A stretch of DNA of 64,000 nt. Source: a virus. Location: positions 1 through 64,000 of the IMG/VR virus record IMGVR_UViG_3300037245_004243, one strand, 5' to 3'. The position numbers were made by a program, and so were the translations under genes. Below, piece by piece: positions 1-64,000 of this stretch (its first letter is position 1; every line of letters starts with the position of its first letter). Below the pieces are notes generated by a model. The model was not told where the DNA came from, did not search any database, and was given only the letters and a program-made list of their open reading frames with translations.

Positions 1-2454
1 TATAAATACCATGATATGTTTGGTAATCCGCTCCAGTGGAAAAAGTTTAAAAGCATCGACCTATACCGGAACTTCATGGATGAATATGATGAAATAGATT
101 TTTACGGTACCATCAAAGAGGATTTTCAATTCCTTGGCGAGCATTACCCTAATAAAATCGATTATGATTTGTCGATGATTCGGCCGTTTTTCATTGATAT
201 AGAAACCGAAATGCTTTCTGGTGATTGGGTTGAAGACCACACCGGGGCAATCACTTCGATATCATTAAAAGACCGCCGCAACAATAAATATTGGGTGATG
301 GCTTCGAAAAAATGGTCCGCTAAAGATTCGGAACTGGGTGATATGGTAGACCTGAAACGAGTCAATTTCAAATATTGCGAAAATGAAGAAGCAATTTTCA
401 AGCGTCTTCGGTATGTTCTGCACCGGGAAAAACCGGACATGCTTATCGGTTTCAATTCACAAATGTTCGATTTTCCGTATATTATCAAACGGGGAACATA
501 TGTGATGGGTAAAGAATTTATGAAAGGCCTCTCGCCCTGGAAACGTGTCACCTGCAAGAAAAAGGTTGACAATGTTACCGGGGAGATTTACGATTACTTT
601 AATGAAATCCAGGGTATTCCGCTGATGGATTATATGCGGATGTATAAGAAATTTATATTCGCACCGCGAGAGAGTTATGGCCTGGAATATTTAGCAGATG
701 AGGAGTTGGGCGAAACCAAATTAGACCATTCTGATTATGATAATCTGGATGACTTGTGGGAGAAAAACCCGCAGAAATATATCGACTACAATATAGTTGA
801 CGTTAAGCTAATGGATTCGATGGATGATAAATTAGGTCTCATCGACATCGTTTGTAATACAGCATATTACGCCAAGGTAAACTATACCGACACCCTCGGG
901 ACGATTGGAAAATGGGATTCAATCTTTTATAATAAACTGGCCGAAAAGAACGTGATGGTTCCACCGAAACATCATCAAGAAAAGGAAAAATATGCTGGCG
1001 CCTATGTTTTTGAGCCGGAAAAGAAAATCCATAACTGGATGATAGCCGTCGATTTAAAATCCCTGTATCCGCATATCCAACAGGAATGGAATATTTCACC
1101 GGAGAGTTTGGTAGCTGACCACCGGGATCGCCTCGACATCGATATTACAAAAGGCCTGGATGAGCGATACCTGAACCAACAAATACCGACGCCGGAGCAT
1201 AGCATTATGGCCATGAACGGGTGCTATTTCAGCAAAAAAGAGGGCATTATACCGGGCATATTGCGAGAGATATATGCAGACAGGGATATTGCCAAGCAGA
1301 AAATGCTTGATTGGGAGCAAAAGCTCCAGACCTGGAAAGAGGCCAAGGACATTGACAACAAAATGGAATTCAGCAAATATGACGGGCCGGACAGAGATGA
1401 ATGGGCCGCAATGAATAAGGAAATTTCTACTTACGATAATTACCAGATGGCTATGAAGATTCTGATGAATTCGGAATATGGTGCACTCGCAAATGTCCAC
1501 TTCCGGTATTACGATATCCGCTTTGCTTCGGCCATCACCCAATGTGCTCAAATGGCTCTCAAGCACGCCGCTAAAAAGCTGATGGAATCTCCCGCGCAGA
1601 AAAAGTATAAATTCCATATCGTATACGGAGACACGGATTCACTTTATATATCGGTCGAGAATGTGGTCAAACAAATCAAGATTCGCCGACCGGATATTAC
1701 CGATGTTGAAATAGTGAAACAGGTCAACGGATTCGAGAAAAAAATCATCCAGCCTATTCTGGACGCCGGGTATGACGAGCTGGCTAAATACGTGAACGCC
1801 AACGAAAACCGGATGTTCATGAACCATGAGAAAACGATCACTAATGGCCTCTGGACGGCAAAGAAAATGTATGCTCTCAACGTACTATGGGATGAGGGCG
1901 TCACTTACGCAAAGCCGAAACTAAAAGTCAAAGGGATCGCGCTCGTGCGCTCATCCACACCCAAGGTAATCCGCGCCGACCTGAAGGAAGCAGTCGGGAT
2001 ATTTTTGGGAGACGAGAGCCGCCTCGCCGATTTCGTGAAGGAAGTGAAAGCCAAATATAAAACGCATACACCGTTTGAAATAGCGAAAGCAGTCTCCGCC
2101 AATAATATTGACAAGTTTTTAATCAATAAATCAGACGGTAGCATGAGTTATGGCTTAAGGACGCCAATAGGGGTCCGCGCCGCAATAGTATATAATAACG
2201 CAATCAGAAACGATAAAAACTTCCCGGTAGCCAAAAGCGGAGAGAAATTAAAATTTGTATACCTGCGAAAACCGAACAATTATGATGAAAACGTGATCGG
2301 GTTTATCCGCCGCATACCAGAAGACGCCATCAAATATATCGACTGGGATTTGATGTTTGAAAAGTCATTTATGTCTGTCATCAATAATATCTATCAGAAA
2401 ATGGGCAAGCAATTTAAACCGTGCCGGGAAACGAATCTCCTGGATATATTTTAA
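1..2454 (+). CDS. 43: DNA polymerase, family B (T4 gp43-like), 5' partial
   Basis: Replicative phage DNA polymerase with 3'-5' proofreading. The reading frame is open to base 1, and the residues before the first in-window ATG (base 16) continue the T4 gp43 alignment, so the true start lies upstream. Counting from base 16: exonuclease motif DIE at about residues 61-63 and GFNSQMFDFPYI further on; polymerase motif A DLKSLYP (about 346), motif B NSEYGA (about 485) and motif C YGDTDS (about 537). The C-terminus NLLDIF looks like a sliding-clamp binding tail, as at the end of T4 gp43. It should work with the clamp (15793), clamp loader (19348, 21944) and SSB (36338). Family assignment is firm. In T4 gene 43 follows regA directly; here it lies about 20 kb upstream of it. 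Confidence 0.97.
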   Translation, partial: YKYHDMFGNPLQWKKFKSIDLYRNFMDEYDEIDFYGTIKEDFQFLGEHYPNKIDYDLSMIRPFFIDIETEMLSGDWVEDHTGAITSISLKDRRNNKYWVMASKKWSAKDSELGDMVDLKRVNFKYCENEEAIFKRLRYVLHREKPDMLIGFNSQMFDFPYIIKRGTYVMGKEFMKGLSPWKRVTCKKKVDNVTGEIYDYFNEIQGIPLMDYMRMYKKFIFAPRESYGLEYLADEELGETKLDHSDYDNLDDLWEKNPQKYIDYNIVDVKLMDSMDDKLGLIDIVCNTAYYAKVNYTDTLGTIGKWDSIFYNKLAEKNVMVPPKHHQEKEKYAGAYVFEPEKKIHNWMIAVDLKSLYPHIQQEWNISPESLVADHRDRLDIDITKGLDERYLNQQIPTPEHSIMAMNGCYFSKKEGIIPGILREIYADRDIAKQKMLDWEQKLQTWKEAKDIDNKMEFSKYDGPDRDEWAAMNKEISTYDNYQMAMKILMNSEYGALANVHFRYYDIRFASAITQCAQMALKHAAKKLMESPAQKKYKFHIVYGDTDSLYISVENVVKQIKIRRPDITDVEIVKQVNGFEKKIIQPILDAGYDELAKYVNANENRMFMNHEKTITNGLWTAKKMYALNVLWDEGVTYAKPKLKVKGIALVRSSTPKVIRADLKEAVGIFLGDESRLADFVKEVKAKYKTHTPFEIAKAVSANNIDKFLINKSDGSMSYGLRTPIGVRAAIVYNNAIRNDKNFPVAKSGEKLKFVYLRKPNNYDENVIGFIRRIPEDAIKYIDWDLMFEKSFMSVINNIYQKMGKQFKPCRETNLLDIF

Positions 2455-2462
2455 CTTTTAAT

Positions 2463-2489
2463 TTGACAATAACCGTAAAAGGGTATAGT
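2463..2489 (+). promoter_or_regulatory. sigma70-like promoter after gene 43
   Basis: TTGACA at 2463-2468, 17 bases, then TAGTAT. It fires into the following small-ORF region. Confidence 0.6.
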
Positions 2490-2745
2490 ATTAGTTAAAT
2501 GAATAAAACATATAATTCAATCCAAATGACTACCACTGAAAAGGGGGTTAAAAATGAAGATGTAAATGAAAGCCAACAGAATTCTAAAACATATTTAAAT
2601 TGTCGGTAAAACCCAAGCCAAGGGACACAATTAGCGAAACGCACCGTTTCCTACCGGAATCGGAAAAACCATCGGACCGATAAAACCGAGACAACAATTA
2701 GCAAATCGCATCCGGCAATTTAAAATTTTTATTAGGGCAAAGATA
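2490..2745 (+). other. intergenic region without a convincing gene
   Basis: A 36-codon ORF (2499-2609) begins just after the promoter -10 but has no ribosome binding site, so I do not call it. The rest holds an imperfect direct repeat: ACACAATTAGCGAAACGCACCG near 2625 resembles ACAACAATTAGCAAATCGCATCCG near 2693. It could be an untranslated leader. Confidence 0.35.
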
Positions 2746-2913
2746 ATGAGAGAATTTACAGTTAAAGTAACCGGCAGGGTTGAAGATCTTTTTGAAGAGG
2801 AAGATTTTCATGATGCATTATATTCATATTCAACGCATATGGGTTTGGGCTTTGACATCGATTTTGAAGCAAAGGAAAATGTATGTGACAAAACTCTTGA
2901 CAAAGTCGTATAA
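2746..2913 (+). CDS. small acidic hypothetical protein (55 aa)
   Basis: ORF starting ATG at 2746 and ending TAA at 2913, rich in Glu and Asp, with no recognised domain. AGGGCAAAG upstream can serve as ribosome binding site. The promoter for the next gene lies inside its 3' end. Function unknown. Confidence 0.5.
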   Translation: MREFTVKVTGRVEDLFEEEDFHDALYSYSTHMGLGFDIDFEAKENVCDKTLDKVV

Positions 2914-2914
2914 T
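2885..2914 (+). promoter_or_regulatory. promoter, TGTGACA class
   Basis: GTGACA at 2885-2890, 18 bases, TATAAT at 2909-2914, inside the end of the preceding ORF. The TGTGACA form of the -35 recurs at 7400, 9695, 21909 and 36222. Confidence 0.6.
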
Positions 2915-2936
2915 GATTCTAAGGGAGATGAAAATC

Positions 2937-3161
2937 ATGAAGAAAAACATAACCGGACATATGAAAAATTTGAACAAAGCAGAATGGCTGGAAGGGTGCG
3001 CATCATTTATCACCGAGGCCAAAGCACTTATTCGAAGATCAAGCCAACACAAACACTTTGGCCGGGGTTATTTACTCGAGAAAGCCGAGCAAAAATTGGA
3101 TCTTGCTGAAAAATGTGCTGATGCCGCCCAAATAGCAGAAGATGTTGACGATTTCTTTTAA
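2937..3161 (+). CDS. small basic hypothetical protein (74 aa)
   Basis: Start chosen at 2937, 10 bases after AAGGGA (2921-2926); in-frame ATGs at 2928 and 2913 are too close to or before that site. Begins MKKNITGHMK, helical, acidic C-terminus ending DVDDFF. No family recognised. It is the last gene before the structured RNA region. Confidence 0.6.
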   Translation: MKKNITGHMKNLNKAEWLEGCASFITEAKALIRRSSQHKHFGRGYLLEKAEQKLDLAEKCADAAQIAEDVDDFF

Positions 3162-3235
3162 ACGAATTTTCTCCAGGTAGCTCAGAAAGCGTGATCGCGG
3201 ACAGCGTGATCGCAGACGAAGTTTACCGGGGAAAG

Positions 3236-3376
3236 GGAGATGCCTTGCCTGACGATAATTTCCCAGGATAGCCACAAGGACCAGGAAGCCGGGGCCGCAA
3301 GGGTCGCAAGGGCATGCGAACGTTAACGGGAATTGTGTTATCGCCCTGCCGGTAGGTTCGAATCCTACCATCTCCA
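3236..3376 (+). ncRNA. tRNA-like structured RNA of unknown class
   Basis: A perfect tRNA-type end is present: 5' GGAGATG (3236-3242) pairs with 3' CATCTCC (3369-3375), and just inside it is a canonical T-arm, stem GTAGG/CCTAC with loop TTCGAAT (3352-3368). Upstream of the T-arm, AGGGC/GCCCT could be an anticodon-type stem with a normal 4-base variable region, but its loop is 29 bases, and no D-arm is seen in the 65 bases after the 5' acceptor strand. At 141 nt it is about 65 nt longer than a tRNA and far shorter than a typical tmRNA. It may be an interrupted or degenerate tRNA, a reduced tmRNA-like RNA, or a new RNA. A two-copy repeat GCGTGATCGC lies upstream (about 3190-3213). A strong terminator follows. 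Confidence 0.5.
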
Positions 3377-3390
3377 CCTTTTTATTAATA

Positions 3391-3459
3391 AAACCCCCCT
3401 CAGCCGGGCCGTTATTAAGGCGAAAGCCTAAAAGGGCAGGGGCCAGGGGGTTTTTTTTT
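3391..3459 (+). terminator. rho-independent terminator with branched stem
   Basis: AAACCCCCCT pairs with AGGGGGTTT, followed by a run of T (3451-3459). An internal AGGC-GAAA-GCCT hairpin sits in the loop. It ends the transcript carrying the tRNA-like RNA. Confidence 0.85.
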
Positions 3460-3469
3460 AATAAATGAA

Positions 3470-3516
3470 AATAAAGCTCAAGTTCTCTTGACATGTGCCG
3501 ATATAAGTATTAGTAT
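3470..3516 (+). promoter_or_regulatory. early-type promoter cassette, copy 1
   Basis: Conserved 5' block AATAAAGCTCAAG, TTGACA (3488-3493), 17-base spacer with GCCGATA, TAGTAT (3511-3516). Precedes the ORF at 3549. Confidence 0.85.
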
Positions 3517-3548
3517 TAAGAATAACAACAAAAACAAGGGAATTAAAC

Positions 3549-3671
3549 ATGACCATCATTCAACTTAGCCAAAAAATCCGGTACCATCAAACCATGCTTA
3601 ATTTAATACCAATCCCAAATATCATCAAAATCGCGAATAATAACAAACAACCAGGAGAGAGAAATGAATAA
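3549..3671 (+). CDS. hypothetical peptide (40 aa)
   Basis: First ORF behind early-type promoter copy 1, with CAAGGGA 8 bases before the ATG. It overlaps the next start by 8 bases. No domain recognised; it could also act as a leader peptide coupling translation of the next gene. Confidence 0.5.
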   Translation: MTIIQLSQKIRYHQTMLNLIPIPNIIKIANNNKQPGERNE

Positions 3672-4047
3672 ATCAGAATTTACCCACCGCGCAAAACTTG
3701 ACTTTAACGCCATCACAGAAGAAGAGTGGCTCGCCATTAATACGGTTTACACCTGGCACCCGATGATTTCCGATGTTAACGGCAAAAAAGAAATTGCCGC
3801 CCTTTATAACCGGGGAGGCATTGGCATCATAAAGAATATGCTGCTAACTGCCCTGGAGCTTGAAACCCATTACAGCAATCTCCAAGCATATTTGGTTGAG
3901 AGGGAAAACCTCCAGGAAGTACAAGCCGAAGAGAAAGAAAGAATGGAACGTCGGCATGCCAATGAAAAGCAAGATATCAGAATCAAAAACCTGAAATCAA
4001 ATGACCGCATCCGAGAGATCGAAAACTCCTTTAAATTGAGGGTATAA
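3664..4047 (+). CDS. hypothetical protein with C-terminal coiled coil
   Basis: 127 residues. AGGAGAG lies before the ATG. The N-terminal two thirds are mixed; residues about 80-120 are a highly charged Glu/Lys/Arg heptad-like helix. Two bases separate it from the next ORF, so the genes are co-transcribed. No family recognised. Confidence 0.75.
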   Translation: MNKSEFTHRAKLDFNAITEEEWLAINTVYTWHPMISDVNGKKEIAALYNRGGIGIIKNMLLTALELETHYSNLQAYLVERENLQEVQAEEKERMERRHANEKQDIRIKNLKSNDRIREIENSFKLRV

Positions 4048-4049
4048 TT

Positions 4050-4499
4050 ATGAAACAACTTTGGGATATTTGGCCGGAATTGACTGTTTACAATAAGGAC
4101 TCCAGAACGACCTTTATCCAGACGCCGGACGAAAAATGGGGAACTTATTTCTCTATCTGGCGCCGGGCCATGATTGAGGACAAGGAAACCGATTGTCCGT
4201 GTCCTATGCCGCAAGGTCACCTGATGTTTAAAGATATCAAAGCACCAACCTTAACCGATCAAAAACAATCATCATTACCATTTGGTAAATTATCTAATGG
4301 TAATCCTATACGCACAAAAGCCACATTATACGATACAAGAAAATTATCAGAATCAGAATTTAAAGATTTGTGTCTACAATATCCGGAGCAAGGTTTTAGA
4401 CGGGGTTATTATTTGACACAAAAACCCAATATAAAATATATGGAAAAAATGGTGCTGGAAAAATCGATAAAAGAAGGGGTAAAACATGGGAAAACCTAA
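4050..4499 (+). CDS. hypothetical protein (149 aa)
   Basis: Starts MKQLWDIWPELTVY. Contains CPCPMPQG near residue 49. The first part aligns with no family I recognise. Overlaps the next gene by 14 bases. Confidence 0.7.
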   Translation: MKQLWDIWPELTVYNKDSRTTFIQTPDEKWGTYFSIWRRAMIEDKETDCPCPMPQGHLMFKDIKAPTLTDQKQSSLPFGKLSNGNPIRTKATLYDTRKLSESEFKDLCLQYPEQGFRRGYYLTQKPNIKYMEKMVLEKSIKEGVKHGKT

Positions 4500-4677
4500 C
4501 GGATTTACTGAAACTGAACTTCTGACCAAATTTGGCAAAAACGCCGGTTACCTGGGAGGCGGTTGTTATGCAGTAAACTTTTTTAATCGAGAATTATTCG
4601 ATACATGCACTCACGAACTTTTCAAGAAATACAAGGCTTGTTTTGTGAAACTGGACGGGAGGTTCTATTACAAATGA
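4486..4677 (+). CDS. hypothetical protein (63 aa)
   Basis: Starts inside the preceding gene and overlaps the following membrane peptide by 4 bases (ATGA), typical of translational coupling. Contains a Gly-rich GYLGGGCYAVNFF segment. Function unknown. Confidence 0.65.
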   Translation: MGKPNGFTETELLTKFGKNAGYLGGGCYAVNFFNRELFDTCTHELFKKYKACFVKLDGRFYYK

Positions 4678-4769
4678 AGGATAAAATAGTAATCGCAATC
4701 GCCGTTATGGCCGCTTTCATCATTGCCTTTGTTGGGGAAACATACATCAATTCAATAATGGGGAATTAA
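4674..4769 (+). CDS. single-pass membrane peptide (31 aa)
   Basis: Two basic residues (MKDK) followed by a hydrophobic helix of about 18 residues (IVIAIAVMAAFIIAFVG) and a short polar tail. Coupled to the previous gene by ATGA overlap. Probably inserts in the inner membrane; role unknown. Confidence 0.55.
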   Translation: MKDKIVIAIAVMAAFIIAFVGETYINSIMGN

Positions 4770-4774
4770 ATATC

Positions 4775-5062
4775 ATGAAAACTGAAATAATGGGTTGGGC
4801 AGATAATACGGTGTTATCTCTGGAAGAGGAAGATGGCACCGTGATGGTAGCGATTGAGCCGAAGGATGGACAGGCACGATTGTTTCTTGACGAGACCGGG
4901 CAGAAACGTTTGCTTGAATTTCTGTTTAAATCGCTCCCCTTGGAAGTCCTTGTGAAACAGCTATCCGACAGATTCTCAAAGGACTTTGTCAAAGGCCCGA
5001 GCGTTGTGATTCCACTTTATGCTGAGCCAGAGGTGGAAATGGGACCTCACTTTGAAGATTAA
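4775..5062 (+). CDS. hypothetical protein (95 aa)
   Basis: Acidic protein starting MKTEIMGWADNTVLSLEEED. Predicted beta-rich N-terminal half and helical middle (LLEFLFKSL). Last gene before early-type promoter copy 2. No family recognised. Confidence 0.7.
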   Translation: MKTEIMGWADNTVLSLEEEDGTVMVAIEPKDGQARLFLDETGQKRLLEFLFKSLPLEVLVKQLSDRFSKDFVKGPSVVIPLYAEPEVEMGPHFED

Positions 5063-5066
5063 TGAA

Positions 5067-5113
5067 AATAAACCTCAAGTTTCCTTGACATAAGCCGATA
5101 ACAGTTATAGTAT
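5067..5113 (+). promoter_or_regulatory. early-type promoter cassette, copy 2
   Basis: AATAAACCTCAAG, TTGACA (5085-5090), 17 bases with GCCGATAACAG, TAGTAT (5108-5113), then the conserved leader with AACGGCAACAAGGAGACTTG before ATG 5150. Confidence 0.9.
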
Positions 5114-5149
5114 GAGAGAATAAACCAACGGCAACAAGGAGACTTGAAC

Positions 5150-5281
5150 ATGGACGACGGGATAAAAATAGACTGGAACCTAAAAAATAGCGCACTTTAT
5201 ACCACGCTGACCCTGGCCGGATTTGCAATAGTAATAGGCTGGTTCAAACTTTCAGTGCTCTGGATGAGCCTCGCGAGGTAA
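5150..5281 (+). CDS. small membrane protein (43 aa)
   Basis: First ORF behind early promoter copy 2 with AAGGAG at ideal spacing. Polar N-terminus MDDGIKIDWN then a hydrophobic helix (LAGFAIVIGWFKLSVLWM). Likely a host-membrane peptide made early; function unknown. Confidence 0.65.
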   Translation: MDDGIKIDWNLKNSALYTTLTLAGFAIVIGWFKLSVLWMSLAR

Positions 5282-5289
5282 AAATCATC

Positions 5290-5637
5290 ATGAAAATAAT
5301 CGGGATCTGCCGCCTTTTTAAATTGGATTTCAATCTCGCCAAGGGAGTTACAAAATATTGGATCGGGCATATGCCAGCAAGGCGCCAGCCGGTTTTAATA
5401 TTAGCATTCACCCTCACGGTTTTGGCTACCTTTATCAATTGTTATTTTATTGCCTGGGGAGTTGTGCGCCAGAGTGGTATGCCTTCCTGGTTAATTCGGC
5501 CATTATTTTCATATTTTAATAAGGGATATAAAGGGGACAACAGGGACATGGCCCTGGCCATAGCATCTAAAAATTATAAAAGAATGGTTAGCGAAAAAGT
5601 CAGATTAGTAAATATGGTGTATAAAAGCTCCATATAA
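5290..5637 (+). CDS. membrane protein (115 aa)
   Basis: Hydrophobic helix at residues about 34-56 (PVLILAFTLTVLATF...) flanked by basic residues. The rest is basic and soluble, with a CRLF segment near the N-terminus. Same transcription unit as the 43-residue membrane protein. No family recognised. Confidence 0.7.
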   Translation: MKIIGICRLFKLDFNLAKGVTKYWIGHMPARRQPVLILAFTLTVLATFINCYFIAWGVVRQSGMPSWLIRPLFSYFNKGYKGDNRDMALAIASKNYKRMVSEKVRLVNMVYKSSI

Positions 5638-5680
5638 CCGCCTTATGTATCATACCGAGACCGTCTAAAGGAAATAATAA

Positions 5681-7411
5681 ATGCTCAAACCGAAGGCCGA
5701 GATAGTGGCAAAAAGTCGCTATTTCATAAATGAAAAAGAAAACTGGGAAGGATTATCAAACCGTGTTGGCCGGGGTGCTGCCAGTGTTGAGGCAACTTAT
5801 GAGCTGCAAGAAGAATATGCCGCCAAGTTTGCCGATATGATATACAATATGCACTTCCTATCTGCTGGCCGCATCCTGCGCAACATGGGTCGACCACGGG
5901 GTACACTATTTAACTGTTATACCAAATCCATTGACGATACAATAGAAAGCATCGCCTATACCTGCGCCGATGCCACAGTTTTATGGTCCGATGGTGGAGG
6001 AGTTGGTTTCAACGCATCAAATATGCGACCGGAAGACGCACCGATTATATCAAAAGGTGGAGAGTCTTCGGGACCGGTTTCTTTTTTGACCGCTTACAAT
6101 GCCTTTGCCGAAACCATCAAAACAGGTGGTGAACGCCGGGCCGCTGCTCTTGCACTAATGAAAGTCTCCCATCCTGATATTTTCAAATTCATTAATTCCA
6201 AAACAGTAGACGGCCTCCTGAATAATTTTAACATCAGTGTCGCCGTGACCGAACAGTTTCTGGACGCCGTCGAAACCAACAGCAAATGGGATTTGCGGTT
6301 TAATCGTCAGAATTATCGGACGATTAAAGCCAGAGAGCTATGGAATTTAATAATGCATAATATGGTAAAACATGCCGAGCCAGGTCTGCTAAACTGGGAC
6401 AATCTCCGCAGCAATAATAGTTGGTATTTTGACAACATTGTCGCGACGAATCCTTGCGGGGAGGCGCCAATGCCAAATGATGGTTCCTGCTGCCTTGGGT
6501 CGCTCGTGTTGCCACGATTTATTACCGGGACGGTTAATACCAATTGGAAACTTTTAGAGCAAATAATCGAGCTATCCGTCAGATTTTTGGATAATATCAT
6601 TAATGTCAATAAATATCCCGACCATATTCCAGGGATTAAAATAAAAGCATTTGATAGCCGTCGAATCGGTCTCGGTGTTATGGGTTATGCCGAATATCTC
6701 TTTGCTAAAAAATTGCGGTATGGGTCGCCAGAGGCCATCGAAGAGACTGAAAAGTTAATGAAAAATATCCGCAATTTTACCTATAAAGCATCCATAAAGC
6801 TGTCCGCCGAAAAAGGATCGTTTCCGAAATATGACACGATGCCATACAGCAAAAGTCATTTTATCAAAACTTTACCCAATGCTCTCAAAATGGACATCAA
6901 AAAATATGGAATCCGGAACGTGACTTGTCAGGCAATTGCGCCCAACGGAACATTGCAACTCTTAGCGGAAGTTACCGGGTCCGCCGAGCCATTACCATTC
7001 AAGGCATATGTCCGGAACGATGAGATCGGCAAACGCGCATATATTCATTCAATATATAAAGATATTATTGAAAATGACAAAGAAACGCCATCTTGGTTTG
7101 TTGATACAAGCGATTTGAGGCCGGAAGACCATCTCGAGACGCAGGTAGCATGCCAGAAATATACCGATGGGGCCGTAAGTAAAACTCTTAATTTACCAAA
7201 GGGCACCAAGCCGGAAGAGCTGAGTCACCTTTTATTACAATATATTCGGGATCTAAAAGGCACAACCTGCTATGTGGATGGGAGCAGAGAAGGTCAAATT
7301 CTGGTGCCCATTGATCGAGAGCAAGCTGAGAAATATTTAGCCAAGGATCAGCACGATGCTGACGCCGATGTTGAAACAACTGAATGTGCCAAAGGAAAAT
7401 GTGACATATAA
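5681..7411 (+). CDS. nrdJ: ribonucleotide reductase, class II (adenosylcobalamin-dependent)
   Basis: Converts ribonucleotides to deoxyribonucleotides using coenzyme B12. Visible: active-site barrel motifs GGGVGFNASNMRP, the NPCGE motif at about residue 257, PNGTLQLLAEVTGS, and a C-terminal CAKGKC pair that would re-reduce the active site. At 576 residues it is shorter than many class II enzymes and shows no N-terminal ATP-cone, so allosteric activity control by dATP may be missing. Start ATG follows AAGGAAAT. There is no small-subunit gene nearby, fitting class II. It would feed the same pool as dTMP kinase (11080) and the deoxyribosyltransferase (10318). A promoter for the next gene overlaps its last codons. 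Confidence 0.93.
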   Translation: MLKPKAEIVAKSRYFINEKENWEGLSNRVGRGAASVEATYELQEEYAAKFADMIYNMHFLSAGRILRNMGRPRGTLFNCYTKSIDDTIESIAYTCADATVLWSDGGGVGFNASNMRPEDAPIISKGGESSGPVSFLTAYNAFAETIKTGGERRAAALALMKVSHPDIFKFINSKTVDGLLNNFNISVAVTEQFLDAVETNSKWDLRFNRQNYRTIKARELWNLIMHNMVKHAEPGLLNWDNLRSNNSWYFDNIVATNPCGEAPMPNDGSCCLGSLVLPRFITGTVNTNWKLLEQIIELSVRFLDNIINVNKYPDHIPGIKIKAFDSRRIGLGVMGYAEYLFAKKLRYGSPEAIEETEKLMKNIRNFTYKASIKLSAEKGSFPKYDTMPYSKSHFIKTLPNALKMDIKKYGIRNVTCQAIAPNGTLQLLAEVTGSAEPLPFKAYVRNDEIGKRAYIHSIYKDIIENDKETPSWFVDTSDLRPEDHLETQVACQKYTDGAVSKTLNLPKGTKPEELSHLLLQYIRDLKGTTCYVDGSREGQILVPIDREQAEKYLAKDQHDADADVETTECAKGKCDI

Positions 7412-7429
7412 CAAAAAAACCGTTATAAT
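7401..7429 (+). promoter_or_regulatory. promoter overlapping the nrdJ stop
   Basis: GTGACA (7401-7406) within TGTGACA, 17 bases, TATAAT (7424-7429). Confidence 0.7.
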
Positions 7430-7452
7430 GAAATAAAAAGAGGGTAAATAAA

Positions 7453-7734
7453 ATGGATATATTTGAACATATTATCACTAAAAATACCGAACAATATATT
7501 GCCGGGAAACTCGATGAATATAAATCTGAATTTGTATGGGACTGGGAAGATGAATTCGATAATATTCATGAAGCATATGAGGAACAGGGCCGGGGCCAAG
7601 CCGAAAGCCAGATTTTACATCAAGTGATTGCCGCCGCCCTTCAGGCATTGGAACTGCCGTCGATTCTGCCGTTAAATGATTTTTGTGAATTATTCGATAA
7701 ACTCGCCGATCATTGGGGCATAACCGCAAATTAA
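7453..7734 (+). CDS. acidic hypothetical protein (93 aa)
   Basis: Starts 23 bases after a TATAAT box with GAGGG before the ATG. Acidic N-terminal helix (EFVWDWEDEFDNIHE) and a hydrophobic helical C-terminal half. No family recognised. Confidence 0.7.
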   Translation: MDIFEHIITKNTEQYIAGKLDEYKSEFVWDWEDEFDNIHEAYEEQGRGQAESQILHQVIAAALQALELPSILPLNDFCELFDKLADHWGITAN

Positions 7735-7795
7735 TCATAATTTCGCTTGTACACGATTTGTGGACAAGACAATTTCCTGAACTGGTAAATAGTGT

Positions 7796-7801
7796 TATAA
7801 T
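7796..7801 (+). promoter_or_regulatory. candidate -10 box
   Basis: TATAAT about 30 bases before the ATG at 7831. No good -35 at 16-18 bases upstream, so it may need an activator or be weak. Confidence 0.35.
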
Positions 7802-7830
7802 GAAAATAAAATAACATAGGGAGTAAACTT

Positions 7831-8409
7831 ATGGAAGATTTTGCAGATTTTTATGCCAATGACAACATCATAGTCGTCGATGAGGACGCCCTTTCGGAAG
7901 CCATGTCAGATTTTATCATCGGTCTCGGTGATGAAATTCTTGATATATTATCCGAAGAGCAGACTGAAGAATTTGAAGAAATACTCGGTACTGCCGCCAG
8001 TGATGGCGATGAGGCTTTGGCCGAACAGGGCATCGAGTGCGATTACGCTTCGGGTATGAACAGCAAGCGGAAGAGAAAGAAATTTAAAAACCAGGCAGCA
8101 TATGAAAAATGGTTTGACAAAAATGAAGACGACATCGAGGTCTTTGCAACCCGCGATTTGGAAGAGGGCGACGATGGCGAATGGGTATTAGGCGAGGCCA
8201 TGCCAGCAAAGCGTGTGCGCCGGGACATCCAGCAAAAACGCAAGGCCTCCCGAGAGCATCGGAAGGTAAAGGCCAAAAAGAAAATCGAGGGCCGCATCAA
8301 ACGGAAGACCGCCTCATTCAAGCGGTACAAGAAAAAATCAAAGCGCCTGGGCAAAAGAGGCCTGACCTCAACCGGAGCACGCAAACGGACGTTTATCAAT
8401 AAGGGATAA
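7831..8409 (+). CDS. charge-polarised hypothetical protein (192 aa)
   Basis: Residues 1 to about 72 are very acidic (ILSEEQTEEFEEIL), and residues from about 77 to the end are very basic, with runs such as KRKRKKFK and a long Lys/Arg-rich tail (residues about 126-186). GGGAG precedes the ATG. Such polarity suits a DNA- or RNA-binding or a packaged internal protein with a masking acidic domain; this is inference. No family recognised. Confidence 0.75.
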   Translation: MEDFADFYANDNIIVVDEDALSEAMSDFIIGLGDEILDILSEEQTEEFEEILGTAASDGDEALAEQGIECDYASGMNSKRKRKKFKNQAAYEKWFDKNEDDIEVFATRDLEEGDDGEWVLGEAMPAKRVRRDIQQKRKASREHRKVKAKKKIEGRIKRKTASFKRYKKKSKRLGKRGLTSTGARKRTFINKG

Positions 8410-8415
8410 AATTCA

Positions 8416-9204
8416 ATGGCAATATTAAGACGTGACAATTTTAGCTTTAAGGAAATGACCGAGAGCTTATTCGAAAATGGTGAAGTCAGCGATTACATCA
8501 AGAAGTTTGGGATGAAAATGCATGGCTCATCGATGGAGACCGCTAAGGGATGGGTTGATGGTATAGGCGGATGCAGCAGCGGCACTAAAGCAAAAATCCT
8601 GAAGGGCATCATATCAAAAGGAATGGTCAAGGAAAGTGAAAGTCTGGATGAAAAGGGCCTAACTGTCGCCGGGCTCAGTGATGAAAAACTGAAAAAATTA
8701 CATGGCCAGATGAAGGATGAACAACTCTCTGCCGCCGCCGCATCCCAATTCAGACTTATTGTTAAAGAATTGAAAAAACGCGGTGTGAAACTATCTGAGG
8801 CCAAGCTGAGCAAAAAAGGCCAGAAATATACCTGGGATCAGATAAATACGGCAATGACAGTAATTGGTTATGGCCCGAAGATAATCATTAAACTTTTATC
8901 TGCAATCAATAAAGTGGTAAGAGACAAAACGACGATTGTTAGTGATAAAGACAGTTTAACTCGTGTTAAATGGCAGAAATCCAGCACATGGGAAAGTGCT
9001 GAATGCCTCCCGCTTGAGGAAGGTTCGACCGAAGACGCTGCCGGGACTTTGAGGGCCATTTTGGGTATGTTCAAGGACCACCATGACAACGACATTTATA
9101 AAATGGGCAAGGGCATCCAGGACTATTACAAAAGGGAAGGATCATTTGCGCCGAAGCATGCCAAATGGATCTGGAAAACCAGTGTCGCCCTGTTCAAAAA
9201 TTAA
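8416..9204 (+). CDS. hypothetical protein (262 aa)
   Basis: Begins MAILRRDNFSFKEMTESLF. Residues about 70-120 are a Lys-rich helical stretch with KLKKLHGQMKDEQLSAAAAS, and the C-terminal third has Trp and His (KHAKWIWKTS). Follows the charge-polarised protein by 6 bases, so the two are probably one operon. No family recognised. Confidence 0.75.
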   Translation: MAILRRDNFSFKEMTESLFENGEVSDYIKKFGMKMHGSSMETAKGWVDGIGGCSSGTKAKILKGIISKGMVKESESLDEKGLTVAGLSDEKLKKLHGQMKDEQLSAAAASQFRLIVKELKKRGVKLSEAKLSKKGQKYTWDQINTAMTVIGYGPKIIIKLLSAINKVVRDKTTIVSDKDSLTRVKWQKSSTWESAECLPLEEGSTEDAAGTLRAILGMFKDHHDNDIYKMGKGIQDYYKREGSFAPKHAKWIWKTSVALFKN

Positions 9205-9221
9205 AAATTAAGGGGGAATTA

Positions 9222-9362
9222 ATGTTAGAAAAAGTTTGCAATTTTAAACCAATACCACATAACAAAAAGCCGGTGTCAGGTGGACCGGGCGAGGCAGATA
9301 TGTATCCAACGGGATGGAACTGGCCGGTCCCCAAAGACGATGTGGGCCAAAGCGTTTCATGA
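9222..9362 (+). CDS. short hypothetical protein (46 aa)
   Basis: ATG at 9222 preceded by AAGGGGGAA. Proline- and tryptophan-containing C-terminus (YPTGWNWPVPKDD). An upstream in-frame ATG lies within the previous gene and lacks a ribosome binding site. Unknown function. Confidence 0.55.
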   Translation: MLEKVCNFKPIPHNKKPVSGGPGEADMYPTGWNWPVPKDDVGQSVS

Positions 9363-9373
9363 GTAATAATGGC

Positions 9374-9401
9374 TTGACAACACCGAATACTGTGCTATAA
9401 T
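9374..9401 (+). promoter_or_regulatory. sigma70 promoter
   Basis: TTGACA (9374-9379), 16 bases, TATAAT (9396-9401); near consensus. Confidence 0.75.
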
Positions 9402-9436
9402 TGTAATCAACTTCAAACGTGAAAGGAAATAATATT

Positions 9437-9592
9437 ATGTGCCCATTTTTTAAAGAAGATGATAACGATTATGGAATTTGCAAGGAACCACGAGGGTCCG
9501 GCACTTCACCATGTACCAAAGACCACTTGAATCATACCGATTGCATTTATTTTCAAGACGACGAAAATGCCATCGATGTCGAAAAGAATTAA
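9437..9592 (+). CDS. small four-cysteine protein (51 aa)
   Basis: Monocistronic between its own promoter and a terminator. Cysteines at residues 2, 15, 26 and 36 could bind one metal, although the spacing is not a standard CxxC ribbon. AAAGGAAA before the ATG. Strong promoter plus terminator suggests high expression. Confidence 0.65.
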   Translation: MCPFFKEDDNDYGICKEPRGSGTSPCTKDHLNHTDCIYFQDDENAIDVEKN

Positions 9593-9660
9593 TGCGTGAT
9601 ACGCGATCTGCAAGGCCAGCAGAGAGAAACCGTTAACAAGGGAATACGCAACCCTAACTT

Positions 9661-9692
9661 AAAGGCACAATTTCATAGAGATTGTGCCTTTT
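9661..9692 (+). terminator. rho-independent terminator
   Basis: AAGGCACAAT (9661-9670) pairs perfectly with ATTGTGCCTT (9680-9689), then T-rich. Between the upstream stop and this stem (9593-9660) are small hairpins GCGT-GAT-ACGC and CTGC-aaggcca-GCAG, possibly a small 3' RNA. Confidence 0.88.
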
Positions 9693-9695
9693 TCT

Positions 9696-9724
9696 TGTGA
9701 CAAAACGTCGATTTTATAGTATAA
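9696..9724 (+). promoter_or_regulatory. promoter, TGTGACA class
   Basis: GTGACA (9696-9701), 17 bases, TATAAT (9719-9724), just after the terminator. Confidence 0.75.
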
Positions 9725-9751
9725 TTAGTTTAATTTGAATTGGAGATTGAT

Positions 9752-10099
9752 ATGAAAGATATATATTTTAATGACTTTCCATGTGAAGAAAAGGCTTGTT
9801 CACTGTCTTGTAATGGGACCTGTACCGTGCCGCCACCGCCGATCACAATAGAAAAACTCCGTGAACGGATCACCTGTATTATGCCGGGGCCACTCCCCCT
9901 ATTTTACACTTCCAATATTATCGATCCCGATGACTGCTTCAAAATAGCGCCGGGGAAATTATTGCACTGGGCGTGTTATGAATCATTTAATTTTGACAAA
10001 AATATCGAAGAGGTGTATATTTGTGGAAAGAATGTTCGAGACTCCCTTATCAAAAAGGGTGTTGCCTTTCAAAACTATAATCCGGAGGATGAGAAATGA
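9752..10099 (+). CDS. cysteine-containing hypothetical protein (115 aa)
   Basis: ATG at 9752 after TGGAGATTGAT; a TTG at 9740 is in frame but sits on the ribosome binding site. The first 24 residues hold four cysteines (CEEKACSLSCNGTC), followed by PPPP. First gene of the operon leading to the deoxyribosyltransferase and dTMP kinase. Family unknown. Confidence 0.7.
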   Translation: MKDIYFNDFPCEEKACSLSCNGTCTVPPPPITIEKLRERITCIMPGPLPLFYTSNIIDPDDCFKIAPGKLLHWACYESFNFDKNIEEVYICGKNVRDSLIKKGVAFQNYNPEDEK

Positions 10100-10317
10100 A
10101 AAAGCTAATCGTAGTTGCATGTGTTGATGGAATCGAATGTCCGAAAATTGAAATGGTCGAGGGATGCGCTTTGTGTCAAACGTATGACAGCCCGGCCAGC
10201 CAACAGCACCGTTTTGGCAAGAAAGATGCATGTGGCGTTATGCCGCGACCGGCAGAGACTGTCACGAAAACCAAAACTCGGGGTCAGGGCAAAACCAGAT
10301 CAGGGGGTAACAGATAG
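10096..10317 (+). CDS. small CxxC protein (73 aa)
   Basis: Contains CALC near residue 24, further Cys at 9, 15 and 46, and a basic Lys/Thr/Arg tail (KTKTRGQGKTRSGG). ATGA overlap with the previous gene. A metal-bound nucleic-acid binding role is possible but unproven. Confidence 0.65.
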   Translation: MKKLIVVACVDGIECPKIEMVEGCALCQTYDSPASQQHRFGKKDACGVMPRPAETVTKTKTRGQGKTRSGGNR

Positions 10318-10800
10318 ATGGAAGAATTGTATGATTTTTATATTGCCGCGCCGCTGTTCACCGATGCCCAAAAGGATTATAATTTTGGTTTGTATACCGA
10401 TCTTATAAGCAAAGGATTTAAAGTATTTTTACCACAGCTAACATCAGGTAAGGATACTGATTATCTTTTCAAAAAGAATCTGGTAAACCTTATGTGGTCC
10501 AGAATGGTCATTGCAATTTGCGACGGGGCTGATATGGATTCCGGCACTTCCTGGGAGTGTGGTAAATTTCATGGTCACGGCAAAATGTATGCTCTTCGCA
10601 CAGATATTCGGAAGAGCGCCGATGACCCGGCAACTGGGATTAATCTTATGATAGGTAAAAGCGCCGACCGCATATTTACCAACAAAGCAGAACTGGTCTC
10701 CTGGATGGTTCAGACCATAAGACCTCACTCGAAAAAAGGGTTGGTCAGAGCGAATTGGACGGAAGCACAATACAAATTGAACGGGTTTGATCGGGGATAA
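10318..10800 (+). CDS. nucleoside 2-deoxyribosyltransferase-like protein
   Basis: Nucleoside 2-deoxyribosyltransferase fold (160 aa): N-terminal YIAAPLF strand/loop, the MVIAICDGADMDSGT segment, and GTSWECG with the expected catalytic Glu at residue 80. Known members cleave or exchange the base of deoxynucleosides; phage versions act in nucleotide salvage. It lies between a small CxxC gene and a Cys-rich gene, with dTMP kinase about 280 bases downstream, which supports a nucleotide-pool role. Substrate cannot be read from the sequence. Confidence 0.8.
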   Translation: MEELYDFYIAAPLFTDAQKDYNFGLYTDLISKGFKVFLPQLTSGKDTDYLFKKNLVNLMWSRMVIAICDGADMDSGTSWECGKFHGHGKMYALRTDIRKSADDPATGINLMIGKSADRIFTNKAELVSWMVQTIRPHSKKGLVRANWTEAQYKLNGFDRG

Positions 10801-10801
10801 A

Positions 10802-11068
10802 ATGATAGAATATAAACCAACGCAAGGGCTTAAAGGCAAGGCAAGGGCGCAGAAATATTTGAAATTGCATAGTGATGATTACAATGATTTCAATGTGTTT
10901 TGCCCTTGCATTGGGGACGATTGCCGGGAAGAGTATTGTGCTTCTTGGGTAAAGGCTGAAGTCGTCTTATCAAATCCAGGTCGACATCCAGAAAATAGCA
11001 TTTACGATATTGTGCCGGGATATTGCCGAAACCCAATGATAACCGGGATAATTAAAACAACAACTTAG
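10802..11068 (+). CDS. cysteine-rich hypothetical protein (88 aa)
   Basis: ATG at 10802, one base after the preceding stop, with CGGGGA as ribosome binding site. Motif CPCIGDDCREEYC near residues 34-46 suggests metal binding. No family recognised. Confidence 0.65.
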   Translation: MIEYKPTQGLKGKARAQKYLKLHSDDYNDFNVFCPCIGDDCREEYCASWVKAEVVLSNPGRHPENSIYDIVPGYCRNPMITGIIKTTT

Positions 11069-11079
11069 GGGAATGAATT

Positions 11080-11733
11080 ATGTTTATTACATTTGAAGGC
11101 GGGGAAGGGTCCGGCAAAACCACGCACATGGCCAAATTAGCAGAACGGTTGCGGGAGCAGGGATATTCTGTCCGCACCACGCAAGATCCAGGCGGCGCCG
11201 AAATTAGCATCCGACTTCGACCGCTATTGCTTGACATAAGCTATGAGATCAGCCGCGAGGCAGAATTTTTGTTATATCTCGCCGCTCGAGCTGAACTCGT
11301 CGACAAGATTATCAAGCCATGTATGAAAGAGGTACCTTTAGATTTCATTTTGTGTGACCGGTTTTATGATTCCACCGCCGTGTACCAGGGAGTCATTCGG
11401 GGATGGGATAAAGTAATTGCATGCGATCATTGCCAATCTAAAGGAATTGTTGAAGACATGCACCGGTTATTTTCCCATGATATCCAGCCGGATTATACCT
11501 TCCTTTTTGACGTTAATCCTGTCTTGGGACTGAATCGATCATTGGGTGAAGAAAAGGATGAGAGCCGATGGGAAGAGGAAGGCCTGGCCATCCATGCCAA
11601 AATCAACAATGCATTCATGGATTTGGCAGAAATGTATGAAGACCGCTTTTTGATTATCGATGCCAATGAAGAACTCGATGACGTCTATCGTGAACTGGAA
11701 GCAACTTTTAAACGGGAGATATTAAATGTCTGA
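11080..11733 (+). CDS. tmk: thymidylate kinase
   Basis: dTMP + ATP to dTDP + ADP. P-loop GGEGSGKTT at residues 7-15, DPGG at the dTMP site (about 36), and DRFYDSTAVYQG (about 95). Length 217 aa is typical of bacterial Tmk. It carries an extra CDHCQSKG pair near residue 126. It overlaps the next gene by 8 bases. Together with nrdJ and the deoxyribosyltransferase it forms a dNTP supply group. T4 uses a different dNMP kinase (gp1), so this is a separate acquisition. Confidence 0.93.
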   Translation: MFITFEGGEGSGKTTHMAKLAERLREQGYSVRTTQDPGGAEISIRLRPLLLDISYEISREAEFLLYLAARAELVDKIIKPCMKEVPLDFILCDRFYDSTAVYQGVIRGWDKVIACDHCQSKGIVEDMHRLFSHDIQPDYTFLFDVNPVLGLNRSLGEEKDESRWEEEGLAIHAKINNAFMDLAEMYEDRFLIIDANEELDDVYRELEATFKREILNV

Positions 11734-12682
11734 AGAAAAAAGATGGTCAACACCAGATCCGGCAAGACCGGACGAGTCAAAATGGTCTGAGCAACCGACC
11801 AAGGCCGGGCAGACACATTCTATTGAAGCCGCGCCGATTGAAAAACACCTCGAAGGTGGTATAAAATCATCTGGCGAAAAGCGTGACTTCGGCACCGGGG
11901 CACATCGGGACAGCAATACCAAAATCAAAAAAGGCCGGATGGATTTAATTCCTGCCGTCGCCATGACCCGCTTTGCAAAGTTTCTTACTGAATCGGCACT
12001 TCCCTTAAGTAAGGGGAAAGTTCATTCACTTTCTTGCTATAACGACGCCATGCAAAGTATGTATGCCTGGCTTGAAGGCGACCGGATGCCATGTGATATG
12101 GCCGACGCGCCGAAATCGTATGACGTTGTTAATTTTGATCATCTTTCTTGTGTACTTTTAAACGTGCAGGATATGATGCATATAGACGAAGATTTGCCTT
12201 TATGGTACCCTGAACCATCACTTGGTTATGATGATCTTGGTCCGCGTTTTGACAAAATATCACCGCTATTTCTGAAACGTGTTTCAATCCATTATCAACT
12301 TGGCGGGATAAATTACGGAGACCGCAATTGGGAAAAGGGCATGCCAGCAATGGTTACCTGGGACTGCGCCGCCAGGCACCTCGCTAATTGGCTTGAAAAA
12401 GAAATGACTGAAGATCATCTGGCCGCGATTGGCTGGAATATTATGTGCACAATGCACACAATTGCAATGATCAATCGAGGGATATTGTCGCCAGAAATGT
12501 TCACGCCGCCGCTTTATATCGCCGCCCGTAAAATCGAATCATATGACCCGAAACCGGTCTGCGAATTTAATCAGTCTGATTTTGAATTTCAAATGGGTGA
12601 AGATGATTATGAAGGCGAGTCGAGTATCATTTTTGATGATGGAACTAACGTGCCCAACATCCACAAAAAGAAATTGAACTAA
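11726..12682 (+). CDS. dATP/dGTP diphosphohydrolase-like protein (DUF5664-like)
   Basis: 318 aa. An N-terminal acidic, low-complexity segment (1-50) is followed by FGTGAHRDSNTKKGRMDLIP-type sequence (about 53-76; here with an extra IK) and, after an insertion, INYGDRNWEKGMP and WDCAARHLANWLEKE (about 192-230). These are the signatures I know from phage proteins annotated as dATP/dGTP diphosphohydrolase N-terminal domain. C-terminus is acidic. Expected role: dNTP pool adjustment. Activity itself is inferred, and the insertion between the two signature blocks is unusually long. Confidence 0.6.
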   Translation: MSEEKRWSTPDPARPDESKWSEQPTKAGQTHSIEAAPIEKHLEGGIKSSGEKRDFGTGAHRDSNTKIKKGRMDLIPAVAMTRFAKFLTESALPLSKGKVHSLSCYNDAMQSMYAWLEGDRMPCDMADAPKSYDVVNFDHLSCVLLNVQDMMHIDEDLPLWYPEPSLGYDDLGPRFDKISPLFLKRVSIHYQLGGINYGDRNWEKGMPAMVTWDCAARHLANWLEKEMTEDHLAAIGWNIMCTMHTIAMINRGILSPEMFTPPLYIAARKIESYDPKPVCEFNQSDFEFQMGEDDYEGESSIIFDDGTNVPNIHKKKLN

Positions 12683-12704
12683 AACACCGCTTAAAGGGGG
12701 ACCG

Positions 12705-12860
12705 ATGAAAATCAAAGGAATCGAAAAGATGTCAGTGGAAGACCTGCAGAAAAAGGCCGCTTACCTGACCGCCACGGGCCGCGCCGGGGATCACATAATG
12801 AAATATATTAAATTTCATTTGAGGCGCCTGACCGGAATGAAATATATTAAAATATATTAA
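12705..12860 (+). CDS. small basic hypothetical protein (51 aa)
   Basis: ATG preceded by AAAGGGGGACC. Helical and basic with a repeated MKYIK element (residues about 31-36 and 45-50) encoded by ATGAAATATATTAAA twice. Ends exactly where early promoter copy 3 begins. Confidence 0.5.
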   Translation: MKIKGIEKMSVEDLQKKAAYLTATGRAGDHIMKYIKFHLRRLTGMKYIKIY

Positions 12861-12907
12861 AATAAAGCTAAAGTTTTCTTGACAGATGCCGATAATAGTT
12901 ATAGTAT
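12861..12907 (+). promoter_or_regulatory. early-type promoter cassette, copy 3
   Basis: AATAAAGCTAAAG, TTGACA (12879-12884), 17 bases with GCCGATAATAG, TAGTAT (12902-12907), shortened leader AACAAGGAGACTTGAAT before ATG 12934. Confidence 0.9.
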
Positions 12908-12933
12908 TGGACAATAAACAAGGAGACTTGAAT

Positions 12934-13089
12934 ATGAAAAAAGGCGACAAAGTACAATATACCGGCAAAGGTTTTCTCAATTTCGATCCTGATAAAACCG
13001 AAATGACCGTGTTGGAAGTAAAAGCAAACGATGTAATGGTAGACTATATGGGCCGGGAAATGCTGGTCCGCAACTATGAGGTGAAATAA
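12934..13089 (+). CDS. small beta-rich protein, SH3/KOW-like (51 aa)
   Basis: Start follows AAGGAGACTTGAAT. Sequence KKGDKVQYTGKGF ... MTVLEVKANDVMVDYMG reads like a small SH3-like barrel. First gene behind early promoter copy 3. Valine is mostly GTA, as in other early-promoter genes. Fold assignment is tentative. Confidence 0.6.
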   Translation: MKKGDKVQYTGKGFLNFDPDKTEMTVLEVKANDVMVDYMGREMLVRNYEVK

Positions 13090-13094
13090 AAATT

Positions 13095-13382
13095 ATGGAA
13101 AAAGAATTAGCCGAAAAAATCGTCGAGTTAATGGAAGACGCCGGGAAAGAGACCAGAATGGTCTTCAACTATTCTGGCCGGGGTATGTACAAAAAATCAA
13201 CAGCCGGGGTAGTATGCGACAGCATCGCTGACCTGCTCGCGACAGTAATAAATAATGCCGATCAATTTTGCACGTCGCCCTGGGACGAGGGTGACGACTT
13301 CGACGACTTCGAACCAGAACCCCTTTTTAGTGCAGACAGGTTTAATATCGACAGCATGGGATTATCAACAATCGTATATTAG
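13095..13382 (+). CDS. acidic hypothetical protein (95 aa)
   Basis: N-terminal helix MEKELAEKIVELMEDA, central GRGMYKKST, acidic stretch DEGDDFDDFEPEP (residues about 64-76). Five bases after the previous gene. Unknown. Confidence 0.7.
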   Translation: MEKELAEKIVELMEDAGKETRMVFNYSGRGMYKKSTAGVVCDSIADLLATVINNADQFCTSPWDEGDDFDDFEPEPLFSADRFNIDSMGLSTIVY

Positions 13383-13393
13383 GAGAATTGAAA

Positions 13394-14833
13394 ATGCAAT
13401 ATTCGGGAAATATAAAAGTACCTGAAAAAATAAGAACTTTTCTGTCGCAGTTGGAACAGAATGGTCATGCCGCCTATATCGTCGGAGGCGCCGTCCGTGA
13501 TATGCTCATCGGTATAGAGCCGGAAGATTGGGATATCGCCACGTCCGCCGTGCCAGGCCAGATAAAAGCAACTTTCATGTACCTCATCAAATCGGTAAAA
13601 CAAATCGATGCCGCCTTTCCGGTTGTGCTTGTTGACGGGATCGAAATAGCAACATTCAGAGTTGATGCATATGAGAACGGGGAACAGGTTACGGTAGAAA
13701 CAGTCAAAACTATTGAAAAGGATCTCGCTCGCCGGGATTTGACCGTCAACGCAATGGCAATGGATAAAAACGGAAATATCTTCGATCCATATGGTGGACA
13801 CAGGGATTTGGTAAACGGCATTATTCGGTTTGTTGGAGATCCAGTAAAAAGAATATACGAGGACCCTTGTAGAATTATCCGCGCATGTCGTTTTCTGGCA
13901 TCAATTGATGGGCATTTTAGCGAGGGAACACACGTCGCGTTGTATAATTCTGTACATTATGGTCACCACGTTAAAATACCTTCGGAGCGCATTCGATTAG
14001 AAATTTTGAAGGCCATGAAATGTAAGAAGGCCAGTAAATTTTTCATCGCTCTGCATGGAATAGGTTTGCTGGCAGAAATACTCCCGAGCCTTGCCGCAAC
14101 ATTCGGTGCCGATCACGGCCAGTACCATTCCGAAAATATTTTTGATCATATGATGATTGCCGGGGATTTTGCCGGGAAGCATTTTCCAGCACACTGCTTG
14201 AGAAAGCCGATGTTCAGACTGGTTAATTATTTACACGATATCGGCAAGAGCACCCCAAATTATAAAGACGGTGACGTCCATTTTTATGATCATGAAGTCA
14301 AGGGCGCCGCGATGATCGAGACGGAATTAAAATCCTTGAAATTTACGACCGCCGAGATCAAATATGCCAAGAATCTGGTCCTCGTCCATATGAGGGGCCA
14401 TGTAAAAATGAGCCCTAAATCGACTCGGAAATGTATAAAAACCTTTCGGAAGCTGGATGTAAACTGGAAAGAGTGGCTGGCATTAAAATGTGCCGACCGA
14501 GCCGCCAACGTCAGCAGATCATCGCAACCGCTCAAGGTACAGAAAATTGCAAAAAAGTTTCTGCATGAGCTGGAAGATAAGCCGCACAAAAAGGGGCCGG
14601 GGGATCAGCACTTTTATGATTCAGCCAAACAACACCCGAAACCTTGCTTTGAAATAAAGCAATTAGCCATATCCGGCACGCGCATCCAGAAACTTTTAGG
14701 TATTGGGCCGAGTATGGTGATCGGGGTTATTTTAGAATTTCTGCTCACCCAGGTCATTAATAATCCCGATCTGAATACCAGGGAGCAGCTCGATGATTTG
14801 ATTATCGGCAAGCAAAAAGCGCGTACAATCTAA
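13394..14833 (+). CDS. cca: CCA-adding tRNA nucleotidyltransferase with HD domain
   Basis: Adds or repairs the 3' CCA of tRNA. Poly(A) polymerase/CCA head domain: VGGAVRD at about residue 31, EDWDIATS with catalytic Asp pair (about 44), RRDLTVNAMA (about 116) and RIYEDPCRIIRACRFLAS (about 154). C-terminal HD phosphohydrolase domain: LHDIGKS at about 281 and conserved His/Asp downstream. 479 aa is normal for the bacterial HD-containing type. ATG at 13394 follows AGGAGAATTG; TTG at 13388 is an unlikely alternative. Makes sense with the tRNA cluster at 23224, in which tRNA-Asn lacks an encoded CCA, and with the RNA ligase at 16585. Confidence 0.93.
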   Translation: MQYSGNIKVPEKIRTFLSQLEQNGHAAYIVGGAVRDMLIGIEPEDWDIATSAVPGQIKATFMYLIKSVKQIDAAFPVVLVDGIEIATFRVDAYENGEQVTVETVKTIEKDLARRDLTVNAMAMDKNGNIFDPYGGHRDLVNGIIRFVGDPVKRIYEDPCRIIRACRFLASIDGHFSEGTHVALYNSVHYGHHVKIPSERIRLEILKAMKCKKASKFFIALHGIGLLAEILPSLAATFGADHGQYHSENIFDHMMIAGDFAGKHFPAHCLRKPMFRLVNYLHDIGKSTPNYKDGDVHFYDHEVKGAAMIETELKSLKFTTAEIKYAKNLVLVHMRGHVKMSPKSTRKCIKTFRKLDVNWKEWLALKCADRAANVSRSSQPLKVQKIAKKFLHELEDKPHKKGPGDQHFYDSAKQHPKPCFEIKQLAISGTRIQKLLGIGPSMVIGVILEFLLTQVINNPDLNTREQLDDLIIGKQKARTI

Positions 14834-14842
14834 GGTGAAGTT

Positions 14843-15091
14843 ATGTATGTAAATCCAAAAAATCTACCCAAACAAAGTCAAAAACGCTTTTATGGGTTTT
14901 TAATGACAAGTATTTTGCCACGGGTATTCAAGACCTTCCATGAAATGGGAGGACCGCTCAAATATCTATGGGATAAACCGGGGCAAGTAAAAAAGTTTCA
15001 ATATCAAATTAAAATCGAAATGGAAAAGGGCAATTACATCAACGTCATTATTATGGCAACAATCGTATTATTTCAGAGGGAGAAATTATGA
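14843..15091 (+). CDS. basic hypothetical protein (82 aa)
   Basis: Basic N-terminus, hydrophobic C-terminus (YINVIIMATIVLF) that may associate with the membrane. ATGA overlap with the following membrane gene suggests the two act together. Confidence 0.65.
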   Translation: MYVNPKNLPKQSQKRFYGFLMTSILPRVFKTFHEMGGPLKYLWDKPGQVKKFQYQIKIEMEKGNYINVIIMATIVLFQREKL

Positions 15092-15711
15092 AATTTGATT
15101 GGACATTCACCATCAAAAAACATGGCAAAACACTTTATTCGAAAACTTGGGTCGAACACAGATTATATTTCTGGAATCCCATTAGCTGGATTATGGATCG
15201 CTTCGCCTCGGCAAAAGCAGTGATAAAGGAATTTTGGGAACTGGCCACAGAAAAGATGGATTATGTCGATAAGTGGAGTATGGTACCACTCGCCGGGAGT
15301 CTTGCTATTTCCGCAGTATTTGTGGTCTTGGTATGGCCGTCGACCATATGGCTTATCGCCCTTATTCCGGTTGCCTTTATCCAAAATATGATGTTTACCT
15401 TGGTCAGCAGGAGCCGGAATTCTCAGGATACCGATTACCATCGATATTGTGCCTGGGGTAGCAACGGGGTCTGGTTCATTTGCCAGATCATGATCGTGAA
15501 AAATATCTGGACCGCGATCAACGCCGGGCAATGGTGGTATGCCATCCTTGCCGGGGTTGTTTATTCTCTGGCTACCACCGAGGGGTCCGTGCTTATGATG
15601 AAGCGCCTTATTAAATCGGAATCGGGCAAGCGCCGTGTCGGAGCAAACGATAAGATTGATGGCCTGGAAAGTCGCATCGCCGAATTGGAAAAATTTAGCC
15701 TTCGGTCTTGA
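15088..15711 (+). CDS. multi-pass membrane protein (207 aa)
   Basis: About four hydrophobic helices between residues 70 and 175 (PLAGSLAISAVFVVLVW, TIWLIALIPVAFIQNMMF, GVWFICQIMIVKNIW, WYAILAGVVYSLATT), a basic cytoplasmic N-terminus and a C-terminal coiled coil (GLESRIAELEKF). Architecture resembles other phage inner-membrane proteins; function unknown. Confidence 0.75.
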   Translation: MKFDWTFTIKKHGKTLYSKTWVEHRLYFWNPISWIMDRFASAKAVIKEFWELATEKMDYVDKWSMVPLAGSLAISAVFVVLVWPSTIWLIALIPVAFIQNMMFTLVSRSRNSQDTDYHRYCAWGSNGVWFICQIMIVKNIWTAINAGQWWYAILAGVVYSLATTEGSVLMMKRLIKSESGKRRVGANDKIDGLESRIAELEKFSLRS

Positions 15712-15718
15712 GACATTT

Positions 15719-15748
15719 GTGTCAAGTAAAACACATTTATGCTATAAT
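15719..15748 (+). promoter_or_regulatory. promoter upstream of sliding clamp gene
   Basis: TATAAT at 15743-15748 with a weak -35 (TGTGTCA) near 15718-15724. Confidence 0.5.
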
Positions 15749-15792
15749 GGATACAAAGATAAATAAACGGATAAACTAAGGAGATTGAAAGT

Positions 15793-16455
15793 ATGAAAAT
15801 TAGCCAAAACACGTTTGATATCATGAAAAACTTCACCACAGTCAACAATTCGATTTTAGTCAACGAGCCTTCGGTCTTGAAGACAATTTCTGTTGCCGAA
15901 AATATCATCGGCATCTATGATATCGAGGAGACCTTCCCTAACTGGCAATTGTATAATTCGGTGACCTTCATGTCAATGGTTTCCCTTTTCGGCCTGGACG
16001 CAATCGATTTTGATTTTCAGGAACTTTGTGTTGTTCTCAAATCACCTGGAGCCAGGGCCACTATCATGTATGACAGCACCGAACTGATCCCGAAACTTGG
16101 AGATCTGAAACCATCGAGCTCATATAAAAAATATGACAAATTCAATGCCACCTTTTCCTTGTCTTCCAACAAAATCGGTCAGATCCAGAAGGCCGCGAAT
16201 ATCCTGGGATTGCCGGATATGAAGATAAGAATGAAAGACGGCAAAGGGCTTATCACCATCAACGATGATGAAAACCCGGATTCAAATCTGCTGAAAATGG
16301 CCATAAGTGGAGAGGGCGATTGCGGAATCACTATGATGGTCAAAAACCTGCAAATTTTCGCCGGGGATTATAACGTTTCAGTCTCCTCGGATGTTTTATC
16401 GAAATTCCATCACGACAAGATGCCGCTGTTTTATGTGGTAGCCGCTAAAAAATAA
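15793..16455 (+). CDS. 45: sliding clamp (T4 gp45-like)
   Basis: Trimeric processivity ring for the polymerase and, in T4, the activator of late transcription. N-terminus MKISQNTFDIMKNFTTVNNS matches the T4 gp45 start, and the segment IGQIQKAANILGLPDMKI, followed by GKGLITIND, matches its second half. 220 aa against 228 in T4. AAGGAGATTGAAAGT precedes the ATG. It begins the 45-44-62-regA order seen in T4, here spread over 7 kb. A structured RNA motif and a terminator follow, so it can be made as a monocistronic mRNA. Confidence 0.9.
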   Translation: MKISQNTFDIMKNFTTVNNSILVNEPSVLKTISVAENIIGIYDIEETFPNWQLYNSVTFMSMVSLFGLDAIDFDFQELCVVLKSPGARATIMYDSTELIPKLGDLKPSSSYKKYDKFNATFSLSSNKIGQIQKAANILGLPDMKIRMKDGKGLITINDDENPDSNLLKMAISGEGDCGITMMVKNLQIFAGDYNVSVSSDVLSKFHHDKMPLFYVVAAKK

Positions 16456-16460
16456 GGTTT

Positions 16461-16492
16461 CACACCGAGATGCAGGAAAGGTCAGCATCCGG
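16461..16492 (+). ncRNA. conserved 3'-UTR RNA motif, copy A
   Basis: CACACCGAGATGC and GCATCCGG frame a hairpin: CCG(A)GATGC pairs with GCATCCGG-type sequence, loop AGGAAAGGTCA. Nearly the same sequence occurs after the SSB gene at 37612-37671, also just before a terminator. Confidence 0.6.
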
Positions 16493-16500
16493 AACCCCAA

Positions 16501-16531
16501 GGGAAGGCGCAGTGTCGGCCTTCCCTTTTTT
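16501..16531 (+). terminator. rho-independent terminator
   Basis: GGGAAGGC pairs with GCCTTCCC, followed by TTTTTT. Confidence 0.9.
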
Positions 16532-16533
16532 AC

Positions 16534-16562
16534 TTGACAATACAATAAATATATAGTAGGAT
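16534..16562 (+). promoter_or_regulatory. promoter for RNA ligase operon
   Basis: TTGACA (16534-16539), 17 bases, TAGGAT (16557-16562); overlapping TATAGT upstream. Confidence 0.6.
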
Positions 16563-16584
16563 TTAGAATAAAAAGGGAGGACTT

Positions 16585-17700
16585 ATGGCTGATTTAAAAG
16601 TCGAAATTGTCAAAATCACCGAAATCAAAGAGCACCCAAATGCCGATAGAATGGAATTGGCATTTATCGGGGGTTGGCAGACCTGCGTGACTATCGATAA
16701 ATTTAAAGTCGGAGACCGGGTCGTTTATTTGCCGGTCGATTGCATTGTGCCACATGACGTGGAAAATATTCTTTTTCCGCCCGATGCATTAGTTAAATTA
16801 CATAGGTCAAGAATTCGGTCGATCAAATTGCGGAAAGCTATGTCCCAGGGCATGATCGAATTTCCTGAAACATTAGGGTTGAACCCGAATATCAAAGTCG
16901 GCACCGATGTCGCCAAAAAACTTGGGATTACCAAATATGAGCCACCGGTTAAAAGTATGCCGGGCATCATAAAAGTGAAACCGAAAAAACTCAAGAACTC
17001 GGATTTTAAAGTTTACACCGACATCAACCATTTCAAATATTACATTCAAGCAATGGAAGGAATGCGGATTTGGGGCACCGAAAAAGTCCACGGCACAAAC
17101 TTTCGTTCTGGTTGGGTCAAATATAACGCCTATAATTGGTGGAGAAAAATCGCCAAAAGGTTAGGGTTCAAAAATTTTCAGTGGGAATTTGCCTGGGGTT
17201 CACATCGGGTTGAGCTTACGCGAAAGGGCCGACGTTCGACGGGTTTTTATGGGAAGGACGTATATGGCATCATAGCGGAAAAATACAACCTGAAGCACCT
17301 CCTTAAGCCTGGGGAAGTAATCTATGCCGAGATCTATGGCCGGGGCATTCAGAAAAAGTATGATTACGGTCTGAAAGAAAATGATTTCAGGATGGTCGTC
17401 ATCGATGTGATGATAGACGGGAAATATATCGATGGACCGGACGCAAAGCAATTTTGTGACATGCTCGATCTACCTTATGCTCCCGTGCTTATCAGTGGCG
17501 ATATTTTCGACTATGAAAAATGCCTGGCCGCTGGCAATCCCAAAGGCAATAAATCGAAACTATGCAAGAAAATGCAAGCGCCGATGGAAGGTATTGTCAT
17601 CAAACCCATTACTGAAACCAAAGGTTACATGGGTCGAATGGTCTTCAAATTACTCAATGACGCCTATTGGTTAGCGAAAGGAAATTCAGATTGGCATTAA
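16585..17700 (+). CDS. RNA ligase, Rnl5 (Deinococcus DraRnl) type
   Basis: ATP-dependent RNA ligase for sealing nicked RNA. An N-terminal OB module (residues 1-110, beginning VEIVKITEIKEHPNADRME) precedes the nucleotidyltransferase domain; this N-terminal placement is the hallmark of the DraRnl family. Motif I EKVHGTN at about 166 (adenylated Lys), motif IV EGIVIKP at about 336, motif V with KLLNDAYWL near the end. 371 aa. GGGAGG precedes the ATG. With the CCA-adding enzyme and tRNA genes it suggests phage-directed tRNA repair, as T4 does with Pnkp and Rnl1; no kinase/phosphatase partner is seen in this window. Confidence 0.85.
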   Translation: MADLKVEIVKITEIKEHPNADRMELAFIGGWQTCVTIDKFKVGDRVVYLPVDCIVPHDVENILFPPDALVKLHRSRIRSIKLRKAMSQGMIEFPETLGLNPNIKVGTDVAKKLGITKYEPPVKSMPGIIKVKPKKLKNSDFKVYTDINHFKYYIQAMEGMRIWGTEKVHGTNFRSGWVKYNAYNWWRKIAKRLGFKNFQWEFAWGSHRVELTRKGRRSTGFYGKDVYGIIAEKYNLKHLLKPGEVIYAEIYGRGIQKKYDYGLKENDFRMVVIDVMIDGKYIDGPDAKQFCDMLDLPYAPVLISGDIFDYEKCLAAGNPKGNKSKLCKKMQAPMEGIVIKPITETKGYMGRMVFKLLNDAYWLAKGNSDWH

Positions 17701-17819
17701 AAAAACCAGAATGGCCGGAAGGGCCGGAATTTCGTGACGATTTCCCGGAATGTGTACCTATCATTCCGGGGGCAATTATCCTTTTAGTTATGATAATCGT
17801 CTTATTGATTTGGGGGTAA
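17691..17819 (+). CDS. small membrane protein with TTG start (42 aa)
   Basis: AAAGGAAATTCAGA lies before TTG at 17691, overlapping the RNA ligase stop. Acidic, Pro-rich N-terminal half (PEWPEGPEF) and C-terminal hydrophobic helix (GAIILLVMIIVLLIWG). One base separates it from the next gene. Confidence 0.5.
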   Translation: MALKKPEWPEGPEFRDDFPECVPIIPGAIILLVMIIVLLIWG

Positions 17820-17820
17820 A

Positions 17821-17994
17821 ATGGACGGACTGGAACTTCGAAAAAAAATTCAAAAACTCCGTGAAATAACCGGAGCTGGATTATTGGACTGTAAACGCGC
17901 CATTGAGCAATCTTCAAATATGAAAGATGCAATTAAATATATCAGAAACTTACATATGGGCGTTGACAAAAATATAATTCGGAGCTATTATTAG
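17821..17994 (+). CDS. stand-alone EF-Ts N-terminal (TS-N/UBA) domain protein (57 aa)
   Basis: Residues 5-45 match the UBA-like N-terminal domain of elongation factor Ts: KLREITGAGLLDCKRAI here against LRERTGAGMMDCKKAL in E. coli EF-Ts. This is the part that docks on EF-Tu. The core and dimerisation domains of EF-Ts are absent; the protein ends 12 residues after the domain. GGGGG in the preceding codons provides the ribosome binding site, one base after the previous stop. A promoter for the next gene lies in its 3' end. Likely role: binding host EF-Tu to alter translation or recruit EF-Tu for another job. Domain match is strong, function is inference. Confidence 0.75.
   Translation: MDGLELRKKIQKLREITGAGLLDCKRAIEQSSNMKDAIKYIRNLHMGVDKNIIRSYY
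17963..17991 (+). promoter_or_regulatory. promoter inside the end of the TS-N gene
   Basis: TTGACA (17963-17968), 17 bases, TATTAT (17986-17991). Confidence 0.65.
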
Positions 17995-18016
17995 TCAAGA
18001 TCAAGAAAGGGAGAGA

Positions 18017-18175
18017 ATGTATATTTTAATTTTTGAGGATGGCAGCATAGGAAAAACGGAAAAAATATCTGAATCCGAGATAGAATCATGCAATGACGGG
18101 ATTCTCGATATCATAGACATCGAAAATATGACGACCTTAAATGGTGATGATTGGGTCGCCATAGAATCAGTTTAA
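18017..18175 (+). CDS. acidic hypothetical protein (52 aa)
   Basis: AAAGGGAGAGA precedes the ATG. Starts MYILIFEDGSIGKTEKI and ends DDWVAIESV; a small alpha/beta protein by appearance. Unknown function. The stop region contains a tandem AATCAGTTTA repeat. Confidence 0.6.
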   Translation: MYILIFEDGSIGKTEKISESEIESCNDGILDIIDIENMTTLNGDDWVAIESV

Positions 18176-18209
18176 ATCAGTTTAAACCCAAACACAAGGA
18201 GAATTGAAC

Positions 18210-18437
18210 ATGAAAACTTTTGAAATGCTAACGGGGTATGAGGCCGAATACGAAACCATGCTGAAAACAGAACTGGATCGCCTGATCTCCAAAAAGAAAG
18301 GGACCGGGATTACCTTCAAAGAAGACAATATGATTTATCAGCTCTCGATCCACCTCGGCATCACGGTCGACCTGCTCAGCCAACGGGAAACCAAAACCGC
18401 CGCCGTCAAGGATATCGGAATCGAATCCTACAACTAA
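18210..18437 (+). CDS. hypothetical protein (75 aa)
   Basis: AAGGAGAATTGAAC before ATG 18210 (TTG at 18204 rejected). Helical, begins MKTFEMLTGYEAEYETMLK. A 12-bp hairpin directly follows its stop. No family recognised. Confidence 0.7.
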   Translation: MKTFEMLTGYEAEYETMLKTELDRLISKKKGTGITFKEDNMIYQLSIHLGITVDLLSQRETKTAAVKDIGIESYN

Positions 18438-18449
18438 CCTCCTGGTTGC

Positions 18450-18477
18450 GGGGCGTTGTCCATTTGGGCAACGCCCC
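18450..18477 (+). other. intergenic hairpin, 12-bp stem
   Basis: GGGGCGTTGTCC pairs with GGGCAACGCCCC (one G-T), 4-base loop, with no T-run but A-rich 3' flank, 25 bases before the next ATG. More likely an RNA processing or stability element than a terminator. Confidence 0.7.
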
Positions 18478-18502
18478 AAAATTCTGCAAAAGAGGTATTA
18501 AA

Positions 18503-18673
18503 ATGTTTTATATATTCGAAGTGCAAAACGCTAAAAAAGCGAGCTGGAAGAAAGAGGCAATAAAAATAAGTGAGAGTTTTGCCAGACCAGTAATCATCGA
18601 GGTAAAATCAATCGTCGTGCCTCCTAAAAAATCTCTTTTCGAGAGAATTAAAAATACTTTGAGGAAAAATTAA
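18503..18673 (+). CDS. small basic hypothetical protein (56 aa)
   Basis: ATG at 18503 after AGAGGTATTAAA, just past the hairpin; the earlier in-frame ATG at 18446 would read through the hairpin. Lys-rich with C-terminal FERIKNTLRKN. Unknown. Confidence 0.6.
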   Translation: MFYIFEVQNAKKASWKKEAIKISESFARPVIIEVKSIVVPPKKSLFERIKNTLRKN

Positions 18674-18678
18674 AAATT

Positions 18679-18873
18679 ATGTACCGAGCAATTTTAAAAG
18701 ATAGTCATAGTCTGGATAAAGCAACCGTTTTCAAATGTGAATCGTGTGGCAATATCGAAATTAAGCCAACCATCTGTCCTACTTCGGGCATGAAAGCCGG
18801 GCATGGATTTGAGCACATTTGCTCAAAGTGCAGGGGCCTGTTAAAAACAATTTTGACGACGAAAGGAGATTGA
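18679..18873 (+). CDS. zinc-ribbon protein (64 aa)
   Basis: Two CxxC knuckles, CESCG (about residue 20) and CSKCRG (about 48), with an extra Cys and His between: a small zinc ribbon. The C-terminal codons (ILTTKGD) are duplicated downstream at 19055-19084. Confidence 0.7.
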   Translation: MYRAILKDSHSLDKATVFKCESCGNIEIKPTICPTSGMKAGHGFEHICSKCRGLLKTILTTKGD

Positions 18874-18882
18874 GATATAATG
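18850..18882 (+). repeat. 33-bp direct repeat, copy 1: promoter with embedded ribosome binding site
   Basis: Identical to 19061-19093. Contains TTGACG, 17 bases, TATAAT; the spacer itself holds AAAGGAGATTGA, and an ATG overlaps the -10 (TATAATG). Confidence 0.8.
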
Positions 18883-18917
18883 TGGTATAATGGATTAAAA
18901 CAAAGGAGAATTGAATT

Positions 18918-19043
18918 ATGAAACTTTTTGAATTCACTCAAAAGAATGGACCTTCGGGCATCAACACCACAATTACCATCCCGCCGATAATGTGCGGCAT
19001 TATTATTTCGGTCACATTAATAATCGCATTCATTCTTTCTTAA
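18918..19043 (+). CDS. single-pass membrane peptide (41 aa)
   Basis: AAAGGAGAATTGAATT before the ATG and a TATAAT (18886-18891) upstream. Polar first 20 residues then a hydrophobic helix (MCGIIISVTLIIAFILS). Lies between the two 33-bp repeats. Confidence 0.6.
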   Translation: MKLFEFTQKNGPSGINTTITIPPIMCGIIISVTLIIAFILS

Positions 19044-19060
19044 GGGAGAGTGATATGGAA

Positions 19061-19093
19061 ATTTTGACGACGAAAGGAGATTGAGATATAATG
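19061..19093 (+). repeat. 33-bp direct repeat, copy 2
   Basis: Same as 18850-18882. Here the terminal ATG is the start of the zinc-ribbon gene at 19091. The repeat also forms a 9-codon ORF (19055-19084) that copies the tail of the 18679 gene, indicating a local duplication. Confidence 0.8.
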
Positions 19094-19351
19094 GTTGATA
19101 TAAAAAGGTTGGAAAAGTTGAAAAAATTCCGCGCAGAACTAAAAATCAAGGAAGTCGATGTCGATGCAAACAAGAACGCTGATATGAAGGTGGACGATTT
19201 GAGATGTGCCGGGTGTGGATTCCTTGATGATTATAAGGAGTTTAAACGCCGGGGGGAAATGACAATTTGTTCGCGATGCAACGGCAGCGAAATCTTTGAT
19301 TTTTACGGTTTGCCATACAACCATGACGACGCAAAGAGGAGAAAACGATGA
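19091..19351 (+). CDS. zinc-ribbon protein (86 aa)
   Basis: Basic helical N-terminus (KRLEKLKKFRAELKIK) then a ribbon with CAGCG and CSRCN knuckles at about residues 39 and 58, ending DDAKRRKR. ATGA overlap with the clamp loader gene. Possible nucleic-acid binder associated with replication, by context only. Confidence 0.7.
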   Translation: MVDIKRLEKLKKFRAELKIKEVDVDANKNADMKVDDLRCAGCGFLDDYKEFKRRGEMTICSRCNGSEIFDFYGLPYNHDDAKRRKR

Positions 19352-20304
19352 GCCTTGTTTCCAAACAATACGACGATTTCATTTGGGAGCTGAAATTCCG
19401 ACCGACAACACTTGACCAAATTATACTGCCAGACTCTTTGTTCAAGCAGATGCAATCAGTCAAGTCGTCGGGTAAACTTCCAAATATGCTGTTCTCGGGG
19501 CCACCGGGTACCGGCAAAACAACGACCGCCTTTGTGCTGGCCGACGATATGGATCTCTCTGCGATGTATATGAATATGTCGCTTGAGACTTCGATCAATG
19601 ATATCCGCAACAAACTGATGGGATTTGCTTCCAGTGTTAATATGGAAGGCAAGCAAAAATTATTCATCGGGGATGAATTCGATGAGTTGAGCACATCAGC
19701 GATGAAATCGTTAAAGGGTGTCATCGAGAAAATGTCGTCCAATTGCAAATTCATTTTTACCTCGAATCACAAAGGCAAAATCATTGAGCCTATCATTTCC
19801 CGTCTTCAGGAAGTCGACTTTATATTTTCAAAGGAAGACACCGGGGAAATGAAAAAGAAAATGTGGAAGGTCGCATGCCAGATTTGCCAAAAAGAAGAGG
19901 TTCCATTTCAAAAGGCGGCAGTGGCCGAGGTAGTCAAAATGCTTTTCCCTGATATGCGTAAAATCCTCAACCATCTGCAAATGTTATCGCTGCGGGGAGA
20001 AATTACAGTCGATGCCGTCAGTGCATGTGTCATCACTGATACCGAATCGTTTTTTCAATACCTGCGGGACAAGGATTGGCCGGGCATCCGACAGTATATC
20101 GTTGACCTGCCCATTGCCGAGAACGATTTCTATTCGGTACTTTATAACCATGTCGAACGGTATATGCGTGAAGATTTCGTCACCCAAGCCATCGTCTTGA
20201 TTGCAAAGTATCAGTCTGAAGGCGATCATGCGGTTGATGCGCAAATTCCTCTGGCCGCGCTCGCAATCGAGATGATGAATTTCGAGTTCAAAAAAGATTT
20301 TTAA
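19348..20304 (+). CDS. 44: clamp loader ATPase subunit (T4 gp44-like)
   Basis: AAA+ ATPase that opens the gp45-like clamp. Walker A GPPGTGKTTT at residues 51-60, Walker B FIGDEFDEL at about 106, sensor 1 FTSN at about 136, and SRLQ in place of the SRC arginine-finger motif (Arg retained). 318 aa; T4 gp44 is 319. Begins with the RFC-like FRPTTLDQIILP segment. Overlaps the preceding zinc-ribbon gene by 4 bases. Partner small subunit is at 21944. Confidence 0.93.
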   Translation: MSLVSKQYDDFIWELKFRPTTLDQIILPDSLFKQMQSVKSSGKLPNMLFSGPPGTGKTTTAFVLADDMDLSAMYMNMSLETSINDIRNKLMGFASSVNMEGKQKLFIGDEFDELSTSAMKSLKGVIEKMSSNCKFIFTSNHKGKIIEPIISRLQEVDFIFSKEDTGEMKKKMWKVACQICQKEEVPFQKAAVAEVVKMLFPDMRKILNHLQMLSLRGEITVDAVSACVITDTESFFQYLRDKDWPGIRQYIVDLPIAENDFYSVLYNHVERYMREDFVTQAIVLIAKYQSEGDHAVDAQIPLAALAIEMMNFEFKKDF

Positions 20305-20314
20305 GGGGAGCAAA

Positions 20315-20479
20315 ATGAAATCTTTTACAATACATGGCATCGATGCCGAGGGCAATATCATTTCTGAATATACATCAAAAACCGGTCACGGTATATCGGA
20401 AATCGAAGCGCAGTTTGACGATTTAAAAAAGAAATTGTATAATGAAGAAATAGACTCAATTCTTATTGGACGGGAGTAA
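20315..20479 (+). CDS. hypothetical protein (54 aa)
   Basis: AAGGGGAGCAAA before ATG. Begins MKSFTIHGIDAEGNIISEY: a small beta then helix protein. Next gene follows after 2 bases. Unknown. Confidence 0.6.
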   Translation: MKSFTIHGIDAEGNIISEYTSKTGHGISEIEAQFDDLKKKLYNEEIDSILIGRE

Positions 20480-20481
20480 AA

Positions 20482-20685
20482 ATGAAAGAAACTAAAACCG
20501 CTGATCATAGTTTTCAAATCACGATTACTAACGAGCTTTATAAACGGATTAAGGGAGAGCATTCCTTTAAAGCAATAGGCCATCCGGTCGTTTCATATGC
20601 CGTCATCGGCAAATTGATTGAAATTATGGAAAAGCGCCTCCCATCCGTTACACTAACTTTAACCTCGTCAATTCACGCGAGATAG
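20482..20685 (+). CDS. hypothetical protein (67 aa)
   Basis: Contains ITITNELYKRIKGEHSFKAIGH. Tightly linked to the preceding ORF. No family recognised. Confidence 0.6.
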   Translation: MKETKTADHSFQITITNELYKRIKGEHSFKAIGHPVVSYAVIGKLIEIMEKRLPSVTLTLTSSIHAR

Positions 20686-20703
20686 ATAAAAGGAGATTGA
20701 AGT

Positions 20704-21138
20704 ATGGAAGATGTAAGAGAAACGGAAGTGAAGGACCTTCGGGTTTTTTATATGACGAATGGGCAAATTCTTTTTGCCGATTTGATCGATGTGAACGACG
20801 AAGACGACTATGTAGTTTGTGGTCCGGTACAGGTTCAGCTCGGTCAGGCACCAAAGCAGATAGGAATGTCAATGGCATTTCCCTTTTCTGATCAAACCTT
20901 GCCGATCAGACTCAATTGGAGACTGGTCACCACGCAAACTTCCCTGGACTGGAATCCTTCGCTGATTCGGGAATATGGCAATTTCTGGCTTGCTGTACAG
21001 AAAAAGGCAGATCATGAAGCATCAGGAATTGAAGTCGTGCCAGCCAATGCCGTGCCGCCGAATCTGAGACGGGGATTGGGTACCGAAAAGAAACCGATGG
21101 GGCCGCGACCGAACATGCCGCCTTTAAAAGCAGTATAA
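20704..21138 (+). CDS. hypothetical protein, possibly Sm-like fold (144 aa)
   Basis: AAGGAGATTGAAGT precedes the ATG. Residues 12-60 (VFYMTNGQILFADLIDVND ... YVVCGPVQVQL) have the strand pattern of a short Sm/LSm-like barrel. The C-terminal 35 residues are Pro- and basic-rich (PRPNMPPLKAV). Located between the two clamp loader subunits. Fold guess is tentative. Confidence 0.65.
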   Translation: MEDVRETEVKDLRVFYMTNGQILFADLIDVNDEDDYVVCGPVQVQLGQAPKQIGMSMAFPFSDQTLPIRLNWRLVTTQTSLDWNPSLIREYGNFWLAVQKKADHEASGIEVVPANAVPPNLRRGLGTEKKPMGPRPNMPPLKAV

Positions 21139-21185
21139 ATTTGACGCCTGGGTCGGATGATAAACCGAAACCCATTGTGTCGCCG

Positions 21186-21216
21186 CATGGAAGCATAACC
21201 CACCAATGCTTCCATG
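21186..21216 (+). other. intergenic hairpin, 11-bp stem
   Basis: CATGGAAGCAT pairs perfectly with ATGCTTCCATG, loop of 9 bases, 24 bases before the next ATG; no T-run. A smaller GGGT-CGG/CCG-ACCC stem-loop lies just upstream. Confidence 0.7.
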
Positions 21217-21240
21217 TGTTAAACTTTAAGGAGAAAAATT

Positions 21241-21537
21241 ATGATCGCATGGAATAAAATCAAACATTCACTTTTTCATTGCCACACTTTCTGGCAGTGG
21301 AAACGCGCATATCAATGCCCTATATGCGGGAAAAAATACCGCTGTTATTGGGACGGCAATGATATCGATGATTGGGGCACTGACATTTGTAACAAATGTT
21401 ACAAGAAAATCGGCGCCGGGAAACTGGACCGTGCCGATTATCCCGCCGATCTGGACGCCCATAAAAAAAGAAATGGGAATGACAGAGTGGAAGTTTCCGA
21501 CCTCGACGCTTACGATGATACACCCTTGGAGGTTTAA
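21241..21537 (+). CDS. zinc-ribbon protein (98 aa)
   Basis: CPICGKKY at about residue 27 and CNKCYKK at about 51 make a four-Cys ribbon; CHTFWQWKRAYQ precedes it. C-terminus acidic. AAGGAGAAAAATT before ATG. Function unknown. Confidence 0.7.
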   Translation: MIAWNKIKHSLFHCHTFWQWKRAYQCPICGKKYRCYWDGNDIDDWGTDICNKCYKKIGAGKLDRADYPADLDAHKKRNGNDRVEVSDLDAYDDTPLEV

Positions 21538-21540
21538 AAA

Positions 21541-21906
21541 ATGTCATATCTTGAACACGAACCAGAAAAGGCCGGGGGATGCGGATGCCCATCCTGCGAT
21601 TTATATAACGTGTATCTCAAAGCAGACACCGAATTTAAATCCAGGAAGGCATACCGGACATTTGAATATTTGTTAGACGGCCTCGAACTCGAAGACAAAA
21701 TAAATGAGTTGCAAAAGGACGGGTATGAACTGGTCTATGTCATCCCTGGACCGAGCCCGGTTGTGGTTATGCGATCTGTGCCGCCAATGGCGCCATCCGC
21801 TGTTGATATCATTCAGGAAATTAAAAAACGTGAAGCCACCAAGGACAATGACAATGCTGCCGTCAAGAATCTCGAGGATTTCGAGCCAACGGGAACTCTT
21901 CACTAA
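21541..21906 (+). CDS. hypothetical protein (121 aa)
   Basis: N-terminal CGCPSC cysteine cluster (about residue 14) followed by an alpha/beta stretch with GYELVYVIPGPSPVVVM. GGAGG lies within the end of the preceding gene. Unknown. Confidence 0.65.
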   Translation: MSYLEHEPEKAGGCGCPSCDLYNVYLKADTEFKSRKAYRTFEYLLDGLELEDKINELQKDGYELVYVIPGPSPVVVMRSVPPMAPSAVDIIQEIKKREATKDNDNAAVKNLEDFEPTGTLH

Positions 21907-21909
21907 AAT

Positions 21910-21938
21910 GTGACAAAAGCCGGGCCGGGAGGTATAAT
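21910..21938 (+). promoter_or_regulatory. promoter, TGTGACA class, with Shine-Dalgarno in the spacer
   Basis: GTGACA (21910-21915), 17 bases, TATAAT (21933-21938). GGGAGG (21927-21932) is the only good ribosome binding site for the ATG at 21944, so transcripts from this promoter would be almost leaderless while read-through mRNA keeps the site. Confidence 0.65.
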
Positions 21939-21943
21939 AAGGC

Positions 21944-22363
21944 ATGGGAAAAATAGGATTATTTGAATTCACATCAAATTTTGTTGGCGATAAGGTCGAT
22001 CTTAGAAAGCATGCGATGTTTTGGGATTCATATCCAAAATTTATGGTCAACCGGGTGCTATCGATGTCGCCGAAAAGCTGTCATCTGGCCATGTTTATGA
22101 GCCAGCTCGATAATATACCGGATGAGCAACACTTTGCTTTTTTAAATATCGAGTTAGAAAAAGGCACTTATTTCAATTATTATAAACGCAGCGATGAAAT
22201 ACCACAGAAAACCATTGATTATATTCAGGAATATTATCAATGCTCAGAGAGTCGCTGCATCGAGTATATCAGAATGATGTCGAAAAAGCAGATCGACACT
22301 ATTCTCGAGCTTTATAAAAGGAGGGATGAAAGGCCGAAAATTAAGAAAGTGAAAAAGTCGTAA
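21944..22363 (+). CDS. 62: clamp loader small subunit (T4 gp62-like)
   Basis: 139 aa. The segment YPKFMVNRVLSMSP (about residues 30-43) followed by a helical MSQLDNIPDEQHFAFL, then YFNYYKR, and EYYQCSESRCIEYIRMMS near the C-terminus, matches the short gp62-type clamp loader subunit found in environmental T4-like phages. It forms a complex with the gp44-like ATPase. Position between gp44-like and RegA genes is the T4 order. Shorter than T4 gp62 (187 aa). Confidence 0.75.
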   Translation: MGKIGLFEFTSNFVGDKVDLRKHAMFWDSYPKFMVNRVLSMSPKSCHLAMFMSQLDNIPDEQHFAFLNIELEKGTYFNYYKRSDEIPQKTIDYIQEYYQCSESRCIEYIRMMSKKQIDTILELYKRRDERPKIKKVKKS

Positions 22364-22405
22364 ATAACTGTGAATGAAAAATTAATTATCTGAAAGGGGA
22401 AAATT

Positions 22406-22798
22406 ATGTCTGACAAGAAATATGGCATTGAAGTTAAATTGCTTTCTGACTTCCTGGTCATAAAAGAAACTCTGGAACGAGTCGGAATCGCTAATCGGAA
22501 AACGTGTGTTATCACGCCGAGCGTTTATATCCTGCATAAGCAAGGCAAGTATTTTATTATTCATTTTAAAGAATTGCTTGCTATGGACGGATTCAAGCGG
22601 GAAATCAACGACACGGATATTTGTCGCCGGGACGCCATTGCTTCATTGTTGGTGAATTGGGACATGATTGAAATTGAAGAAGACGGCATATACCAAACGG
22701 AACTGGAAGAGCAAATTTTCGTGCTGCCTTATGCCGAAAAAAAGGATTACAAAATCAATCATAAATACCGAATATCGAGACGCAGAAATGGATCATGA
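22406..22798 (+). CDS. regA: translational repressor RegA
   Basis: RNA-binding repressor of early phage mRNAs. Clear similarity to T4 RegA along the chain: DFLVIKETLERVGIANRK, then HKQGKYFIIHFKELLAMDG and RRDAIASLLVNWDMIEI. 130 aa against 122. GAAAGGGGAAAATT precedes the ATG; the AT-rich start region may be its own target, as in T4. Located just after the gp62-like gene, as in T4. Confidence 0.92.
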   Translation: MSDKKYGIEVKLLSDFLVIKETLERVGIANRKTCVITPSVYILHKQGKYFIIHFKELLAMDGFKREINDTDICRRDAIASLLVNWDMIEIEEDGIYQTELEEQIFVLPYAEKKDYKINHKYRISRRRNGS

Positions 22799-22985
22799 TC
22801 TCTATCTTGAATATCGGGAAATTTCTTCTGTCGCCGAGGGTGTAGAAATCGGTGAATCGAAACCGAGTCAGGAATATCATATCCTTGTGCGCCGGAAAAA
22901 GTTTATTCTCGTCACCCATTTTTTCTGGCAGAAATGTGAATTCTGCCGTTTGGAAGACGATCACGGAATTGTTAATTTGAAATAA
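22788..22985 (+). CDS. hypothetical protein (65 aa)
   Basis: Overlaps the regA 3' end by 11 bases. MDHDLYLEYREISSVAEG then a basic hydrophobic region with CEFCRLEDD. Start at 22788 chosen because regA translation would deliver ribosomes there. Unknown. Confidence 0.55.
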   Translation: MDHDLYLEYREISSVAEGVEIGESKPSQEYHILVRRKKFILVTHFFWQKCEFCRLEDDHGIVNLK

Positions 22986-22998
22986 TGAAAGGGAAAAC

Positions 22999-23217
22999 AT
23001 GAAAACGATTAAACGGACAACATCGACATTTTCACAAAAAGATCTCGAAGTATTGGCCACGCGCCATATGACCGGTGACGCCGAAATGATGAAAGATCAA
23101 CCTTTGATAATCAAATGGGATAAATTAAATCAAAATATATCCCTTGAGATTTCGACTGAGGTTGTAGTCGCCACAAAACCGGTCAAATCCAAGGTCGAAT
23201 TTCCGATTTTCAAATAA
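22999..23217 (+). CDS. hypothetical protein (72 aa)
   Basis: GAAAGGGAAAAC before ATG. Mixed sequence (MKTIKRTTSTFSQKDLEVLA); last gene before the tRNA cluster. Unknown. Confidence 0.65.
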   Translation: MKTIKRTTSTFSQKDLEVLATRHMTGDAEMMKDQPLIIKWDKLNQNISLEISTEVVVATKPVKSKVEFPIFK

Positions 23218-23223
23218 CTTGTT

Positions 23224-23300
23224 GCGGGATTAACTCAGCCTGGTAGAGGTGCCGCCTTCCAAGCAGCACGCCGTTGGTTCGAATCCAACATCCCGCTCCA
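23224..23300 (+). tRNA. tRNA-Gly (UCC), CCA encoded
   Basis: Acceptor GCGGGAT/ATCCCGC, T-arm GTTGG-TTCGAAT-CCAAC, anticodon loop CTTCCAA giving anticodon TCC. Discriminator T, CCA at 23298-23300. The anticodon stem has one C-A mismatch. Confidence 0.92.
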
Positions 23301-23306
23301 TTTCAT

Positions 23307-23379
23307 TCCGAGATAGCTCAGATGGAAGAGCTCGAGGCCGTTAACCTCGTTGTCGCAGGTTCGAATCCTGCTCTCGGAG
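23307..23379 (+). tRNA. tRNA-Asn (GUU), CCA not encoded
   Basis: Acceptor TCCGAGA/TCTCGGA, D-stem GCTC/GAGC, anticodon stem CGAGG/CCTCG with loop CCGTTAA (anticodon GTT), T-arm GCAGG-TTCGAAT-CCTGC. Followed by CAA rather than CCA, so the CCA-adding enzyme must complete it. Confidence 0.93.
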
Positions 23380-23388
23380 CAATTTTTC

Positions 23389-23464
23389 GGGGGGGAAGGC
23401 AAAATGGTGCGCCGCATGGATGTGGCCCATGTGTTACGGAGTCCGAATCTCCGCCCTCCCTCCA
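23389..23464 (+). tRNA. tRNA-His (GUG), unusual features, CCA encoded
   Basis: Acceptor GGGGGGG/CCCTCCC, D-stem GGC/GCC, anticodon stem CATGG/CCATG with loop ATGTGGC (anticodon GTG), T-arm CGGAG-TCCGAAT-CTCCG, then T and CCA. Oddities: A at position 8, TCC instead of TTC in the T-loop, and T at the discriminator where bacterial tRNA-His has C73. Confidence 0.8.
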
Positions 23465-23477
23465 ACAACATTTTTTT

Positions 23478-23566
23478 GCGGGGGTGCCCGAGTCTGGCTT
23501 AAGGGAAGGGATTGTAAATCCCTCGTCATTGCGACAACGGTGGTTCAAATCCATCCTCCCGCACCA
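23478..23566 (+). tRNA. tRNA-Tyr (GUA), CCA encoded
   Basis: Acceptor GCGGGGG/CTCCCGC, anticodon stem AGGGA/TCCCT with loop TTGTAAA (anticodon GTA), long class II variable arm (CGTCATTGCGACAACG), T-arm with TTCAAAT loop, A then CCA at 23564-23566. Confidence 0.94.
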
Positions 23567-23614
23567 TAGTACCTTGTAATATTTACAAAAAATCGCAAAT
23601 AAGGCGGTACCCAA

Positions 23615-24148
23615 ATGTCACATCATGTAGAAAATGCTCGCCCTGGAAAAATAGAAGAATTTATTCAGGTTATTCGGTTTGGCAAGAAAATGAAAAAGCC
23701 GAAACATATTAAGAAGACCAAGAAAGACAATCCAGGAAATGCCTGGGGCCATAAAAAGCGACACTATGAATTTGAAACCAAACTGGGTGTAATATTCAGT
23801 CTCACTTTCCATCCTGGGGCCGAGGAAAATCCATCTTGTAGAATGAGATTGGAAATAATCGATCCGGAAGTACCCGAAGTGCCAGACCCTGCATATGATC
23901 CGGCACGTCCTAAAATGGTATTTAAAATGAGAGATATCAGGTTATGGACACCGGAAGAAATAATGCGTTTTATGATTGAATATTTGAAAGCGCCAGATCA
24001 GGAAAATTGGGATCAAATTTTTGGGCCGGAACCTGTTATCGCCAACAATATAGATTCTGATGGTAATTCCGAACGGGTATTGAAATCCGAATCTAAAACC
24101 GAGACCGATCTTACATCTGATGCCGTCAAAGATTTTTTTACTGCATAG
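23615..24148 (+). CDS. hypothetical protein (177 aa)
   Basis: Lys-rich N-terminal third (KKMKKPKHIKKTKKDN), beta-rich middle (YEFETKLGVIFSLTFHPG), and an acidic C-terminus. AAGGCGG before the ATG. Unknown; last gene before early promoter copy 4. Confidence 0.7.
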   Translation: MSHHVENARPGKIEEFIQVIRFGKKMKKPKHIKKTKKDNPGNAWGHKKRHYEFETKLGVIFSLTFHPGAEENPSCRMRLEIIDPEVPEVPDPAYDPARPKMVFKMRDIRLWTPEEIMRFMIEYLKAPDQENWDQIFGPEPVIANNIDSDGNSERVLKSESKTETDLTSDAVKDFFTA

Positions 24149-24151
24149 CAT

Positions 24152-24198
24152 AATAAACCTCAAGTTTCCTTGACATAGGCCGAAGTATGGTTTAGTAT
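24152..24198 (+). promoter_or_regulatory. early-type promoter cassette, copy 4
   Basis: AATAAACCTCAAG, TTGACA (24170-24175), 17-base spacer that keeps GCCGA but diverges after it, TAGTAT (24193-24198), leader AACGCAAAGGAGACTTGAAT. Confidence 0.88.
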
Positions 24199-24230
24199 TA
24201 AGAATAAACCAACGCAAAGGAGACTTGAAT

Positions 24231-24407
24231 ATGACTAAAATTAAAATGGCCGTAAAAATAGCATCCGCCCTTTTGAACACCCAGGTCGACAAAACCAATT
24301 GGAAAGTAAACGACCTGATGCGCCGCACCAAAGCCGATCTCGCCAGCCATATGTATTTGGCTGACAAAATATTAACCGGGGATGACAAATGGAATTCGGG
24401 GTATTAA
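24231..24407 (+). CDS. small basic hypothetical protein (58 aa)
   Basis: First ORF of early promoter copy 4. Helical, Lys-rich: MTKIKMAVKIASALLN. ATG 24231 follows AAGGAGACTTGAAT. Unknown. Confidence 0.65.
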   Translation: MTKIKMAVKIASALLNTQVDKTNWKVNDLMRRTKADLASHMYLADKILTGDDKWNSGY

Positions 24408-24408
24408 A

Positions 24409-24696
24409 ATGAACCACACATCCTCAAATAGACGCCTAATGTCCGGCATCGCCTTGGCGCTAAATTATCCGACCGAGTTTGATCTTATCAGATATGATCC
24501 ATTCGGGAAAACACGCACTCCCATCGATGGAAAAGGCGTATATCACGTCCGATATCTCGAGAACATCCAGCCGGGTGGATTCAGCTTTGGATGGCGCCAA
24601 CTCGCCCTGGACGAGGCATTTGTACGCTCTTGCATGACCACATTAGGGCCGAAGGCCTGGATTGCACCAACTAAATATGAGGAGGTATTTATATAA
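24409..24696 (+). CDS. hypothetical protein (95 aa)
   Basis: ATG at 24409; the upstream in-frame ATG at 24382 lies in the preceding gene. Contains FDLIRYDPFGK and GFSFGWRQLALDEAF. Shares one base with the next start (TAATG). Unknown. Confidence 0.65.
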   Translation: MNHTSSNRRLMSGIALALNYPTEFDLIRYDPFGKTRTPIDGKGVYHVRYLENIQPGGFSFGWRQLALDEAFVRSCMTTLGPKAWIAPTKYEEVFI

Positions 24697-24815
24697 TGGC
24701 AAAATTTATGATCACCATTTTATTGATTTTTCACATGGGATTTGGATTCCTCGCAACCATATTTTTAATCGGATTGGCCATCGTCGCGGGAGTTATTGAT
24801 GAGGTATTTTCATGA
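24696..24815 (+). CDS. membrane peptide (39 aa)
   Basis: Almost wholly hydrophobic (ITILLIFHMGFGFLATIFLI). GAGGAGG 10 bases upstream. Coupled at both ends by overlaps (TAATG, ATGA). Confidence 0.6.
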   Translation: MAKFMITILLIFHMGFGFLATIFLIGLAIVAGVIDEVFS

Positions 24816-25075
24816 AAATCAACTTCGAAAACATCAAAAAAACTCATATTGAAGTTGGAAATAAGCGATGGTATCCGAAAACTCTGTTCGCATCGTTCAT
24901 AAAAGAAGACACCCATGTTTATGTGGGGAATGGGCGATGGTATCTGAAGGCGCCGCCACCACCGCCGTTGAGAGTCCGCAAGGAGGATGTTAGCCCATCG
25001 GCATTTTTCGGTATATCCGCAGTTGTAATAATTTCTTTATGTAGCCTGGGTGCATTTATTTTTTCATTATTCTAA
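24812..25075 (+). CDS. membrane-anchored protein with internal repeat (87 aa)
   Basis: Two similar blocks, HIEVGNKRWYPK (about residue 12) and HVYVGNGRWYLK (about 35), then PPPPP and a C-terminal transmembrane helix (SAVVIISLCSLGAFIF). The soluble part would face the cytoplasm if the tail anchors C-terminally. Coupled to the preceding membrane peptide. Confidence 0.65.
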   Translation: MKINFENIKKTHIEVGNKRWYPKTLFASFIKEDTHVYVGNGRWYLKAPPPPPLRVRKEDVSPSAFFGISAVVIISLCSLGAFIFSLF

Positions 25076-25084
25076 AGGAGAGAC

Positions 25085-25255
25085 ATGAAAACAGATCAAC
25101 GCCTGGAAGAGTTAAGTGATTTAGTTAGGCAGGGCACACCAATAAATTTTATGGACGCCTTTGCTGTTATAGAATATCAAACAAACCTACCGCCCAAACA
25201 AAAAACCGGGATAATAGCCTGGATGAAAAAATATTTTACGAATTTATTAAAATAA
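25085..25255 (+). CDS. small hypothetical protein (56 aa)
   Basis: AAAGGAGAGAC before the ATG. MKTDQRLEELSDLVRQG ... ends in a basic amphipathic helix. Its stop overlaps early promoter copy 5. Unknown. Confidence 0.55.
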   Translation: MKTDQRLEELSDLVRQGTPINFMDAFAVIEYQTNLPPKQKTGIIAWMKKYFTNLLK

Positions 25256-25297
25256 AGCTAAAGTTTCCTTGACACGTGCCGATAACAGTTATAGTAT
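25251..25297 (+). promoter_or_regulatory. early-type promoter cassette, copy 5
   Basis: AATAAAGCTAAAG, TTGACA (25269-25274), 17 bases with GCCGATAACAG, TAGTAT (25292-25297). Confidence 0.9.
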
Positions 25298-25331
25298 GAG
25301 AGAATAAACCGGCAAACAGGGAGAAATAAAC

Positions 25332-26576
25332 ATGATAGAAACACTCGACATTCAGGCTTATAACAAAGCCGATCTCGCCGACAAGATCGCCAAATTAAAC
25401 CGGAAAGCCATAAAAATCGGATGCCCTGAAATCACGCTGACCTTCGGGGACGATATAGTAACAAAATGGACCGATGAGTTTGGCCGGAAACACGTACAGG
25501 TATCAGTACCTGCCACCATCGATTACGAAATTCCTATTATAGACGGATGGAAACTGATAAGCACCTTCGATATTTATGCCGCACCAGAATCGGTAGCCAC
25601 CTCATCGGTAGTAACCACCTCAACCGTGCCGGGAGAAACGGTACCGACCGAATTCCTGAACAAAACCGAAATTCACTGCGACCATTGCGGCCACGACCGA
25701 CGCCGGAACCACAGCATGCTGATGCAAAACGTTGATACCGGGGAATATAAGGAAGTAGGCAGCACCTGCGTAAAAGACTTTTTCGGCCACGATCCGGTAG
25801 CATTTTTGAGATGGGCAAGCTGGACTTTCGAAGGCATCATCAACGAACTTCCTGAAGAAGAAGGGTTTGGGAAAGGCGGCGGATGCAATATTACCGACCT
25901 TAAAGAAACCCTGATTTACTCTTCCGCTACCATCCGCGACTTTGGCTGGATGAGCAAGGGCAAGGCATACGAGCGAGGCGAAAGCTGGAACACCGCCGAC
26001 GAGGTAGAAAACCAAATGTTCAACGCAAAATACCTCAACGCTGATCAAAAAGTAAAAATCATCGACCGGGACGCCGATGTAGCCGACGCCACAATCAAAT
26101 ACTTTTCTGAACTTACCGACGCCGACCTTACCAACGATTACATGGCCAATTGCCACAAAATGACCGTTCTCGGATATGTACCTAATAAACATATGGGATT
26201 GGTTGTAAGCATGGTACCGAGCGCTCAACGCGCCCTGGCCGAGAAAAAAGAAGCCGCCGCTGATACCTCTGAATTTGTAGGCAGCATCGGGGATAAACTG
26301 AAAGGCATCGAGGCCGAGGTAGTATTTTCTAAAGAATTATTTTCAGACTTCGGAGTCAAAATACTTTACATTTTCAAAGGCGCCGACGGAAACGCATACA
26401 AAACCTTTTATACCGGAAACAAATGGAATGCATATGAAGGCGACAAGGTAATCTTGAACGGTACCGTAAAGGCGCATGACGAGTATAAAGGCAAAAAAGC
26501 CACCATGCTTACCAGATGCTTTGCCAAGGTAACCAAGGACGGAGCGCCGGAAGCCATCGAAGCCAACGCCGCATAA
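25332..26576 (+). CDS. zinc-finger plus OB-like protein of phage/plasmid type (414 aa)
   Basis: Largest gene behind an early-type cassette apart from DNA ligase. A beta-rich N-terminal part (1-110) leads to a treble-clef-like zinc site: CDHCGHDRRRNHSM (about 116) and VGSTCVKDFFG (about 141). The C-terminal 90 residues (ILYIFKGADGNAYKTFYTG ... VILNGTVKAH) look like an OB-fold. Similar CxxCGxxRxR ... GSxCxxDF proteins occur on phages and plasmids without assigned function; nucleic-acid binding is likely. Valine is GTA in about 25 of 30 codons, unlike the replication genes. A 9-bp hairpin follows the stop. Confidence 0.75.
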   Translation: MIETLDIQAYNKADLADKIAKLNRKAIKIGCPEITLTFGDDIVTKWTDEFGRKHVQVSVPATIDYEIPIIDGWKLISTFDIYAAPESVATSSVVTTSTVPGETVPTEFLNKTEIHCDHCGHDRRRNHSMLMQNVDTGEYKEVGSTCVKDFFGHDPVAFLRWASWTFEGIINELPEEEGFGKGGGCNITDLKETLIYSSATIRDFGWMSKGKAYERGESWNTADEVENQMFNAKYLNADQKVKIIDRDADVADATIKYFSELTDADLTNDYMANCHKMTVLGYVPNKHMGLVVSMVPSAQRALAEKKEAAADTSEFVGSIGDKLKGIEAEVVFSKELFSDFGVKILYIFKGADGNAYKTFYTGNKWNAYEGDKVILNGTVKAHDEYKGKKATMLTRCFAKVTKDGAPEAIEANAA

Positions 26577-26588
26577 CAATAACGGACG

Positions 26589-26613
26589 GGGGATGCCGCC
26601 GAAGGGCATCCCC
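26589..26613 (+). other. intergenic hairpin, 9-bp stem
   Basis: GGGGATGCC pairs with GGCATCCCC, 7-base loop, placed immediately before the AAAGGAA ribosome binding site of the next gene. Confidence 0.7.
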
Positions 26614-26629
26614 AAAGGAATATTATAAA

Positions 26630-26929
26630 ATGATTTCAGTAAAACCTAAACATAAACCGCCACCGGGAATACCAACGGAAACGCCCGATCCCGAGCCGAC
26701 TAAAAAATTCGGAGGGGGATGGGGTGCCGCCGCCCCTATAGATCATAACAAAGGAACAGGGACGGAAAACTATTGCAAGCCCGATATGATGTCGATGTGC
26801 ACAGCCGGGATTAAATGGAAAGATCATATCCGCTGCAAATACGCTTATAAATCCCAACATAATAATCGGTGCCAGCATTTTGTAATGCATTCAAACTGCG
26901 ATTCCCTGGAAGCGCAGAAAAACTCATAA
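26630..26929 (+). CDS. cysteine-rich hypothetical protein (99 aa)
   Basis: ATG 26630 after AAAGGAATATTATAAA. Pro-rich N-terminus (KHKPPPGIPTETPDPEP) and a C-terminal half with five Cys and several His (CKPDMMSMC ... CKYAYKSQHNNRCQHFVMH), likely metal binding. Confidence 0.65.
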   Translation: MISVKPKHKPPPGIPTETPDPEPTKKFGGGWGAAAPIDHNKGTGTENYCKPDMMSMCTAGIKWKDHIRCKYAYKSQHNNRCQHFVMHSNCDSLEAQKNS

Positions 26930-26945
26930 CAAGGAGAATTGAAAA

Positions 26946-27104
26946 ATGTGGAAATTTATTAGAATAATAAAACGGATGAACAGCAAAGTGGTTATGATAT
27001 CAGAGGACGGCAAATCCTGGAGACCTCTGGAATCGGCTTATGGCCTGGAAGGGGATTTCGATATTCGGTTTGACCTGAAGAATATCCAGCCGACGACGAA
27101 ATAA
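26946..27104 (+). CDS. hypothetical protein (52 aa)
   Basis: AAGGAGAATTGAAAA before the ATG. MWKFIRIIKRMNSK then SEDGKSWRPLES. Ends just before early promoter copy 6. Unknown. Confidence 0.6.
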   Translation: MWKFIRIIKRMNSKVVMISEDGKSWRPLESAYGLEGDFDIRFDLKNIQPTTK

Positions 27105-27109
27105 ATTAA

Positions 27110-27156
27110 AATAAAGCTCAAGTTTTCTTGACTTAGGCCGATAACAGTTATAGTAT
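27110..27156 (+). promoter_or_regulatory. early-type promoter cassette, copy 6
   Basis: AATAAAGCTCAAG, TTGACT (27128-27133), 17 bases with GCCGATAACAG, TAGTAT (27151-27156), conserved leader. Confidence 0.88.
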
Positions 27157-27192
27157 TAGAGAATAAACCAACGGCAACAAGGAGACTTGAAT

Positions 27193-27471
27193 ATGAGCGA
27201 CCTGAACGAAAACGAGCTAAAAGTACTAAAAAGCCTGGTAAACTCCAGCGCCTGTAACGGCCACGATTTTGGCTGGACCGACGAATATGAAGACTGCGGA
27301 TTGACCGCGCACCAGATGGCCGGGTACATTGGCCAGCTTTCAACAAAAGGGTACATCCGCTGCACCGACCTTTCCGATGACCCTGGGGTAGAATGCAATT
27401 CTGTAGAATTCGATTTCACCCTGAAGGCAGAGGCCATCCTTGACGACGTATATGTAGACCATAACCATTAA
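27193..27471 (+). CDS. hypothetical protein, possible winged helix (92 aa)
   Basis: ATG 27193 after AAGGAGACTTGAAT. Helical pattern LNENELKVLKSLVNS ... LTAHQMAGYIGQLSTKGYI followed by short strands resembles a small winged-helix domain. Valine is mainly GTA. Possible early DNA-binding regulator; tentative. Confidence 0.65.
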   Translation: MSDLNENELKVLKSLVNSSACNGHDFGWTDEYEDCGLTAHQMAGYIGQLSTKGYIRCTDLSDDPGVECNSVEFDFTLKAEAILDDVYVDHNH

Positions 27472-27479
27472 GAAAGACA

Positions 27480-27519
27480 CCGGCCAGCCAGAGTCCACCC
27501 CGCGACCTTGGCTGGCCGG
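27480..27519 (+). other. intergenic hairpin, 11-bp perfect stem
   Basis: CCGGCCAGCCA pairs with TGGCTGGCCGG, 18-base loop. The 3' arm runs straight into the GGGAGGAG ribosome binding site of the next gene, so the stem could modulate its translation. Confidence 0.7.
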
Positions 27520-27532
27520 GAGGAGTTATAAA

Positions 27533-27865
27533 ATGAGAAATAAATATTCTGAAGAAGACCGGCTGATCGCCCTGGCAATGTATAGAAGCAAAAAGCTCGA
27601 AGTAGGACTTTTTAGCATCAAAAAAATTGCTGAACTGACCGGTCATAGCGCCGCCAGCTTTAGCATGAAAGTTGACCAATTCAAAGGCATCGCAGGGCGC
27701 CGCCGCAAAACCTATGTCGAGGGTCGCGATAATTGCAAGCCGGGCCTCAACGAATGGGCAGAGGAAGACGAGCGGATCTGGAGCGAATTTGCCGCCACCA
27801 ATAGCACCGATATTATCAATCTGGCCAAAATTATCCTCAATAATAAATTTCGGGAGACTAAATAA
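27533..27865 (+). CDS. hypothetical protein with HTH-like N-terminus (110 aa)
   Basis: Residues 5-45 (SEEDRLIALAMYRSKKLEVG ... IAELTGHSAASFSMKVDQF) look like a helix-turn-helix with a recognition helix rich in Ser/Lys, followed by a basic GRRRKTY segment. Overlaps the next start by one base. DNA-binding role is inferred. Confidence 0.65.
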   Translation: MRNKYSEEDRLIALAMYRSKKLEVGLFSIKKIAELTGHSAASFSMKVDQFKGIAGRRRKTYVEGRDNCKPGLNEWAEEDERIWSEFAATNSTDIINLAKIILNNKFRETK

Positions 27866-28179
27866 TGAATAAACTTACAATTCATCGAGAATCGGTTATC
27901 GAAACCGCCGTGAATACGAATTCGGTTAAATATTTAATCGAGGACGGGTATTTTGATTTAAAAAGTCATCCCAAAAACGAATATCATCGCGCATTAGAAA
28001 AACTTATATTCCAGTACGCTTGCTTTTTTGAACTGGATGTGGAACCATCTGCCGCCGCCGAGAAAGCCTGGGAATTAGCCTGTAGCAACGGGCATGATCT
28101 AATGGCGGTTTATGATTGGATGGAAGAACTGGCCGAAATTTTAAAGGCTATAAATGAAGAATTTATTCGGGTAAATTAG
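27865..28179 (+). CDS. hypothetical protein (104 aa)
   Basis: Helical, acidic C-terminal half (MEELAEILKAINEEF). Coupled to the HTH-like gene by TAATG. Unknown. Confidence 0.65.
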   Translation: MNKLTIHRESVIETAVNTNSVKYLIEDGYFDLKSHPKNEYHRALEKLIFQYACFFELDVEPSAAAEKAWELACSNGHDLMAVYDWMEELAEILKAINEEFIRVN

Positions 28180-28188
28180 GGAGAAATA

Positions 28189-28380
28189 ATGGACAAAATC
28201 ATTTTTGATATCGCAGCACTTCACGGAAGGGATGCCGCCAAGCTCGCCGCCAATATGATAATTGATGAATATAAGGAATCTGATCTGAAAGATCGCCGGG
28301 ATTATATTGGAAAACATCTCCAGACTAAAATGTCCCTTGAGGGTTATCAAATTCCGAAAGGAAATTATGAATATAAATAA
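28189..28380 (+). CDS. hypothetical protein (63 aa)
   Basis: AGGGAGAAATA before the ATG. Helical, MDKIIFDIAALHGRDAAKLAA. Overlaps the next start by 14 bases. Confidence 0.6.
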   Translation: MDKIIFDIAALHGRDAAKLAANMIIDEYKESDLKDRRDYIGKHLQTKMSLEGYQIPKGNYEYK

Positions 28381-29293
28381 ATTATTAAAACTTTTCTATA
28401 ATACCGGATTCCTGGACGGGGAAAAGTTGAAGCATCTGATGCCGGTAATCGATCAGGTTAAAAATACGATGGATATTTTATACAACCAGGGTCTTTGGGA
28501 TGTATTCCGGTTTTATACCGAATACAAAGGCAAGGAATTAAAAGCGCATATCTCCCGCATACATTTATGGGATGGTCTTTGGTTATGCCAGCACCACGCC
28601 GGGTCCGATGGATATGGTTTCAAAGTTTTGGCTGATATGATACGCGATTCAATCGCCGATAACACCGAAAACATCAAATATTTTTCTGCTTTCTATCAAC
28701 CGACCAAGCCGTTTCCTAACGCGATTTATGGGGACGTATACCGTGAAGTCAACGACGATAGCCTTATTACGGAAACGCCTTATGGGTATGCCTATTTAAA
28801 ACCAGTACCAGGCATCGGCCTCTCACAGCGCACCGTGATGACCGACCGTGAAGATACCAAACACTGGCCGGTATTAAAGCATTCGGTCAAGCAAATATTA
28901 TCCCACCTGGGTCCGATGGGCCTGGGCCGACAAACCTGGACCGAAGCCGGATTTACGAAACACCGGGAATTGAAAGCCGGATGGGACGCGAACGCCCAAA
29001 AAGATTTACAAAACCACCTTGACAATCCATACAAACCAACAATCGGGGCCGTGTACCATAATTATTCCGCGCCGGGTATTAACTTTTCATCGTATACCAA
29101 CAGCACCGTTTTGGAACTTCTAAAACCGGTCACGCTGTCTGATATTTCATCTCTTATCCGCGAGGACGTGCCGGTTATGTGGACGCCATTAAATTATTTG
29201 CTTGACGTCGAGCCTGAAAAGGTTTACCATTTCTGGAAGGCCAAAATTGATCGGCGCCTTTGGAAATATTTTTCTGCACTGGAAGGACTATAA
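28367..29293 (+). CDS. hypothetical protein (308 aa)
   Basis: ATG 28367 after AAAGGAAATT; an in-frame upstream ATG (28307) lies inside the preceding gene. No family recognised. Visible features: HISRIHLWDGLWLCQHHAG near residue 62 and a region rich in Tyr, Pro and Trp to the end, soluble by composition. Confidence 0.7.
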   Translation: MNINKLLKLFYNTGFLDGEKLKHLMPVIDQVKNTMDILYNQGLWDVFRFYTEYKGKELKAHISRIHLWDGLWLCQHHAGSDGYGFKVLADMIRDSIADNTENIKYFSAFYQPTKPFPNAIYGDVYREVNDDSLITETPYGYAYLKPVPGIGLSQRTVMTDREDTKHWPVLKHSVKQILSHLGPMGLGRQTWTEAGFTKHRELKAGWDANAQKDLQNHLDNPYKPTIGAVYHNYSAPGINFSSYTNSTVLELLKPVTLSDISSLIREDVPVMWTPLNYLLDVEPEKVYHFWKAKIDRRLWKYFSALEGL

Positions 29294-29297
29294 AATT

Positions 29298-29615
29298 ATG
29301 AGTCACTGGGTAAAATTATTAATCGTTTTCGCATTTATAATGTGCTTTATGTTCTATCTAAACAGCGCCAGCGCACAATCTGAAAAATGTATACCAGTCG
29401 CCGACAAATTGGGTATGAGTTTCAGAGAGGCCAAGGTAAAACGGATTATCGATGGCGTCCGCGATCCCGGTCAAATTATACCGTATAAAAAAGCCTGGGG
29501 TATTACCCAATGGACCGTGCCGATAAATGGCAATGAGCTTGTTCTCGAATTTGAGCCAAACAAGCCGAGTGATATGCGTAAAATATTGATTTCTATCAAC
29601 CAAATCTGCAACTGA
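29298..29615 (+). CDS. secreted protein with Sec signal peptide (105 aa)
   Basis: N-terminal signal: basic H/K, hydrophobic core LLIVFAFIMCFMFYL, then SASA-Q cleavage site at about residue 26. Mature part has two Cys (about 31 and 104) that could pair in the periplasm. ATG 29298 follows AAGGACTATAAAATT. Exported phage proteins like this often act at the envelope; role unknown. Confidence 0.7.
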   Translation: MSHWVKLLIVFAFIMCFMFYLNSASAQSEKCIPVADKLGMSFREAKVKRIIDGVRDPGQIIPYKKAWGITQWTVPINGNELVLEFEPNKPSDMRKILISINQICN

Positions 29616-29628
29616 AGGGATTATAGTA

Positions 29629-29907
29629 ATGGCGCAACAATTACAACAATTATTTAGCTTAAATAATTTACGAAAGATGTCTATTCTTTCTGATTTCAGG
29701 GATGTATCTATTCCCTGCCAAGTTATCAACAGCAAATCACCATCACCTCGGTTAGGCCAGTATATCGGAAGTATATGTCTGGAAGGACAAGCCGGGCAAA
29801 AATGGGCAATTGTATTGATGAGCGGATGCTCGACTCCGGTATTATTCGATGAGACCGAGGTAGAAGTTCTGGAATTAAAATGGTCAAAAATCGAAAGTCT
29901 TAAATGA
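29629..29907 (+). CDS. hypothetical protein (92 aa)
   Basis: Gln-rich start (MAQQLQQLFSLNN), beta-rich C-terminal half (WAIVLMSGCSTPVLF). ATGA-type overlap with the next membrane protein. Unknown. Confidence 0.6.
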   Translation: MAQQLQQLFSLNNLRKMSILSDFRDVSIPCQVINSKSPSPRLGQYIGSICLEGQAGQKWAIVLMSGCSTPVLFDETEVEVLELKWSKIESLK

Positions 29908-30125
29908 TGATATTATCTATGCTGATATTATATATAATTTTAGGTATATTTTTTAACAGTTTATTGGGAGCAGTGGTATTATCATCATTGGATACCAAAG
30001 ATCAAAGGTACTATCAGTGGTATAATTCCTGTCCATTTCCGGGTATAGGCCATTTTATAATTTTATCTTTATGGCCGGTAGTTGCATATTTTATACAGAA
30101 AGAGAAAAATAAAGCTAAATTTTAG
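29904..30125 (+). CDS. two-helix membrane protein (73 aa)
   Basis: Transmembrane segments at about 2-27 (LSMLILYIILGIFFNSLLGA) and 47-64 (GHFIILSLWPVVAYFI) with a short polar loop and basic tail. Unknown. Confidence 0.65.
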   Translation: MMILSMLILYIILGIFFNSLLGAVVLSSLDTKDQRYYQWYNSCPFPGIGHFIILSLWPVVAYFIQKEKNKAKF

Positions 30126-30154
30126 TTGACAAACGCCCTACCAGGGCTTATAAT
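30108..30154 (+). promoter_or_regulatory. early-type promoter cassette variant, copy 9
   Basis: Keeps the AATAAAGCTAAA 5' block and TTGACA (30126-30131) but the spacer is different (ACGCCCTACCAGGGCT) and the -10 is perfect TATAAT (30149-30154). Drives DNA ligase. Confidence 0.8.
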
Positions 30155-30186
30155 GAATTATAAACACTTAAAAAGGAGAAATAATT

Positions 30187-31551
30187 ATGGAAACCGTTTA
30201 TTCGATAGTAAAACACCTGGAAGCAACGCCGGGCAAGAACGACAAACTCGCCTATCTCAAGGCAAACGCCAACGACGATATTAAAGAGTTTTTCTACCTC
30301 GCCCTCGAGCCGACCATTCTTTTCTGGATCAAGAAAATCCCCGCTTACACGCCGGATACCTATTCCCACACAATGTCATTTTTTGAGGCCACATATGAAT
30401 TGGTCAATGTGATAGCATCCCGTAAGCGCACCGGAGACGCCGCGCGAAACTTTGTCGCCGACCTTTTAAGCCAACTTACAGAAAACGACGCCAAAATGCT
30501 CGAGCGCATCATTTTAAAAGACGCCTCGGTTGGGATGTCGGCCAAAACCATCAATAAGGTATGGAAAGGGCTTTGCACGGAAAAACTGTATGACCGCTGC
30601 GCCGCCTTCAACGAGAAAAACCTGGCCATCATAAAATATCGCGCTCTGGTACAGCTAAAAGCGGACGGACTTTTCATCAACGTCATCCGCAAATCCACCG
30701 GGACAACCTTTTTGAGCCGGAATATGAAACCGATGGAATTCCACGGATACCTTGAGGAAGAAATTGCAGCCTTTAATATCCCGGGAGACGTCGACATGGT
30801 AATCCACGGGGAAGGCCTGGTAATGAATAAAACCGGCACCGGATTCGAGGATCGCAAAACCGGCAACGGTATCATTTCGAAGGCCATCAAGGGTACCATC
30901 AGCAAGGAAGAAGCCAGCCGGGTACATTTGAAAGTATGGGATATCATGCCGCTTGCCGACTGGAAAGCCAAAAAATGCATTTTCCCTTACGAGCAGCGCC
31001 TCCGGACCTTAGAAGCCGCCCTGCCGGTCAACAGCAAGGTAAAAATCATCGCTACCAAAGCGGTCAACAACCTGGACGAGGCATACGAATTTTTCAACAA
31101 AATGCTGGATAACGGCCAGGAAGGTTGCATCCTGAAAAACCTGGACGGTATCTGGAGAAACTCATCCTCCGGTAACAAAGATTGCGTAAAAATGAAAAAG
31201 AAAGATCCCGCTGACCTGCTTTGTGTTGGTACCATTCCCTTTGCCAAGAAAACGGTTATGCGAGGTAGCCAGGAAATTGATACAAGCAATTGGATCGGCG
31301 CCCTGATACTTGAAAGCTCGGATGGCTTTATCAAATGCAACGCCGGGTCTGGCCTGAACGACGAAATGAGGGAGATGCCGCCTTCCCATTATATCGGAGG
31401 CATTTTCGAGATAGAATACAACGAAATCATTTCATCAAAAACCAAAGCTACCATGAGCCTCTTCCTGCCCATCATAAAGGAACGCCGGGTCGACAAGGAC
31501 GAGGCCGATTCATATGAGCTGATTGTCGAACGCGCCAAGGGTAGAAAATAA
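30187..31551 (+). CDS. 30: ATP-dependent DNA ligase (T4 gp30-like)
   Basis: Joins Okazaki fragments. Motif I QLKADGL at about 157 with the adenylated Lys, motif III HGEGLVM (about 205), motif IV EGCILKN (about 314), motif V VKMKKK (about 335), then an OB domain. 454 aa; T4 gp30 is 487. AAAAGGAGAAATAATT before the ATG. It has a strong promoter of its own and a CGGAC-GTCCG stem after the stop. Confidence 0.93.
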   Translation: METVYSIVKHLEATPGKNDKLAYLKANANDDIKEFFYLALEPTILFWIKKIPAYTPDTYSHTMSFFEATYELVNVIASRKRTGDAARNFVADLLSQLTENDAKMLERIILKDASVGMSAKTINKVWKGLCTEKLYDRCAAFNEKNLAIIKYRALVQLKADGLFINVIRKSTGTTFLSRNMKPMEFHGYLEEEIAAFNIPGDVDMVIHGEGLVMNKTGTGFEDRKTGNGIISKAIKGTISKEEASRVHLKVWDIMPLADWKAKKCIFPYEQRLRTLEAALPVNSKVKIIATKAVNNLDEAYEFFNKMLDNGQEGCILKNLDGIWRNSSSGNKDCVKMKKKDPADLLCVGTIPFAKKTVMRGSQEIDTSNWIGALILESSDGFIKCNAGSGLNDEMREMPPSHYIGGIFEIEYNEIISSKTKATMSLFLPIIKERRVDKDEADSYELIVERAKGRK

Positions 31552-31603
31552 CCGGACACAAATGCGGACAATAAACCGGACATAATGTCCGTAAGGAGAA
31601 TTC

Positions 31604-32323
31604 ATGAGCAAACACCCACTTACATTAGAAAAAGAATATCTGAAAGATCTGGCCTCACAAATAATCGATTTGAAATTGAAGATTCGGACGGGATCGATAT
31701 CAAAGTTGCCATGCCTCGCTCCCGTGATAATATGTTATAGGCCACCGCGAGTCCTCAGCACCTGGCAGCGAGACCTGGCCAGGTTAAAATCAGATTACCG
31801 GCATCGCCATATGGCATATTGCTTGACTCGTCATAGTATTGCAAACCGATTTGATAAGAATATAAATGGACAAATTCCATCCTATGGGTCAGTTTTTCGC
31901 AAGGGACCAATTATATCCTGCCGCTCAAAATGCAAAATGAATTACCGGAGAATCAATGTACATCGCGGGATTTTGCTCACCGCAATTGCCAAATTTCAAT
32001 CCAATCAAATCGACAATCTCATAAAAGAAAACAATGGACTCAAACCCTGCATCGCCATTTTTAAACCCGAGTTCGGTGAAGAAAAGAAACTTCGGATCAA
32101 GGATTTTACCCCATGCACTAACGGGGATTTCATATGGGATTGCAAAAAAAACGGGACCATTTATAACGACCATTCGGAATGGTTTGCTCATGCCGGGGAT
32201 ATAGTAACCCTCGACAGGAAAGAGTATAATAAGATGCCAGATGATTTGAAAATGCCCCATAAAAATCCGATGGACCCGGTACATCAGGATGCCACCGATT
32301 TTATGATGGATTTTGAATTTTAG
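31604..32323 (+). CDS. hypothetical protein (239 aa)
   Basis: AAGGAGAATTC before the ATG, following a CGGACAtaatgtccg stem-loop. Basic N-terminal half with RDLARLKSDYRHRHMAYCL and RSKCKMNYRR; the C-terminal half has TPCTNGDFIWDC and an acidic end. I considered a frameshift in the first half but codon use looks continuous. No family recognised. Confidence 0.65.
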   Translation: MSKHPLTLEKEYLKDLASQIIDLKLKIRTGSISKLPCLAPVIICYRPPRVLSTWQRDLARLKSDYRHRHMAYCLTRHSIANRFDKNINGQIPSYGSVFRKGPIISCRSKCKMNYRRINVHRGILLTAIAKFQSNQIDNLIKENNGLKPCIAIFKPEFGEEKKLRIKDFTPCTNGDFIWDCKKNGTIYNDHSEWFAHAGDIVTLDRKEYNKMPDDLKMPHKNPMDPVHQDATDFMMDFEF

Positions 32324-32324
32324 T

Positions 32325-32353
32325 TTGACAATACCGTAAACCCGATATATAAT
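32325..32353 (+). promoter_or_regulatory. consensus sigma70 promoter
   Basis: TTGACA (32325-32330), 17 bases, TATAAT (32348-32353): a perfect match with ideal spacing. Confidence 0.85.
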
Positions 32354-32390
32354 ACAATTTTAAACCACACTTAAACAAGGAGACCTGATT

Positions 32391-33308
32391 ATGGAAGTAT
32401 TAGCAAACGGATTTAAAGCAAACTTTTGGGTACCAGTCGAGGAAGAGCCGGATATCGACCGGTTTATTGATGAACAAATCATGATCGATATGGACCGCTT
32501 TATATTGATCGGTATTCTGGAAAAGGTGTCGACCTGCAAAAAGAAAAACGAGGAAAAAGAGTTCGAATATTTCAAACAGATCACCGTGCAGGTTACCAAT
32601 GTCTGCCTCGCATCCGACAAGAATTTCAATATCCAGATCCCAGGCAAAAAGGATGAATTCCTGTATGAAGTCAAATTCCGCTATGCAAACTGCAAAGCCG
32701 ATCTTGAGCCTGAGCCTGAAGAGATATTCGAGGGAGGCGCCGATGAGGTCGCTTTCGATGTCGTCGTCCCTGTCCCTGCACATTTGCTGCCGGATGATGA
32801 ATTATCACCGGAAGACGACTATGAGGAAGAAGATATCGATGATGACGACCTTGACCGTGAACCAGTCGGGCCGGAAGACGCCGACTATCTTGCCGAACAG
32901 AATGCCGCCAATGCCGCCTCCAAGAAATCTGTCGAAGACTTGACAAAGGAAATCGAAGTCCTAAAAGCGGCGCCGGGGGATTACGAAAAACAAATTGCAA
33001 CATATGAACGTGCCATCAAAACAATGGAAGCAATGGATGCAATTGCCGACGACGACGATATTTCAGAATTGGAAGAGCAGAAAGACGCCGCCGACACCGA
33101 CGCAGCAATTTCCGAAGATGAAGTTGCCGACTATGAAAAATCGACCGCCGATGGTGCACGCCGGGAAGCCGAAGGGGTGGAATTCGGATACAACGATGAA
33201 ACCACACCGGAAGATGAGCCAGAGCCAGAGCCGGAAGAGAATCCTGACGACGACGGAATCGACGAGCCGGAAGAGAATCCTGACGACGACGGAATCGACT
33301 GGGGATAA
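32391..33308 (+). CDS. highly acidic protein with C-terminal tandem repeat (305 aa)
   Basis: Consensus promoter and AAGGAGACCTGATT, so probably abundant. Residues 1-105 form a folded, beta-rich domain; 106-305 are mostly Asp/Glu/Pro/Ala with a coiled-coil stretch (about 180-215). Ends with two exact 12-residue repeats EPEENPDDDGID. The long negative tail suggests DNA mimicry or a chaperone-type role, by inference. Not recognised. Confidence 0.7.
   Translation: MEVLANGFKANFWVPVEEEPDIDRFIDEQIMIDMDRFILIGILEKVSTCKKKNEEKEFEYFKQITVQVTNVCLASDKNFNIQIPGKKDEFLYEVKFRYANCKADLEPEPEEIFEGGADEVAFDVVVPVPAHLLPDDELSPEDDYEEEDIDDDDLDREPVGPEDADYLAEQNAANAASKKSVEDLTKEIEVLKAAPGDYEKQIATYERAIKTMEAMDAIADDDDISELEEQKDAADTDAAISEDEVADYEKSTADGARREAEGVEFGYNDETTPEDEPEPEPEENPDDDGIDEPEENPDDDGIDWG
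33228..33299 (+). repeat. tandem 36-bp repeat, two exact copies
   Basis: 33228-33263 and 33264-33299 are identical and in frame, coding EPEENPDDDGID twice. Confidence 0.9.
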
Positions 33309-33317
33309 TAAATACTT

Positions 33318-33364
33318 TTGACGGTTTTCCTGCAATGTGCTAATATCACCACATTGCAGGAAAA
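33318..33364 (+). promoter_or_regulatory. promoter overlapped by a 15-bp inverted repeat
   Basis: TTGACG (33318-33323), 17 bases, TAATAT (33341-33346). TTTTCCTGCAATGTG (33325-33339) is perfectly inverted at 33350-33364. The repeat straddles the -10, so it could be an operator; in read-through RNA it is a strong hairpin. Confidence 0.65.
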
Positions 33365-33394
33365 CGAAATAAATAAAGAAAAGGAGAATTGAAA

Positions 33395-33895
33395 ATGGAA
33401 TCATCGAAATACAGAAATGCAGTAAGAGGCGGCGGCATCAAAGTCGCCCTGGAAGATTGGACAGAACTTATCACAGAATCGGGCATGAAAGCTTTCTGGC
33501 CTTCCTGGGCATATGGCCAGTATATCAAAGAGAGCAACATCGCCGCGCAAGCAAAACGCGCTCGCCTTGGTAACCGGAAGATCGCCGATATCAAGGAAAA
33601 GGTCATCAACCGGCATGGCAAAAATGTCCGCATCCTTTTTAACCGAAAGAACGGGGCCATCATCCCAACAAAGGGTTTGAGCACCGCCAACGCCGCCCGG
33701 CTCGATAAAAGGAATAAACGTGCTGCCAAGCAGTGCCTATATTTTGCCGAGCGAAACCACCTGGAGGCGATTACCACCGCCCTGAAAATGCCGCGCGATA
33801 TACGCCGGACGCTCTGCCGTAAACTCAGATTGGCTTGGGGAACACTGACTTCCGGAGGGTACCGGGAAGCCGAGGCCATGATTCGGGAAGGATAA
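33395..33895 (+). CDS. basic hypothetical protein (166 aa)
   Basis: AAGGAGAATTGAAA before ATG 33395. Arg/Lys-rich (KRARLGNRKIADIKEKV, RLDKRNKRAAKQ, RDIRRTLCRKLRL), predicted mostly helical, so likely nucleic-acid binding. Preceded by the palindromic promoter. Family not recognised. Confidence 0.7.
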   Translation: MESSKYRNAVRGGGIKVALEDWTELITESGMKAFWPSWAYGQYIKESNIAAQAKRARLGNRKIADIKEKVINRHGKNVRILFNRKNGAIIPTKGLSTANAARLDKRNKRAAKQCLYFAERNHLEAITTALKMPRDIRRTLCRKLRLAWGTLTSGGYREAEAMIREG

Positions 33896-33896
33896 A

Positions 33897-34127
33897 ATGA
33901 ACATATCTAAAGCGATATTTGCCAAAATGGAGTCTGGCCACGGGCTAATAGAAGTAATCTGCGATCTGGTCGAGGGATCGGACGAGATAGATTATGAAGA
34001 TGTGGCCGACGTCATAAAGGAAAACCCAACTATGATGGATCTCCTGGAACACGAATTTAAAACCAGGAAAATGATCAATCCCGACGCCGAGGACATAAAT
34101 TTAACAGAGATTTTCAAAGGATTATAA
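33897..34127 (+). CDS. small acidic protein, candidate gp33-like late transcription factor (76 aa)
   Basis: Helical, acidic; the segment LIEVICDLVEGSDEIDYEDV followed by KENPTMMDLLEHEFKTRKM resembles the pattern of T4 gp33 (co-activator of late transcription that bridges RNA polymerase and the clamp). It ends LTEIFKGL, which could be a degenerate clamp-binding tail. Position upstream of the gp59-like and gp32-like genes is that of gene 33 in T4. Similarity is weak, so the call rests mainly on synteny. Confidence 0.35.
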   Translation: MNISKAIFAKMESGHGLIEVICDLVEGSDEIDYEDVADVIKENPTMMDLLEHEFKTRKMINPDAEDINLTEIFKGL

Positions 34128-34128
34128 T

Positions 34129-34533
34129 ATGACACCAATACAAATCGAACAAATCGGTAGAATGGAGGCACTTAAAAATTGTGATATGTGCGCCAGAAAA
34201 TTAGCACATCTCCATTTTTATGTCGAGGGCAAAACCAAGAAATTTAAAACTTTCGAGGACTGCCTTGCCCATACCAAATCAGAAATGACTGATTGGGCCG
34301 AGACATGTGCCGATGGATTTCCACAAGAATTTCATTCTTTCAACGGAGGGAAATCCAAATCAGAATTTTTGGCAGAAGACGCTGTCCGCGCCGCCGCCGA
34401 AGGGGTATGGGAAAAAGACAGCTATCCTTTGGCCGCACAAACCGTCAGTTGCATTTCTTTAGATGATGACCATATCATCGAGCTATGCCGCGATGAAAAT
34501 TTCAAAGGATTTATAAAAACATGCCTAAAATAA
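34129..34533 (+). CDS. hypothetical protein (134 aa)
   Basis: N-terminal CDMCARKLAHLHF cysteine pair with His, second half helical. Overlaps the next gene by 13 bases. Unknown. Confidence 0.65.
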   Translation: MTPIQIEQIGRMEALKNCDMCARKLAHLHFYVEGKTKKFKTFEDCLAHTKSEMTDWAETCADGFPQEFHSFNGGKSKSEFLAEDAVRAAAEGVWEKDSYPLAAQTVSCISLDDDHIIELCRDENFKGFIKTCLK

Positions 34534-34772
34534 CAAAATCATATTGTGATATCTGCGGAGATGAGACCGATGGTTGCACAGAAATAGATATCCATGCCGG
34601 GGAAGCCAGCACCATCTCGGTCGAACATACCATCTCGATCAATTTAAAAGTGGAACGGCACGGGCCAGTTAATTCGATTTCTGAGCCAGTTGGTTTAATG
34701 CCAAGTGACGAAATCTGCATTAACTGCTATTATACCATATTATATAATCATATAAAAGGAAGAGCCGGATAG
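34521..34772 (+). CDS. zinc-finger protein (83 aa)
   Basis: CDICGDE at about residue 9 and CINCYYT at about 67, separated by a beta-rich stretch: the usual small phage zinc-binding protein layout. Starts inside the preceding gene, four bases before the next. Confidence 0.7.
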   Translation: MPKITKSYCDICGDETDGCTEIDIHAGEASTISVEHTISINLKVERHGPVNSISEPVGLMPSDEICINCYYTILYNHIKGRAG

Positions 34773-34776
34773 AAAA

Positions 34777-35463
34777 ATGAAAAAAATTCATGATTTCACA
34801 GGATTCCATGCATATTGGATTTATGTGACCGTCAAAAGTATCCATTTCGGTACTAAGAAATTTGATATCATGCACCAGCGCCTCCCAAAAAAGGAACGGT
34901 TTCTTAAAAGCTGGAACGAGGGCCGGAAAGACCGCGACGGGATGATGTTCCTTAAAGTTATGGAGCGCATACCGGCAAGGAAGATGGATTATATTCGATG
35001 TTTCGCCGCATACTATATGAAAAATCCTTCATTCCATGTAAGCGATATCATGAACGATGACTTCCAGACGCACAAAGGAAACGAACTGGAATTAAACGAT
35101 ATCCTGGCCACGGTAAAATCAGATTATTTGACTGCCCTCCTATACTGCAATGAAAAAGGTATCCAGCCAGAAGATATGTTTTATGGCCGGGACAACGGTT
35201 ATTTGATATATCCGGTTATTTATCGTCTATATGATATCGGCAAAGTAAGTGTCAATTCGATGATCGCCTTTCATGAGGTATTTAATATCGGAGCAAAAAT
35301 CTGTGTCAACCACGAGACCAATATAGTCGATCTCGAAAGAGCTAAAGAATACCGCCTCATTTTTGACAAATATTCTCCTATCGTGTATAATTACTTTGAA
35401 GGTATTGCATGGAAAAAGGAAATTCAAGATTACCACCATTACATAATGAAATACGGGAGATGA
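34777..35463 (+). CDS. 59: replicative helicase loader, T4 gp59-like
   Basis: 228 aa (T4 gp59 217). Pattern agrees with gp59: N-terminal AYWIYVTVKSIHFGTKKFDI, WNEGRKDRDGMMFLKV, then a C-terminal half with DDILATVKSDYLTALLYC-like helices, YPVIYRLYDIGKVS and a final HEVFNI ... YRLIFDKY. gp59 loads the gp41 helicase on SSB-coated forks. It lies upstream of the gp32-like SSB gene, as in T4, which supports the weak sequence match. Confidence 0.7.
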   Translation: MKKIHDFTGFHAYWIYVTVKSIHFGTKKFDIMHQRLPKKERFLKSWNEGRKDRDGMMFLKVMERIPARKMDYIRCFAAYYMKNPSFHVSDIMNDDFQTHKGNELELNDILATVKSDYLTALLYCNEKGIQPEDMFYGRDNGYLIYPVIYRLYDIGKVSVNSMIAFHEVFNIGAKICVNHETNIVDLERAKEYRLIFDKYSPIVYNYFEGIAWKKEIQDYHHYIMKYGR

Positions 35464-35465
35464 AA

Positions 35466-35738
35466 ATGTCGGAGCGAAAAATAATGTCAAGTAAAGATCG
35501 AATTGATACCATTAAGGTGATATGGGCAACATATTGTGACGTTATACTGGACGGGTATGCCTGTCAAATCGATGAAATATTAGAGGAGCAGGGATGCAGC
35601 TCATGCGCCATCAAAACCATCACGGATAAAATGAGGGCTTTCCGGCACGAATTCTATGCTGAAAAATGCCCGGCCACTATCGCTCAGCGAGTAAGGAGAA
35701 TCCTGCAAGTAAGGAGAATCCATGCTGAAAGATATTAA
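35466..35738 (+). CDS. hypothetical protein (90 aa)
   Basis: ATG 35466, 8 bases after GGGAG; ATG 35460 is too close to it. Contains Cys at five positions (YCDVILDGYAC, CSSCAIKT). Its 3' end carries an in-frame 18-bp duplication (VRRILQ/VRRIHA) that also duplicates a ribosome binding site for the next gene. Confidence 0.6.
   Translation: MSERKIMSSKDRIDTIKVIWATYCDVILDGYACQIDEILEEQGCSSCAIKTITDKMRAFRHEFYAEKCPATIAQRVRRILQVRRIHAERY
35690..35721 (+). repeat. 14-bp direct repeat duplicating a ribosome binding site
   Basis: AGTAAGGAGAATCC at 35690-35703 and 35708-35721 (18-bp period). The second copy serves ATG 35722. Confidence 0.8.
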
Positions 35739-35889
35739 AAATATATTACTTTCCGATGATGATATCGATAGAAAGGCCAAGCGGATAGAATTATTATTTA
35801 AAACTGTTTTAAGGCAGGAGAGGCTTAAAGCGGATTATTTAAAAATGAGATATGAGAAAGGATTGTGTAATTATGAAAGAACACTTTGA
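35722..35889 (+). CDS. small helical protein (55 aa)
   Basis: AAGGAGAATCC before the ATG. Lys/Arg-rich helical (DDDIDRKAKRIELLFK). Overlaps the next gene by 17 bases. Unknown. Confidence 0.55.
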   Translation: MLKDIKNILLSDDDIDRKAKRIELLFKTVLRQERLKADYLKMRYEKGLCNYERTL

Positions 35890-36226
35890 AAAACAATTAA
35901 CAATAGTGAAAACTTGTGATGGGGAAATGATAGATTCCCTGAAGGGCTGCTCGATCTATGGGGCATATGGGATTGGCGACAAAGTTCTTTTCTTTCTGGA
36001 GCAATCGGATATCGACGACTCCGGCTCGGACAAGCCTTCGATTAGCTTTTCCATGAAAACGGTTACTGAGCGAGAACTACCTGAGCTGGATAAAGAATAT
36101 GAATTTATCAGAATGGGAGGAACGACGCCAGGGAAAATACCAGTGCTCAAAAAGAAAGTGCTGCCATCGAAATGGTGGGATAATTTCTTCACAAATTTTT
36201 CTGGATTTTCCATTTTTCCGATGTGA
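35873..36226 (+). CDS. hypothetical protein (117 aa)
   Basis: ATG 35873 with AAAGGA upstream; ATG 35852 lacks a site. Beta-rich middle (IYGAYGIGDKVLFFLEQSD) and a C-terminus with FFTNFSGFSIFPM. Lies between the gp59-like gene and the SSB promoter. Unknown. Confidence 0.65.
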   Translation: MKEHFEKQLTIVKTCDGEMIDSLKGCSIYGAYGIGDKVLFFLEQSDIDDSGSDKPSISFSMKTVTERELPELDKEYEFIRMGGTTPGKIPVLKKKVLPSKWWDNFFTNFSGFSIFPM

Positions 36227-36252
36227 CAGAACGGTAAGTAATGTGGTATGAT
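36223..36252 (+). promoter_or_regulatory. promoter of the SSB gene, TGTGACA class
   Basis: GTGACA (36223-36228), 18 bases, TATGAT (36247-36252). Confidence 0.65.
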
Positions 36253-36271
36253 TGTTGCATACATTCGAAGA

Positions 36272-36308
36272 GGGACTATTTTGGTCCCGCGCAATTAGGC
36301 CGAAAGGC
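36272..36308 (+). promoter_or_regulatory. structured 5' leader of the SSB gene
   Basis: Two stem-loops, GGGAC-tattttg-GTCCC (36272-36288) and GCC-GAAA-GGC (36299-36308), about 30 bases before the ATG. T4 gene 32 is autoregulated through a 5' leader structure; this may be the counterpart. Confidence 0.45.
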
Positions 36309-36337
36309 ACACTAACCATTAAGAAGGAGATTATTGC

Positions 36338-37408
36338 ATGGATTTTAAAAGTTTCAAAAAAGGCAGAGGCAAATTAGAAAAATCGGTTTCAAAAATGAAG
36401 GACCAGAATCCGAAATTCAAAAAGGACGAACGTTTCTGGTTACCCACAAAGGATGATGCCGGTTCATCCAACGCACTTATCCGCCTCTTGCCGCAGCCCG
36501 ACATCGAGAAGCCGCCGACGATTTCATTTTTCCAGCACGGTTTCAAGCAAAAGGGCAAATGGTTCATTGACAACTGCCCATCAACTTTTGCCAATCCCTG
36601 CCCGGTATGTGAACACATTCAACCGTATTGGGATGAGGACACCGATGACAGCCACAATTATGCTCGCCGGTATTCCCGCACAAAGCAATTTATCGCCAAT
36701 ATTCTCGTCATCAACGACCTGAATAAACCGGCCAACAACGGCAAAGTCTTCCTTTTCAAATTCGGAATAAAGATTTACGAGAAAATTGAAGAGAAAATCT
36801 TCCCCGAAAGCGAGATTGATGAGCCGGTCCAGATTTTCGACCCTTGGGAAGGTTGCGCATTCAAACTCAAACTTCGGCAGAAATCAAAGCGCAACAATTA
36901 TGACAACTCAGAATTCGTCACCGACAAATGTGGCCCGGTTGCAGATGACAAAGGCCTGGAAGTTATTTTTAACCAGATGATCGATCTCGATGAATTCTTG
37001 GCCGATGACAAGTTTCCGAAGTATGAGAAAATGGCCAAAAAGTTTAATCGCATCATGAAAATCAAAGACGGGAATACCACCGCACCGCCTCCCGCCGATG
37101 ATAAAGGGGATGAACTCCTGGACGAATTTTCCGATGGACCGGAGAATGCCAGCCAGCAAAAAGAGGCCGATGAGAAAGCCGGGCAAAAGCCCAACGATGT
37201 CCCCGCATCTGATGCCAAAAATGAAGCCGCTGATGATGATTTCAGCTTTGAAGACGAGCCCGAGCCCGATGCATCCGCTGCACCTGCAGAAAAGCAGGAA
37301 GCCGCTGATGCCGCGCCGCCGCCCGAAACCAAATCAGAACCCACCAAGGATTCGGGTGATGATTTTAATTTCGATGACGATGATCCAGATTTTAACTTTG
37401 ATGATTAA
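36338..37408 (+). CDS. 32: single-stranded DNA-binding protein (T4 gp32-like)
   Basis: Coats ssDNA in replication and recombination. Basic N-terminus for self-interaction; zinc site His67, Cys80, Cys88, Cys91 in the order of T4 gp32 (His64, Cys77, Cys87, Cys90); core with ARRYSRTKQFIANILVINDL and PWEGCAFKLKLRQKS. The C-terminus is long and acidic (residues about 260-356, ending DFNFDDDDPDFNFDD), longer than in T4 (301 aa total there). AAGGAGATTATTGC precedes the ATG. Own promoter and structured leader upstream, hairpin-rich 3' region and terminator downstream. Confidence 0.92.
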   Translation: MDFKSFKKGRGKLEKSVSKMKDQNPKFKKDERFWLPTKDDAGSSNALIRLLPQPDIEKPPTISFFQHGFKQKGKWFIDNCPSTFANPCPVCEHIQPYWDEDTDDSHNYARRYSRTKQFIANILVINDLNKPANNGKVFLFKFGIKIYEKIEEKIFPESEIDEPVQIFDPWEGCAFKLKLRQKSKRNNYDNSEFVTDKCGPVADDKGLEVIFNQMIDLDEFLADDKFPKYEKMAKKFNRIMKIKDGNTTAPPPADDKGDELLDEFSDGPENASQQKEADEKAGQKPNDVPASDAKNEAADDDFSFEDEPEPDASAAPAEKQEAADAAPPPETKSEPTKDSGDDFNFDDDDPDFNFDD

Positions 37409-37676
37409 CCTTTTAACCTGCGGCATGACGGGTATGACCGCCGCAACGAAATGGAGCTGATTGCCGGGTAATATTTAATGTATGGGTAGACTCAAGCTGG
37501 CCAAGCGCAAAGCCGTTAAACGTTCGATCCCAACGATGACGCTTCGAGTCACCCGGCATTCACCTCCTTTTTTCACCGAGGACGCACGATAGCGTTCAAC
37601 GTTCACGGAGTCACAGCCGAGATGAAACAGACCCTGCTTGACTTAAACAAGCAGGAATGGTTAGCATCCGGTTATA
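37409..37676 (+). other. structured noncoding region after the SSB gene
   Basis: TGCGGC/GCCGCA hairpin near 37420; then GGGTAGACTCAAGC (37484-) pairs with GCTTCGAGTCACCC (ending about 37557) around an inner CGTT/AACG stem. A 36-codon basic ORF (37482-37592, MGRLKLAKRKAVKR...) coincides with this structure but has no good ribosome binding site, so I leave it uncalled. Followed by the conserved motif copy B. Confidence 0.5.
37612..37671 (+). ncRNA. conserved 3'-UTR RNA motif, copy B
   Basis: CACAGCCGAGATG at 37612 and GCAGGAATGGTTAGCATCCGG at the 3' side match copy A (16461-16492) with two substitutions in the 21-base block. Between them copy B carries an extra hairpin CTGCTTG-acttaaa-CAAGCAG. 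Directly precedes a terminator, as in copy A. Confidence 0.6.
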
Positions 37677-37677
37677 G

Positions 37678-37708
37678 GGGAGGAGGCAATTTCGCTCCTC
37701 CCTTTTTT
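37678..37708 (+). terminator. rho-independent terminator of the SSB transcript
   Basis: GGGAGGAG pairs with CTCCTCCC, followed by TTTTTT. Confidence 0.92.
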
Positions 37709-37741
37709 AATTAACCAGGGGGAAATAAAGGATTTATTAGC

Positions 37742-38128
37742 ATGAAATTTTTAAAAGCATTAATTTTTATGATCGTTTTCTTTTTTGCCGCGACGAGTGT
37801 CTATGCCGTTGATTTGGCCTGGGATGTTAACTCGGATAATCCCATCGGATATACGCTTTATTTTAACGAAAAAGCTGATACCGACACGCCTTACAATCTT
37901 GACCCCATATTACATCCAACCGCGACGGCATCAATTCCTAATGATCGATTCGTGCCCGGCAAAGTTTATGTGTTTTGGGTCACCGCCTATAATGCAGAAG
38001 ACGAATCGGCGCCGTCAAATTTGGTCGAATGGACCGCGCCTCTTTTGTACTTGCCACCATCGGAAAATCTGCCGACGATCCATATACCTGCACCACCGGA
38101 AATTCCGTCATCGATGATGGCTATTTAA
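37742..38128 (+). CDS. secreted FN3-like protein (128 aa)
   Basis: Sec signal peptide (MKFLKALIFMIVFFFAATSVYA) with cleavage after VYA near residue 22. The mature part, VDLAWDVNSDNPIGYTLYF ... VYVFWVTAYNAEDESAPSN, is a fibronectin type III-like domain, followed by a Pro-rich tail. Probably displayed in the periplasm or outside the cell. A perfect hairpin follows the stop. Confidence 0.75.
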   Translation: MKFLKALIFMIVFFFAATSVYAVDLAWDVNSDNPIGYTLYFNEKADTDTPYNLDPILHPTATASIPNDRFVPGKVYVFWVTAYNAEDESAPSNLVEWTAPLLYLPPSENLPTIHIPAPPEIPSSMMAI

Positions 38129-38145
38129 AAACATAACGGAAAAAA

Positions 38146-38176
38146 TGCACGATCCCATTCTTGATGGGATCGTGCA
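38146..38176 (+). other. 13-bp perfect hairpin between genes
   Basis: TGCACGATCCCAT pairs with ATGGGATCGTGCA, loop TCTTG, 14 bases before the next ATG; no T-run. Confidence 0.75.
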
Positions 38177-38190
38177 GAAAGTATGTTATT

Positions 38191-38682
38191 ATGTCGCAAC
38201 AGAAACTAACTGAAAAATCCATCCAGAGCTTATTATTTGATTTTTATAATAAACTCGGTCATAAACTCATCGCGCCCAACATTTATTTGCATTATTCCGA
38301 AGCAGATTTAATCACCGTGCAGACCTCCGGTTATGTCAACGAAATAGAAATAAAAATAACTAAGGCCGATTTCAAAGGCGACTTCAAAAAGCGCAAACAC
38401 AAATATATGACCGAATCGCACAATGGTTATATGCGAAAAGTTAATTTCGATCTCCCCAATTATTTCTGGTTCGCATTCCCGCAGTCATTAATGTCTAAAA
38501 TTGATTTTGATATTCCGGATTATTATGGGCTGATTACTATCGAAGATCTCGGACTTGATTGCTATCTACCGTGCATTTATCGCCGGGCCAAGATGATGCA
38601 TAAGAAAAAGGTCACCAATAAACAGATCAGGCAGATTGCTCGCTCAATGATGTTTAAAATGTGGAGGGGATTAAAATGTTGA
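38191..38682 (+). CDS. PD-(D/E)XK nuclease-like protein (163 aa)
   Basis: Residues about 38-60 (ADLITVQ ... VNEIEIKITKADFKGDFKKRK) hold the Asp and the ExK pair of the restriction-endonuclease-like fold, and WFAFPQ ... IPDYYGLITI completes the sheet, as in MmcB-like nucleases. ATG 38191 lies right after the hairpin and has only a weak AGAAAG site. A role in DNA repair or host DNA degradation is inferred. Overlaps the next gene by 7 bases. Confidence 0.65.
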   Translation: MSQQKLTEKSIQSLLFDFYNKLGHKLIAPNIYLHYSEADLITVQTSGYVNEIEIKITKADFKGDFKKRKHKYMTESHNGYMRKVNFDLPNYFWFAFPQSLMSKIDFDIPDYYGLITIEDLGLDCYLPCIYRRAKMMHKKKVTNKQIRQIARSMMFKMWRGLKC

Positions 38683-38864
38683 CTTGCCCAAATTGTAACA
38701 CTTATAGCGTGCCGGGGGATATGGTATGCATAAATTGCAATCAGAGATGGAAAATTTTAGAAGAGGAGCCGTTTTGGACAATATCTGCCTTCATTACTAC
38801 CAATTTTTGGTTATTCTATTATGGCATCCTCGGGGCCGTAATCGGGGCAGTGTGCTTACTTTGA
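38676..38864 (+). CDS. zinc-ribbon membrane protein (62 aa)
   Basis: Four-Cys ribbon (CPNCNTYS and CINCNQRW) then a C-terminal transmembrane helix (FWLFYYGILGAVIGAVCLL). GGAGGGG before ATG 38676. Its 3' end overlaps the convergent minus-strand gene by 46 bases. Confidence 0.65.
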   Translation: MLTCPNCNTYSVPGDMVCINCNQRWKILEEEPFWTISAFITTNFWLFYYGILGAVIGAVCLL

Positions 38865-39109
38865 ATCATGTCGGCAACCCGATTCAATGTGAAAAAGAAG
38901 CCGACACCGTAGAGAACAAGCGTAATGATTCCAATTATAAACGGTAGTTTGATCTTTTGCCATTTATCTATTGCATCCAGTCGGCCAATAACCTTTTTAA
39001 TATCAGAACTCACGGCCTCAATGTTTAAAGAGCGCCGCAATTCAGAAATCGCAGTGGTATTGGTATGGACCGCCTTGAGCAGCTCCATTAAAAATTGGTC
39101 AGTATCCAT
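38819..39109 (-). CDS. membrane protein with coiled coil (96 aa)
   Basis: Helical N-terminal part (LLKAVHTNTTAISELRRSL) resembling coiled coils of phage accessory proteins, then one hydrophobic helix (LPFIIGIITLVLYGVGFFF). Last gene of the minus-strand block; converges with the plus-strand zinc-ribbon gene. Confidence 0.65.
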   Translation of the reverse strand: MDTDQFLMELLKAVHTNTTAISELRRSLNIEAVSSDIKKVIGRLDAIDKWQKIKLPFIIGIITLVLYGVGFFFTLNRVADMIQSKHTAPITAPRMP

Positions 39110-39271
39110 TTAAACCTTTGAAGTAACGACGACGATGGTGGATGTCGTAATTCCCATTCTTATCTGTAGTTTTTTGATTTTTTCCATCTCATCCTTTTGA
39201 TCACTAATTATATTTTTCAAAAATTCCACAAAAGACGGACGGATATCAGTTTTAATCACTTGTTCCATCAT
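39110..39271 (-). CDS. small hypothetical protein (53 aa)
   Basis: Begins MMEQVIKTDIRPSFVEFLKN; ends one base before the next ATG and overlaps the small terminase gene by 20 bases. Helical. Unknown. Confidence 0.55.
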   Translation of the reverse strand: MMEQVIKTDIRPSFVEFLKNIISDQKDEMEKIKKLQIRMGITTSTIVVVTSKV

Positions 39272-39755
39272 TATTATTCTCTTTCGCAGCTTTTGCCGCC
39301 GCGACTACCTCAGAGACAGTAGTCTTGACCTTATCTTTTCGATCAGCCTCAGAACCTGATTCATCATCCCCACCATCGAGTGGAGTTTCTGCTGGCTTCC
39401 CAATCAGCTTGGTCGTTTTAAAATCCTTATGGATTTTTATTAAATCGCGATTATTTTCGGATATGACCTTGACCAGTTTGACACAAGCATCCGCCACCAG
39501 AGGATTCCGCTCATACAGCAAATTTCCCGCAATCATATTAAGAATTTTCTTGGATGCATGAACGCAAAAATGAGCATTGCGCCGCGCCGCTTTATAATCA
39601 TAGACCATATCGTTTTCACGATTATCTTCATCGAATGGAATGCTTGAATCATCCCAGTCGTCAAATAAATCTTGACTTTCGTCTATTTCCAATTTTTGCT
39701 CTATTCCGGGCTTTTGATCCCAGGGAGCTTTTTCAGGTTTTATTATATCAGCCAT
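39252..39755 (-). CDS. 16: terminase small subunit, T4 gp16-like
   Basis: 167 aa. The central helical segment YDYKAARRNAHFCVHASK ... LVADACVKLVKVISENNRDL followed by IHKDFK matches the gp16-type small terminase core (paired helices ending in NRDLxxIHK). Flanking tails are acidic. It recognises phage DNA and stimulates the gp17 motor. In T4 it is adjacent to gene 17; here it is 14 kb downstream, behind the fibre gene. Confidence 0.7.
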   Translation of the reverse strand: MADIIKPEKAPWDQKPGIEQKLEIDESQDLFDDWDDSSIPFDEDNRENDMVYDYKAARRNAHFCVHASKKILNMIAGNLLYERNPLVADACVKLVKVISENNRDLIKIHKDFKTTKLIGKPAETPLDGGDDESGSEADRKDKVKTTVSEVVAAAKAAKENNNDGTSD

Positions 39756-39768
39756 AGTTCTATTTACC

Positions 39769-42700
39769 TTATTTCCACCAGTGCACCGTGCCGGACACCA
39801 CGGTAAAATTTGTGAATCTTACGGTTGCTGTTGGTTGTGAATCAACATTTGCTACATGTAATGAAATTCGGCCATGTTTGTCATCAAAATCAGTGAATGT
39901 ATATGCGCCCTGTGTTACCCAACCGCTGCCGATATCATAATATTCTGTGATTATATTATTAACCTTTTTAATTCTATACTTTATCCCGGTCAATGTTGAA
40001 TCAGCATCGGTGTCCGTCGTTTTCCATGCTGTATCTTCAATAGCTAAAGATTGAAATTCATGTGCGCCGCCGCCATACCTGCGCCTGGCAATAACACCCG
40101 TGTCCCATAACGGATCATCGGGTTGTCCGATTTGATCTTGAAAAGTCAAAGACACGCACGCCATCCAAGAATTTGTGGCTGGACCTGCCGGAATATCTAA
40201 TTCAATTATTACTTCAAAATCTTCCGTGCTATCCAATTCGAAATTACTTAAAACGCCCTGGCGCTCGAGAGAAACATCACCCGAATCAACCGTGCATTGC
40301 AAATATCCACCGGTCTGTGTAACGTTTGCGGCCTGGCCGATTACTGTCCACCGGTCGGTATTTATTTCCGCGCCGGAAAAATCATCATCAGGTATAATAA
40401 CATCGTATGTCATTAAAGTATCGAACAAGGTATAATAAGTTGCTTTTAACCACGCCGCCGAACGATCGATATCAGAAAGCCTTATTTCCCCAAGTAGACC
40501 CACCATCCTTAAATCAGGAGTTGACCTTCCAGCAGCCGTAAGGGGCACATCAGTATTATCTATGTCGCCTGTATGAGCCGTCGGGCCACTTGCCAAATTC
40601 AATGCGCCGTCAACATATGTCCTAAGATCGATTTTATTGTATACACCAGCAACGTATTGCCAATCTGTGCCAATAATCGAATCGTTACTATGGCAGTTGT
40701 ATAAAGTGGTCGAAGTAAATACGCCAAATGTTATTCTGTCGTTAACACCATTTAAAAATAGATAGTAATTCCTGTTGCCGGGGTCTATATCCCGCGCCAT
40801 GTACATTGTACTGTTGGGAGCACCGGCATCACGTTTTCCAAGTGCCTCCAGGGTAAGTTTGCCAGTAATATCAAGGGAAACGTTATCACCGTAATTCATC
40901 CATTGGGTATTAAAATCCAGTGCCTTTGCACTTTTCACACCATCGACTAAGTCATTAGAAGCCATGCCGTCTTGTGGAGTTCCATCATTACCGAAAGATG
41001 TCGAATCAAGCATACAACCCGCGCCGCCTGAAGGGTCTTGCGCCATATGATGGACTGCTTTAAAATTGCTATCCCATACCGCTTGCGCCGGGGTGTCGCC
41101 GATATCACCGACATAAATATTATCGACAATACTTGCATCATAACGGAAATTAAGTATTGTATCTGATGCCGCCAGAATCGATGGTATTTTTACCCATAAC
41201 GATATTTGTTCATTAATCGAGTCAAAATTTTCAATTTCTATCTTGCATTGGGTACCATCGGCAGTCGTGACCGCTAACTTTTTTCTGTTTGGATGACCGT
41301 TTGGCCATTCAATAGAATCAGCAGTAACAAGCAAATCATCAACAAACCCATAATATGTCCCGGTCGTTTCCTGTTCAAAAAGTAGCTCAATAACAGCGTC
41401 TTCGGTATTGGAATCTTCTACTTCCAAACCGGCTGTCGAACCATTCCATTTCCAATCATCTGTATCCCAATAATAAACCTTGACACTTCCAGAAATCCGT
41501 GTTATTTTAAATTGCCCTATTGAATCATCCATATTGTCCCAAACGAAACCCGATTCAAGCCCATAAGCATAATAACCATTATTACCCGACTTACGGGATC
41601 GCGAAATAAACCCTATTGGTGCATCAGCCAGATTGCGGATTGCAAGCCGGGGCATGTAATGTTGTGCAGAAGTTGGGTCTGAGGACGCAATATTAAAATT
41701 CATTTGGACTTCAAAATCCCCGGAAAGAACAAATTTTGAATCGATAATTGTTTGACGATATCCTGAATTTTGATCAAAATTAAAATATAACGTATTATTT
41801 TGAATTTCTAACTCGCCAGACACGCCACTTATAAAAGTCCAAATTTCACCGTCTTCAACTAAATCACCATCAGCGCCGGTAAAATCGTCACCGGTCCATG
41901 CCAACGCATCAAATACTTCAGTTGTATTCCCGCTTGTAATACCTGAAGCCGTTGAAAGGTTGATCATAACCGGAAAGTCGGTAAGGTCTTCATCAATCTG
42001 TGAACTATCAATCGTAAGTTCAATTTGATTGGCAAAACCCTGGGTATAAGCCGCCGTATTAAAAGTCATCAGGGTATCAAAGCAAGTATGATAAGTTGCC
42101 TTTGCCCAAGCGGCAGACCGCTGTGCTTTTGAATACCGACATTCGAAAACCTTGCCGGTCATAAAATATTCTGATGAATGAAAGACTTGACCATGACCTA
42201 TCTTCAAATCATCTTCAGAATCATCAATACCATTTAAACAGGGTGTTGCAGCGTCAACTCTTGACCAGTCGGTCGGATTTGTATCATTCCAAAAGATATC
42301 AACATCGCTACCATCGCCAGGATAATAAAACCCGAAATAATTTTTTGCATCCACCGCATAATCAGGAACATCTTTTTTATAGTAAGTATAAATACTTAAT
42401 GATTGTTTAAATCCGAAAAGTGGTTCACCACTTCCGTTAACCTGGAATCCCCATCCATTTATATTAGCATCCATCTTATTAAAAATATTTTGATTACTTG
42501 ATGGGGTACCAGTCAATTTAAATACTGTTTCAACTGAAAAATCAGTAAGTAAACTCAAAGCGGCATTATCGACTATATATGCCTTTTCATTTGACCCACC
42601 AAAATTATATGCTATTCCATCTTCATCAATGACCAAGTCGCTGGACTCCATATTAACCACAGTCATATCATGATCATAGGAAGTCGAATCTTTTAATGTT

Positions 42701-45700
42701 CCTAAACTTGGGTCTTGGGCCATGTGGTAAACTGCAACAAAGTCGTCATCCCATACCGCTTGCGCAGAGGCCTCGCCGGTATCACCAACATTAGGATTGT
42801 CGGCATGATCGGAGTCAAAATATAGAAATAATTTAGTGTCGGTCCCCGCCAGAATTTCAGGCACCTTTACCCACAATTCAGCTTTTTCATTTGCATTATC
42901 CCAATGGATGATTTCCACCGGGCATTCACTTAAACCATCAGCACGGGTAACCGCTATCTTTTTACGGTTTGGATGTGTGCCTGGTGCCCATATAAGCGTG
43001 CCGGAATTTACAACAAAATTGTCGATAGTGCCCTGAACGTCTTCACCGCTTTCTTGTTCCCAATAAAACCTAAAATAAACGTCTTCCGTTGAACCCGGTC
43101 CATTATTTGCGACAATTATTCCCGCCGTATTCCCGTCCCATTCCCATTGACCGCCAGCAGTATCAGTCCAATAAAATGATCGTATCACACCGCTAATCCG
43201 AGTTAAACGTAATTTTCCGAAAGCATCAGCAGGGCCTTTATAAGCGCCCCCTTCATTTAAACCATATGCACGGTACTGATTAAGCGACGCACTTCGCACC
43301 CTTGCAATTTGGGCAATATTAACGTCATCGGAAACACGCATAGCTTGAAAAGATGGACAATAATGCGTGCCAGGTGGTTGTGTAAACTGATCGGCGGTAA
43401 AGTCCACGGATACATCGAAATCGCCCGTTGCCTGAAATTTGCCTATAATACGCGCTATTATTTGTGGACTTGCAATAGCCGACGCATCAAATTCGAATTT
43501 ATTATTCTGAATAGAAGTGACAGAATCGTCGTCTTCCACATCCCACAAATCAGTATCCGGTGACGCGCCGTCTTCACCGGTAAAATCGTCACCGGTATAT
43601 GCCAACGCATCAAATACTTCCGTTATATCGCCGTTTCCAATAGCTGAATCAGAAAGATTTATCATAACCGGAAAGTCGGTCAAGTCTTCATCAATATTTG
43701 ACTTATCGATTACAAGTTCAATCCTATTTGCGTAATCGAGAGCGCTGAGCGCATATGTTATCAGCGTATCAAAAAATGTATGATAAGTTGCTTTTAACCA
43801 CGCCGCCGAACGAATCATTTTTGATATTCTTATTTCACCGATTAGACCGTCAAATTCCCTATCACCACCATCCCTAATGCCTATTTTTGTGGTCGCTGGA
43901 GCATCAGAATCCCAAGTGCCAGAAGGTGCGGTCGATTCAACTTGATTACTGCCATCACCATTAAGATAAACTATTGGGTCATTATTAATTGAACTTTTAT
44001 CATGGGTAAACGCGCCATGATACCAGGTGTTTCCATCGGTTATTAATGCATCAGAATTATACCATTGACCGACGCCGCCGCTTGAATCCCTAACAACAAC
44101 AAGGCCGCTTGAATGTACAAGAAATGACCAACCATTGTTTGGTGAAACTGTTTTGTCTACAATTCGCCCGGAATTGTTTTGACCAAGATTATCAGCTTTA
44201 AATACCGATTCAACAGTCATTAAAGCTATATCATCAAGAATGGCGCCACTTCCAGCACTGAAGTATTCATCTGATCCGCTTAAATTCACCGCTTTTATAC
44301 TTTTTAGGCCATCAACTAAGTCTGGAGTGCCTGTGGCATCTGCATCCTGATTGTTGCCAGTACTTTCAGGAATTAAAATTGCATCTGTCATATGGTAAAC
44401 AGTAACAAAGTCAGAATCCCATACCGCTTGCGCCGGGGTGTCGCCGATATCACCAATATAATCTGTATTGTCCGCTTTGGTCGAATCATACAATAAATTT
44501 AAAACTGTATCGGATGCCGCCAATACAGATGGAATTTTTGCATGTAAAGAAGCCGTTTTGGTTGCCGCATTCCAATTGGCTATTTCAACATTATATTCGG
44601 TGTTCCTGCTCGAATTTTGAACCGAAATCTTTTTGCGGTTTGGGTCGGTTGCTGCTGGCCAAATTACATTACCCACCACAACCGCAAAATTGCTTAATTC
44701 AAAAGTCACGTTCACGGCATTCTGCTTACTAATCATGAAATTGACGTGACCATCTTCATTATCGAAATCGGTAAATGAATAGGTTTGTGATAACACCCAA
44801 CCGGACCCGGCATCATAATAGCAACTTATATCATTTCCTATTTTTACCTGTCTAAGTTTACCGGACATGGTCGTATTGACATCGGTATCGGTCGTTTTAA
44901 ATGAACCATCTTCAGCCGCTAATGATTGCCAAACATGACCACCATTACCTGAATTATAACTCCTTCGACTAAAAACTAATGTATCCCAAGCGCCGCCATA
45001 AGGGTCACCGGTTTGTTCTTTAAAATTTACCAACATATCAGCATAAAATGCATTTGTAGAAGGGGCAGTCATGGTAAAATCAACCGTTATTTCATAATCT
45101 TGACTTTGATCAAGTCGAAATTTACTATAACAACCATGTATTTCATTATCTGCACCGCCCGATAGCGCCCTGACCGTTAAGACATTATCTGATACAAACA
45201 CATTGCTGGCAATCCCAAATTTTGTCCAATTATCTAAATTAGAAAAATCATCGCCGGTCCATGCCAGGTCATCAAATAGCGCCGTTAAATCAGCATCATT
45301 AATTCCTGAAGCCGCTGAAAGGTTGATCATAACCGGGAAGTCGGTCAAGTCTTCATCAATCTGTGAACTATCAATCGTTAAAATAATTGGGTTATTAACA
45401 CTTTCAAAAACACTAATGCCCTTGTCAATAGCACTGGTTGCAGCGGTTACTATCGATGGTGAAGACACAAATTCAATTTCTTCTTGGGTACCAATATCAC
45501 TGATCGTGCCGGATACTATCGATGCGCTCGAGCCAAATTCCCTTTGTGCATTAGCATCAGATGAAATATCGGTCCCGATGGAAGGCGAAGATACAAAATA
45601 GGAAGATATTTCAATTATCGCCGTTATATCCGAAACGATATCAGCCTGGGCCGCAAAAGCCCAACCATAGTCAATTGTGCTACTTAAATATCCGGTCTGT

Positions 45701-46416
45701 ATATCAGCCTGGGATGCAAAAATGCGCTCAGCGAGCCCAACGCTAATGATCGAAGTTTGAATGGCCGGGGAAGATGTGGTCCCAACATAATATTCTATAT
45801 TTGGATCGGTAATATCCGAAACGATATCGGCACCGGATGCAAAACGTCCACCGAATATCACATCGCCGGTAATCGAGAATGTAATTGAAGGAGCAGAGAT
45901 AAAATGATATTGGCGCTCAAAATCCGAGCTTATATCCGAGCTAATCGAAGCCGCTGAAACGAAAAGATTTATTTTATAGATATCACCATCGATATCGGAG
46001 GAGATATCGGCCTGTGCCGCCAGCTCGCGCCGCGCATCAGCATCAGAAACAATCGCCGCGCGAATCACAGGTGAAGACACAAATAATTTTTCAGCTCGAA
46101 CGGTAATTTCAGCAATTGTTGAAACTATTGAAGCCGCTGAAACGAAAAGATTTGATTTATAAATATCGGTGTCGGCGCCGGACCCAATAATAGCACTCGA
46201 AGCAAAGTGTCGTTCAGCATTACCCTTGCCAACAATTCCCGTCACGATATTAGGCCGGGAATGAAAGTCTGGAGTTCCCAAACGACTGCTCGAGTTGTCC
46301 CAGGTTATCCTGGCCAAAACCAGAAAGGTACCGGGGCCACACCAGGAAGTTAAATCCTCGGTGATTTCAGTCTCTATGGCATCCCGTTTATAGCTGTTTT
46401 CAGGTATTATTCGCAT
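39769..46416 (-). CDS. giant modular fibre/adhesin with DUF2341 and LamG-like domains (2215 aa)
   Basis: Residues 1 to about 335 are a run of roughly 24-residue repeats (FVSAASIVSDI, AAQADISSDI, FVSSPSIGTDI). Then three long units each open with DEDLTDFPVMINLS (DUF2341 start) and contain a beta-sandwich segment, a second DUF2341 part (NRKKI ... VEI), and a LamG/concanavalin-like domain. A final sandwich copy (SGAEINTDRWTVIGQAANV) ends the protein. Such domains bind glycans, so this is likely a tail fibre, neck decoration or receptor-binding protein. Size and position between the gp15-like and gp16-like genes support a virion role. No enzyme motif seen. Confidence 0.8.
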   Translation of the reverse strand: MRIIPENSYKRDAIETEITEDLTSWCGPGTFLVLARITWDNSSSRLGTPDFHSRPNIVTGIVGKGNAERHFASSAIIGSGADTDIYKSNLFVSAASIVSTIAEITVRAEKLFVSSPVIRAAIVSDADARRELAAQADISSDIDGDIYKINLFVSAASISSDISSDFERQYHFISAPSITFSITGDVIFGGRFASGADIVSDITDPNIEYYVGTTSSPAIQTSIISVGLAERIFASQADIQTGYLSSTIDYGWAFAAQADIVSDITAIIEISSYFVSSPSIGTDISSDANAQREFGSSASIVSGTISDIGTQEEIEFVSSPSIVTAATSAIDKGISVFESVNNPIILTIDSSQIDEDLTDFPVMINLSAASGINDADLTALFDDLAWTGDDFSNLDNWTKFGIASNVFVSDNVLTVRALSGGADNEIHGCYSKFRLDQSQDYEITVDFTMTAPSTNAFYADMLVNFKEQTGDPYGGAWDTLVFSRRSYNSGNGGHVWQSLAAEDGSFKTTDTDVNTTMSGKLRQVKIGNDISCYYDAGSGWVLSQTYSFTDFDNEDGHVNFMISKQNAVNVTFELSNFAVVVGNVIWPAATDPNRKKISVQNSSRNTEYNVEIANWNAATKTASLHAKIPSVLAASDTVLNLLYDSTKADNTDYIGDIGDTPAQAVWDSDFVTVYHMTDAILIPESTGNNQDADATGTPDLVDGLKSIKAVNLSGSDEYFSAGSGAILDDIALMTVESVFKADNLGQNNSGRIVDKTVSPNNGWSFLVHSSGLVVVRDSSGGVGQWYNSDALITDGNTWYHGAFTHDKSSINNDPIVYLNGDGSNQVESTAPSGTWDSDAPATTKIGIRDGGDREFDGLIGEIRISKMIRSAAWLKATYHTFFDTLITYALSALDYANRIELVIDKSNIDEDLTDFPVMINLSDSAIGNGDITEVFDALAYTGDDFTGEDGASPDTDLWDVEDDDSVTSIQNNKFEFDASAIASPQIIARIIGKFQATGDFDVSVDFTADQFTQPPGTHYCPSFQAMRVSDDVNIAQIARVRSASLNQYRAYGLNEGGAYKGPADAFGKLRLTRISGVIRSFYWTDTAGGQWEWDGNTAGIIVANNGPGSTEDVYFRFYWEQESGEDVQGTIDNFVVNSGTLIWAPGTHPNRKKIAVTRADGLSECPVEIIHWDNANEKAELWVKVPEILAGTDTKLFLYFDSDHADNPNVGDTGEASAQAVWDDDFVAVYHMAQDPSLGTLKDSTSYDHDMTVVNMESSDLVIDEDGIAYNFGGSNEKAYIVDNAALSLLTDFSVETVFKLTGTPSSNQNIFNKMDANINGWGFQVNGSGEPLFGFKQSLSIYTYYKKDVPDYAVDAKNYFGFYYPGDGSDVDIFWNDTNPTDWSRVDAATPCLNGIDDSEDDLKIGHGQVFHSSEYFMTGKVFECRYSKAQRSAAWAKATYHTCFDTLMTFNTAAYTQGFANQIELTIDSSQIDEDLTDFPVMINLSTASGITSGNTTEVFDALAWTGDDFTGADGDLVEDGEIWTFISGVSGELEIQNNTLYFNFDQNSGYRQTIIDSKFVLSGDFEVQMNFNIASSDPTSAQHYMPRLAIRNLADAPIGFISRSRKSGNNGYYAYGLESGFVWDNMDDSIGQFKITRISGSVKVYYWDTDDWKWNGSTAGLEVEDSNTEDAVIELLFEQETTGTYYGFVDDLLVTADSIEWPNGHPNRKKLAVTTADGTQCKIEIENFDSINEQISLWVKIPSILAASDTILNFRYDASIVDNIYVGDIGDTPAQAVWDSNFKAVHHMAQDPSGGAGCMLDSTSFGNDGTPQDGMASNDLVDGVKSAKALDFNTQWMNYGDNVSLDITGKLTLEALGKRDAGAPNSTMYMARDIDPGNRNYYLFLNGVNDRITFGVFTSTTLYNCHSNDSIIGTDWQYVAGVYNKIDLRTYVDGALNLASGPTAHTGDIDNTDVPLTAAGRSTPDLRMVGLLGEIRLSDIDRSAAWLKATYYTLFDTLMTYDVIIPDDDFSGAEINTDRWTVIGQAANVTQTGGYLQCTVDSGDVSLERQGVLSNFELDSTEDFEVIIELDIPAGPATNSWMACVSLTFQDQIGQPDDPLWDTGVIARRRYGGGAHEFQSLAIEDTAWKTTDTDADSTLTGIKYRIKKVNNIITEYYDIGSGWVTQGAYTFTDFDDKHGRISLHVANVDSQPTATVRFTNFTVVSGTVHWWK

Positions 46417-46421
46417 ACTGT

Positions 46422-46610
46422 CTAACCCTGGTTAATGTCACCAATAATTGTTGTTTGGACCCTGGCAAGAATCCTGAAATCACCCCATTCACATAGCGAA
46501 ATGCAATCAGGGAGTTCAGTTATTTCGGTATCGATGGAATTCCATAGATAATCATCTTCATTTTCGGGCTCGGGGACGATTTCTGTCCATGGGAAAATTT
46601 TTGTTGCCAT
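46422..46610 (-). CDS. small virion-associated protein (62 aa)
   Basis: Begins MATKIFPWTEIVPEPENEDD. The middle (SIDTEITELPDCISLCEWGDFRILARV) resembles residues 13-38 of the giant fibre protein just downstream (AIETEITEDLTSWCGPGTFLVLARI), so it may be a related adaptor. Five bases from that gene. Confidence 0.6.
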   Translation of the reverse strand: MATKIFPWTEIVPEPENEDDYLWNSIDTEITELPDCISLCEWGDFRILARVQTTIIGDINQG

Positions 46611-46612
46611 TA

Positions 46613-46759
46613 TTACCTTTGGATATCGGTTTTGATACCGGTCTGAATATCGGCCTGAACTGAAAATTTTCTAAGCCCGGTCGAAAATGTAATGCCTTTA
46701 CCACCGCCAGAATCAACGGGACGCGATTTAAACGAATTTAAAATTTTTATAGATGCCAT
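46613..46759 (-). CDS. small protein sharing the fibre repeat (48 aa)
   Basis: ORF MASIKILNSF ... with C-terminus SVQADIQTGIKTDIQR, which matches the repeat units of the giant fibre protein (QADIQTG). GGAGAA before the start codon, overlapping the sheath stabiliser stop by one base. Possibly a fibre attachment piece. Confidence 0.55.
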   Translation of the reverse strand: MASIKILNSFKSRPVDSGGGKGITFSTGLRKFSVQADIQTGIKTDIQR

Positions 46760-47529
46760 TAATTCTCCGTATTGGTCGTTATAACAACATTTACTGACAT
46801 CGCACCATCCGCCTCTCTTTCAAGAGCAGTTATTTCGTTGAAAGTATGATTAATATTTGCAATATCCAGGCACCGGTTGCTGTCATCAGTAAAACGAATA
46901 TTGATAATTTTGATAATGCTCTCGTCTTTGATCGGCGGATAAAGATAACCTTTTATCGTGAAATCAATATCGGCCATAACTGTGCGATCTTCTTCAGGGC
47001 CGAATTCATTTGTAATATCCAGGTTCATCTGGTTCAAAACTATGGATATGTTTCGACGGATTCCTAACTCAGGAATCTCCTCCACAATTAAGGTATAATC
47101 TGGTTTGAAAAAGGTACCGACCTGCTCGATGATTTGCATCATATCATCTGTGTATTCGGTCCAGATAGAAAACTGCACCGAGAAATTATACGGCACCGGG
47201 GTATACATGAAAATTTCCCGGTCACCATCCATTTCAATCGGTATCTCATTTAGCTGTGGCTCTTTCCGGCTCACGTCTGGAGCAAGCGCAGTAATCAGAA
47301 AACTCATCCGAGGCAGTGTCGTGCTGATATGACGGCTTGATGTTCCAGATTCATTTTGCAGCAAATAAAACATTTTCGATTTGCCGACATATGAACACGG
47401 GACGACAATATCCTTGATTATTTTATTGTCTTTATCCCGCCGCAATACATGAACATCTTCAAAAATATGATGGAATGCCACGACATATTTTTTGATCATT
47501 TCCCAATAAAAGTGTTTTTGTGATAACAT
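46759..47529 (-). CDS. 15: proximal tail sheath stabiliser, T4 gp15-like
   Basis: Caps the tail and joins it to the head in T4. Matches gp15 in order: HFYWEMIKKYVVAFHHIFEDV, VPCSYVGKSKMFYLL, TTLPRMSFLI, YNFSVQFSIWTEYTDDMMQI with IEQVGTFFKPD, and a C-terminal KGYLYPPI. 256 aa; T4 gp15 is 272. Overlaps neighbours by one base at each end, consistent with an operon. Confidence 0.9.
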   Translation of the reverse strand: MLSQKHFYWEMIKKYVVAFHHIFEDVHVLRRDKDNKIIKDIVVPCSYVGKSKMFYLLQNESGTSSRHISTTLPRMSFLITALAPDVSRKEPQLNEIPIEMDGDREIFMYTPVPYNFSVQFSIWTEYTDDMMQIIEQVGTFFKPDYTLIVEEIPELGIRRNISIVLNQMNLDITNEFGPEEDRTVMADIDFTIKGYLYPPIKDESIIKIINIRFTDDSNRCLDIANINHTFNEITALEREADGAMSVNVVITTNTEN

Positions 47530-47789
47530 TACATCTCCATTTTGCCGTCAATAAATCGCTTCGGCTTTATCATTCCCGTGATTTTTGGATCATTTAAGGT
47601 GACAATCCATTCGCCGTCTTTGCTGTACATAAAAACCGGTTTGCCTGGATTCTCCTTGCTGAGTTTGATGCTCTTATCCTCTGCGGCGCCCAATGATTTT
47701 TTCTGTCCAATATCACGTTTTTTTGATTTTTTGGTATGCCGCATTGATAGCGCCGAAGCCTCTATTAAAATATCCCTGTAAGTTTTCAT
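47529..47789 (-). CDS. hypothetical protein (86 aa)
   Basis: Begins MKTYRDILIEASALSMRHTKKSKKRD. Lys-rich first half, then MYSKDGEWIVTLNDPKI. The DILIEA start resembles leader segments of several phage structural proteins. Between the tape-measure-like and gp15-like genes; probably structural. Confidence 0.6.
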   Translation of the reverse strand: MKTYRDILIEASALSMRHTKKSKKRDIGQKKSLGAAEDKSIKLSKENPGKPVFMYSKDGEWIVTLNDPKITGMIKPKRFIDGKMEM

Positions 47790-49352
47790 TTAACTCCCCG
47801 ACGCGCCGCTTGATCGTTGAAGGCCGAGAGCGTCATCGTTCTCAGTTTGTCTATCAAGGGGTGTTGCCACTGTATTACTTTGATTTATTTGCATCATATC
47901 ACCCGCCGATTGCTGCTTTTTAAAATCGCGCAATGCCTCTTCATTAGCAATTCTCTGTTTGATACCTTCCTGGCCAACCGCCGAGACTCCTTTTCGCATT
48001 GCCGCGAGATTAACATTTCCTGATTTTATTCGCTCAGCTCGAGCATTTTCATCTGAAATTCTGCCGGCAGATTCTTTCCCCCAATCGAATACTTTACTGA
48101 AAAATCCACCGATTGCGTCCATAGAATTTTTGAATTTATCAATTTCTTGAGTTTTCAAATTCTCCATTTCTGCATCAGTCAAGTCCCAAGTTGCTAACTT
48201 TTTTACCATATCGATTGCGGATACTTCCGATATATCTCCCTTCGCAGCCGCCTCTGATTTTACTTGTTCTTCCTGTGCCAACCTGTCCCTAACCGATCTC
48301 AGCTTTTTTATGATTAAGCCCACGGGATCTTGAAAAAGCATAATGGTATTATCAATGAATTCATCTATTCCTGCGTAAAAATCCTGAACAGCTAAATTTA
48401 AATCAAACCCTAAAGTATTCGTTAAAAGGCCCTGTATACTGGCATTAAATTTTTCTAAAAGGGTGTTGGTTTTCCCGCGCAGACTCTCGATATCTTCCGG
48501 ACTCAGCATACCCATTGTTAAATTACTGAGGGTCTCGTCGATTTTTCCTGCGAGGCCATTTGTTGAGTCATTCCAGATTTCAGAGAAAGAATCCCACGCC
48601 TTACCAATTGCCACCTCAATTTTATCCATTGCACCAACGAGAAATTCCTTGGATATTAAACCGAATGTTAGAGTCGAGGCCATCTTACCAATGCCACTTT
48701 TAAATTTATCAATTACGGATGCGTCTTCACCGGCCTCTTTCCAGCCCTTCATAAAATGGAATCCAGCAAGCCCAACCAGTGCCGGGAAAAATATACCTTT
48801 CGCCAACCCTTTAACGCCGCCCAGGAGACCCTTTATTCCTTTGCCAGCCATCAAGCCGCCAAATAGACCTCCCATGCCTCCGCCAAAAAAGCTCCTCGAT
48901 GATTTCGAATCGGCCTTTGCCAAAGCAGCAGAATCATCCTCTTTATCAACGAGGTCTTCAAGAAGGGTATTCGTGCGCTTATTGATATTTAAGTCGGCCT
49001 CGCGCTCGGATTCCTTTAGAAATTCATTATGCTCATCTTTGGCAGCAAATCGATTGTTCATTTTTAATTCATCGACAACATCATCAATTGCTGATACTTG
49101 GTCATCAGAGTGATCTTGCATTTGACCAAATGCCGATTTAATCGAGTCACCGGTTGCTTTGATAGAATTTTTTAATTGTGTATTAACCATACTCGAGAAA
49201 TTGCCCATAATTTCCTGGACATTTTTATTTAGTGCCGCCGTCTCACTTGGGGAGAGGTGATCAGATAGACCTTTCTCGCCGCCGCCATCATCCATATGGG
49301 CAAGGTGCCGGTTAATATCTTTTAAAATTCTTGTTTCTGTTGAATCAGCCAT
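47790..49352 (-). CDS. tape-measure-like tail/baseplate hub protein (520 aa)
   Basis: Helical throughout with a Gly-rich hydrophobic centre (residues about 150-200: FFGGGMGGLFGGLMAGKG ... FFPALVGLAGFHF), long charged helices on both sides and a Gln/Asn-rich tail, which is the usual look of a tail length determinant (T4 gp29 role). It directly follows the gp26-like chaperone gene and its frameshift extension, as tape-measure genes do. Sequence similarity to gp29 is not evident by eye. Confidence 0.55.
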   Translation of the reverse strand: MADSTETRILKDINRHLAHMDDGGGEKGLSDHLSPSETAALNKNVQEIMGNFSSMVNTQLKNSIKATGDSIKSAFGQMQDHSDDQVSAIDDVVDELKMNNRFAAKDEHNEFLKESEREADLNINKRTNTLLEDLVDKEDDSAALAKADSKSSRSFFGGGMGGLFGGLMAGKGIKGLLGGVKGLAKGIFFPALVGLAGFHFMKGWKEAGEDASVIDKFKSGIGKMASTLTFGLISKEFLVGAMDKIEVAIGKAWDSFSEIWNDSTNGLAGKIDETLSNLTMGMLSPEDIESLRGKTNTLLEKFNASIQGLLTNTLGFDLNLAVQDFYAGIDEFIDNTIMLFQDPVGLIIKKLRSVRDRLAQEEQVKSEAAAKGDISEVSAIDMVKKLATWDLTDAEMENLKTQEIDKFKNSMDAIGGFFSKVFDWGKESAGRISDENARAERIKSGNVNLAAMRKGVSAVGQEGIKQRIANEEALRDFKKQQSAGDMMQINQSNTVATPLDRQTENDDALGLQRSSGASGS

Positions 49353-49539
49353 TTTTATCCCGCTGTTGTTTTTCTTCTTCCATTGCTTGCAGTGTTAATG
49401 CCGTAAAAATTTCCATTTCATATGGTAATAACTTCATTAATTCGGCATGCTTATAATTGCCATACCGGGTCATATTAAAGACTTCTTTATAATAATTTAC
49501 TATAGTTTTATATTTCCCAATCAATTTAAGTATTTTAAA
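49345..49539 (-). CDS. -1 frame extension of the gp26-like gene (frameshift product)
   Basis: In the -1 frame after a T TTA AAA heptamer (minus strand 49539 to 49533) the reading continues for about 63 codons: KLIGKYKTIVNYYKEVFNM, AELMKLLPYEMEIFTAL, then a Glu-rich end and a TGA overlapping the tape-measure start. The LLPYEMEIFTAL-EEEK end is typical of the extended forms of tail assembly chaperones. An internal ATG (49473) could give a separate 42-residue protein instead. Confidence 0.6.
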   Translation of the reverse strand, partial: FKILKLIGKYKTIVNYYKEVFNMTRYGNYKHAELMKLLPYEMEIFTALTLQAMEEEKQQRDKNG

Positions 49540-50246
49540 AAGTCACGTATAATATACTGTTCCTTATTCCCGCATCCAATTTGCTGACCTTCATTGGCTT
49601 TCTTTTCGCATTCGATATCCAATTTCAATGTCATTTTGACCAAGGTAGCCGACACCGCAAATATCTTTTTAAGAATCGGGAAGGTCAAACTGATTTTTTT
49701 CTTGAGGGTCTCCGGAGTGAATTCGGTATAGATATCATCTTTCCAGAAAACTTTATTAATCGAATGTACCGCCGTCTCAAGCATCAAATCGGTTTCGGTT
49801 TTGATGTCCTCAACTTTATACAAAAACCCCATTTTTACCGGGACAATTTCGAACGATAAATTATCATCAATTTTGCAGATCGCTTTTACATTTTCTGCAT
49901 TATCGGTGACTATTTTATCCTCTATATTGACGGATAATTCTATCGGGTTTTCACACTTTTTACATTTGGTTGTGATATCGAGGATCTCACCTTTAGATTT
50001 GCTCCGCAGGTTAACCGCGATAAATATGAATTCCATTGCGGTAAGTTTATCAAAATCGACGCTGTCTCCGCAGACCCCAATCAATTTTATATAATTGTTG
50101 ACAATTGCTGAGACGTCGTTTGAATCAAGTGCCGTTAAAATACTACGCTCCTGATCGACGGTGTATGGCACAAATTTGAATTCAGTATTTTGAACAGGTA
50201 AAACGATTGTGTGAACAGGTAAAACATTAATCTCGGGTAAATCCAT
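49521..50246 (-). CDS. 26: baseplate hub assembly protein/chaperone, T4 gp26-like
   Basis: 241 aa. Features of the gp26 family: N-terminal PVQNTEFKFVPYTVDQERSI, CGDSVDFDKLTAMEFIFIAV with LRSKSKGE, and a CKKCENP pair at about residue 94. Helps assemble the baseplate hub and tape measure. AAGGAGAATGAG precedes the ATG. The slippery site near its end would yield a longer fusion, in the manner of lambda G/GT chaperones. Confidence 0.7.
   Translation of the reverse strand: MDLPEINVLPVHTIVLPVQNTEFKFVPYTVDQERSILTALDSNDVSAIVNNYIKLIGVCGDSVDFDKLTAMEFIFIAVNLRSKSKGEILDITTKCKKCENPIELSVNIEDKIVTDNAENVKAICKIDDNLSFEIVPVKMGFLYKVEDIKTETDLMLETAVHSINKVFWKDDIYTEFTPETLKKKISLTFPILKKIFAVSATLVKMTLKLDIECEKKANEGQQIGCGNKEQYIIRDFLKYLN
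49533..49539 (-). promoter_or_regulatory. slippery heptamer T TTA AAA for -1 frameshifting
   Basis: In frame with the upstream gene as TTT TTA AAA, four codons before its stop; matches X XXY YYZ exactly. Confidence 0.6.
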
Positions 50247-50272
50247 CTCATTCTCCTTTCAAATAATTAAAA

Positions 50273-51052
50273 TTAAAATGGGCTCCAGCTTTTAAAAGCC
50301 GGATTGGCCACACCGGTCCCGCCTTGGCCATTGGCAAAAATCTTTTTACTATTAGCGGCAAGTGCCTCCTCACTTTCTGCAAATGATGATCCGCCACTTC
50401 CACCGAAAACGGTTTTTATACTGGAAGCAGGGATTTTATTAGATAAGGTTTCAATACCTTCTTTTAGAGCATCGATCCCTGTCCCGATGGTACCCTGGGC
50501 GAGATCAAAAGCAACATCTTTTACATCCGCGACGCTAATTCCTTCATCAAACTCATAAATAATATCATCGTATCGGAAAGAGGTCGAGAGGGTCATAAGT
50601 TGATCGTTTGCATCCGCCGCCAATGCGATATTCTCTATGTTGACCGGGAATGCATCTAAGATGGTACACTTTACCCGCATTAACTGCTTTCGATTCCATA
50701 GTTCAATCTCGATATTGCCGGAATATTCATCCTTATAATTGAAGGTACGCGAGCCATCATTCATTACCAGTTTTCGCCAGTCATTAAAAAACTTGATGAC
50801 TTTTAGGCCATCATCAACGAAAAATTCGAACGCTATTGGATCATAATCAACAGAACTTACATAATGCCGGGGCAGGTTGTTATATTGTACAGAAGTGGTG
50901 TTATAGGTCATAAACGGGAAAGTTGCGGATCTGGTTAAAAACCCGAACTCTTTTGCCCCAAAAAGGTGACCAGTGAAAGTTACTTGATAGAGATTTGGCC
51001 TAAGAAAATCTGAAAACGATGCTTTCAGATTTTCCAGAAACATGGTAGCCAT
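50273..51052 (-). CDS. tail tube-like protein (gp19 paralogue, candidate gp54)
   Basis: First 170 residues follow the tube-protein pattern (FLRPNLYQVTFTG, FLTRSATFPFMTYNTTSV, IELWNRKQLMRVKCTILDAFPVNI), then a Ser/Gly/Ala-rich C-terminal extension (about 180-259). T4 gp54, the tube initiator, is also a larger gp19 relative, and this gene sits between gp19 and hub genes, so it may be the initiator. Confidence 0.7.
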   Translation of the reverse strand: MATMFLENLKASFSDFLRPNLYQVTFTGHLFGAKEFGFLTRSATFPFMTYNTTSVQYNNLPRHYVSSVDYDPIAFEFFVDDGLKVIKFFNDWRKLVMNDGSRTFNYKDEYSGNIEIELWNRKQLMRVKCTILDAFPVNIENIALAADANDQLMTLSTSFRYDDIIYEFDEGISVADVKDVAFDLAQGTIGTGIDALKEGIETLSNKIPASSIKTVFGGSGGSSFAESEEALAANSKKIFANGQGGTGVANPAFKSWSPF

Positions 51053-51064
51053 AAATTACCTCTT

Positions 51065-51559
51065 TTAGAAAATGCGTGTCCAATAATCGAAACTGAAAGT
51101 AATTACATATTCGGCCAGGGTGTCATTGGTCTCATAGGATAAATCGACCGGGGCGATAGATGATGGCCACATACCAATGAAATTATATTCAGCGATTTCA
51201 TTATCGTTGGTGTCCAATGCAATGATCGTGCCAATGCGTTTATAAAGTGCTGAATCCAGGCCGATAGCTGCTTCATTTGCTTTGATGGTCTGCATCCACT
51301 CTTCGATGGCCGTGCGGACTGCAAAATCGGTATCCATAATGGCGGTCACCGACAGGTCTTCATAGGTCACATCACCGGCAAGTTTGGCTTTCATGCCAAG
51401 ATATGGCGCCTCAACGATGCCGATATTTTTTCCTGGGAGCTGAGCCGCTTTGCACAAGAAAACGAACTTTTCAGGCAATCCCATCACTTCCATTTTATAT
51501 AGGTTTGGCCGGTAACCAGCTTTCAATGCGGCCTTAAAATCTTCAATCCTGATTCCCAT
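51065..51559 (-). CDS. 19: tail tube protein, T4 gp19-like
   Basis: 164 aa, same size as T4 gp19 (163). YRPNLYKMEVMGLPEKFVFL, KAAQLPGKNIGIVEAPYLGM, WMQTIKANE and the ending YVITFSFDYW are gp19 signatures. Forms the inner tube of the contractile tail. ATAAGGAGATTCAA before the ATG, with a GTAAATT element upstream. Confidence 0.92.
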   Translation of the reverse strand: MGIRIEDFKAALKAGYRPNLYKMEVMGLPEKFVFLCKAAQLPGKNIGIVEAPYLGMKAKLAGDVTYEDLSVTAIMDTDFAVRTAIEEWMQTIKANEAAIGLDSALYKRIGTIIALDTNDNEIAEYNFIGMWPSSIAPVDLSYETNDTLAEYVITFSFDYWTRIF

Positions 51560-51616
51560 TTGAATCTCCTTATATTAATTTACCAGTCAGGGATTTTGGC
51601 CCTGACTGGAATTTGC

Positions 51617-53281
51617 TTATGCTGATTTGCTGATTGTTTCCGAGAACTCAACACCCGATTTCACGTTGATGAATTCGAGAACGATATACTCAGCAGATAC
51701 TTCTGGCTGGATGAAAATCCGCGCCCTGAATTCAGTTCTTGCCTTAACTGCGGCAGTGTTTACATTCGGGCCGACTTGGACTTCAAAATTTTCAATGCCC
51801 TCTTTACCCTGGACATCCCGCAGGAATGGAGTAACCAAACCCTTGAATTGTCGCTGAGTAAATGCGGTATTTTTCTCAAACATAAAATATTTGGAAGCAG
51901 TCGCGATAGCCTTTTCCAATACGATGAACAACCATCTGATATCCAGTCGGTCAAAGTAGGAAGGCCGGGTCAGCAACGTTTTCTGGCCAAGCAACACCGG
52001 ACCATCAGCGCTATCAACCAAAAGCGGATTGATGCCGTCTTTATACAGTAAATCCCGGTAAGGTTTGCCAGGATTGATGGCAAATTTGATGGTGTTTTTA
52101 ATAATACCGCGATTATAGCCAGCGCCAGCGATCCAAAGTTCTCGGACCTGCCCGGTATTGGCCATGACACCCGCACAGTCGGCAGACACTGGGAGCCAGC
52201 GAAACACACCATTGTAAGTGTCTTCCTGATATTTCCAGTTGCCAAAAAGCCCTGCATAGGAAGTGCTTCGGCTCAATTCATTTTTGCGGTAATCGACGAT
52301 ATCGGCAACCGCTGCTGAAAGGGACGTTTTGCCGACGATATCGGCCTGGGGAGGCGTAAAATAACCGACCATATCTTTCCGGACTTCCAAAAGATTGTCG
52401 ATTAAGTATTGCTGAATGGTGCTATTGGTCCAGGCGCCGTCGATAATCATATTGACATCCACTTCCTCTGCATTTTCGAATAAATCGAATCCTGCCTGGA
52501 TCTCGCTGTTGCCGGGTGTACCATTCACACCGCCGCTCATCAAATGTGCCTCGAAAGATGCAACATCGATTGCATTGCCGACATCATTATATCCCAGGAT
52601 GTAAGCTGAATTCTGGAATAAATAATCATTGATGTACGTGTTTACGCCATCAACTTTGTTGCCGGGAGTTGTCGAAACAATCCAGCGCTCCACGATTTCA
52701 TAATCGCCATTTTTATCCAGGGCCAGAACACAAATGGCCACCTCATTGGCAATTGGGATAAATTCAAATTGATCAACAAATTTGATGCCAGTATCGACCA
52801 GTGCGGTAGCGAAATCGCTGTCATTGGCAACGGCCACTTTGAGTGTATTGCCGAACACACCGGGGTATTTTGCCAGAAGGTGAATTTTATCTGTTCCACC
52901 GGCAAAACTTGGTGTATGCTGCTCATAAGCATCGTCGTTCAAAAGCAATGTCACATTTTCGATAGGATCAACTTCATTATCGGTATCTTGCAACATATAT
53001 CCTGCGTTTTTCGAAGTGGCCTCATCAAGCACTCGGACCATCAGCAACGCACTGGAGTATTGCAGATAATTGAATGCCGAAAACCAACTCAAATAATTGA
53101 CATCATTTGGGACGCCGAAAATATCAAAAAGCTCGGTGTCATTGGTCATCGTAATGCGCTGATTACAAGCGCCCCATTCAAATTCTCCAACCATACCGCA
53201 TATCGTGCTTGAAACCGCAGGGATCGTCAGGGTCAAATCTTTCTCCACAATGGACTGACTTGGTGATAAACTGAATCCCAT
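51617..53281 (-). CDS. 18: tail sheath protein, T4 gp18-like
   Basis: Contractile sheath subunit, 554 aa (T4 659). N-terminal MGFSLSPSQSIVEKDLT, GMVGEFEWGACNQRI; C-terminal conserved sheath domain with RLDIRWLFIVLEKAI, FEKNTAFTQRQFKGLVTPFL, and TEFRARIFIQPEVSAEYIVL. AAAGGAGAAAAATT before the ATG; GTAAATA about 47 bases upstream. Located between large terminase and tube genes, as in T4. Confidence 0.94.
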   Translation of the reverse strand: MGFSLSPSQSIVEKDLTLTIPAVSSTICGMVGEFEWGACNQRITMTNDTELFDIFGVPNDVNYLSWFSAFNYLQYSSALLMVRVLDEATSKNAGYMLQDTDNEVDPIENVTLLLNDDAYEQHTPSFAGGTDKIHLLAKYPGVFGNTLKVAVANDSDFATALVDTGIKFVDQFEFIPIANEVAICVLALDKNGDYEIVERWIVSTTPGNKVDGVNTYINDYLFQNSAYILGYNDVGNAIDVASFEAHLMSGGVNGTPGNSEIQAGFDLFENAEEVDVNMIIDGAWTNSTIQQYLIDNLLEVRKDMVGYFTPPQADIVGKTSLSAAVADIVDYRKNELSRSTSYAGLFGNWKYQEDTYNGVFRWLPVSADCAGVMANTGQVRELWIAGAGYNRGIIKNTIKFAINPGKPYRDLLYKDGINPLLVDSADGPVLLGQKTLLTRPSYFDRLDIRWLFIVLEKAIATASKYFMFEKNTAFTQRQFKGLVTPFLRDVQGKEGIENFEVQVGPNVNTAAVKARTEFRARIFIQPEVSAEYIVLEFINVKSGVEFSETISKSA

Positions 53282-53338
53282 AATTTTTCTCCTTTATTAT
53301 TAGTGCAAATTTTACCTGTTGTTAATCTATTTACCGTT

Positions 53339-54961
53339 TTAGAAAGATGATCCAACCCAATCTTCATCACCAATACTATCTTCATCAAAGGAAGTGATAT
53401 CAATACCGTTATCTACATAACCAGCCGGGAGCAAATCCTCTTCTATTCTATTAATTTTATTTTTATCCATTAAACGTTTTTGATCGATCCAATTTTCTGT
53501 CCAGGTCCGATTTTGCATGAAATACGAAAATAAAATCAAAGGCGTCACTAAATCGTCGTGATCGGAGTCTTCTTCAGCTTGATAACTATCACGGACCTTA
53601 ATAAATGTACTAAATTGAGTGATTGTACTTTGATCTTGAACGATCATATTGCCGTCTTCGATATTTTGTTTTAACCGCATGCAACCGCGCAGTTTAGAGC
53701 CTTTAGTCATTTTTATACCGAAAGAATCGTTATCGCCATAAAAAATATTTTCATACTCGAGATCATAATTCAGATCATCCAAGATGCCTATGCCGATATT
53801 ATTCGTTTCGCCAATGACGAGTCCCTGATTATAAAATTCACCGATCCTTTCTATAATATATGGCATTTCCGAGGGAGCAATCATGTTGTCCTCATATACC
53901 GCCACCTCGCGCCACGGCACGCCGCCCGTGATATCCATTACCTGAATTGTATTGTAATCTAATCCAACGCCCTCCCCGAAATCACATATCAAAATATATT
54001 GGTGATCATTTTTGGGCTCCTTTTCGTCGCGCACCGGCATTTCAAAAATCCGGAAGTGATCGTCAAATCTAATTTCTTCAGGGTCCTCCATAACCAGTGT
54101 ATTTTGCAGATGATATGAGGATATCAATGTCCCGGCAGAGCCTAAGAAATTGCACTCATATTCCTGCATCCATTTCTGTATACCAAGTTCTGCGATTGTG
54201 GCTTCTTTGAAGCCCTTTACCGCATAGGCCGGGACATCCATGTAACCGATCTCGAAATGCGCAAATACGTTTTTCTTGTTTTCTGCATCATGCCAGAATT
54301 TGTAAAAATGATTCATACCACGGGGAGTTGAAACCATGATAATTTTCGACTTTCTGGACGATGAAACAGTCGGATAAATCGAAGAGTAAAACTCATCCCA
54401 TATATTTTTAGGTATCCAGGCACACTCATCAATGACAAGGGTATTAATGGAATCCGATCTGGTACCGGAGGCGGATGTTGCAGATGCCTCGATATAACTG
54501 CCGTTTTCTAATTCAATCGATAATTTTGACCATCCTGTGATGCCCTGTTGCAACCAATATGGGAGGGTCTTATATAAAAGTTTCACTTTTTTGAGAATAT
54601 TCTTGGCAGATTTCTCTTTATTTGCTAAGATAGAACAAGAATGATAATCATTAAAAACGCACTCCCATACCAAAAATGCAGCAACAATGGCTGATTTTCC
54701 GGACTGCCGGGGCAATTTAAAAATGGCTCGAGTATTCGCAGCCATTATTTCCAGCATAGTGTCTTGATATGGCCGGGTATTAAATAGTTGCTTTCCGTCA
54801 TCCAATGTGATAATATGACAATATGTGTTTATAAAATAATGGGGATCTCCCGCGCACCTTATAATTTCCTGGAGCTGCCAAGGGCTCAAATGCATCTCGT
54901 GCCCTGCATTTCGAAGGCCGCGCCTCCCATTAAAAAATTCTTGGATTTTCCTTTTTATCAT
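53339..54961 (-). CDS. 17: terminase large subunit, T4 gp17-like
   Basis: DNA packaging motor with ATPase and nuclease domains, 540 aa (T4 610). Walker A LPRQSGKS at about 83-90, Walker B LVIDECAW at about 178, coupling motif STP after IIMV, and the RNase H-like nuclease with catalytic Asp in ILICDFGEG (about 328) and HDDLVTPL near the C-terminus. AAAGGAATTATTTTTA before the ATG, GTAAATA about 20 bases further upstream. First gene of the leftward structural run. Confidence 0.95.
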   Translation of the reverse strand: MIKRKIQEFFNGRRGLRNAGHEMHLSPWQLQEIIRCAGDPHYFINTYCHIITLDDGKQLFNTRPYQDTMLEIMAANTRAIFKLPRQSGKSAIVAAFLVWECVFNDYHSCSILANKEKSAKNILKKVKLLYKTLPYWLQQGITGWSKLSIELENGSYIEASATSASGTRSDSINTLVIDECAWIPKNIWDEFYSSIYPTVSSSRKSKIIMVSTPRGMNHFYKFWHDAENKKNVFAHFEIGYMDVPAYAVKGFKEATIAELGIQKWMQEYECNFLGSAGTLISSYHLQNTLVMEDPEEIRFDDHFRIFEMPVRDEKEPKNDHQYILICDFGEGVGLDYNTIQVMDITGGVPWREVAVYEDNMIAPSEMPYIIERIGEFYNQGLVIGETNNIGIGILDDLNYDLEYENIFYGDNDSFGIKMTKGSKLRGCMRLKQNIEDGNMIVQDQSTITQFSTFIKVRDSYQAEEDSDHDDLVTPLILFSYFMQNRTWTENWIDQKRLMDKNKINRIEEDLLPAGYVDNGIDITSFDEDSIGDEDWVGSSF

Positions 54962-54991
54962 TAAAAATAATTCCTTTTATGTATTTACTTG

Positions 54992-55021
54992 TTGACAAAA
55001 AATTGGGTATTGTGGTATGTT
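54992..55021 (+). promoter_or_regulatory. promoter, divergent to the terminase gene
   Basis: TTGACA (54992-54997), 18 bases, TATGTT (55016-55021). Marks the switch from minus-strand structural to plus-strand early genes. Confidence 0.65.
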
Positions 55022-55051
55022 TAAACAATAAAACGAAAAGGAGAAATAAAC

Positions 55052-55327
55052 ATGAGTGATCAAAGCGCCTGGCCCTGGAGAAACCAAAATATGGTAATGA
55101 TTTTAAACCGCTTTTGCCTAATCAAATGTGCTCGAGACGGTCAGCTTTTAACAAAAATCAGAATAGGCGATATTCAACCCCGATTTAAAATTGCTGCCGC
55201 TTGTGCCGACGTCGTCATTATAAAGGATGGCAAAAAATTTGCCGTTTTAAAGCACAACCATATGATGAACGTTATTGGTTACGATTATCCTGTATCAACC
55301 CTGAAAAATATTATGTTTGCCCGATAG
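55052..55327 (+). CDS. hypothetical protein (91 aa)
   Basis: AAAAGGAGAAATAAAC before the ATG. Two Cys in the first half (RFCLIKCARDG), beta-rich. Precedes the Dda-like helicase by 8 bases. Unknown. Confidence 0.7.
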   Translation: MSDQSAWPWRNQNMVMILNRFCLIKCARDGQLLTKIRIGDIQPRFKIAAACADVVIIKDGKKFAVLKHNHMMNVIGYDYPVSTLKNIMFAR

Positions 55328-55335
55328 GAGAATTT

Positions 55336-56685
55336 ATGACGGACTACCAGGAAACAATTGAAGAAGAAGCCGAGCGTCTTACTGGCGATGACGCCGACGA
55401 AGGCGCCGACTGGACGAAAGACGCGCCGGAAATAACGCTTACGGTAGAACAACAGGCTGTTTGTGATGCCCTGATGGGTTGGGTTAAGAAGTATTACACT
55501 CGTCCCGACTACCATTTTACAACGATGGCCGGACTCGCCGGGACCGGGAAAACTACCCTTTTAGGATTCATGGCAAACGCCCTCCGAGAAAGAATGAGCC
55601 ATCTCCGAATAGGTTTTATAACTTATACCGGAAAGGCATCCATTGTATTAGCCTCGAAACTGATCGATATGGGGCCGGAAGATTATGTCGGTACAATCCA
55701 CTCCCTGATATACTTTCCGATTGTTGATGAAAAAACCGGGAAGGTCGAAGGATGGTCGCGTAAGGATGAGCTGGACGTCGATTTTATTTTTGTGGACGAG
55801 GCCAGTATGGTCGGAAAAGAAATATGGGAAGACCTGCTGAATTATAATATACCCATTATTGCCATCGGGGACCACGGCCAACTACCTCCGGTTGGCGCCG
55901 ATAGTTTCAATTTGATGGCCAAGCCAGACCATATTTTAACGGAAATCCACCGTCAAGCCAAGGACAATCCCATTATCAAACTTTCGATGATCGCCCGAGA
56001 GGAAGGATATGTCGAATGTGGGATGTACGGTACCGCGATTGCAAAGTTACACTGGTCCGATCCACGATGCAAAAAAATCCTTTCTGCATATGATAAAGAT
56101 TCTGATCTGATCGCCCTCTGCGGTATGAATGCCACCAGGGTGCAGATAAATAAAATCGTTCGCAGCAAATACGGTTTCAAAGGAACGCCCAAGGTCAGTG
56201 AACGCCTGATTTGCCTTAAAAATAACAAAAAGATCAACGCTATGAACGGGCAGATAGGTACACTCATCGCTATTGAATCAGTCGGGCCGAAATTTTTTGA
56301 AATACAAATACGGATGGACGGCAGCAAATTTGATGTCTGGAGTTTTTGCTTAAAATCTGGATTTGGTAAGGTATTTTCAAAAGACGCATATTCAGAAAGT
56401 AATATGCGAGAAACAAGGGATGATCTCGCCGATGCGGTCCAGGAAAAAATGCGCAAAGCGAATCCAAATTATTTCATGACCTCGGATGAACGCCGCTTTT
56501 GCAAGGTCGACCTTTTTGATTTCGGCTATTGCGTCTCGGTCCATAAAAGCCAAGGATCAGAGTGGAGCAGAGTCATCCTGATTGACGAAAGAAACCAATA
56601 TCAAACCGATGACGATTATACCCGATGGTTGTATACCGGGATAACCCGCGCAAAAGATAAACTTATTATGATTGAGGACTTTTAA
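55336..56685 (+). CDS. dda: SF1B DNA helicase, T4 Dda-like
   Basis: 5'-3' helicase used in origin firing and removal of bound proteins. Walker A GLAGTGKTTLL at residues 66-76, motif II FVDEAS (about 155), GDHGQLPPVG (motif III, about 178), and C-terminal VSVHKSQGSEWSRVI (motif V) with YTGITRAKDKL (motif VI). 449 aa, close to T4 Dda (439). ATG 55336 after TAGGAGAATTT; earlier in-frame ATG lies inside the preceding gene. Confidence 0.9.
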   Translation: MTDYQETIEEEAERLTGDDADEGADWTKDAPEITLTVEQQAVCDALMGWVKKYYTRPDYHFTTMAGLAGTGKTTLLGFMANALRERMSHLRIGFITYTGKASIVLASKLIDMGPEDYVGTIHSLIYFPIVDEKTGKVEGWSRKDELDVDFIFVDEASMVGKEIWEDLLNYNIPIIAIGDHGQLPPVGADSFNLMAKPDHILTEIHRQAKDNPIIKLSMIAREEGYVECGMYGTAIAKLHWSDPRCKKILSAYDKDSDLIALCGMNATRVQINKIVRSKYGFKGTPKVSERLICLKNNKKINAMNGQIGTLIAIESVGPKFFEIQIRMDGSKFDVWSFCLKSGFGKVFSKDAYSESNMRETRDDLADAVQEKMRKANPNYFMTSDERRFCKVDLFDFGYCVSVHKSQGSEWSRVILIDERNQYQTDDDYTRWLYTGITRAKDKLIMIEDF

Positions 56686-56686
56686 A

Positions 56687-56881
56687 ATGGAATTAGAACT
56701 GACCGACGACAACATCGACAAACTTGCTGAAGAAGCAAGGCAGAAAAAGATCTTGGACAGGAAAAACAAAAAACTCGCTCAACTCGCTTTTGGGCACAAC
56801 GGCCTCGTAATCGACGGCCAGGACAATTGTTCCGAAGATCTGGAAAGATTGGAACGATTGAAAGGGGAGACTTATTCCTAA
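56687..56881 (+). CDS. small charged protein (64 aa)
   Basis: ATG one base after the helicase stop. Acidic-basic helix (MELELTDDNIDKLAEEAR) and GLVIDGQDN. Shares one base with the next start. Unknown. Confidence 0.6.
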   Translation: MELELTDDNIDKLAEEARQKKILDRKNKKLAQLAFGHNGLVIDGQDNCSEDLERLERLKGETYS

Positions 56882-57111
56882 TGATAAAAAAGCAATTTTT
56901 ATACCAAACGGAAAAAATTATGTCCCGAAGAATTGCTGAACCAGATAAGAAAGCATATCTTAAAAGGATGATACCTATCCATTTGGCCGAGGCACGCCTG
57001 GAAATCGAGAACGGCAATATCTATGGAGCCGAAACACACATCGCAATTGCCGAAGAAATGATTGATGAAACTTGGTTTCTGCCCGGCCTTGGTCGGTTTC
57101 TAAACAATTAA
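56881..57111 (+). CDS. hypothetical protein (76 aa)
   Basis: GGGGAGACTTATTCCTA before the ATG. Helical with AYLKRMIPIHLAEARLEIENG, a TPR-like helix pair by appearance. Unknown. Confidence 0.6.
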   Translation: MIKKQFLYQTEKIMSRRIAEPDKKAYLKRMIPIHLAEARLEIENGNIYGAETHIAIAEEMIDETWFLPGLGRFLNN

Positions 57112-57127
57112 AAAGGGAGACTTTAAA

Positions 57128-57658
57128 ATGAAAGTAAAAATTGACATCTGGACAATCGAATTGACACTTTTACTTTACCGGGAAATCATGAAACGCTTTG
57201 GCCCACATCGTCTTTGGGGACCGGCCAGTTTTCCTGCCGTTTCCCCAGGTGCATATGATGATTTCTGTGAAGATTTTGCCAGGGCTCATGGCGCCAAAAG
57301 CTCCGACGCTGTCAAAATGCAAGTCGGATGGGCAATTGGCCATCAGCCCATGATCAAAAATTTGCACAATATGAGAAACTTTTTTCGGAATAAACTGGTT
57401 GCCTGGGACGTCGATTTTATTGACAGTAACTTATTTCCGGCATGGTCAATGAATTGGTACCGGGACGTCTCGGATCATATTAAGAATGTGACGCGCTCGA
57501 TGATGGAGACCCATGTTTATGGGGAATCTGTAAAAATAAACGATTTCATAGAAGATGAGGAAGAGGCGCCGGAAGAAAAAGGTCTCTCCTCTTCCTTTCC
57601 GTCTGGCGGTTTTATGGCAGGGTGCCGACAAACATTATTTATTTTAAATCGAAGATAA
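57128..57658 (+). CDS. hypothetical protein (176 aa)
   Basis: AAAGGGAGACTTTAAA before the ATG. Rich in Trp and Pro (RLWGPASFPAVSPG, FPAWSMNWYRDVS), acidic stretch EDEEEAPEE near residue 145. Last gene before early promoter copy 7. Unknown. Confidence 0.65.
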   Translation: MKVKIDIWTIELTLLLYREIMKRFGPHRLWGPASFPAVSPGAYDDFCEDFARAHGAKSSDAVKMQVGWAIGHQPMIKNLHNMRNFFRNKLVAWDVDFIDSNLFPAWSMNWYRDVSDHIKNVTRSMMETHVYGESVKINDFIEDEEEAPEEKGLSSSFPSGGFMAGCRQTLFILNRR

Positions 57659-57700
57659 ACCTCAAGTTTCCTTGACATAAGCCGATAACAGTTATAGTAT
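57653..57700 (+). promoter_or_regulatory. early-type promoter cassette, copy 7
   Basis: GATAAACCTCAAG, TTGACA (57672-57677), 17 bases with GCCGATAACAG, TAGTAT (57695-57700). From the 5' block to the ribosome binding site it is almost identical to copy 2, 52 kb away. Confidence 0.92.
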
Positions 57701-57736
57701 GAGAGAATAAACCAACGGCAACAAGGAGACTTAAAC

Positions 57737-57898
57737 ATGTACAAAATCAAAAGAAACGGAAAAACCTTAAAAGCGCAATTTGGGTCAGAAAAAACAGCAA
57801 CTCAATTTGCTCAAATCATGGCTGATAATGAATTAAAAGCTGGCATTTCCTTTGATATTTTCAAAGTCAAATATATCGGTGACGCACACAAAGCCTAA
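57737..57898 (+). CDS. small basic protein (53 aa)
   Basis: First ORF behind early promoter copy 7, AAGGAGACTTAAAC before the ATG. MYKIKRNGKTLKAQFGSEKT: a small beta-type start. Unknown early protein. Confidence 0.6.
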   Translation: MYKIKRNGKTLKAQFGSEKTATQFAQIMADNELKAGISFDIFKVKYIGDAHKA

Positions 57899-57913
57899 AA
57901 AGGAGACTTGAAT

Positions 57914-58267
57914 ATGACCTTCCCGGCAAAAGAAAACCTAATATATTTTGAGACCCTGAAGAAAAAACAAGATGACGACGATTTCGGAATCGAGATAACT
58001 CTTCGCGCAGGAGTAAAAAATGCCGCCAGGGAAAACTTGATTGAGCTGATGGCCAATTACGCATATACCCTGATCCGCAACGACGACCGCAGCAGCAGCG
58101 TAACAACCCTTTTCATTCCCTTCGAATTTGACGAGGGAGCATATGTAGGGGTCGAGCTAAAAGTAAAATTTAACAAAATAAATAATCGCGAATTTCTTTT
58201 GACCGAAATCAAACGCGCACGCCGGACCCACGCCGAAATAGAAGGCAAACTTTTTAAAATAAAGTAA
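57914..58267 (+). CDS. early hypothetical protein (117 aa)
   Basis: ATG 57914 after AAGGAGACTTGAAT. Mixed alpha/beta (LFIPFEFDEGAYVGVELKV), basic C-terminal third with KRARRTHAEIEGKL. Valine is mostly GTA. Unknown. Confidence 0.65.
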   Translation: MTFPAKENLIYFETLKKKQDDDDFGIEITLRAGVKNAARENLIELMANYAYTLIRNDDRSSSVTTLFIPFEFDEGAYVGVELKVKFNKINNREFLLTEIKRARRTHAEIEGKLFKIK

Positions 58268-58268
58268 A

Positions 58269-58315
58269 AATAAAGCTCAAGTTTTGTTTGGAAACGCCGA
58301 TAACAGTTATAGTAA
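58269..58315 (+). promoter_or_regulatory. early-type promoter cassette, copy 8, degenerate
   Basis: AATAAAGCTCAAG and GCCGATAACAG are kept, but the -35 is TTGGAA (58288-58293), spacer 16, and -10 TAGTAA (58310-58315). Probably weak or decayed. Confidence 0.7.
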
Positions 58316-58345
58316 CGCGGAATCAACCCAAACAAGGAGACCGAC

Positions 58346-58549
58346 ATGAACGACGACCATCTTCACAGTAATTGCTACAAAGGAATTTGCTCAGACCTTA
58401 ATTGTAAAGAAGCAGTAAAACAAAACCTGGTCACTGGAAATTGGTTCATTACGATGGGACATGCCGGATTCAATACCGCCACAAATAACCGGAATGGGTA
58501 TGTGAGCGAAAAACGCGCACGAAGCGCCCACATGAATTATACCAAATAA
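58346..58549 (+). CDS. small Cys/His-containing protein (67 aa)
   Basis: AACAAGGAGACCGAC before the ATG. Early residues HLHSNCYKGICSDLNC carry three Cys and His, a possible metal site; basic C-terminus. Unknown. Confidence 0.6.
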   Translation: MNDDHLHSNCYKGICSDLNCKEAVKQNLVTGNWFITMGHAGFNTATNNRNGYVSEKRARSAHMNYTK

Positions 58550-58556
58550 GCGAGAA

Positions 58557-58586
58557 ATGCTAAAAATTATATTCATCGACGCTTAA
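58557..58586 (+). pseudogene. 9-codon truncated duplicate of the 58858 gene start
   Basis: ATG CTA AAA ATT ATA TTC ATC GAC GCT TAA copies the first nine codons of the gene at 58858 with one silent change, then a stop arises where that gene has TTAATC. The upstream GCGAGAAAT is also copied. Confidence 0.6.
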
Positions 58587-58602
58587 TATAGGAGGTTTAA
58601 AA

Positions 58603-58830
58603 ATGGATTTCGAGAAAATGACAAAGGCGCAAATTATCAGGTCTCTAAATGACAAAACCATTTTAACTACCATCACCGATAATTTTGAGCGCATTTCTTT
58701 CGGCCATATTCAAATGGTAGAAAATATCGGTAAAGCTCTCCTTACTAATCCGAGTCGCTCATTTGAGAAAATCATTAACTCTGCCCTGGACGAATCCGGC
58801 AATCTCGTTATCACCATACCTAAACTTTAG
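58603..58830 (+). CDS. hypothetical protein (75 aa)
   Basis: AGGAGGTTTAAAA before the ATG, an almost ideal ribosome binding site. Helical MDFEKMTKAQIIRSLND then hydrophobic. Inserted between the truncated copy and the full copy of the MLKIIFIDA gene. Confidence 0.65.
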   Translation: MDFEKMTKAQIIRSLNDKTILTTITDNFERISFGHIQMVENIGKALLTNPSRSFEKIINSALDESGNLVITIPKL

Positions 58831-58857
58831 CCGCCACATAACATTAAGCGAGAAATT

Positions 58858-59028
58858 ATGCTAAAAATTATATTCATCGATGCTTTAATCGCATACCTTT
58901 TAATAAACTTTTTGGATTTGACAGGGCTCGCTGCCACCGCCCTTTACTTTGTCTTAACAGCCGGATTCGCCCTGGACGTATACTGCCACATTAGCCGCCA
59001 CATTAGCCGAAATTATTATTGGTATTAA
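58858..59028 (+). CDS. membrane protein (56 aa)
   Basis: Two hydrophobic stretches (IIFIDALIAYLLINFL and ATALYFVLTAGFALDV) then HISRHISRNYYWY. GCGAGAAATT gives a weak ribosome binding site. Its first nine codons are duplicated at 58557. Confidence 0.55.
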   Translation: MLKIIFIDALIAYLLINFLDLTGLAATALYFVLTAGFALDVYCHISRHISRNYYWY

Positions 59029-59037
59029 CATATTGCC

Positions 59038-59095
59038 GCCGATAGGCCCACATCCAGGCCACACTCCAAAGGTGTGAAAGCCTGGGGCCATCGGC
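59038..59095 (+). other. long imperfect hairpin (about 21 bp)
   Basis: GCCGAT/ATCGGC, GGCC/GGCC, CCAGGC/GCCTGG and CACAC/GTGTG stack with small bulges around loop TCCAAAG. Ends 13 bases before the next ATG, with no T-run. Confidence 0.75.
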
Positions 59096-59108
59096 AAACA
59101 GGAATCCG

Positions 59109-59309
59109 ATGCATAAGCATAAATGGGAAGATAAAAATCCGGCGCCGGGCACAAAGTGGTTCAAGTATTTTGGTTGCTATGATCTGCGCGAATGTCAAAA
59201 GTGTGGTATAATACAGGAAAAGCACTCGGAAACTGATTGGGGCCGGGTAACCGGTTATAGATGGTTTCCATTAGCCGGGAGATGCAAAGGGAGACGAAAT
59301 GATACCTAA
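59109..59309 (+). CDS. small zinc-binding protein (66 aa)
   Basis: CxxC pair ECQKCG plus upstream MHKHKW and Cys 23, and a Cys in the C-terminal LAGRCKGRR; similar to short phage zinc-ribbon proteins. Follows the long hairpin. Confidence 0.6.
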   Translation: MHKHKWEDKNPAPGTKWFKYFGCYDLRECQKCGIIQEKHSETDWGRVTGYRWFPLAGRCKGRRNDT

Positions 59310-59330
59310 AAATTTAAACGATAAATTCAT

Positions 59331-59359
59331 TTGACAAAGGTAGCATCCTGATATATAAT
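59331..59359 (+). promoter_or_regulatory. consensus sigma70 promoter
   Basis: TTGACA (59331-59336), 17 bases, TATAAT (59354-59359). Confidence 0.85.
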
Positions 59360-59386
59360 GTATTTAATTGGTTAGGAGACTTCATT

Positions 59387-59587
59387 ATGAAAAATAGAGA
59401 GCCGGAAATACATGCCGAGTTAAAGGTACCTTATAGCCCATTTTCTCAAATATACCCATTGCCGGTAGGCACGAAATGTATTATTACAAGTGAAGAGGCC
59501 GACAGATACGCCGTCAAATTTCCTGATGTGATCGGTTATTCAGGCACATTCCACGTCAAAAAATATCAGATTACAGCCCAAAAGTAA
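59387..59587 (+). CDS. hypothetical protein, beta-rich (66 aa)
   Basis: AGGAGACTTCATT before the ATG. PLPVGTKCIITSEEADRYAV with GYSGTFHVKKYQI suggests a small SH3-like barrel. First gene of the operon leading to the DUF262 protein. Confidence 0.65.
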   Translation: MKNREPEIHAELKVPYSPFSQIYPLPVGTKCIITSEEADRYAVKFPDVIGYSGTFHVKKYQITAQK

Positions 59588-59638
59588 ACAATTGTGGGAC
59601 TTATGGCCAGATAATTTAAAATAGGGAGATTAAATATC

Positions 59639-59998
59639 ATGAAATGCACATTATGTTTTACAGAAATTGCCGGGATTAATGAAGCAATCGATGCCGATTG
59701 GATTCCTAATTTCTTTGTTGGGGCAACCGAGCATGGCCCGGTTTGTCCATCTTGCCAGCAAAAGTATCTTTGGTTAGATTCAATCGATGGCGAGTTTGAT
59801 TTGTCAACTGAATTTGTGAACATCTTTTTAAAATCAGCATCTTATATGGATTCCGGTTTTAAGGGCAAATCATATATCGGATTTTGTGGGGACATCGAAG
59901 TTTCGGAAAAATGCGAGATATGCACGCCGCAATGTGAAAAAAATGGAATGAAACCGCTTGATGGATATGTAAACACTGCACCGGATTATTCAATTTAA
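59639..59998 (+). CDS. zinc-binding protein (119 aa)
   Basis: CTLC at the N-terminus (about residue 3), CPSCQQKY (about 40), and CEICTPQC (about 97): two possible metal sites. AGGGAGATTAAATATC before the ATG. 14 bases upstream of the DUF262 gene. Unknown function. Confidence 0.7.
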   Translation: MKCTLCFTEIAGINEAIDADWIPNFFVGATEHGPVCPSCQQKYLWLDSIDGEFDLSTEFVNIFLKSASYMDSGFKGKSYIGFCGDIEVSEKCEICTPQCEKNGMKPLDGYVNTAPDYSI

Positions 59999-60012
59999 GG
60001 GAGATAAATATC

Positions 60013-60891
60013 ATGGGTAAAATAGGGACATTAGAACAAATTTATGCCAGGAAACAGGCTAAGAAAAGCAAGGAAGCCATTCGGTTGGCGCAAACCATAT
60101 TAGACTCAACCCACAAACACTGCACCGAATTATTGGAAGCAGGGGTAATACCCGACGCAACGCGCCATTATAAGATCGGTGACCGGGTCCGATATGGCGC
60201 CTGGGATTGGAGTGCCGTCCTCGCCGTTTACGAAAACGGGAAATATTATAAGCTGGTCACACAAACTCGCCACATCGGTCGCAATATTCCGGACTCTTCC
60301 GAACTAAGAATTCATTATCTACCTTGGTTTAATTTCGTTTCTTACCAGAGCCCTGAAGAGATTTTTGAAATCGATTCCCTTATCGAGGGCGATGATATAT
60401 TTTTCAGTTATTCCCAACGGGATTTGAGTTCCTTAATAAATATGTATTTCAACAAGCATGGGATTGATTTCGAGCCGGAATATCAACGAGGTAATGTCTG
60501 GTCGCTTGAAAAAAAGGTCGAGCTAATAGATTCTATCTTTAAAAATGTGGATATAGGAAAATTTGCCGTCATCAGCAGACCCTGGGGACCGGACGGCAAC
60601 AAGCCACTCACACCCAAATTGTGGGAGATGCTCGACGGGAAGCAGCGCCTAACGGCCATCATCGATTTTTTTACTAACCAGTTTTCCTATAAAGGTAAAT
60701 ATTACGATGACTTGTCACCGCACGATAGATACCATTTCAAACATTATTCAGCGGCGATTGCCGAAACAGAGAATTTGACCAAGGCACAAAAGTACCGTTA
60801 CTTTTTAAAATTGAATACAACCGGCACACCCCAAGATCCCGAACATATGAAAAAGGTCACCGATATGCTTGCCAAGGAGATGAAAAAATGA
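60013..60891 (+). CDS. DUF262 (ParB/Srx-fold) protein with extra N-terminal domain (292 aa)
   Basis: DUF262 signatures: EPEYQRGNVWSLEKKVELID at about 154, WEMLDGKQRLTAIIDFF at about 210 (DGKQR is the nucleotide-binding/catalytic loop), and FLKLNTTGTPQDPEH at about 270. Residues 1-130 form a separate domain with a beta-rich centre (HYKIGDRVRYGAWDWS). The family includes GmrS-type modification-dependent restriction subunits and nucleotide-dependent nickases such as SspE; a phage copy could be superinfection exclusion or counter-defence. The HNH nuclease half usual for GmrD-like proteins is absent. Confidence 0.8.
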   Translation: MGKIGTLEQIYARKQAKKSKEAIRLAQTILDSTHKHCTELLEAGVIPDATRHYKIGDRVRYGAWDWSAVLAVYENGKYYKLVTQTRHIGRNIPDSSELRIHYLPWFNFVSYQSPEEIFEIDSLIEGDDIFFSYSQRDLSSLINMYFNKHGIDFEPEYQRGNVWSLEKKVELIDSIFKNVDIGKFAVISRPWGPDGNKPLTPKLWEMLDGKQRLTAIIDFFTNQFSYKGKYYDDLSPHDRYHFKHYSAAIAETENLTKAQKYRYFLKLNTTGTPQDPEHMKKVTDMLAKEMKK

Positions 60892-61067
60892 GTGAAGACT
60901 TAGGATTATTTCAAGTAGTATGCCCGGTTTGCTCGCGAGCCTTTGACCTGGATGAAACGGTTATTCAGAAAGTATGGTCTCAATCATTTAAGGAAGGTTT
61001 AAAAGTTATCTGCCCGGCCTGTGGGTGTCAACGATGCTCAGATTTGCCGGATGACGAAGAGGAATAA
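60888..61067 (+). CDS. zinc-ribbon protein (59 aa)
   Basis: CPVCSRAF (about residue 12) and CPACGCQRC (about 45) form a ribbon; acidic tail DDEEE. ATGA overlap with the DUF262 gene suggests a functional pair. Confidence 0.65.
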   Translation: MSEDLGLFQVVCPVCSRAFDLDETVIQKVWSQSFKEGLKVICPACGCQRCSDLPDDEEE

Positions 61068-61070
61068 AAA

Positions 61071-61271
61071 ATGGAAAGACGATCATTTATAAAAATCATT
61101 GCTGGAATTGCAGTCGCGCCATTAAGTTTTTTGAAAGTCGCCGCCGCTTCCACGGTCCCGGTATCAGTTGTTAAGGTCAGAGCTAAACCCCGGTTATTAA
61201 AATGTCGATGGACATTGGAATGTCAAAGGGATTTGGAAGTAATGGGATTGGAGGAAAAAATATGCTGCTGA
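61071..61271 (+). CDS. Tat-signal-like peptide protein (66 aa)
   Basis: Starts MERRSFIKIIAGIAVAPLSFL: twin Arg, Phe-Ile-Lys, moderately hydrophobic core, Ala-rich end. The mature part is short and basic and ends CC. Overlaps a second protein with the same signal type by 10 bases; the two look like tandem duplicates of the signal region. Confidence 0.6.
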   Translation: MERRSFIKIIAGIAVAPLSFLKVAAASTVPVSVVKVRAKPRLLKCRWTLECQRDLEVMGLEEKICC

Positions 61272-61534
61272 AAAGACGATCATTTCTAAAATTTCTCGGT
61301 ATAGTTGCCACTGCTCCCCTGAGTTTAATTCCAACCGCCGCAAAAGAGGCCAGTCGGTTAGGGTTAGATCGGTTAGATCGGTTAATCTATATGCCTGATA
61401 TTAATGGATATGTTTATTGTCCCTATATTCCTTTGACGGTTACTAAAACATACAGGATGGGAAAAACATACAGCATGGGAAGCACCTGGACTGAAGAATT
61501 GGATAAAGATTTACCCAAAATATTTGGAGTTTAA
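61262..61534 (+). CDS. Tat-exported protein (90 aa)
   Basis: MLLKRRSFLKFLGIVATAPL is a textbook RRxFLK twin-arginine signal. Mature part: YMPDINGYVYCPYIPLTVTK and a repeated RMGKTYSMGSTW. Internal tandem RLGLDRLDRL encoded by GGTTAGATC repeats near 61360-61382. Export of a folded phage protein to the periplasm is unusual; function unknown. Confidence 0.65.
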   Translation: MLLKRRSFLKFLGIVATAPLSLIPTAAKEASRLGLDRLDRLIYMPDINGYVYCPYIPLTVTKTYRMGKTYSMGSTWTEELDKDLPKIFGV

Positions 61535-61535
61535 A

Positions 61536-61745
61536 TTGGAAAAATTTATTAGAGAAAACGGGCTGCAGAAACGGAATGGATTAGACGAGTGGTATAGCCG
61601 CGACGGGAAGACCCGGCTTGTTAAATTGGGCGCCCGGTATCGCCTGGATGTCAAAATCAAAAATTGGTCCGCATTTCATTCCGATTATATTATCGGTCAC
61701 CGGGAGCGTGAATTCAAAAGCGTTGTCGGTCGACAACGCTATTAG
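61536..61745 (+). CDS. hypothetical protein with TTG start (69 aa)
   Basis: GGAG (61525-61528) lies 7 bases before TTG 61536. Basic, EKFIRENGLQKRNGLDEWYS. Its last 4 bases overlap the end of the convergent metalloprotease gene. Unknown. Confidence 0.5.
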   Translation: MEKFIRENGLQKRNGLDEWYSRDGKTRLVKLGARYRLDVKIKNWSAFHSDYIIGHREREFKSVVGRQRY

Positions 61746-63139
61746 AATTTTATTTCGGTCCAGGGCTTGATCGTTGTTTTTTCTCTGATGTTTGCGCCAC
61801 CTGTTCGAACGATTTCTTTAAAGAATGCCCGTGTCCATTCGCCAAGCTGACCAACCCGGCCAGCAACCCATTTTCTAAATGCTTCGGCAAATGCCTCAGC
61901 CGGATTTGTATTTCCGTAATCGGTAATAAATTCTAATGTGACACGTTCACCAGAATGTTGCTTTTGCATCCAACCCGTGTATATCGCTAATTTTTTCATA
62001 AACCCGCGCTCGCTATCTTGATTATAATCGTATGAAGCATATTTATCTTGCACACTCCAGATAGGGGTCCGGTCGGCTAAATTTATGAAAACGGTTTTTA
62101 GTGTCGGGTCATCAATATTCGCCCTGGCATCAGCAAGAATGTCTTTCCGCTTCTTGAAATGGCCATATTTAGTATCGAAATATCGATCACAAAATTTCTG
62201 GATCATCTCGTCATTCATATCGATCATGCCGCTATTGATTTTATCTTCCCATGCTTTTTGTGCGCGATTGGGTACCCGCCTGAACCAATATCGATGGCCG
62301 ATTTCATGGACGAGCGTACTGTCATTTAAATTATCGCTCATGCCCAACGGAAAAATATAAAGGGTGTCATCTTCTTTGCGATATGCGCCACCGATCATCC
62401 CGCCGCTTATTCCAGAAACCGTGCTTGGTTTGAAATTGATTTCAACGGTAAAATCTGTTAACGCACTTTTAAGACCGGCCTTTTTTATCGCTCTGACGGC
62501 AACCGGCAAAGATTTTAAAAACTTTTTTATCCATTTTGTGGCGTAATCCGCATGATTAACGTTTTTTACTAAAACATTAACGCCGTGAACATTGACCTGA
62601 TGATCCGGAATGATTTCGCTTATTTTATCCGCTTCATAAACGATTAGCTCATCAATGGCATCGAATGCCGCCTTAAATGCCCTGGTGTATCGGGCAATGT
62701 TTGTTTTTCTTGGATCTGATCCTATGTTGGTGTCTAAAGCCCACGGCGCCCAAAGGTGCTTATCGGTTTTATAATCATAATCCATAGGGAAAAGTGACAT
62801 AATCGAAGTATGTGCCGCCCAACCCTTTTCTCGGACCTTGACCTGATAAATGTTTTCGCCACCTTTTCGGTCGTCGTCATAAGGAAGGTGACTTCGGTCT
62901 AATAATTCATTAAAAACCCACCGCTCCCAATTTGTATTGAATAATTGCCAGGCATTCTTTACCTTCATGAACACCTTCAACGCCCTGTCTGAATCATCAG
63001 TTTTCAGGGACCGATAAAGCTTTGTCATTCGACGCAGATCTTTTTTCCACTGTGTCGCCTTTTTTCTAAAATCGGCAACACGTTTTTCGTAACCCGCGCC
63101 TTCAACTATTTCGGTCCAGGACTTAATCATCGGTATCAT
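61742..63139 (-). CDS. zincin metalloprotease-like protein (465 aa)
   Basis: HEIGH at residues 278-282 (HExxH zinc site), with NPAEAFAEAFRKW at about 423 likely giving the third ligand Glu. Residues 1-200 are helical and basic. GGMIGGAYRKEDDTLYIFP precedes the active site, as in phage zincin-like structural proteases. The N-terminus (IKSWTEIVEG) and C-terminus (IKPWTEIKF) carry a WTEI motif also found in the protein at 46422. Probably virion-associated, for cleaving head or tail proteins, or an injected protease; inference. CAAAGGACG before the ATG. Confidence 0.7.
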   Translation of the reverse strand: MIPMIKSWTEIVEGAGYEKRVADFRKKATQWKKDLRRMTKLYRSLKTDDSDRALKVFMKVKNAWQLFNTNWERWVFNELLDRSHLPYDDDRKGGENIYQVKVREKGWAAHTSIMSLFPMDYDYKTDKHLWAPWALDTNIGSDPRKTNIARYTRAFKAAFDAIDELIVYEADKISEIIPDHQVNVHGVNVLVKNVNHADYATKWIKKFLKSLPVAVRAIKKAGLKSALTDFTVEINFKPSTVSGISGGMIGGAYRKEDDTLYIFPLGMSDNLNDSTLVHEIGHRYWFRRVPNRAQKAWEDKINSGMIDMNDEMIQKFCDRYFDTKYGHFKKRKDILADARANIDDPTLKTVFINLADRTPIWSVQDKYASYDYNQDSERGFMKKLAIYTGWMQKQHSGERVTLEFITDYGNTNPAEAFAEAFRKWVAGRVGQLGEWTRAFFKEIVRTGGANIREKTTIKPWTEIKF

Positions 63140-63437
63140 CGTCCTTTGCGTCCTTTGTGACCGCCCCTATATTGGGAACAGAAATGTAATCGGACATTAT
63201 CCGGGGTCCGAATATTTCAATTTTCTTCTTTATCATTCGATATCTTGATTGATCTTCCATACCTTGCCAGTCCCAACTTTCATCATTCCAGCAAAAATCT
63301 TTTGTAAACTTGGTTTTCTGTGAAATATCACGCATTTGCCGGGTTTTGCACTTTGGGCATTTTAATTGAGCCTCTGCCGGTCTTAACAGAGGCTCGAATT
63401 TAGTTTTACATTTCGGACAACCAAATTTATAAGACAC
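63123..63437 (-). CDS. zinc-ribbon protein (104 aa)
   Basis: GCPKCKTKF (about residue 6) and KCPKCKTRQ (about 26) form a rubredoxin-like ribbon; the rest is charged, with WNDESWDWQGM and an acidic tail. Overlaps the metalloprotease start by 17 bases. Confidence 0.7.
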   Translation of the reverse strand: MSYKFGCPKCKTKFEPLLRPAEAQLKCPKCKTRQMRDISQKTKFTKDFCWNDESWDWQGMEDQSRYRMIKKKIEIFGPRIMSDYISVPNIGAVTKDAKDDDTDD

Positions 63438-63453
63438 CCGGCAAACTTTCTGA

Positions 63454-64000
63454 TTAGATGAGGTTCCATTCTTTTTTCAGTTCAAGACGCATGCTTTTCA
63501 GACTTTTTCGACGATCCAATTTAACGCCAAGCTCCTCGGCATAAGCATCAAGTTTTTTCTTGCTTGTAAAACTTTCGATGGCTTTAAGCAGGTCGATCTT
63601 GACTTCTTCAGGGATGGCAGTGGCTTCATCGTCATTGTCGATCTTGACTTCTTCAGGGATGGCAGTGGCTTCATCGTCAATATCTGCCAATTTGGCGTCC
63701 AGCTCGGCAGGGACCGATGAAAATTCGATGTCACCATCGGGATCAAATTCATCATTTTCGGCCTTCGCCATTTCAATAACTTCATCAACGATATCGTCAT
63801 CAACCATCTTGACACCGGGGTCAGGTTCATATCTCGCTGCTGTGGCCTCATATTCAATAGCATGTTCTTTAGCCGGTTCGATGTCAGCGTCAGCGTCTAA
63901 CTCTTCAGCTTCGGGCAATGGCGCCGCCTCCTCGCGAATAATCTTGAAGGTCGACGGGTATTTATCCGCGATCTCCTTGTCAAGCCAAACTGGGACATTC
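63454..64000 (-). CDS. acidic protein, 5' partial at window edge
   Basis: The frame is open from base 64000 (NVPVWLDKEIADKYPSTFKI...) to the stop at 63454, so the start lies beyond the window; the TTG at 63918 is not a true start. Asp/Glu/Ala-rich middle with two tandem copies of DDEATAIPEEVKID, then a C-terminal Rho-N/SAP-like helical domain (KKKLDAYAEELGVKLDRRKS). Possibly a structural or scaffolding-type protein; unknown. Confidence 0.65.
   Translation of the reverse strand, partial: NVPVWLDKEIADKYPSTFKIIREEAAPLPEAEELDADADIEPAKEHAIEYEATAARYEPDPGVKMVDDDIVDEVIEMAKAENDEFDPDGDIEFSSVPAELDAKLADIDDEATAIPEEVKIDNDDEATAIPEEVKIDLLKAIESFTSKKKLDAYAEELGVKLDRRKSLKSMRLELKKEWNLI
63592..63679 (-). repeat. 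tandem repeat, 45-bp period, two copies
   Basis: 63592-63634 and 63637-63679 are identical over 43 bases, in frame within the acidic protein. Confidence 0.9.

What the first reader, a model, noticed from the sequence alone, without database searches (positions are those of the whole stretch)
49345..50246. Probable programmed -1 frameshift in the gp26-like hub chaperone gene
T TTA AAA is in frame four codons before the stop, and the -1 frame stays open for about 63 codons right up to the tape-measure-like gene, ending LLPYEMEIFTALTLQAMEEE. This mirrors lambda G/GT in a T4-type hub gene. T4 uses separate genes 26 and 51.
Basis: partly seen in the sequence, partly recalled or inferred. Interest (0 to 1): 0.7.

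Follow-up and report, generated by a model that had tools for sequence, protein, structure and literature searches.

The report
Frameshift-fused tail chaperone in T4-like phage
A contractile-tailed phage very probably makes a short and a long version of its tail-assembly helper protein (T4 gp26 and gp51) from one gene by letting ribosomes occasionally slip back one base, a known phage trick that T4 itself replaced with two separate genes.

Summary
On the minus strand the gp26-like gene (50246-49521, PF12322, 2.3e-20) has T TTA AAA in frame at 49539-49533, and the -1 frame stays open to 49345. It is the only one of 20 large window genes with such a heptamer in its last 11 codons.

The -1 ORF is a homologue of the C-terminus of T4 gp51 (phrog_634, 1.8e-12). 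T4 gp51 residues 1-201 are themselves a gp26 domain (3.9e-52). A 300-aa gp26-gp51 fusion would therefore be the counterpart of T4 gp51, and gp26 alone the short form, as in lambda G/GT.

All eight other distinct close relatives keep the -1 ORF (pN/pS 0.30), and its possible starts in the window lack a ribosome-binding site. All 81 non-redundant wider relatives (cyanophages, KVP40, others) carry T TTT TT(C/T/A) at the homologous place, with an SD-like element about 8 nt upstream.

The general kind is already published: Vladimirov et al. 2022 identified T4-like tail assembly chaperones (seen only through citing papers). What seems new is a clade nested among poly-T frameshifters whose slip site is Y-YTA-AAA, without poly-T, SD element or detectable RNA structure. 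Three of nine members deviate from the perfect heptamer. No expression data exist.

The parts
49521..50246 (-). gp26-like gene, short form (TAC-N / lambda gpG analogue), 241 aa
   Evidence: PF12322 T4_baseplate 2.3e-20; phrog_150 baseplate hub 2.3e-18; SD -8.7 kcal/mol upstream; AlphaFold pLDDT 91, best-named BFVD matches are gp26-type proteins
49533..49539 (-). candidate slippery heptamer T TTA AAA in the gp26 frame
   Evidence: T TTA AAA in 6 of 9 distinct close relatives (window included), Y-YTA-AAA in all 9, always 19 nt before the end of the stop
49345..49533 (-). -1 frame extension after the slip (62 aa, starting ILKLIGKYKT), gp51 C-terminal domain (T-like part of TAC-NC)
   Evidence: phrog_634 baseplate hub assembly catalyst 1.8e-12; pN/pS 0.30 and no stops in the clade; domain profile aligns with the T4, JSE and KP15 gp51 C-termini from the slip junction on
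49345..49524 (-). the same ORF read mechanically from the TTG that overlaps the gp26 stop; judged not a real start
   Evidence: no SD (dG +1.7 versus -4.1 to -9.3 for the tail genes); codon is TTG, CTG or GTG in relatives, never ATG
47790..49352 (-). tape-measure-like gene, 520 aa; named by position and glycine-rich hydrophobic stretch only
   Evidence: overlaps the end of the -1 ORF by 8 bases; only a weak match to an uncharacterised phrog
50273..51052 (-). second tail-tube-like gene, 259 aa, directly upstream of gp26
   Evidence: phrog_45 tail tube 7e-34
51065..51559 (-). tail tube gene (gp19 type), 164 aa
   Evidence: phrog_45 2.3e-42, PF06841 5.4e-11
51617..53281 (-). tail sheath gene, 554 aa
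   Evidence: phrog_23 7e-90

Best explanation
One gene makes both tail assembly chaperone forms. Most ribosomes stop at the gp26 TGA and give the 241-aa short form. A minority slip one base back on the (T)TTA-AAA codon pair, where tRNA-Leu and tRNA-Lys re-pair on TTT AAA, pass the stop and add the 62-aa gp51 domain, giving a 300-aa gp26-gp51 protein. By analogy with lambda G/GT, the shared part would coat the tape measure protein and the rare gp51 tail would recruit tube subunits. T4 makes the same two proteins from two paralogous genes, 26 and 51. Shown: homology of both parts, conservation of the arrangement, purifying selection on the -1 frame, absence of an initiation signal in the window. 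Inferred: the slippage itself, its site to the base, its efficiency and the assembly role.
For: Heptamer and -1 ORF present and non-random. The -1 ORF is the gp51 C-terminus; T4 gp51 is a full-length gp26 paralogue carrying that tail, and the tail begins at the slip junction in T4, JSE and KP15 gp51. Nine distinct close sequences keep it, pN/pS 0.30 against 0.93 and 1.79 with stops in the other frames. Wider family: 81/81 non-redundant gp26 genes have in-frame T TTT TT(C/T/A), 61 of them 13 nt from the stop end; background 13 in 18,102 codons; synonymous joint probability about 1e-31 if sequences were independent. SD-like element upstream of that heptamer beyond synonymous expectation: -6.19 versus -4.50 +/- 0.17, 0 of 300 shuffles. 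43 of 81 -1 ORFs have no ATG, GTG or TTG before their conserved core. The window's possible starts lack an SD although every tail gene has one. U_UUA_AAA belongs to the Y_YYA_AAR class that Sharma et al. found notably frameshift-prone in E. coli (PMC4066793). The tree places the window clade among poly-T frameshifters.
Against: No expression, ribosome-profiling or mass-spectrometry evidence. The perfect heptamer is missing in 3 of 9 close relatives. No conserved RNA structure or SD stimulator in the window clade. FLK is also present at this place in T4-type gp26 (JSE, KP15), so part of the heptamer's conservation could reflect the peptide. The fold link to a solved tail assembly chaperone is weak (2ob9, probability 0.44, E 1.2).
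Confidence: 0.88

Rival explanations
1. The downstream ORF is a separate small gene, started by termination-reinitiation at the NTG overlapping the gp26 TGA or at an internal ATG.
For: A TTG overlaps the stop (TTGA) in the window and most relatives; public records annotate the equivalent ORF in KVP40 and cyanophages as a separate gene.
Against: No SD at the TTG (+1.7) or the ATG (-1.3) while all tail genes have one. The codon is TTG, CTG or GTG in relatives, never ATG, and is forced to NTG by the TGA itself. In the wider family conserved residues lie upstream of most possible starts; 43 of 81 relatives have no start codon there. The T4 long form carries the tail on a gp26 domain.
Confidence: 0.07
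2. The frame change is made by RNA polymerase slippage on the homopolymer rather than by the ribosome.
For: The homologous site in the wider family is a T-run.
Against: The run is only 6 T in 52 of 81 relatives, in the window it is T5A4 and in L010 and L110 TTCTTAAAA. From general knowledge bacterial polymerases need longer runs. The SD-like element upstream of the heptamer acts on ribosomes, not on RNA polymerase.
Confidence: 0.03
3. gp26 ends at its stop, the -1 ORF is untranslated, and the heptamer is a by-product of an A+T-rich FLK peptide.
For: FLK occurs at the same place in T4-type gp26 of JSE and KP15, where gp51 is a separate gene.
Against: pN/pS 0.30 with no stops over nine diverged sequences and homology to part of T4 gp51 require translation.
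Confidence: 0.01

Closest known systems
Poly-T tail assembly chaperone frameshift of T4-like phages (TAC-N / TAC-NC; Vladimirov, Gautam and Davidson 2022, known here only through PMC10885494 and PMC12846349)
   Same: Same two homologous parts, same -1 direction, same position near the gp26 stop
   Different: Window clade has Y-YTA-AAA instead of T TTT TT(C/T/A), and lacks the SD-like element found upstream of the poly-T site
T4 gp26 and gp51
   Same: Homologous short form and long form (PF12322, phrog_634)
   Different: T4 encodes them in two paralogous genes; its gene 26 has GAG TTC TTT GAG at the site and no slippery heptamer
Lambda G/GT
   Same: Short form plus -1 frameshift long form, gene pair between tail tube and tape measure genes, no independent start for the second part
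   Different: No sequence relation tested or expected; slippery heptamer GGGAAAG in lambda (from general knowledge); virion type differs (siphovirus)

Membership tests
G/GT-type tail assembly chaperone made by -1 programmed frameshifting | Slippery heptamer in the 0 frame shortly before the stop of the first gene | tested here: met
   T TTA AAA at 49539-49533
G/GT-type tail assembly chaperone made by -1 programmed frameshifting | Overlapping -1 ORF conserved as protein and lacking its own initiation signal | tested here: met
   pN/pS 0.30; no SD in the window; 43 of 81 wider relatives without a start codon before the core
G/GT-type tail assembly chaperone made by -1 programmed frameshifting | Lies between tail tube and tape measure genes | tested here: met
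   Tube genes by phrog_45; the tape measure gene is assigned by position and composition only
G/GT-type tail assembly chaperone made by -1 programmed frameshifting | Tail assembly chaperone fold of the short form | tested here: inconclusive
   HK97 chaperone 2ob9 ranks third, probability 0.44, E 1.2
G/GT-type tail assembly chaperone made by -1 programmed frameshifting | Fusion protein made in vivo in a fixed low ratio, absent from virions | not testable with these tools
   needs proteomics or reporters
T4 gp26 / gp51 protein family | gp26 domain (PF12322) in the short form | tested here: met
   2.3e-20, above the curated cut-off
T4 gp26 / gp51 protein family | gp51 C-terminal domain in the extension | tested here: met
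   phrog_634 1.8e-12; junction matches T4, JSE and KP15 gp51
Poly-T frameshift subtype of T4-like chaperones | T TTT TT(C/T/A) heptamer | tested here: not met
   Window has GAC TTT TTA AAA; only L015 and L116 of the clade also keep T TTT TTA
Poly-T frameshift subtype of T4-like chaperones | SD-like element about 8 nt upstream of the slip site | tested here: not met
   Mean dG positive in that interval in the window clade, about -6 in the poly-T group

The most novel reading that the evidence does not exclude
The window clade has replaced the ancestral poly-T slip site and its SD stimulator by a relaxed Y-YTA-AAA site in which A-site tRNA-Lys slippage on A_AAA is the essential step and P-site re-pairing may be imperfect, with no stimulator, giving the low long-to-short ratio that tail assembly needs.
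Probability: 0.35. Interest if true: 0.45.

Novelty: new member of a known kind. Interest (0 to 1): 0.36.

Why it matters
It supports treating the small ORF labelled gp51 or baseplate hub assembly catalyst in cyanophages, KVP40 and relatives as the end of a gp26-gp51 fusion rather than a separate gene. It offers an account of an old puzzle (cyanophage and vibriophage gp51 missing the first ~200 residues, PMC3037559) and points to a gp51 tail in two Aeromonas phages with no gp51 annotated (Ah1, 65). The window clade's non-poly-T site is a natural test of ribosomal slippage versus polymerase slippage.

Tried and rejected
Search of viral contigs with window gp26 alone found nothing; relatives came through the sheath and through alignments. 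RNA folding and RNAalifold gave no conserved structure (z -1.5 to +0.9, 0 consensus pairs). No relative in GTDB genome contigs, so no host lead. Sequence search of solved structures gave nothing relevant. Stop read-through was rejected: the 0 frame meets a TAG seven codons after the TGA and does not encode the gp51 domain. The apparent exception IME-SM1 (T5, gp51 out of the -1 frame) has one base fewer than the 14 other Stenotrophomonas phage records matched, probably a sequencing error. Vladimirov et al. 2022 is not held, so its content is known only through citing papers.

Full report
What is there. The window's minus strand carries a contractile-tail module: terminase-like gene 54961-53339 (named from its sequence only, not searched), sheath 53281-51617, tail tube 51559-51065, second tube-like gene 51052-50273, gp26-like gene 50246-49521, a tape-measure-like gene 49352-47790, an 86-aa ORF and a T4 gp15-like gene 47529-46759. 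The genome is a 129.5-kb IMG/VR virus record. The gp26-like gene ends GAC TTT TTA AAA TAC TTA AAT TGA; T TTA AAA (49539-49533) is in frame, and the -1 frame is open from 49542 to 49345. A heptamer of this class in the last 11 codons occurs in one of 20 large window genes; T TTA AAA there has a chance probability of 0.0076 and the open -1 frame one of 0.0037.

What the two parts are. The 0-frame product matches PF12322 (2.3e-20) and phrog_150. The -1 product matches phrog_634, baseplate hub assembly catalyst, i.e. gp51 (1.8e-12). T4 gp51 residues 1-201 match PF12322 at 3.9e-52 and its C-terminus matches phrog_634, so T4 gp26 and gp51 are paralogues, gp51 being the long form. A profile of the -1 domains aligns with the C-termini of T4, JSE and KP15 gp51 starting at the slip junction (FKLL/FKIL). 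In a tree the T4-type gp26 and gp51 sit together on one side of a branch (99/89), in keeping with one duplication, and the window clade (100/100) lies among the poly-T frameshifters.

Conservation. Relatives were fetched through the sheath, through gp26 alignments and from annotated phages. Nine distinct window-clade sequences, counting the window, all keep the -1 ORF, pN/pS 0.30 with no stops, against 0.93 and 1.79 with many stops in the other frames. The slip site is T TTA AAA in six, C TTA AAA in L010 and L110, C CTA AAA in L018, always 19 nt before the end of the stop. In the wider family 81 of 81 non-redundant gp26 genes have in-frame T TTT TT(C 48, T 29, A 4), 61 at 13 nt and 16 at 10 nt from the stop end, against 13 in 18,102 codons elsewhere in gp26. 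77 of the 78 complete -1 ORFs are 45 aa or longer; the exception is S-SCSM1, where gp51 lies in the other frame.

Mechanism. Upstream of the poly-T heptamer lies an SD-like element (8-mer ending about 7 nt before it, mean dG -6.1). It exceeds synonymous shuffles (-6.19 versus -4.50 +/- 0.17, 0 of 300), so it is not explained by the encoded peptide alone; internal SD elements are known stimulators of bacterial -1 frameshifting (general knowledge, e.g. dnaX). T-runs are 6 nt in 52 of 81. These points favour ribosomal slippage. The window clade has neither the SD element nor a conserved structure, so if it slips it does so on the codon pair alone. Sharma et al. (PMC4066793) found Y_YYA_AAR motifs, which include U_UUA_AAA, to be notable exceptions with high shiftiness in E. 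coli; the A_AAA tetramer was weak there.

Against an independent gene: tail genes of the window have SD energies of -4.1 to -9.3 kcal/mol, the TTG over the stop +1.7 and the next ATG -1.3; 43 of 81 relatives have no start codon between the slip site and the conserved core.

What is known. Sullivan et al. (PMC3037559) noted that cyanophage and vibriophage gp51 lack the first ~200 residues, without mention of frameshifting in the held text. Vladimirov et al. (Virology 2022;566:9-15) identified the tail assembly chaperones of T4-like phages; I could not read it. PRFect (PMC10885494) cites it for T4-like phages carrying a short gene and a longer fusion gene; the Adele paper (PMC12846349) cites it for poly-T slippery sequences in T4-like TAC-N genes. 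The general finding is therefore not new. I did not find the Y-YTA-AAA clade or the SD element described in the papers I could search.

Structure. AlphaFold of window gp26 with 57 relatives gives pLDDT 91. The best BFVD matches that carry a name are baseplate hub or gp26 proteins. PDB matches are not significant; HK97 tail assembly chaperone 2ob9 ranks third with probability 0.44, a hint only.

Verdict. Limits: no expression data; the exact slip unit in this clade is uncertain, since three of nine relatives lack the perfect heptamer; pN/pS and codon statistics treat related sequences as if independent.

Noticed in passing
window 39769-46416, minus strand: A 2215-aa ORF with repeated short units (ASIVSDI-like) and repeated larger modules, next to small ORFs 46422-46610 and 46613-46759 of similar style; possibly a tail fibre or adhesin.
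   Followed up: no
L119 (Klebsiella phage KP15), gp26 3741-4295: KP15 has genes 51, 26 and 25 in tandem, and its gp26 carries T TTA AAG in frame at the homologous FLK although gp51 is a separate long gene.
   Followed up: no
L008, about 170 bases after the gp26 stop: An extra 80-aa ORF (MKTYRQILNEK...) lies between the chaperone and the tape-measure-like gene; in the window an ORF with a similar start (MKTYRDIL) lies after the tape-measure-like gene.
   Followed up: partly
L105 (Stenotrophomonas phage IME-SM1) about 3215-3222: Five T instead of six at the slip site compared with 14 records of related Stenotrophomonas phages; probably a sequencing error that gives a wrong fused C-terminus in the record.
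   Followed up: yes
L004 (Synechococcus phage S-SCSM1) 2494-2698: Same T TTT TTC site but the gp51 ORF lies in the +1/-2 frame; an assembly error or a real -2 shift.
   Followed up: no
L103 (Aeromonas phage Ah1) and L104 (Aeromonas phage 65): No gp51 is annotated, yet a gp51-like -1 ORF follows T TTT TTC at the gp26 end.
   Followed up: partly
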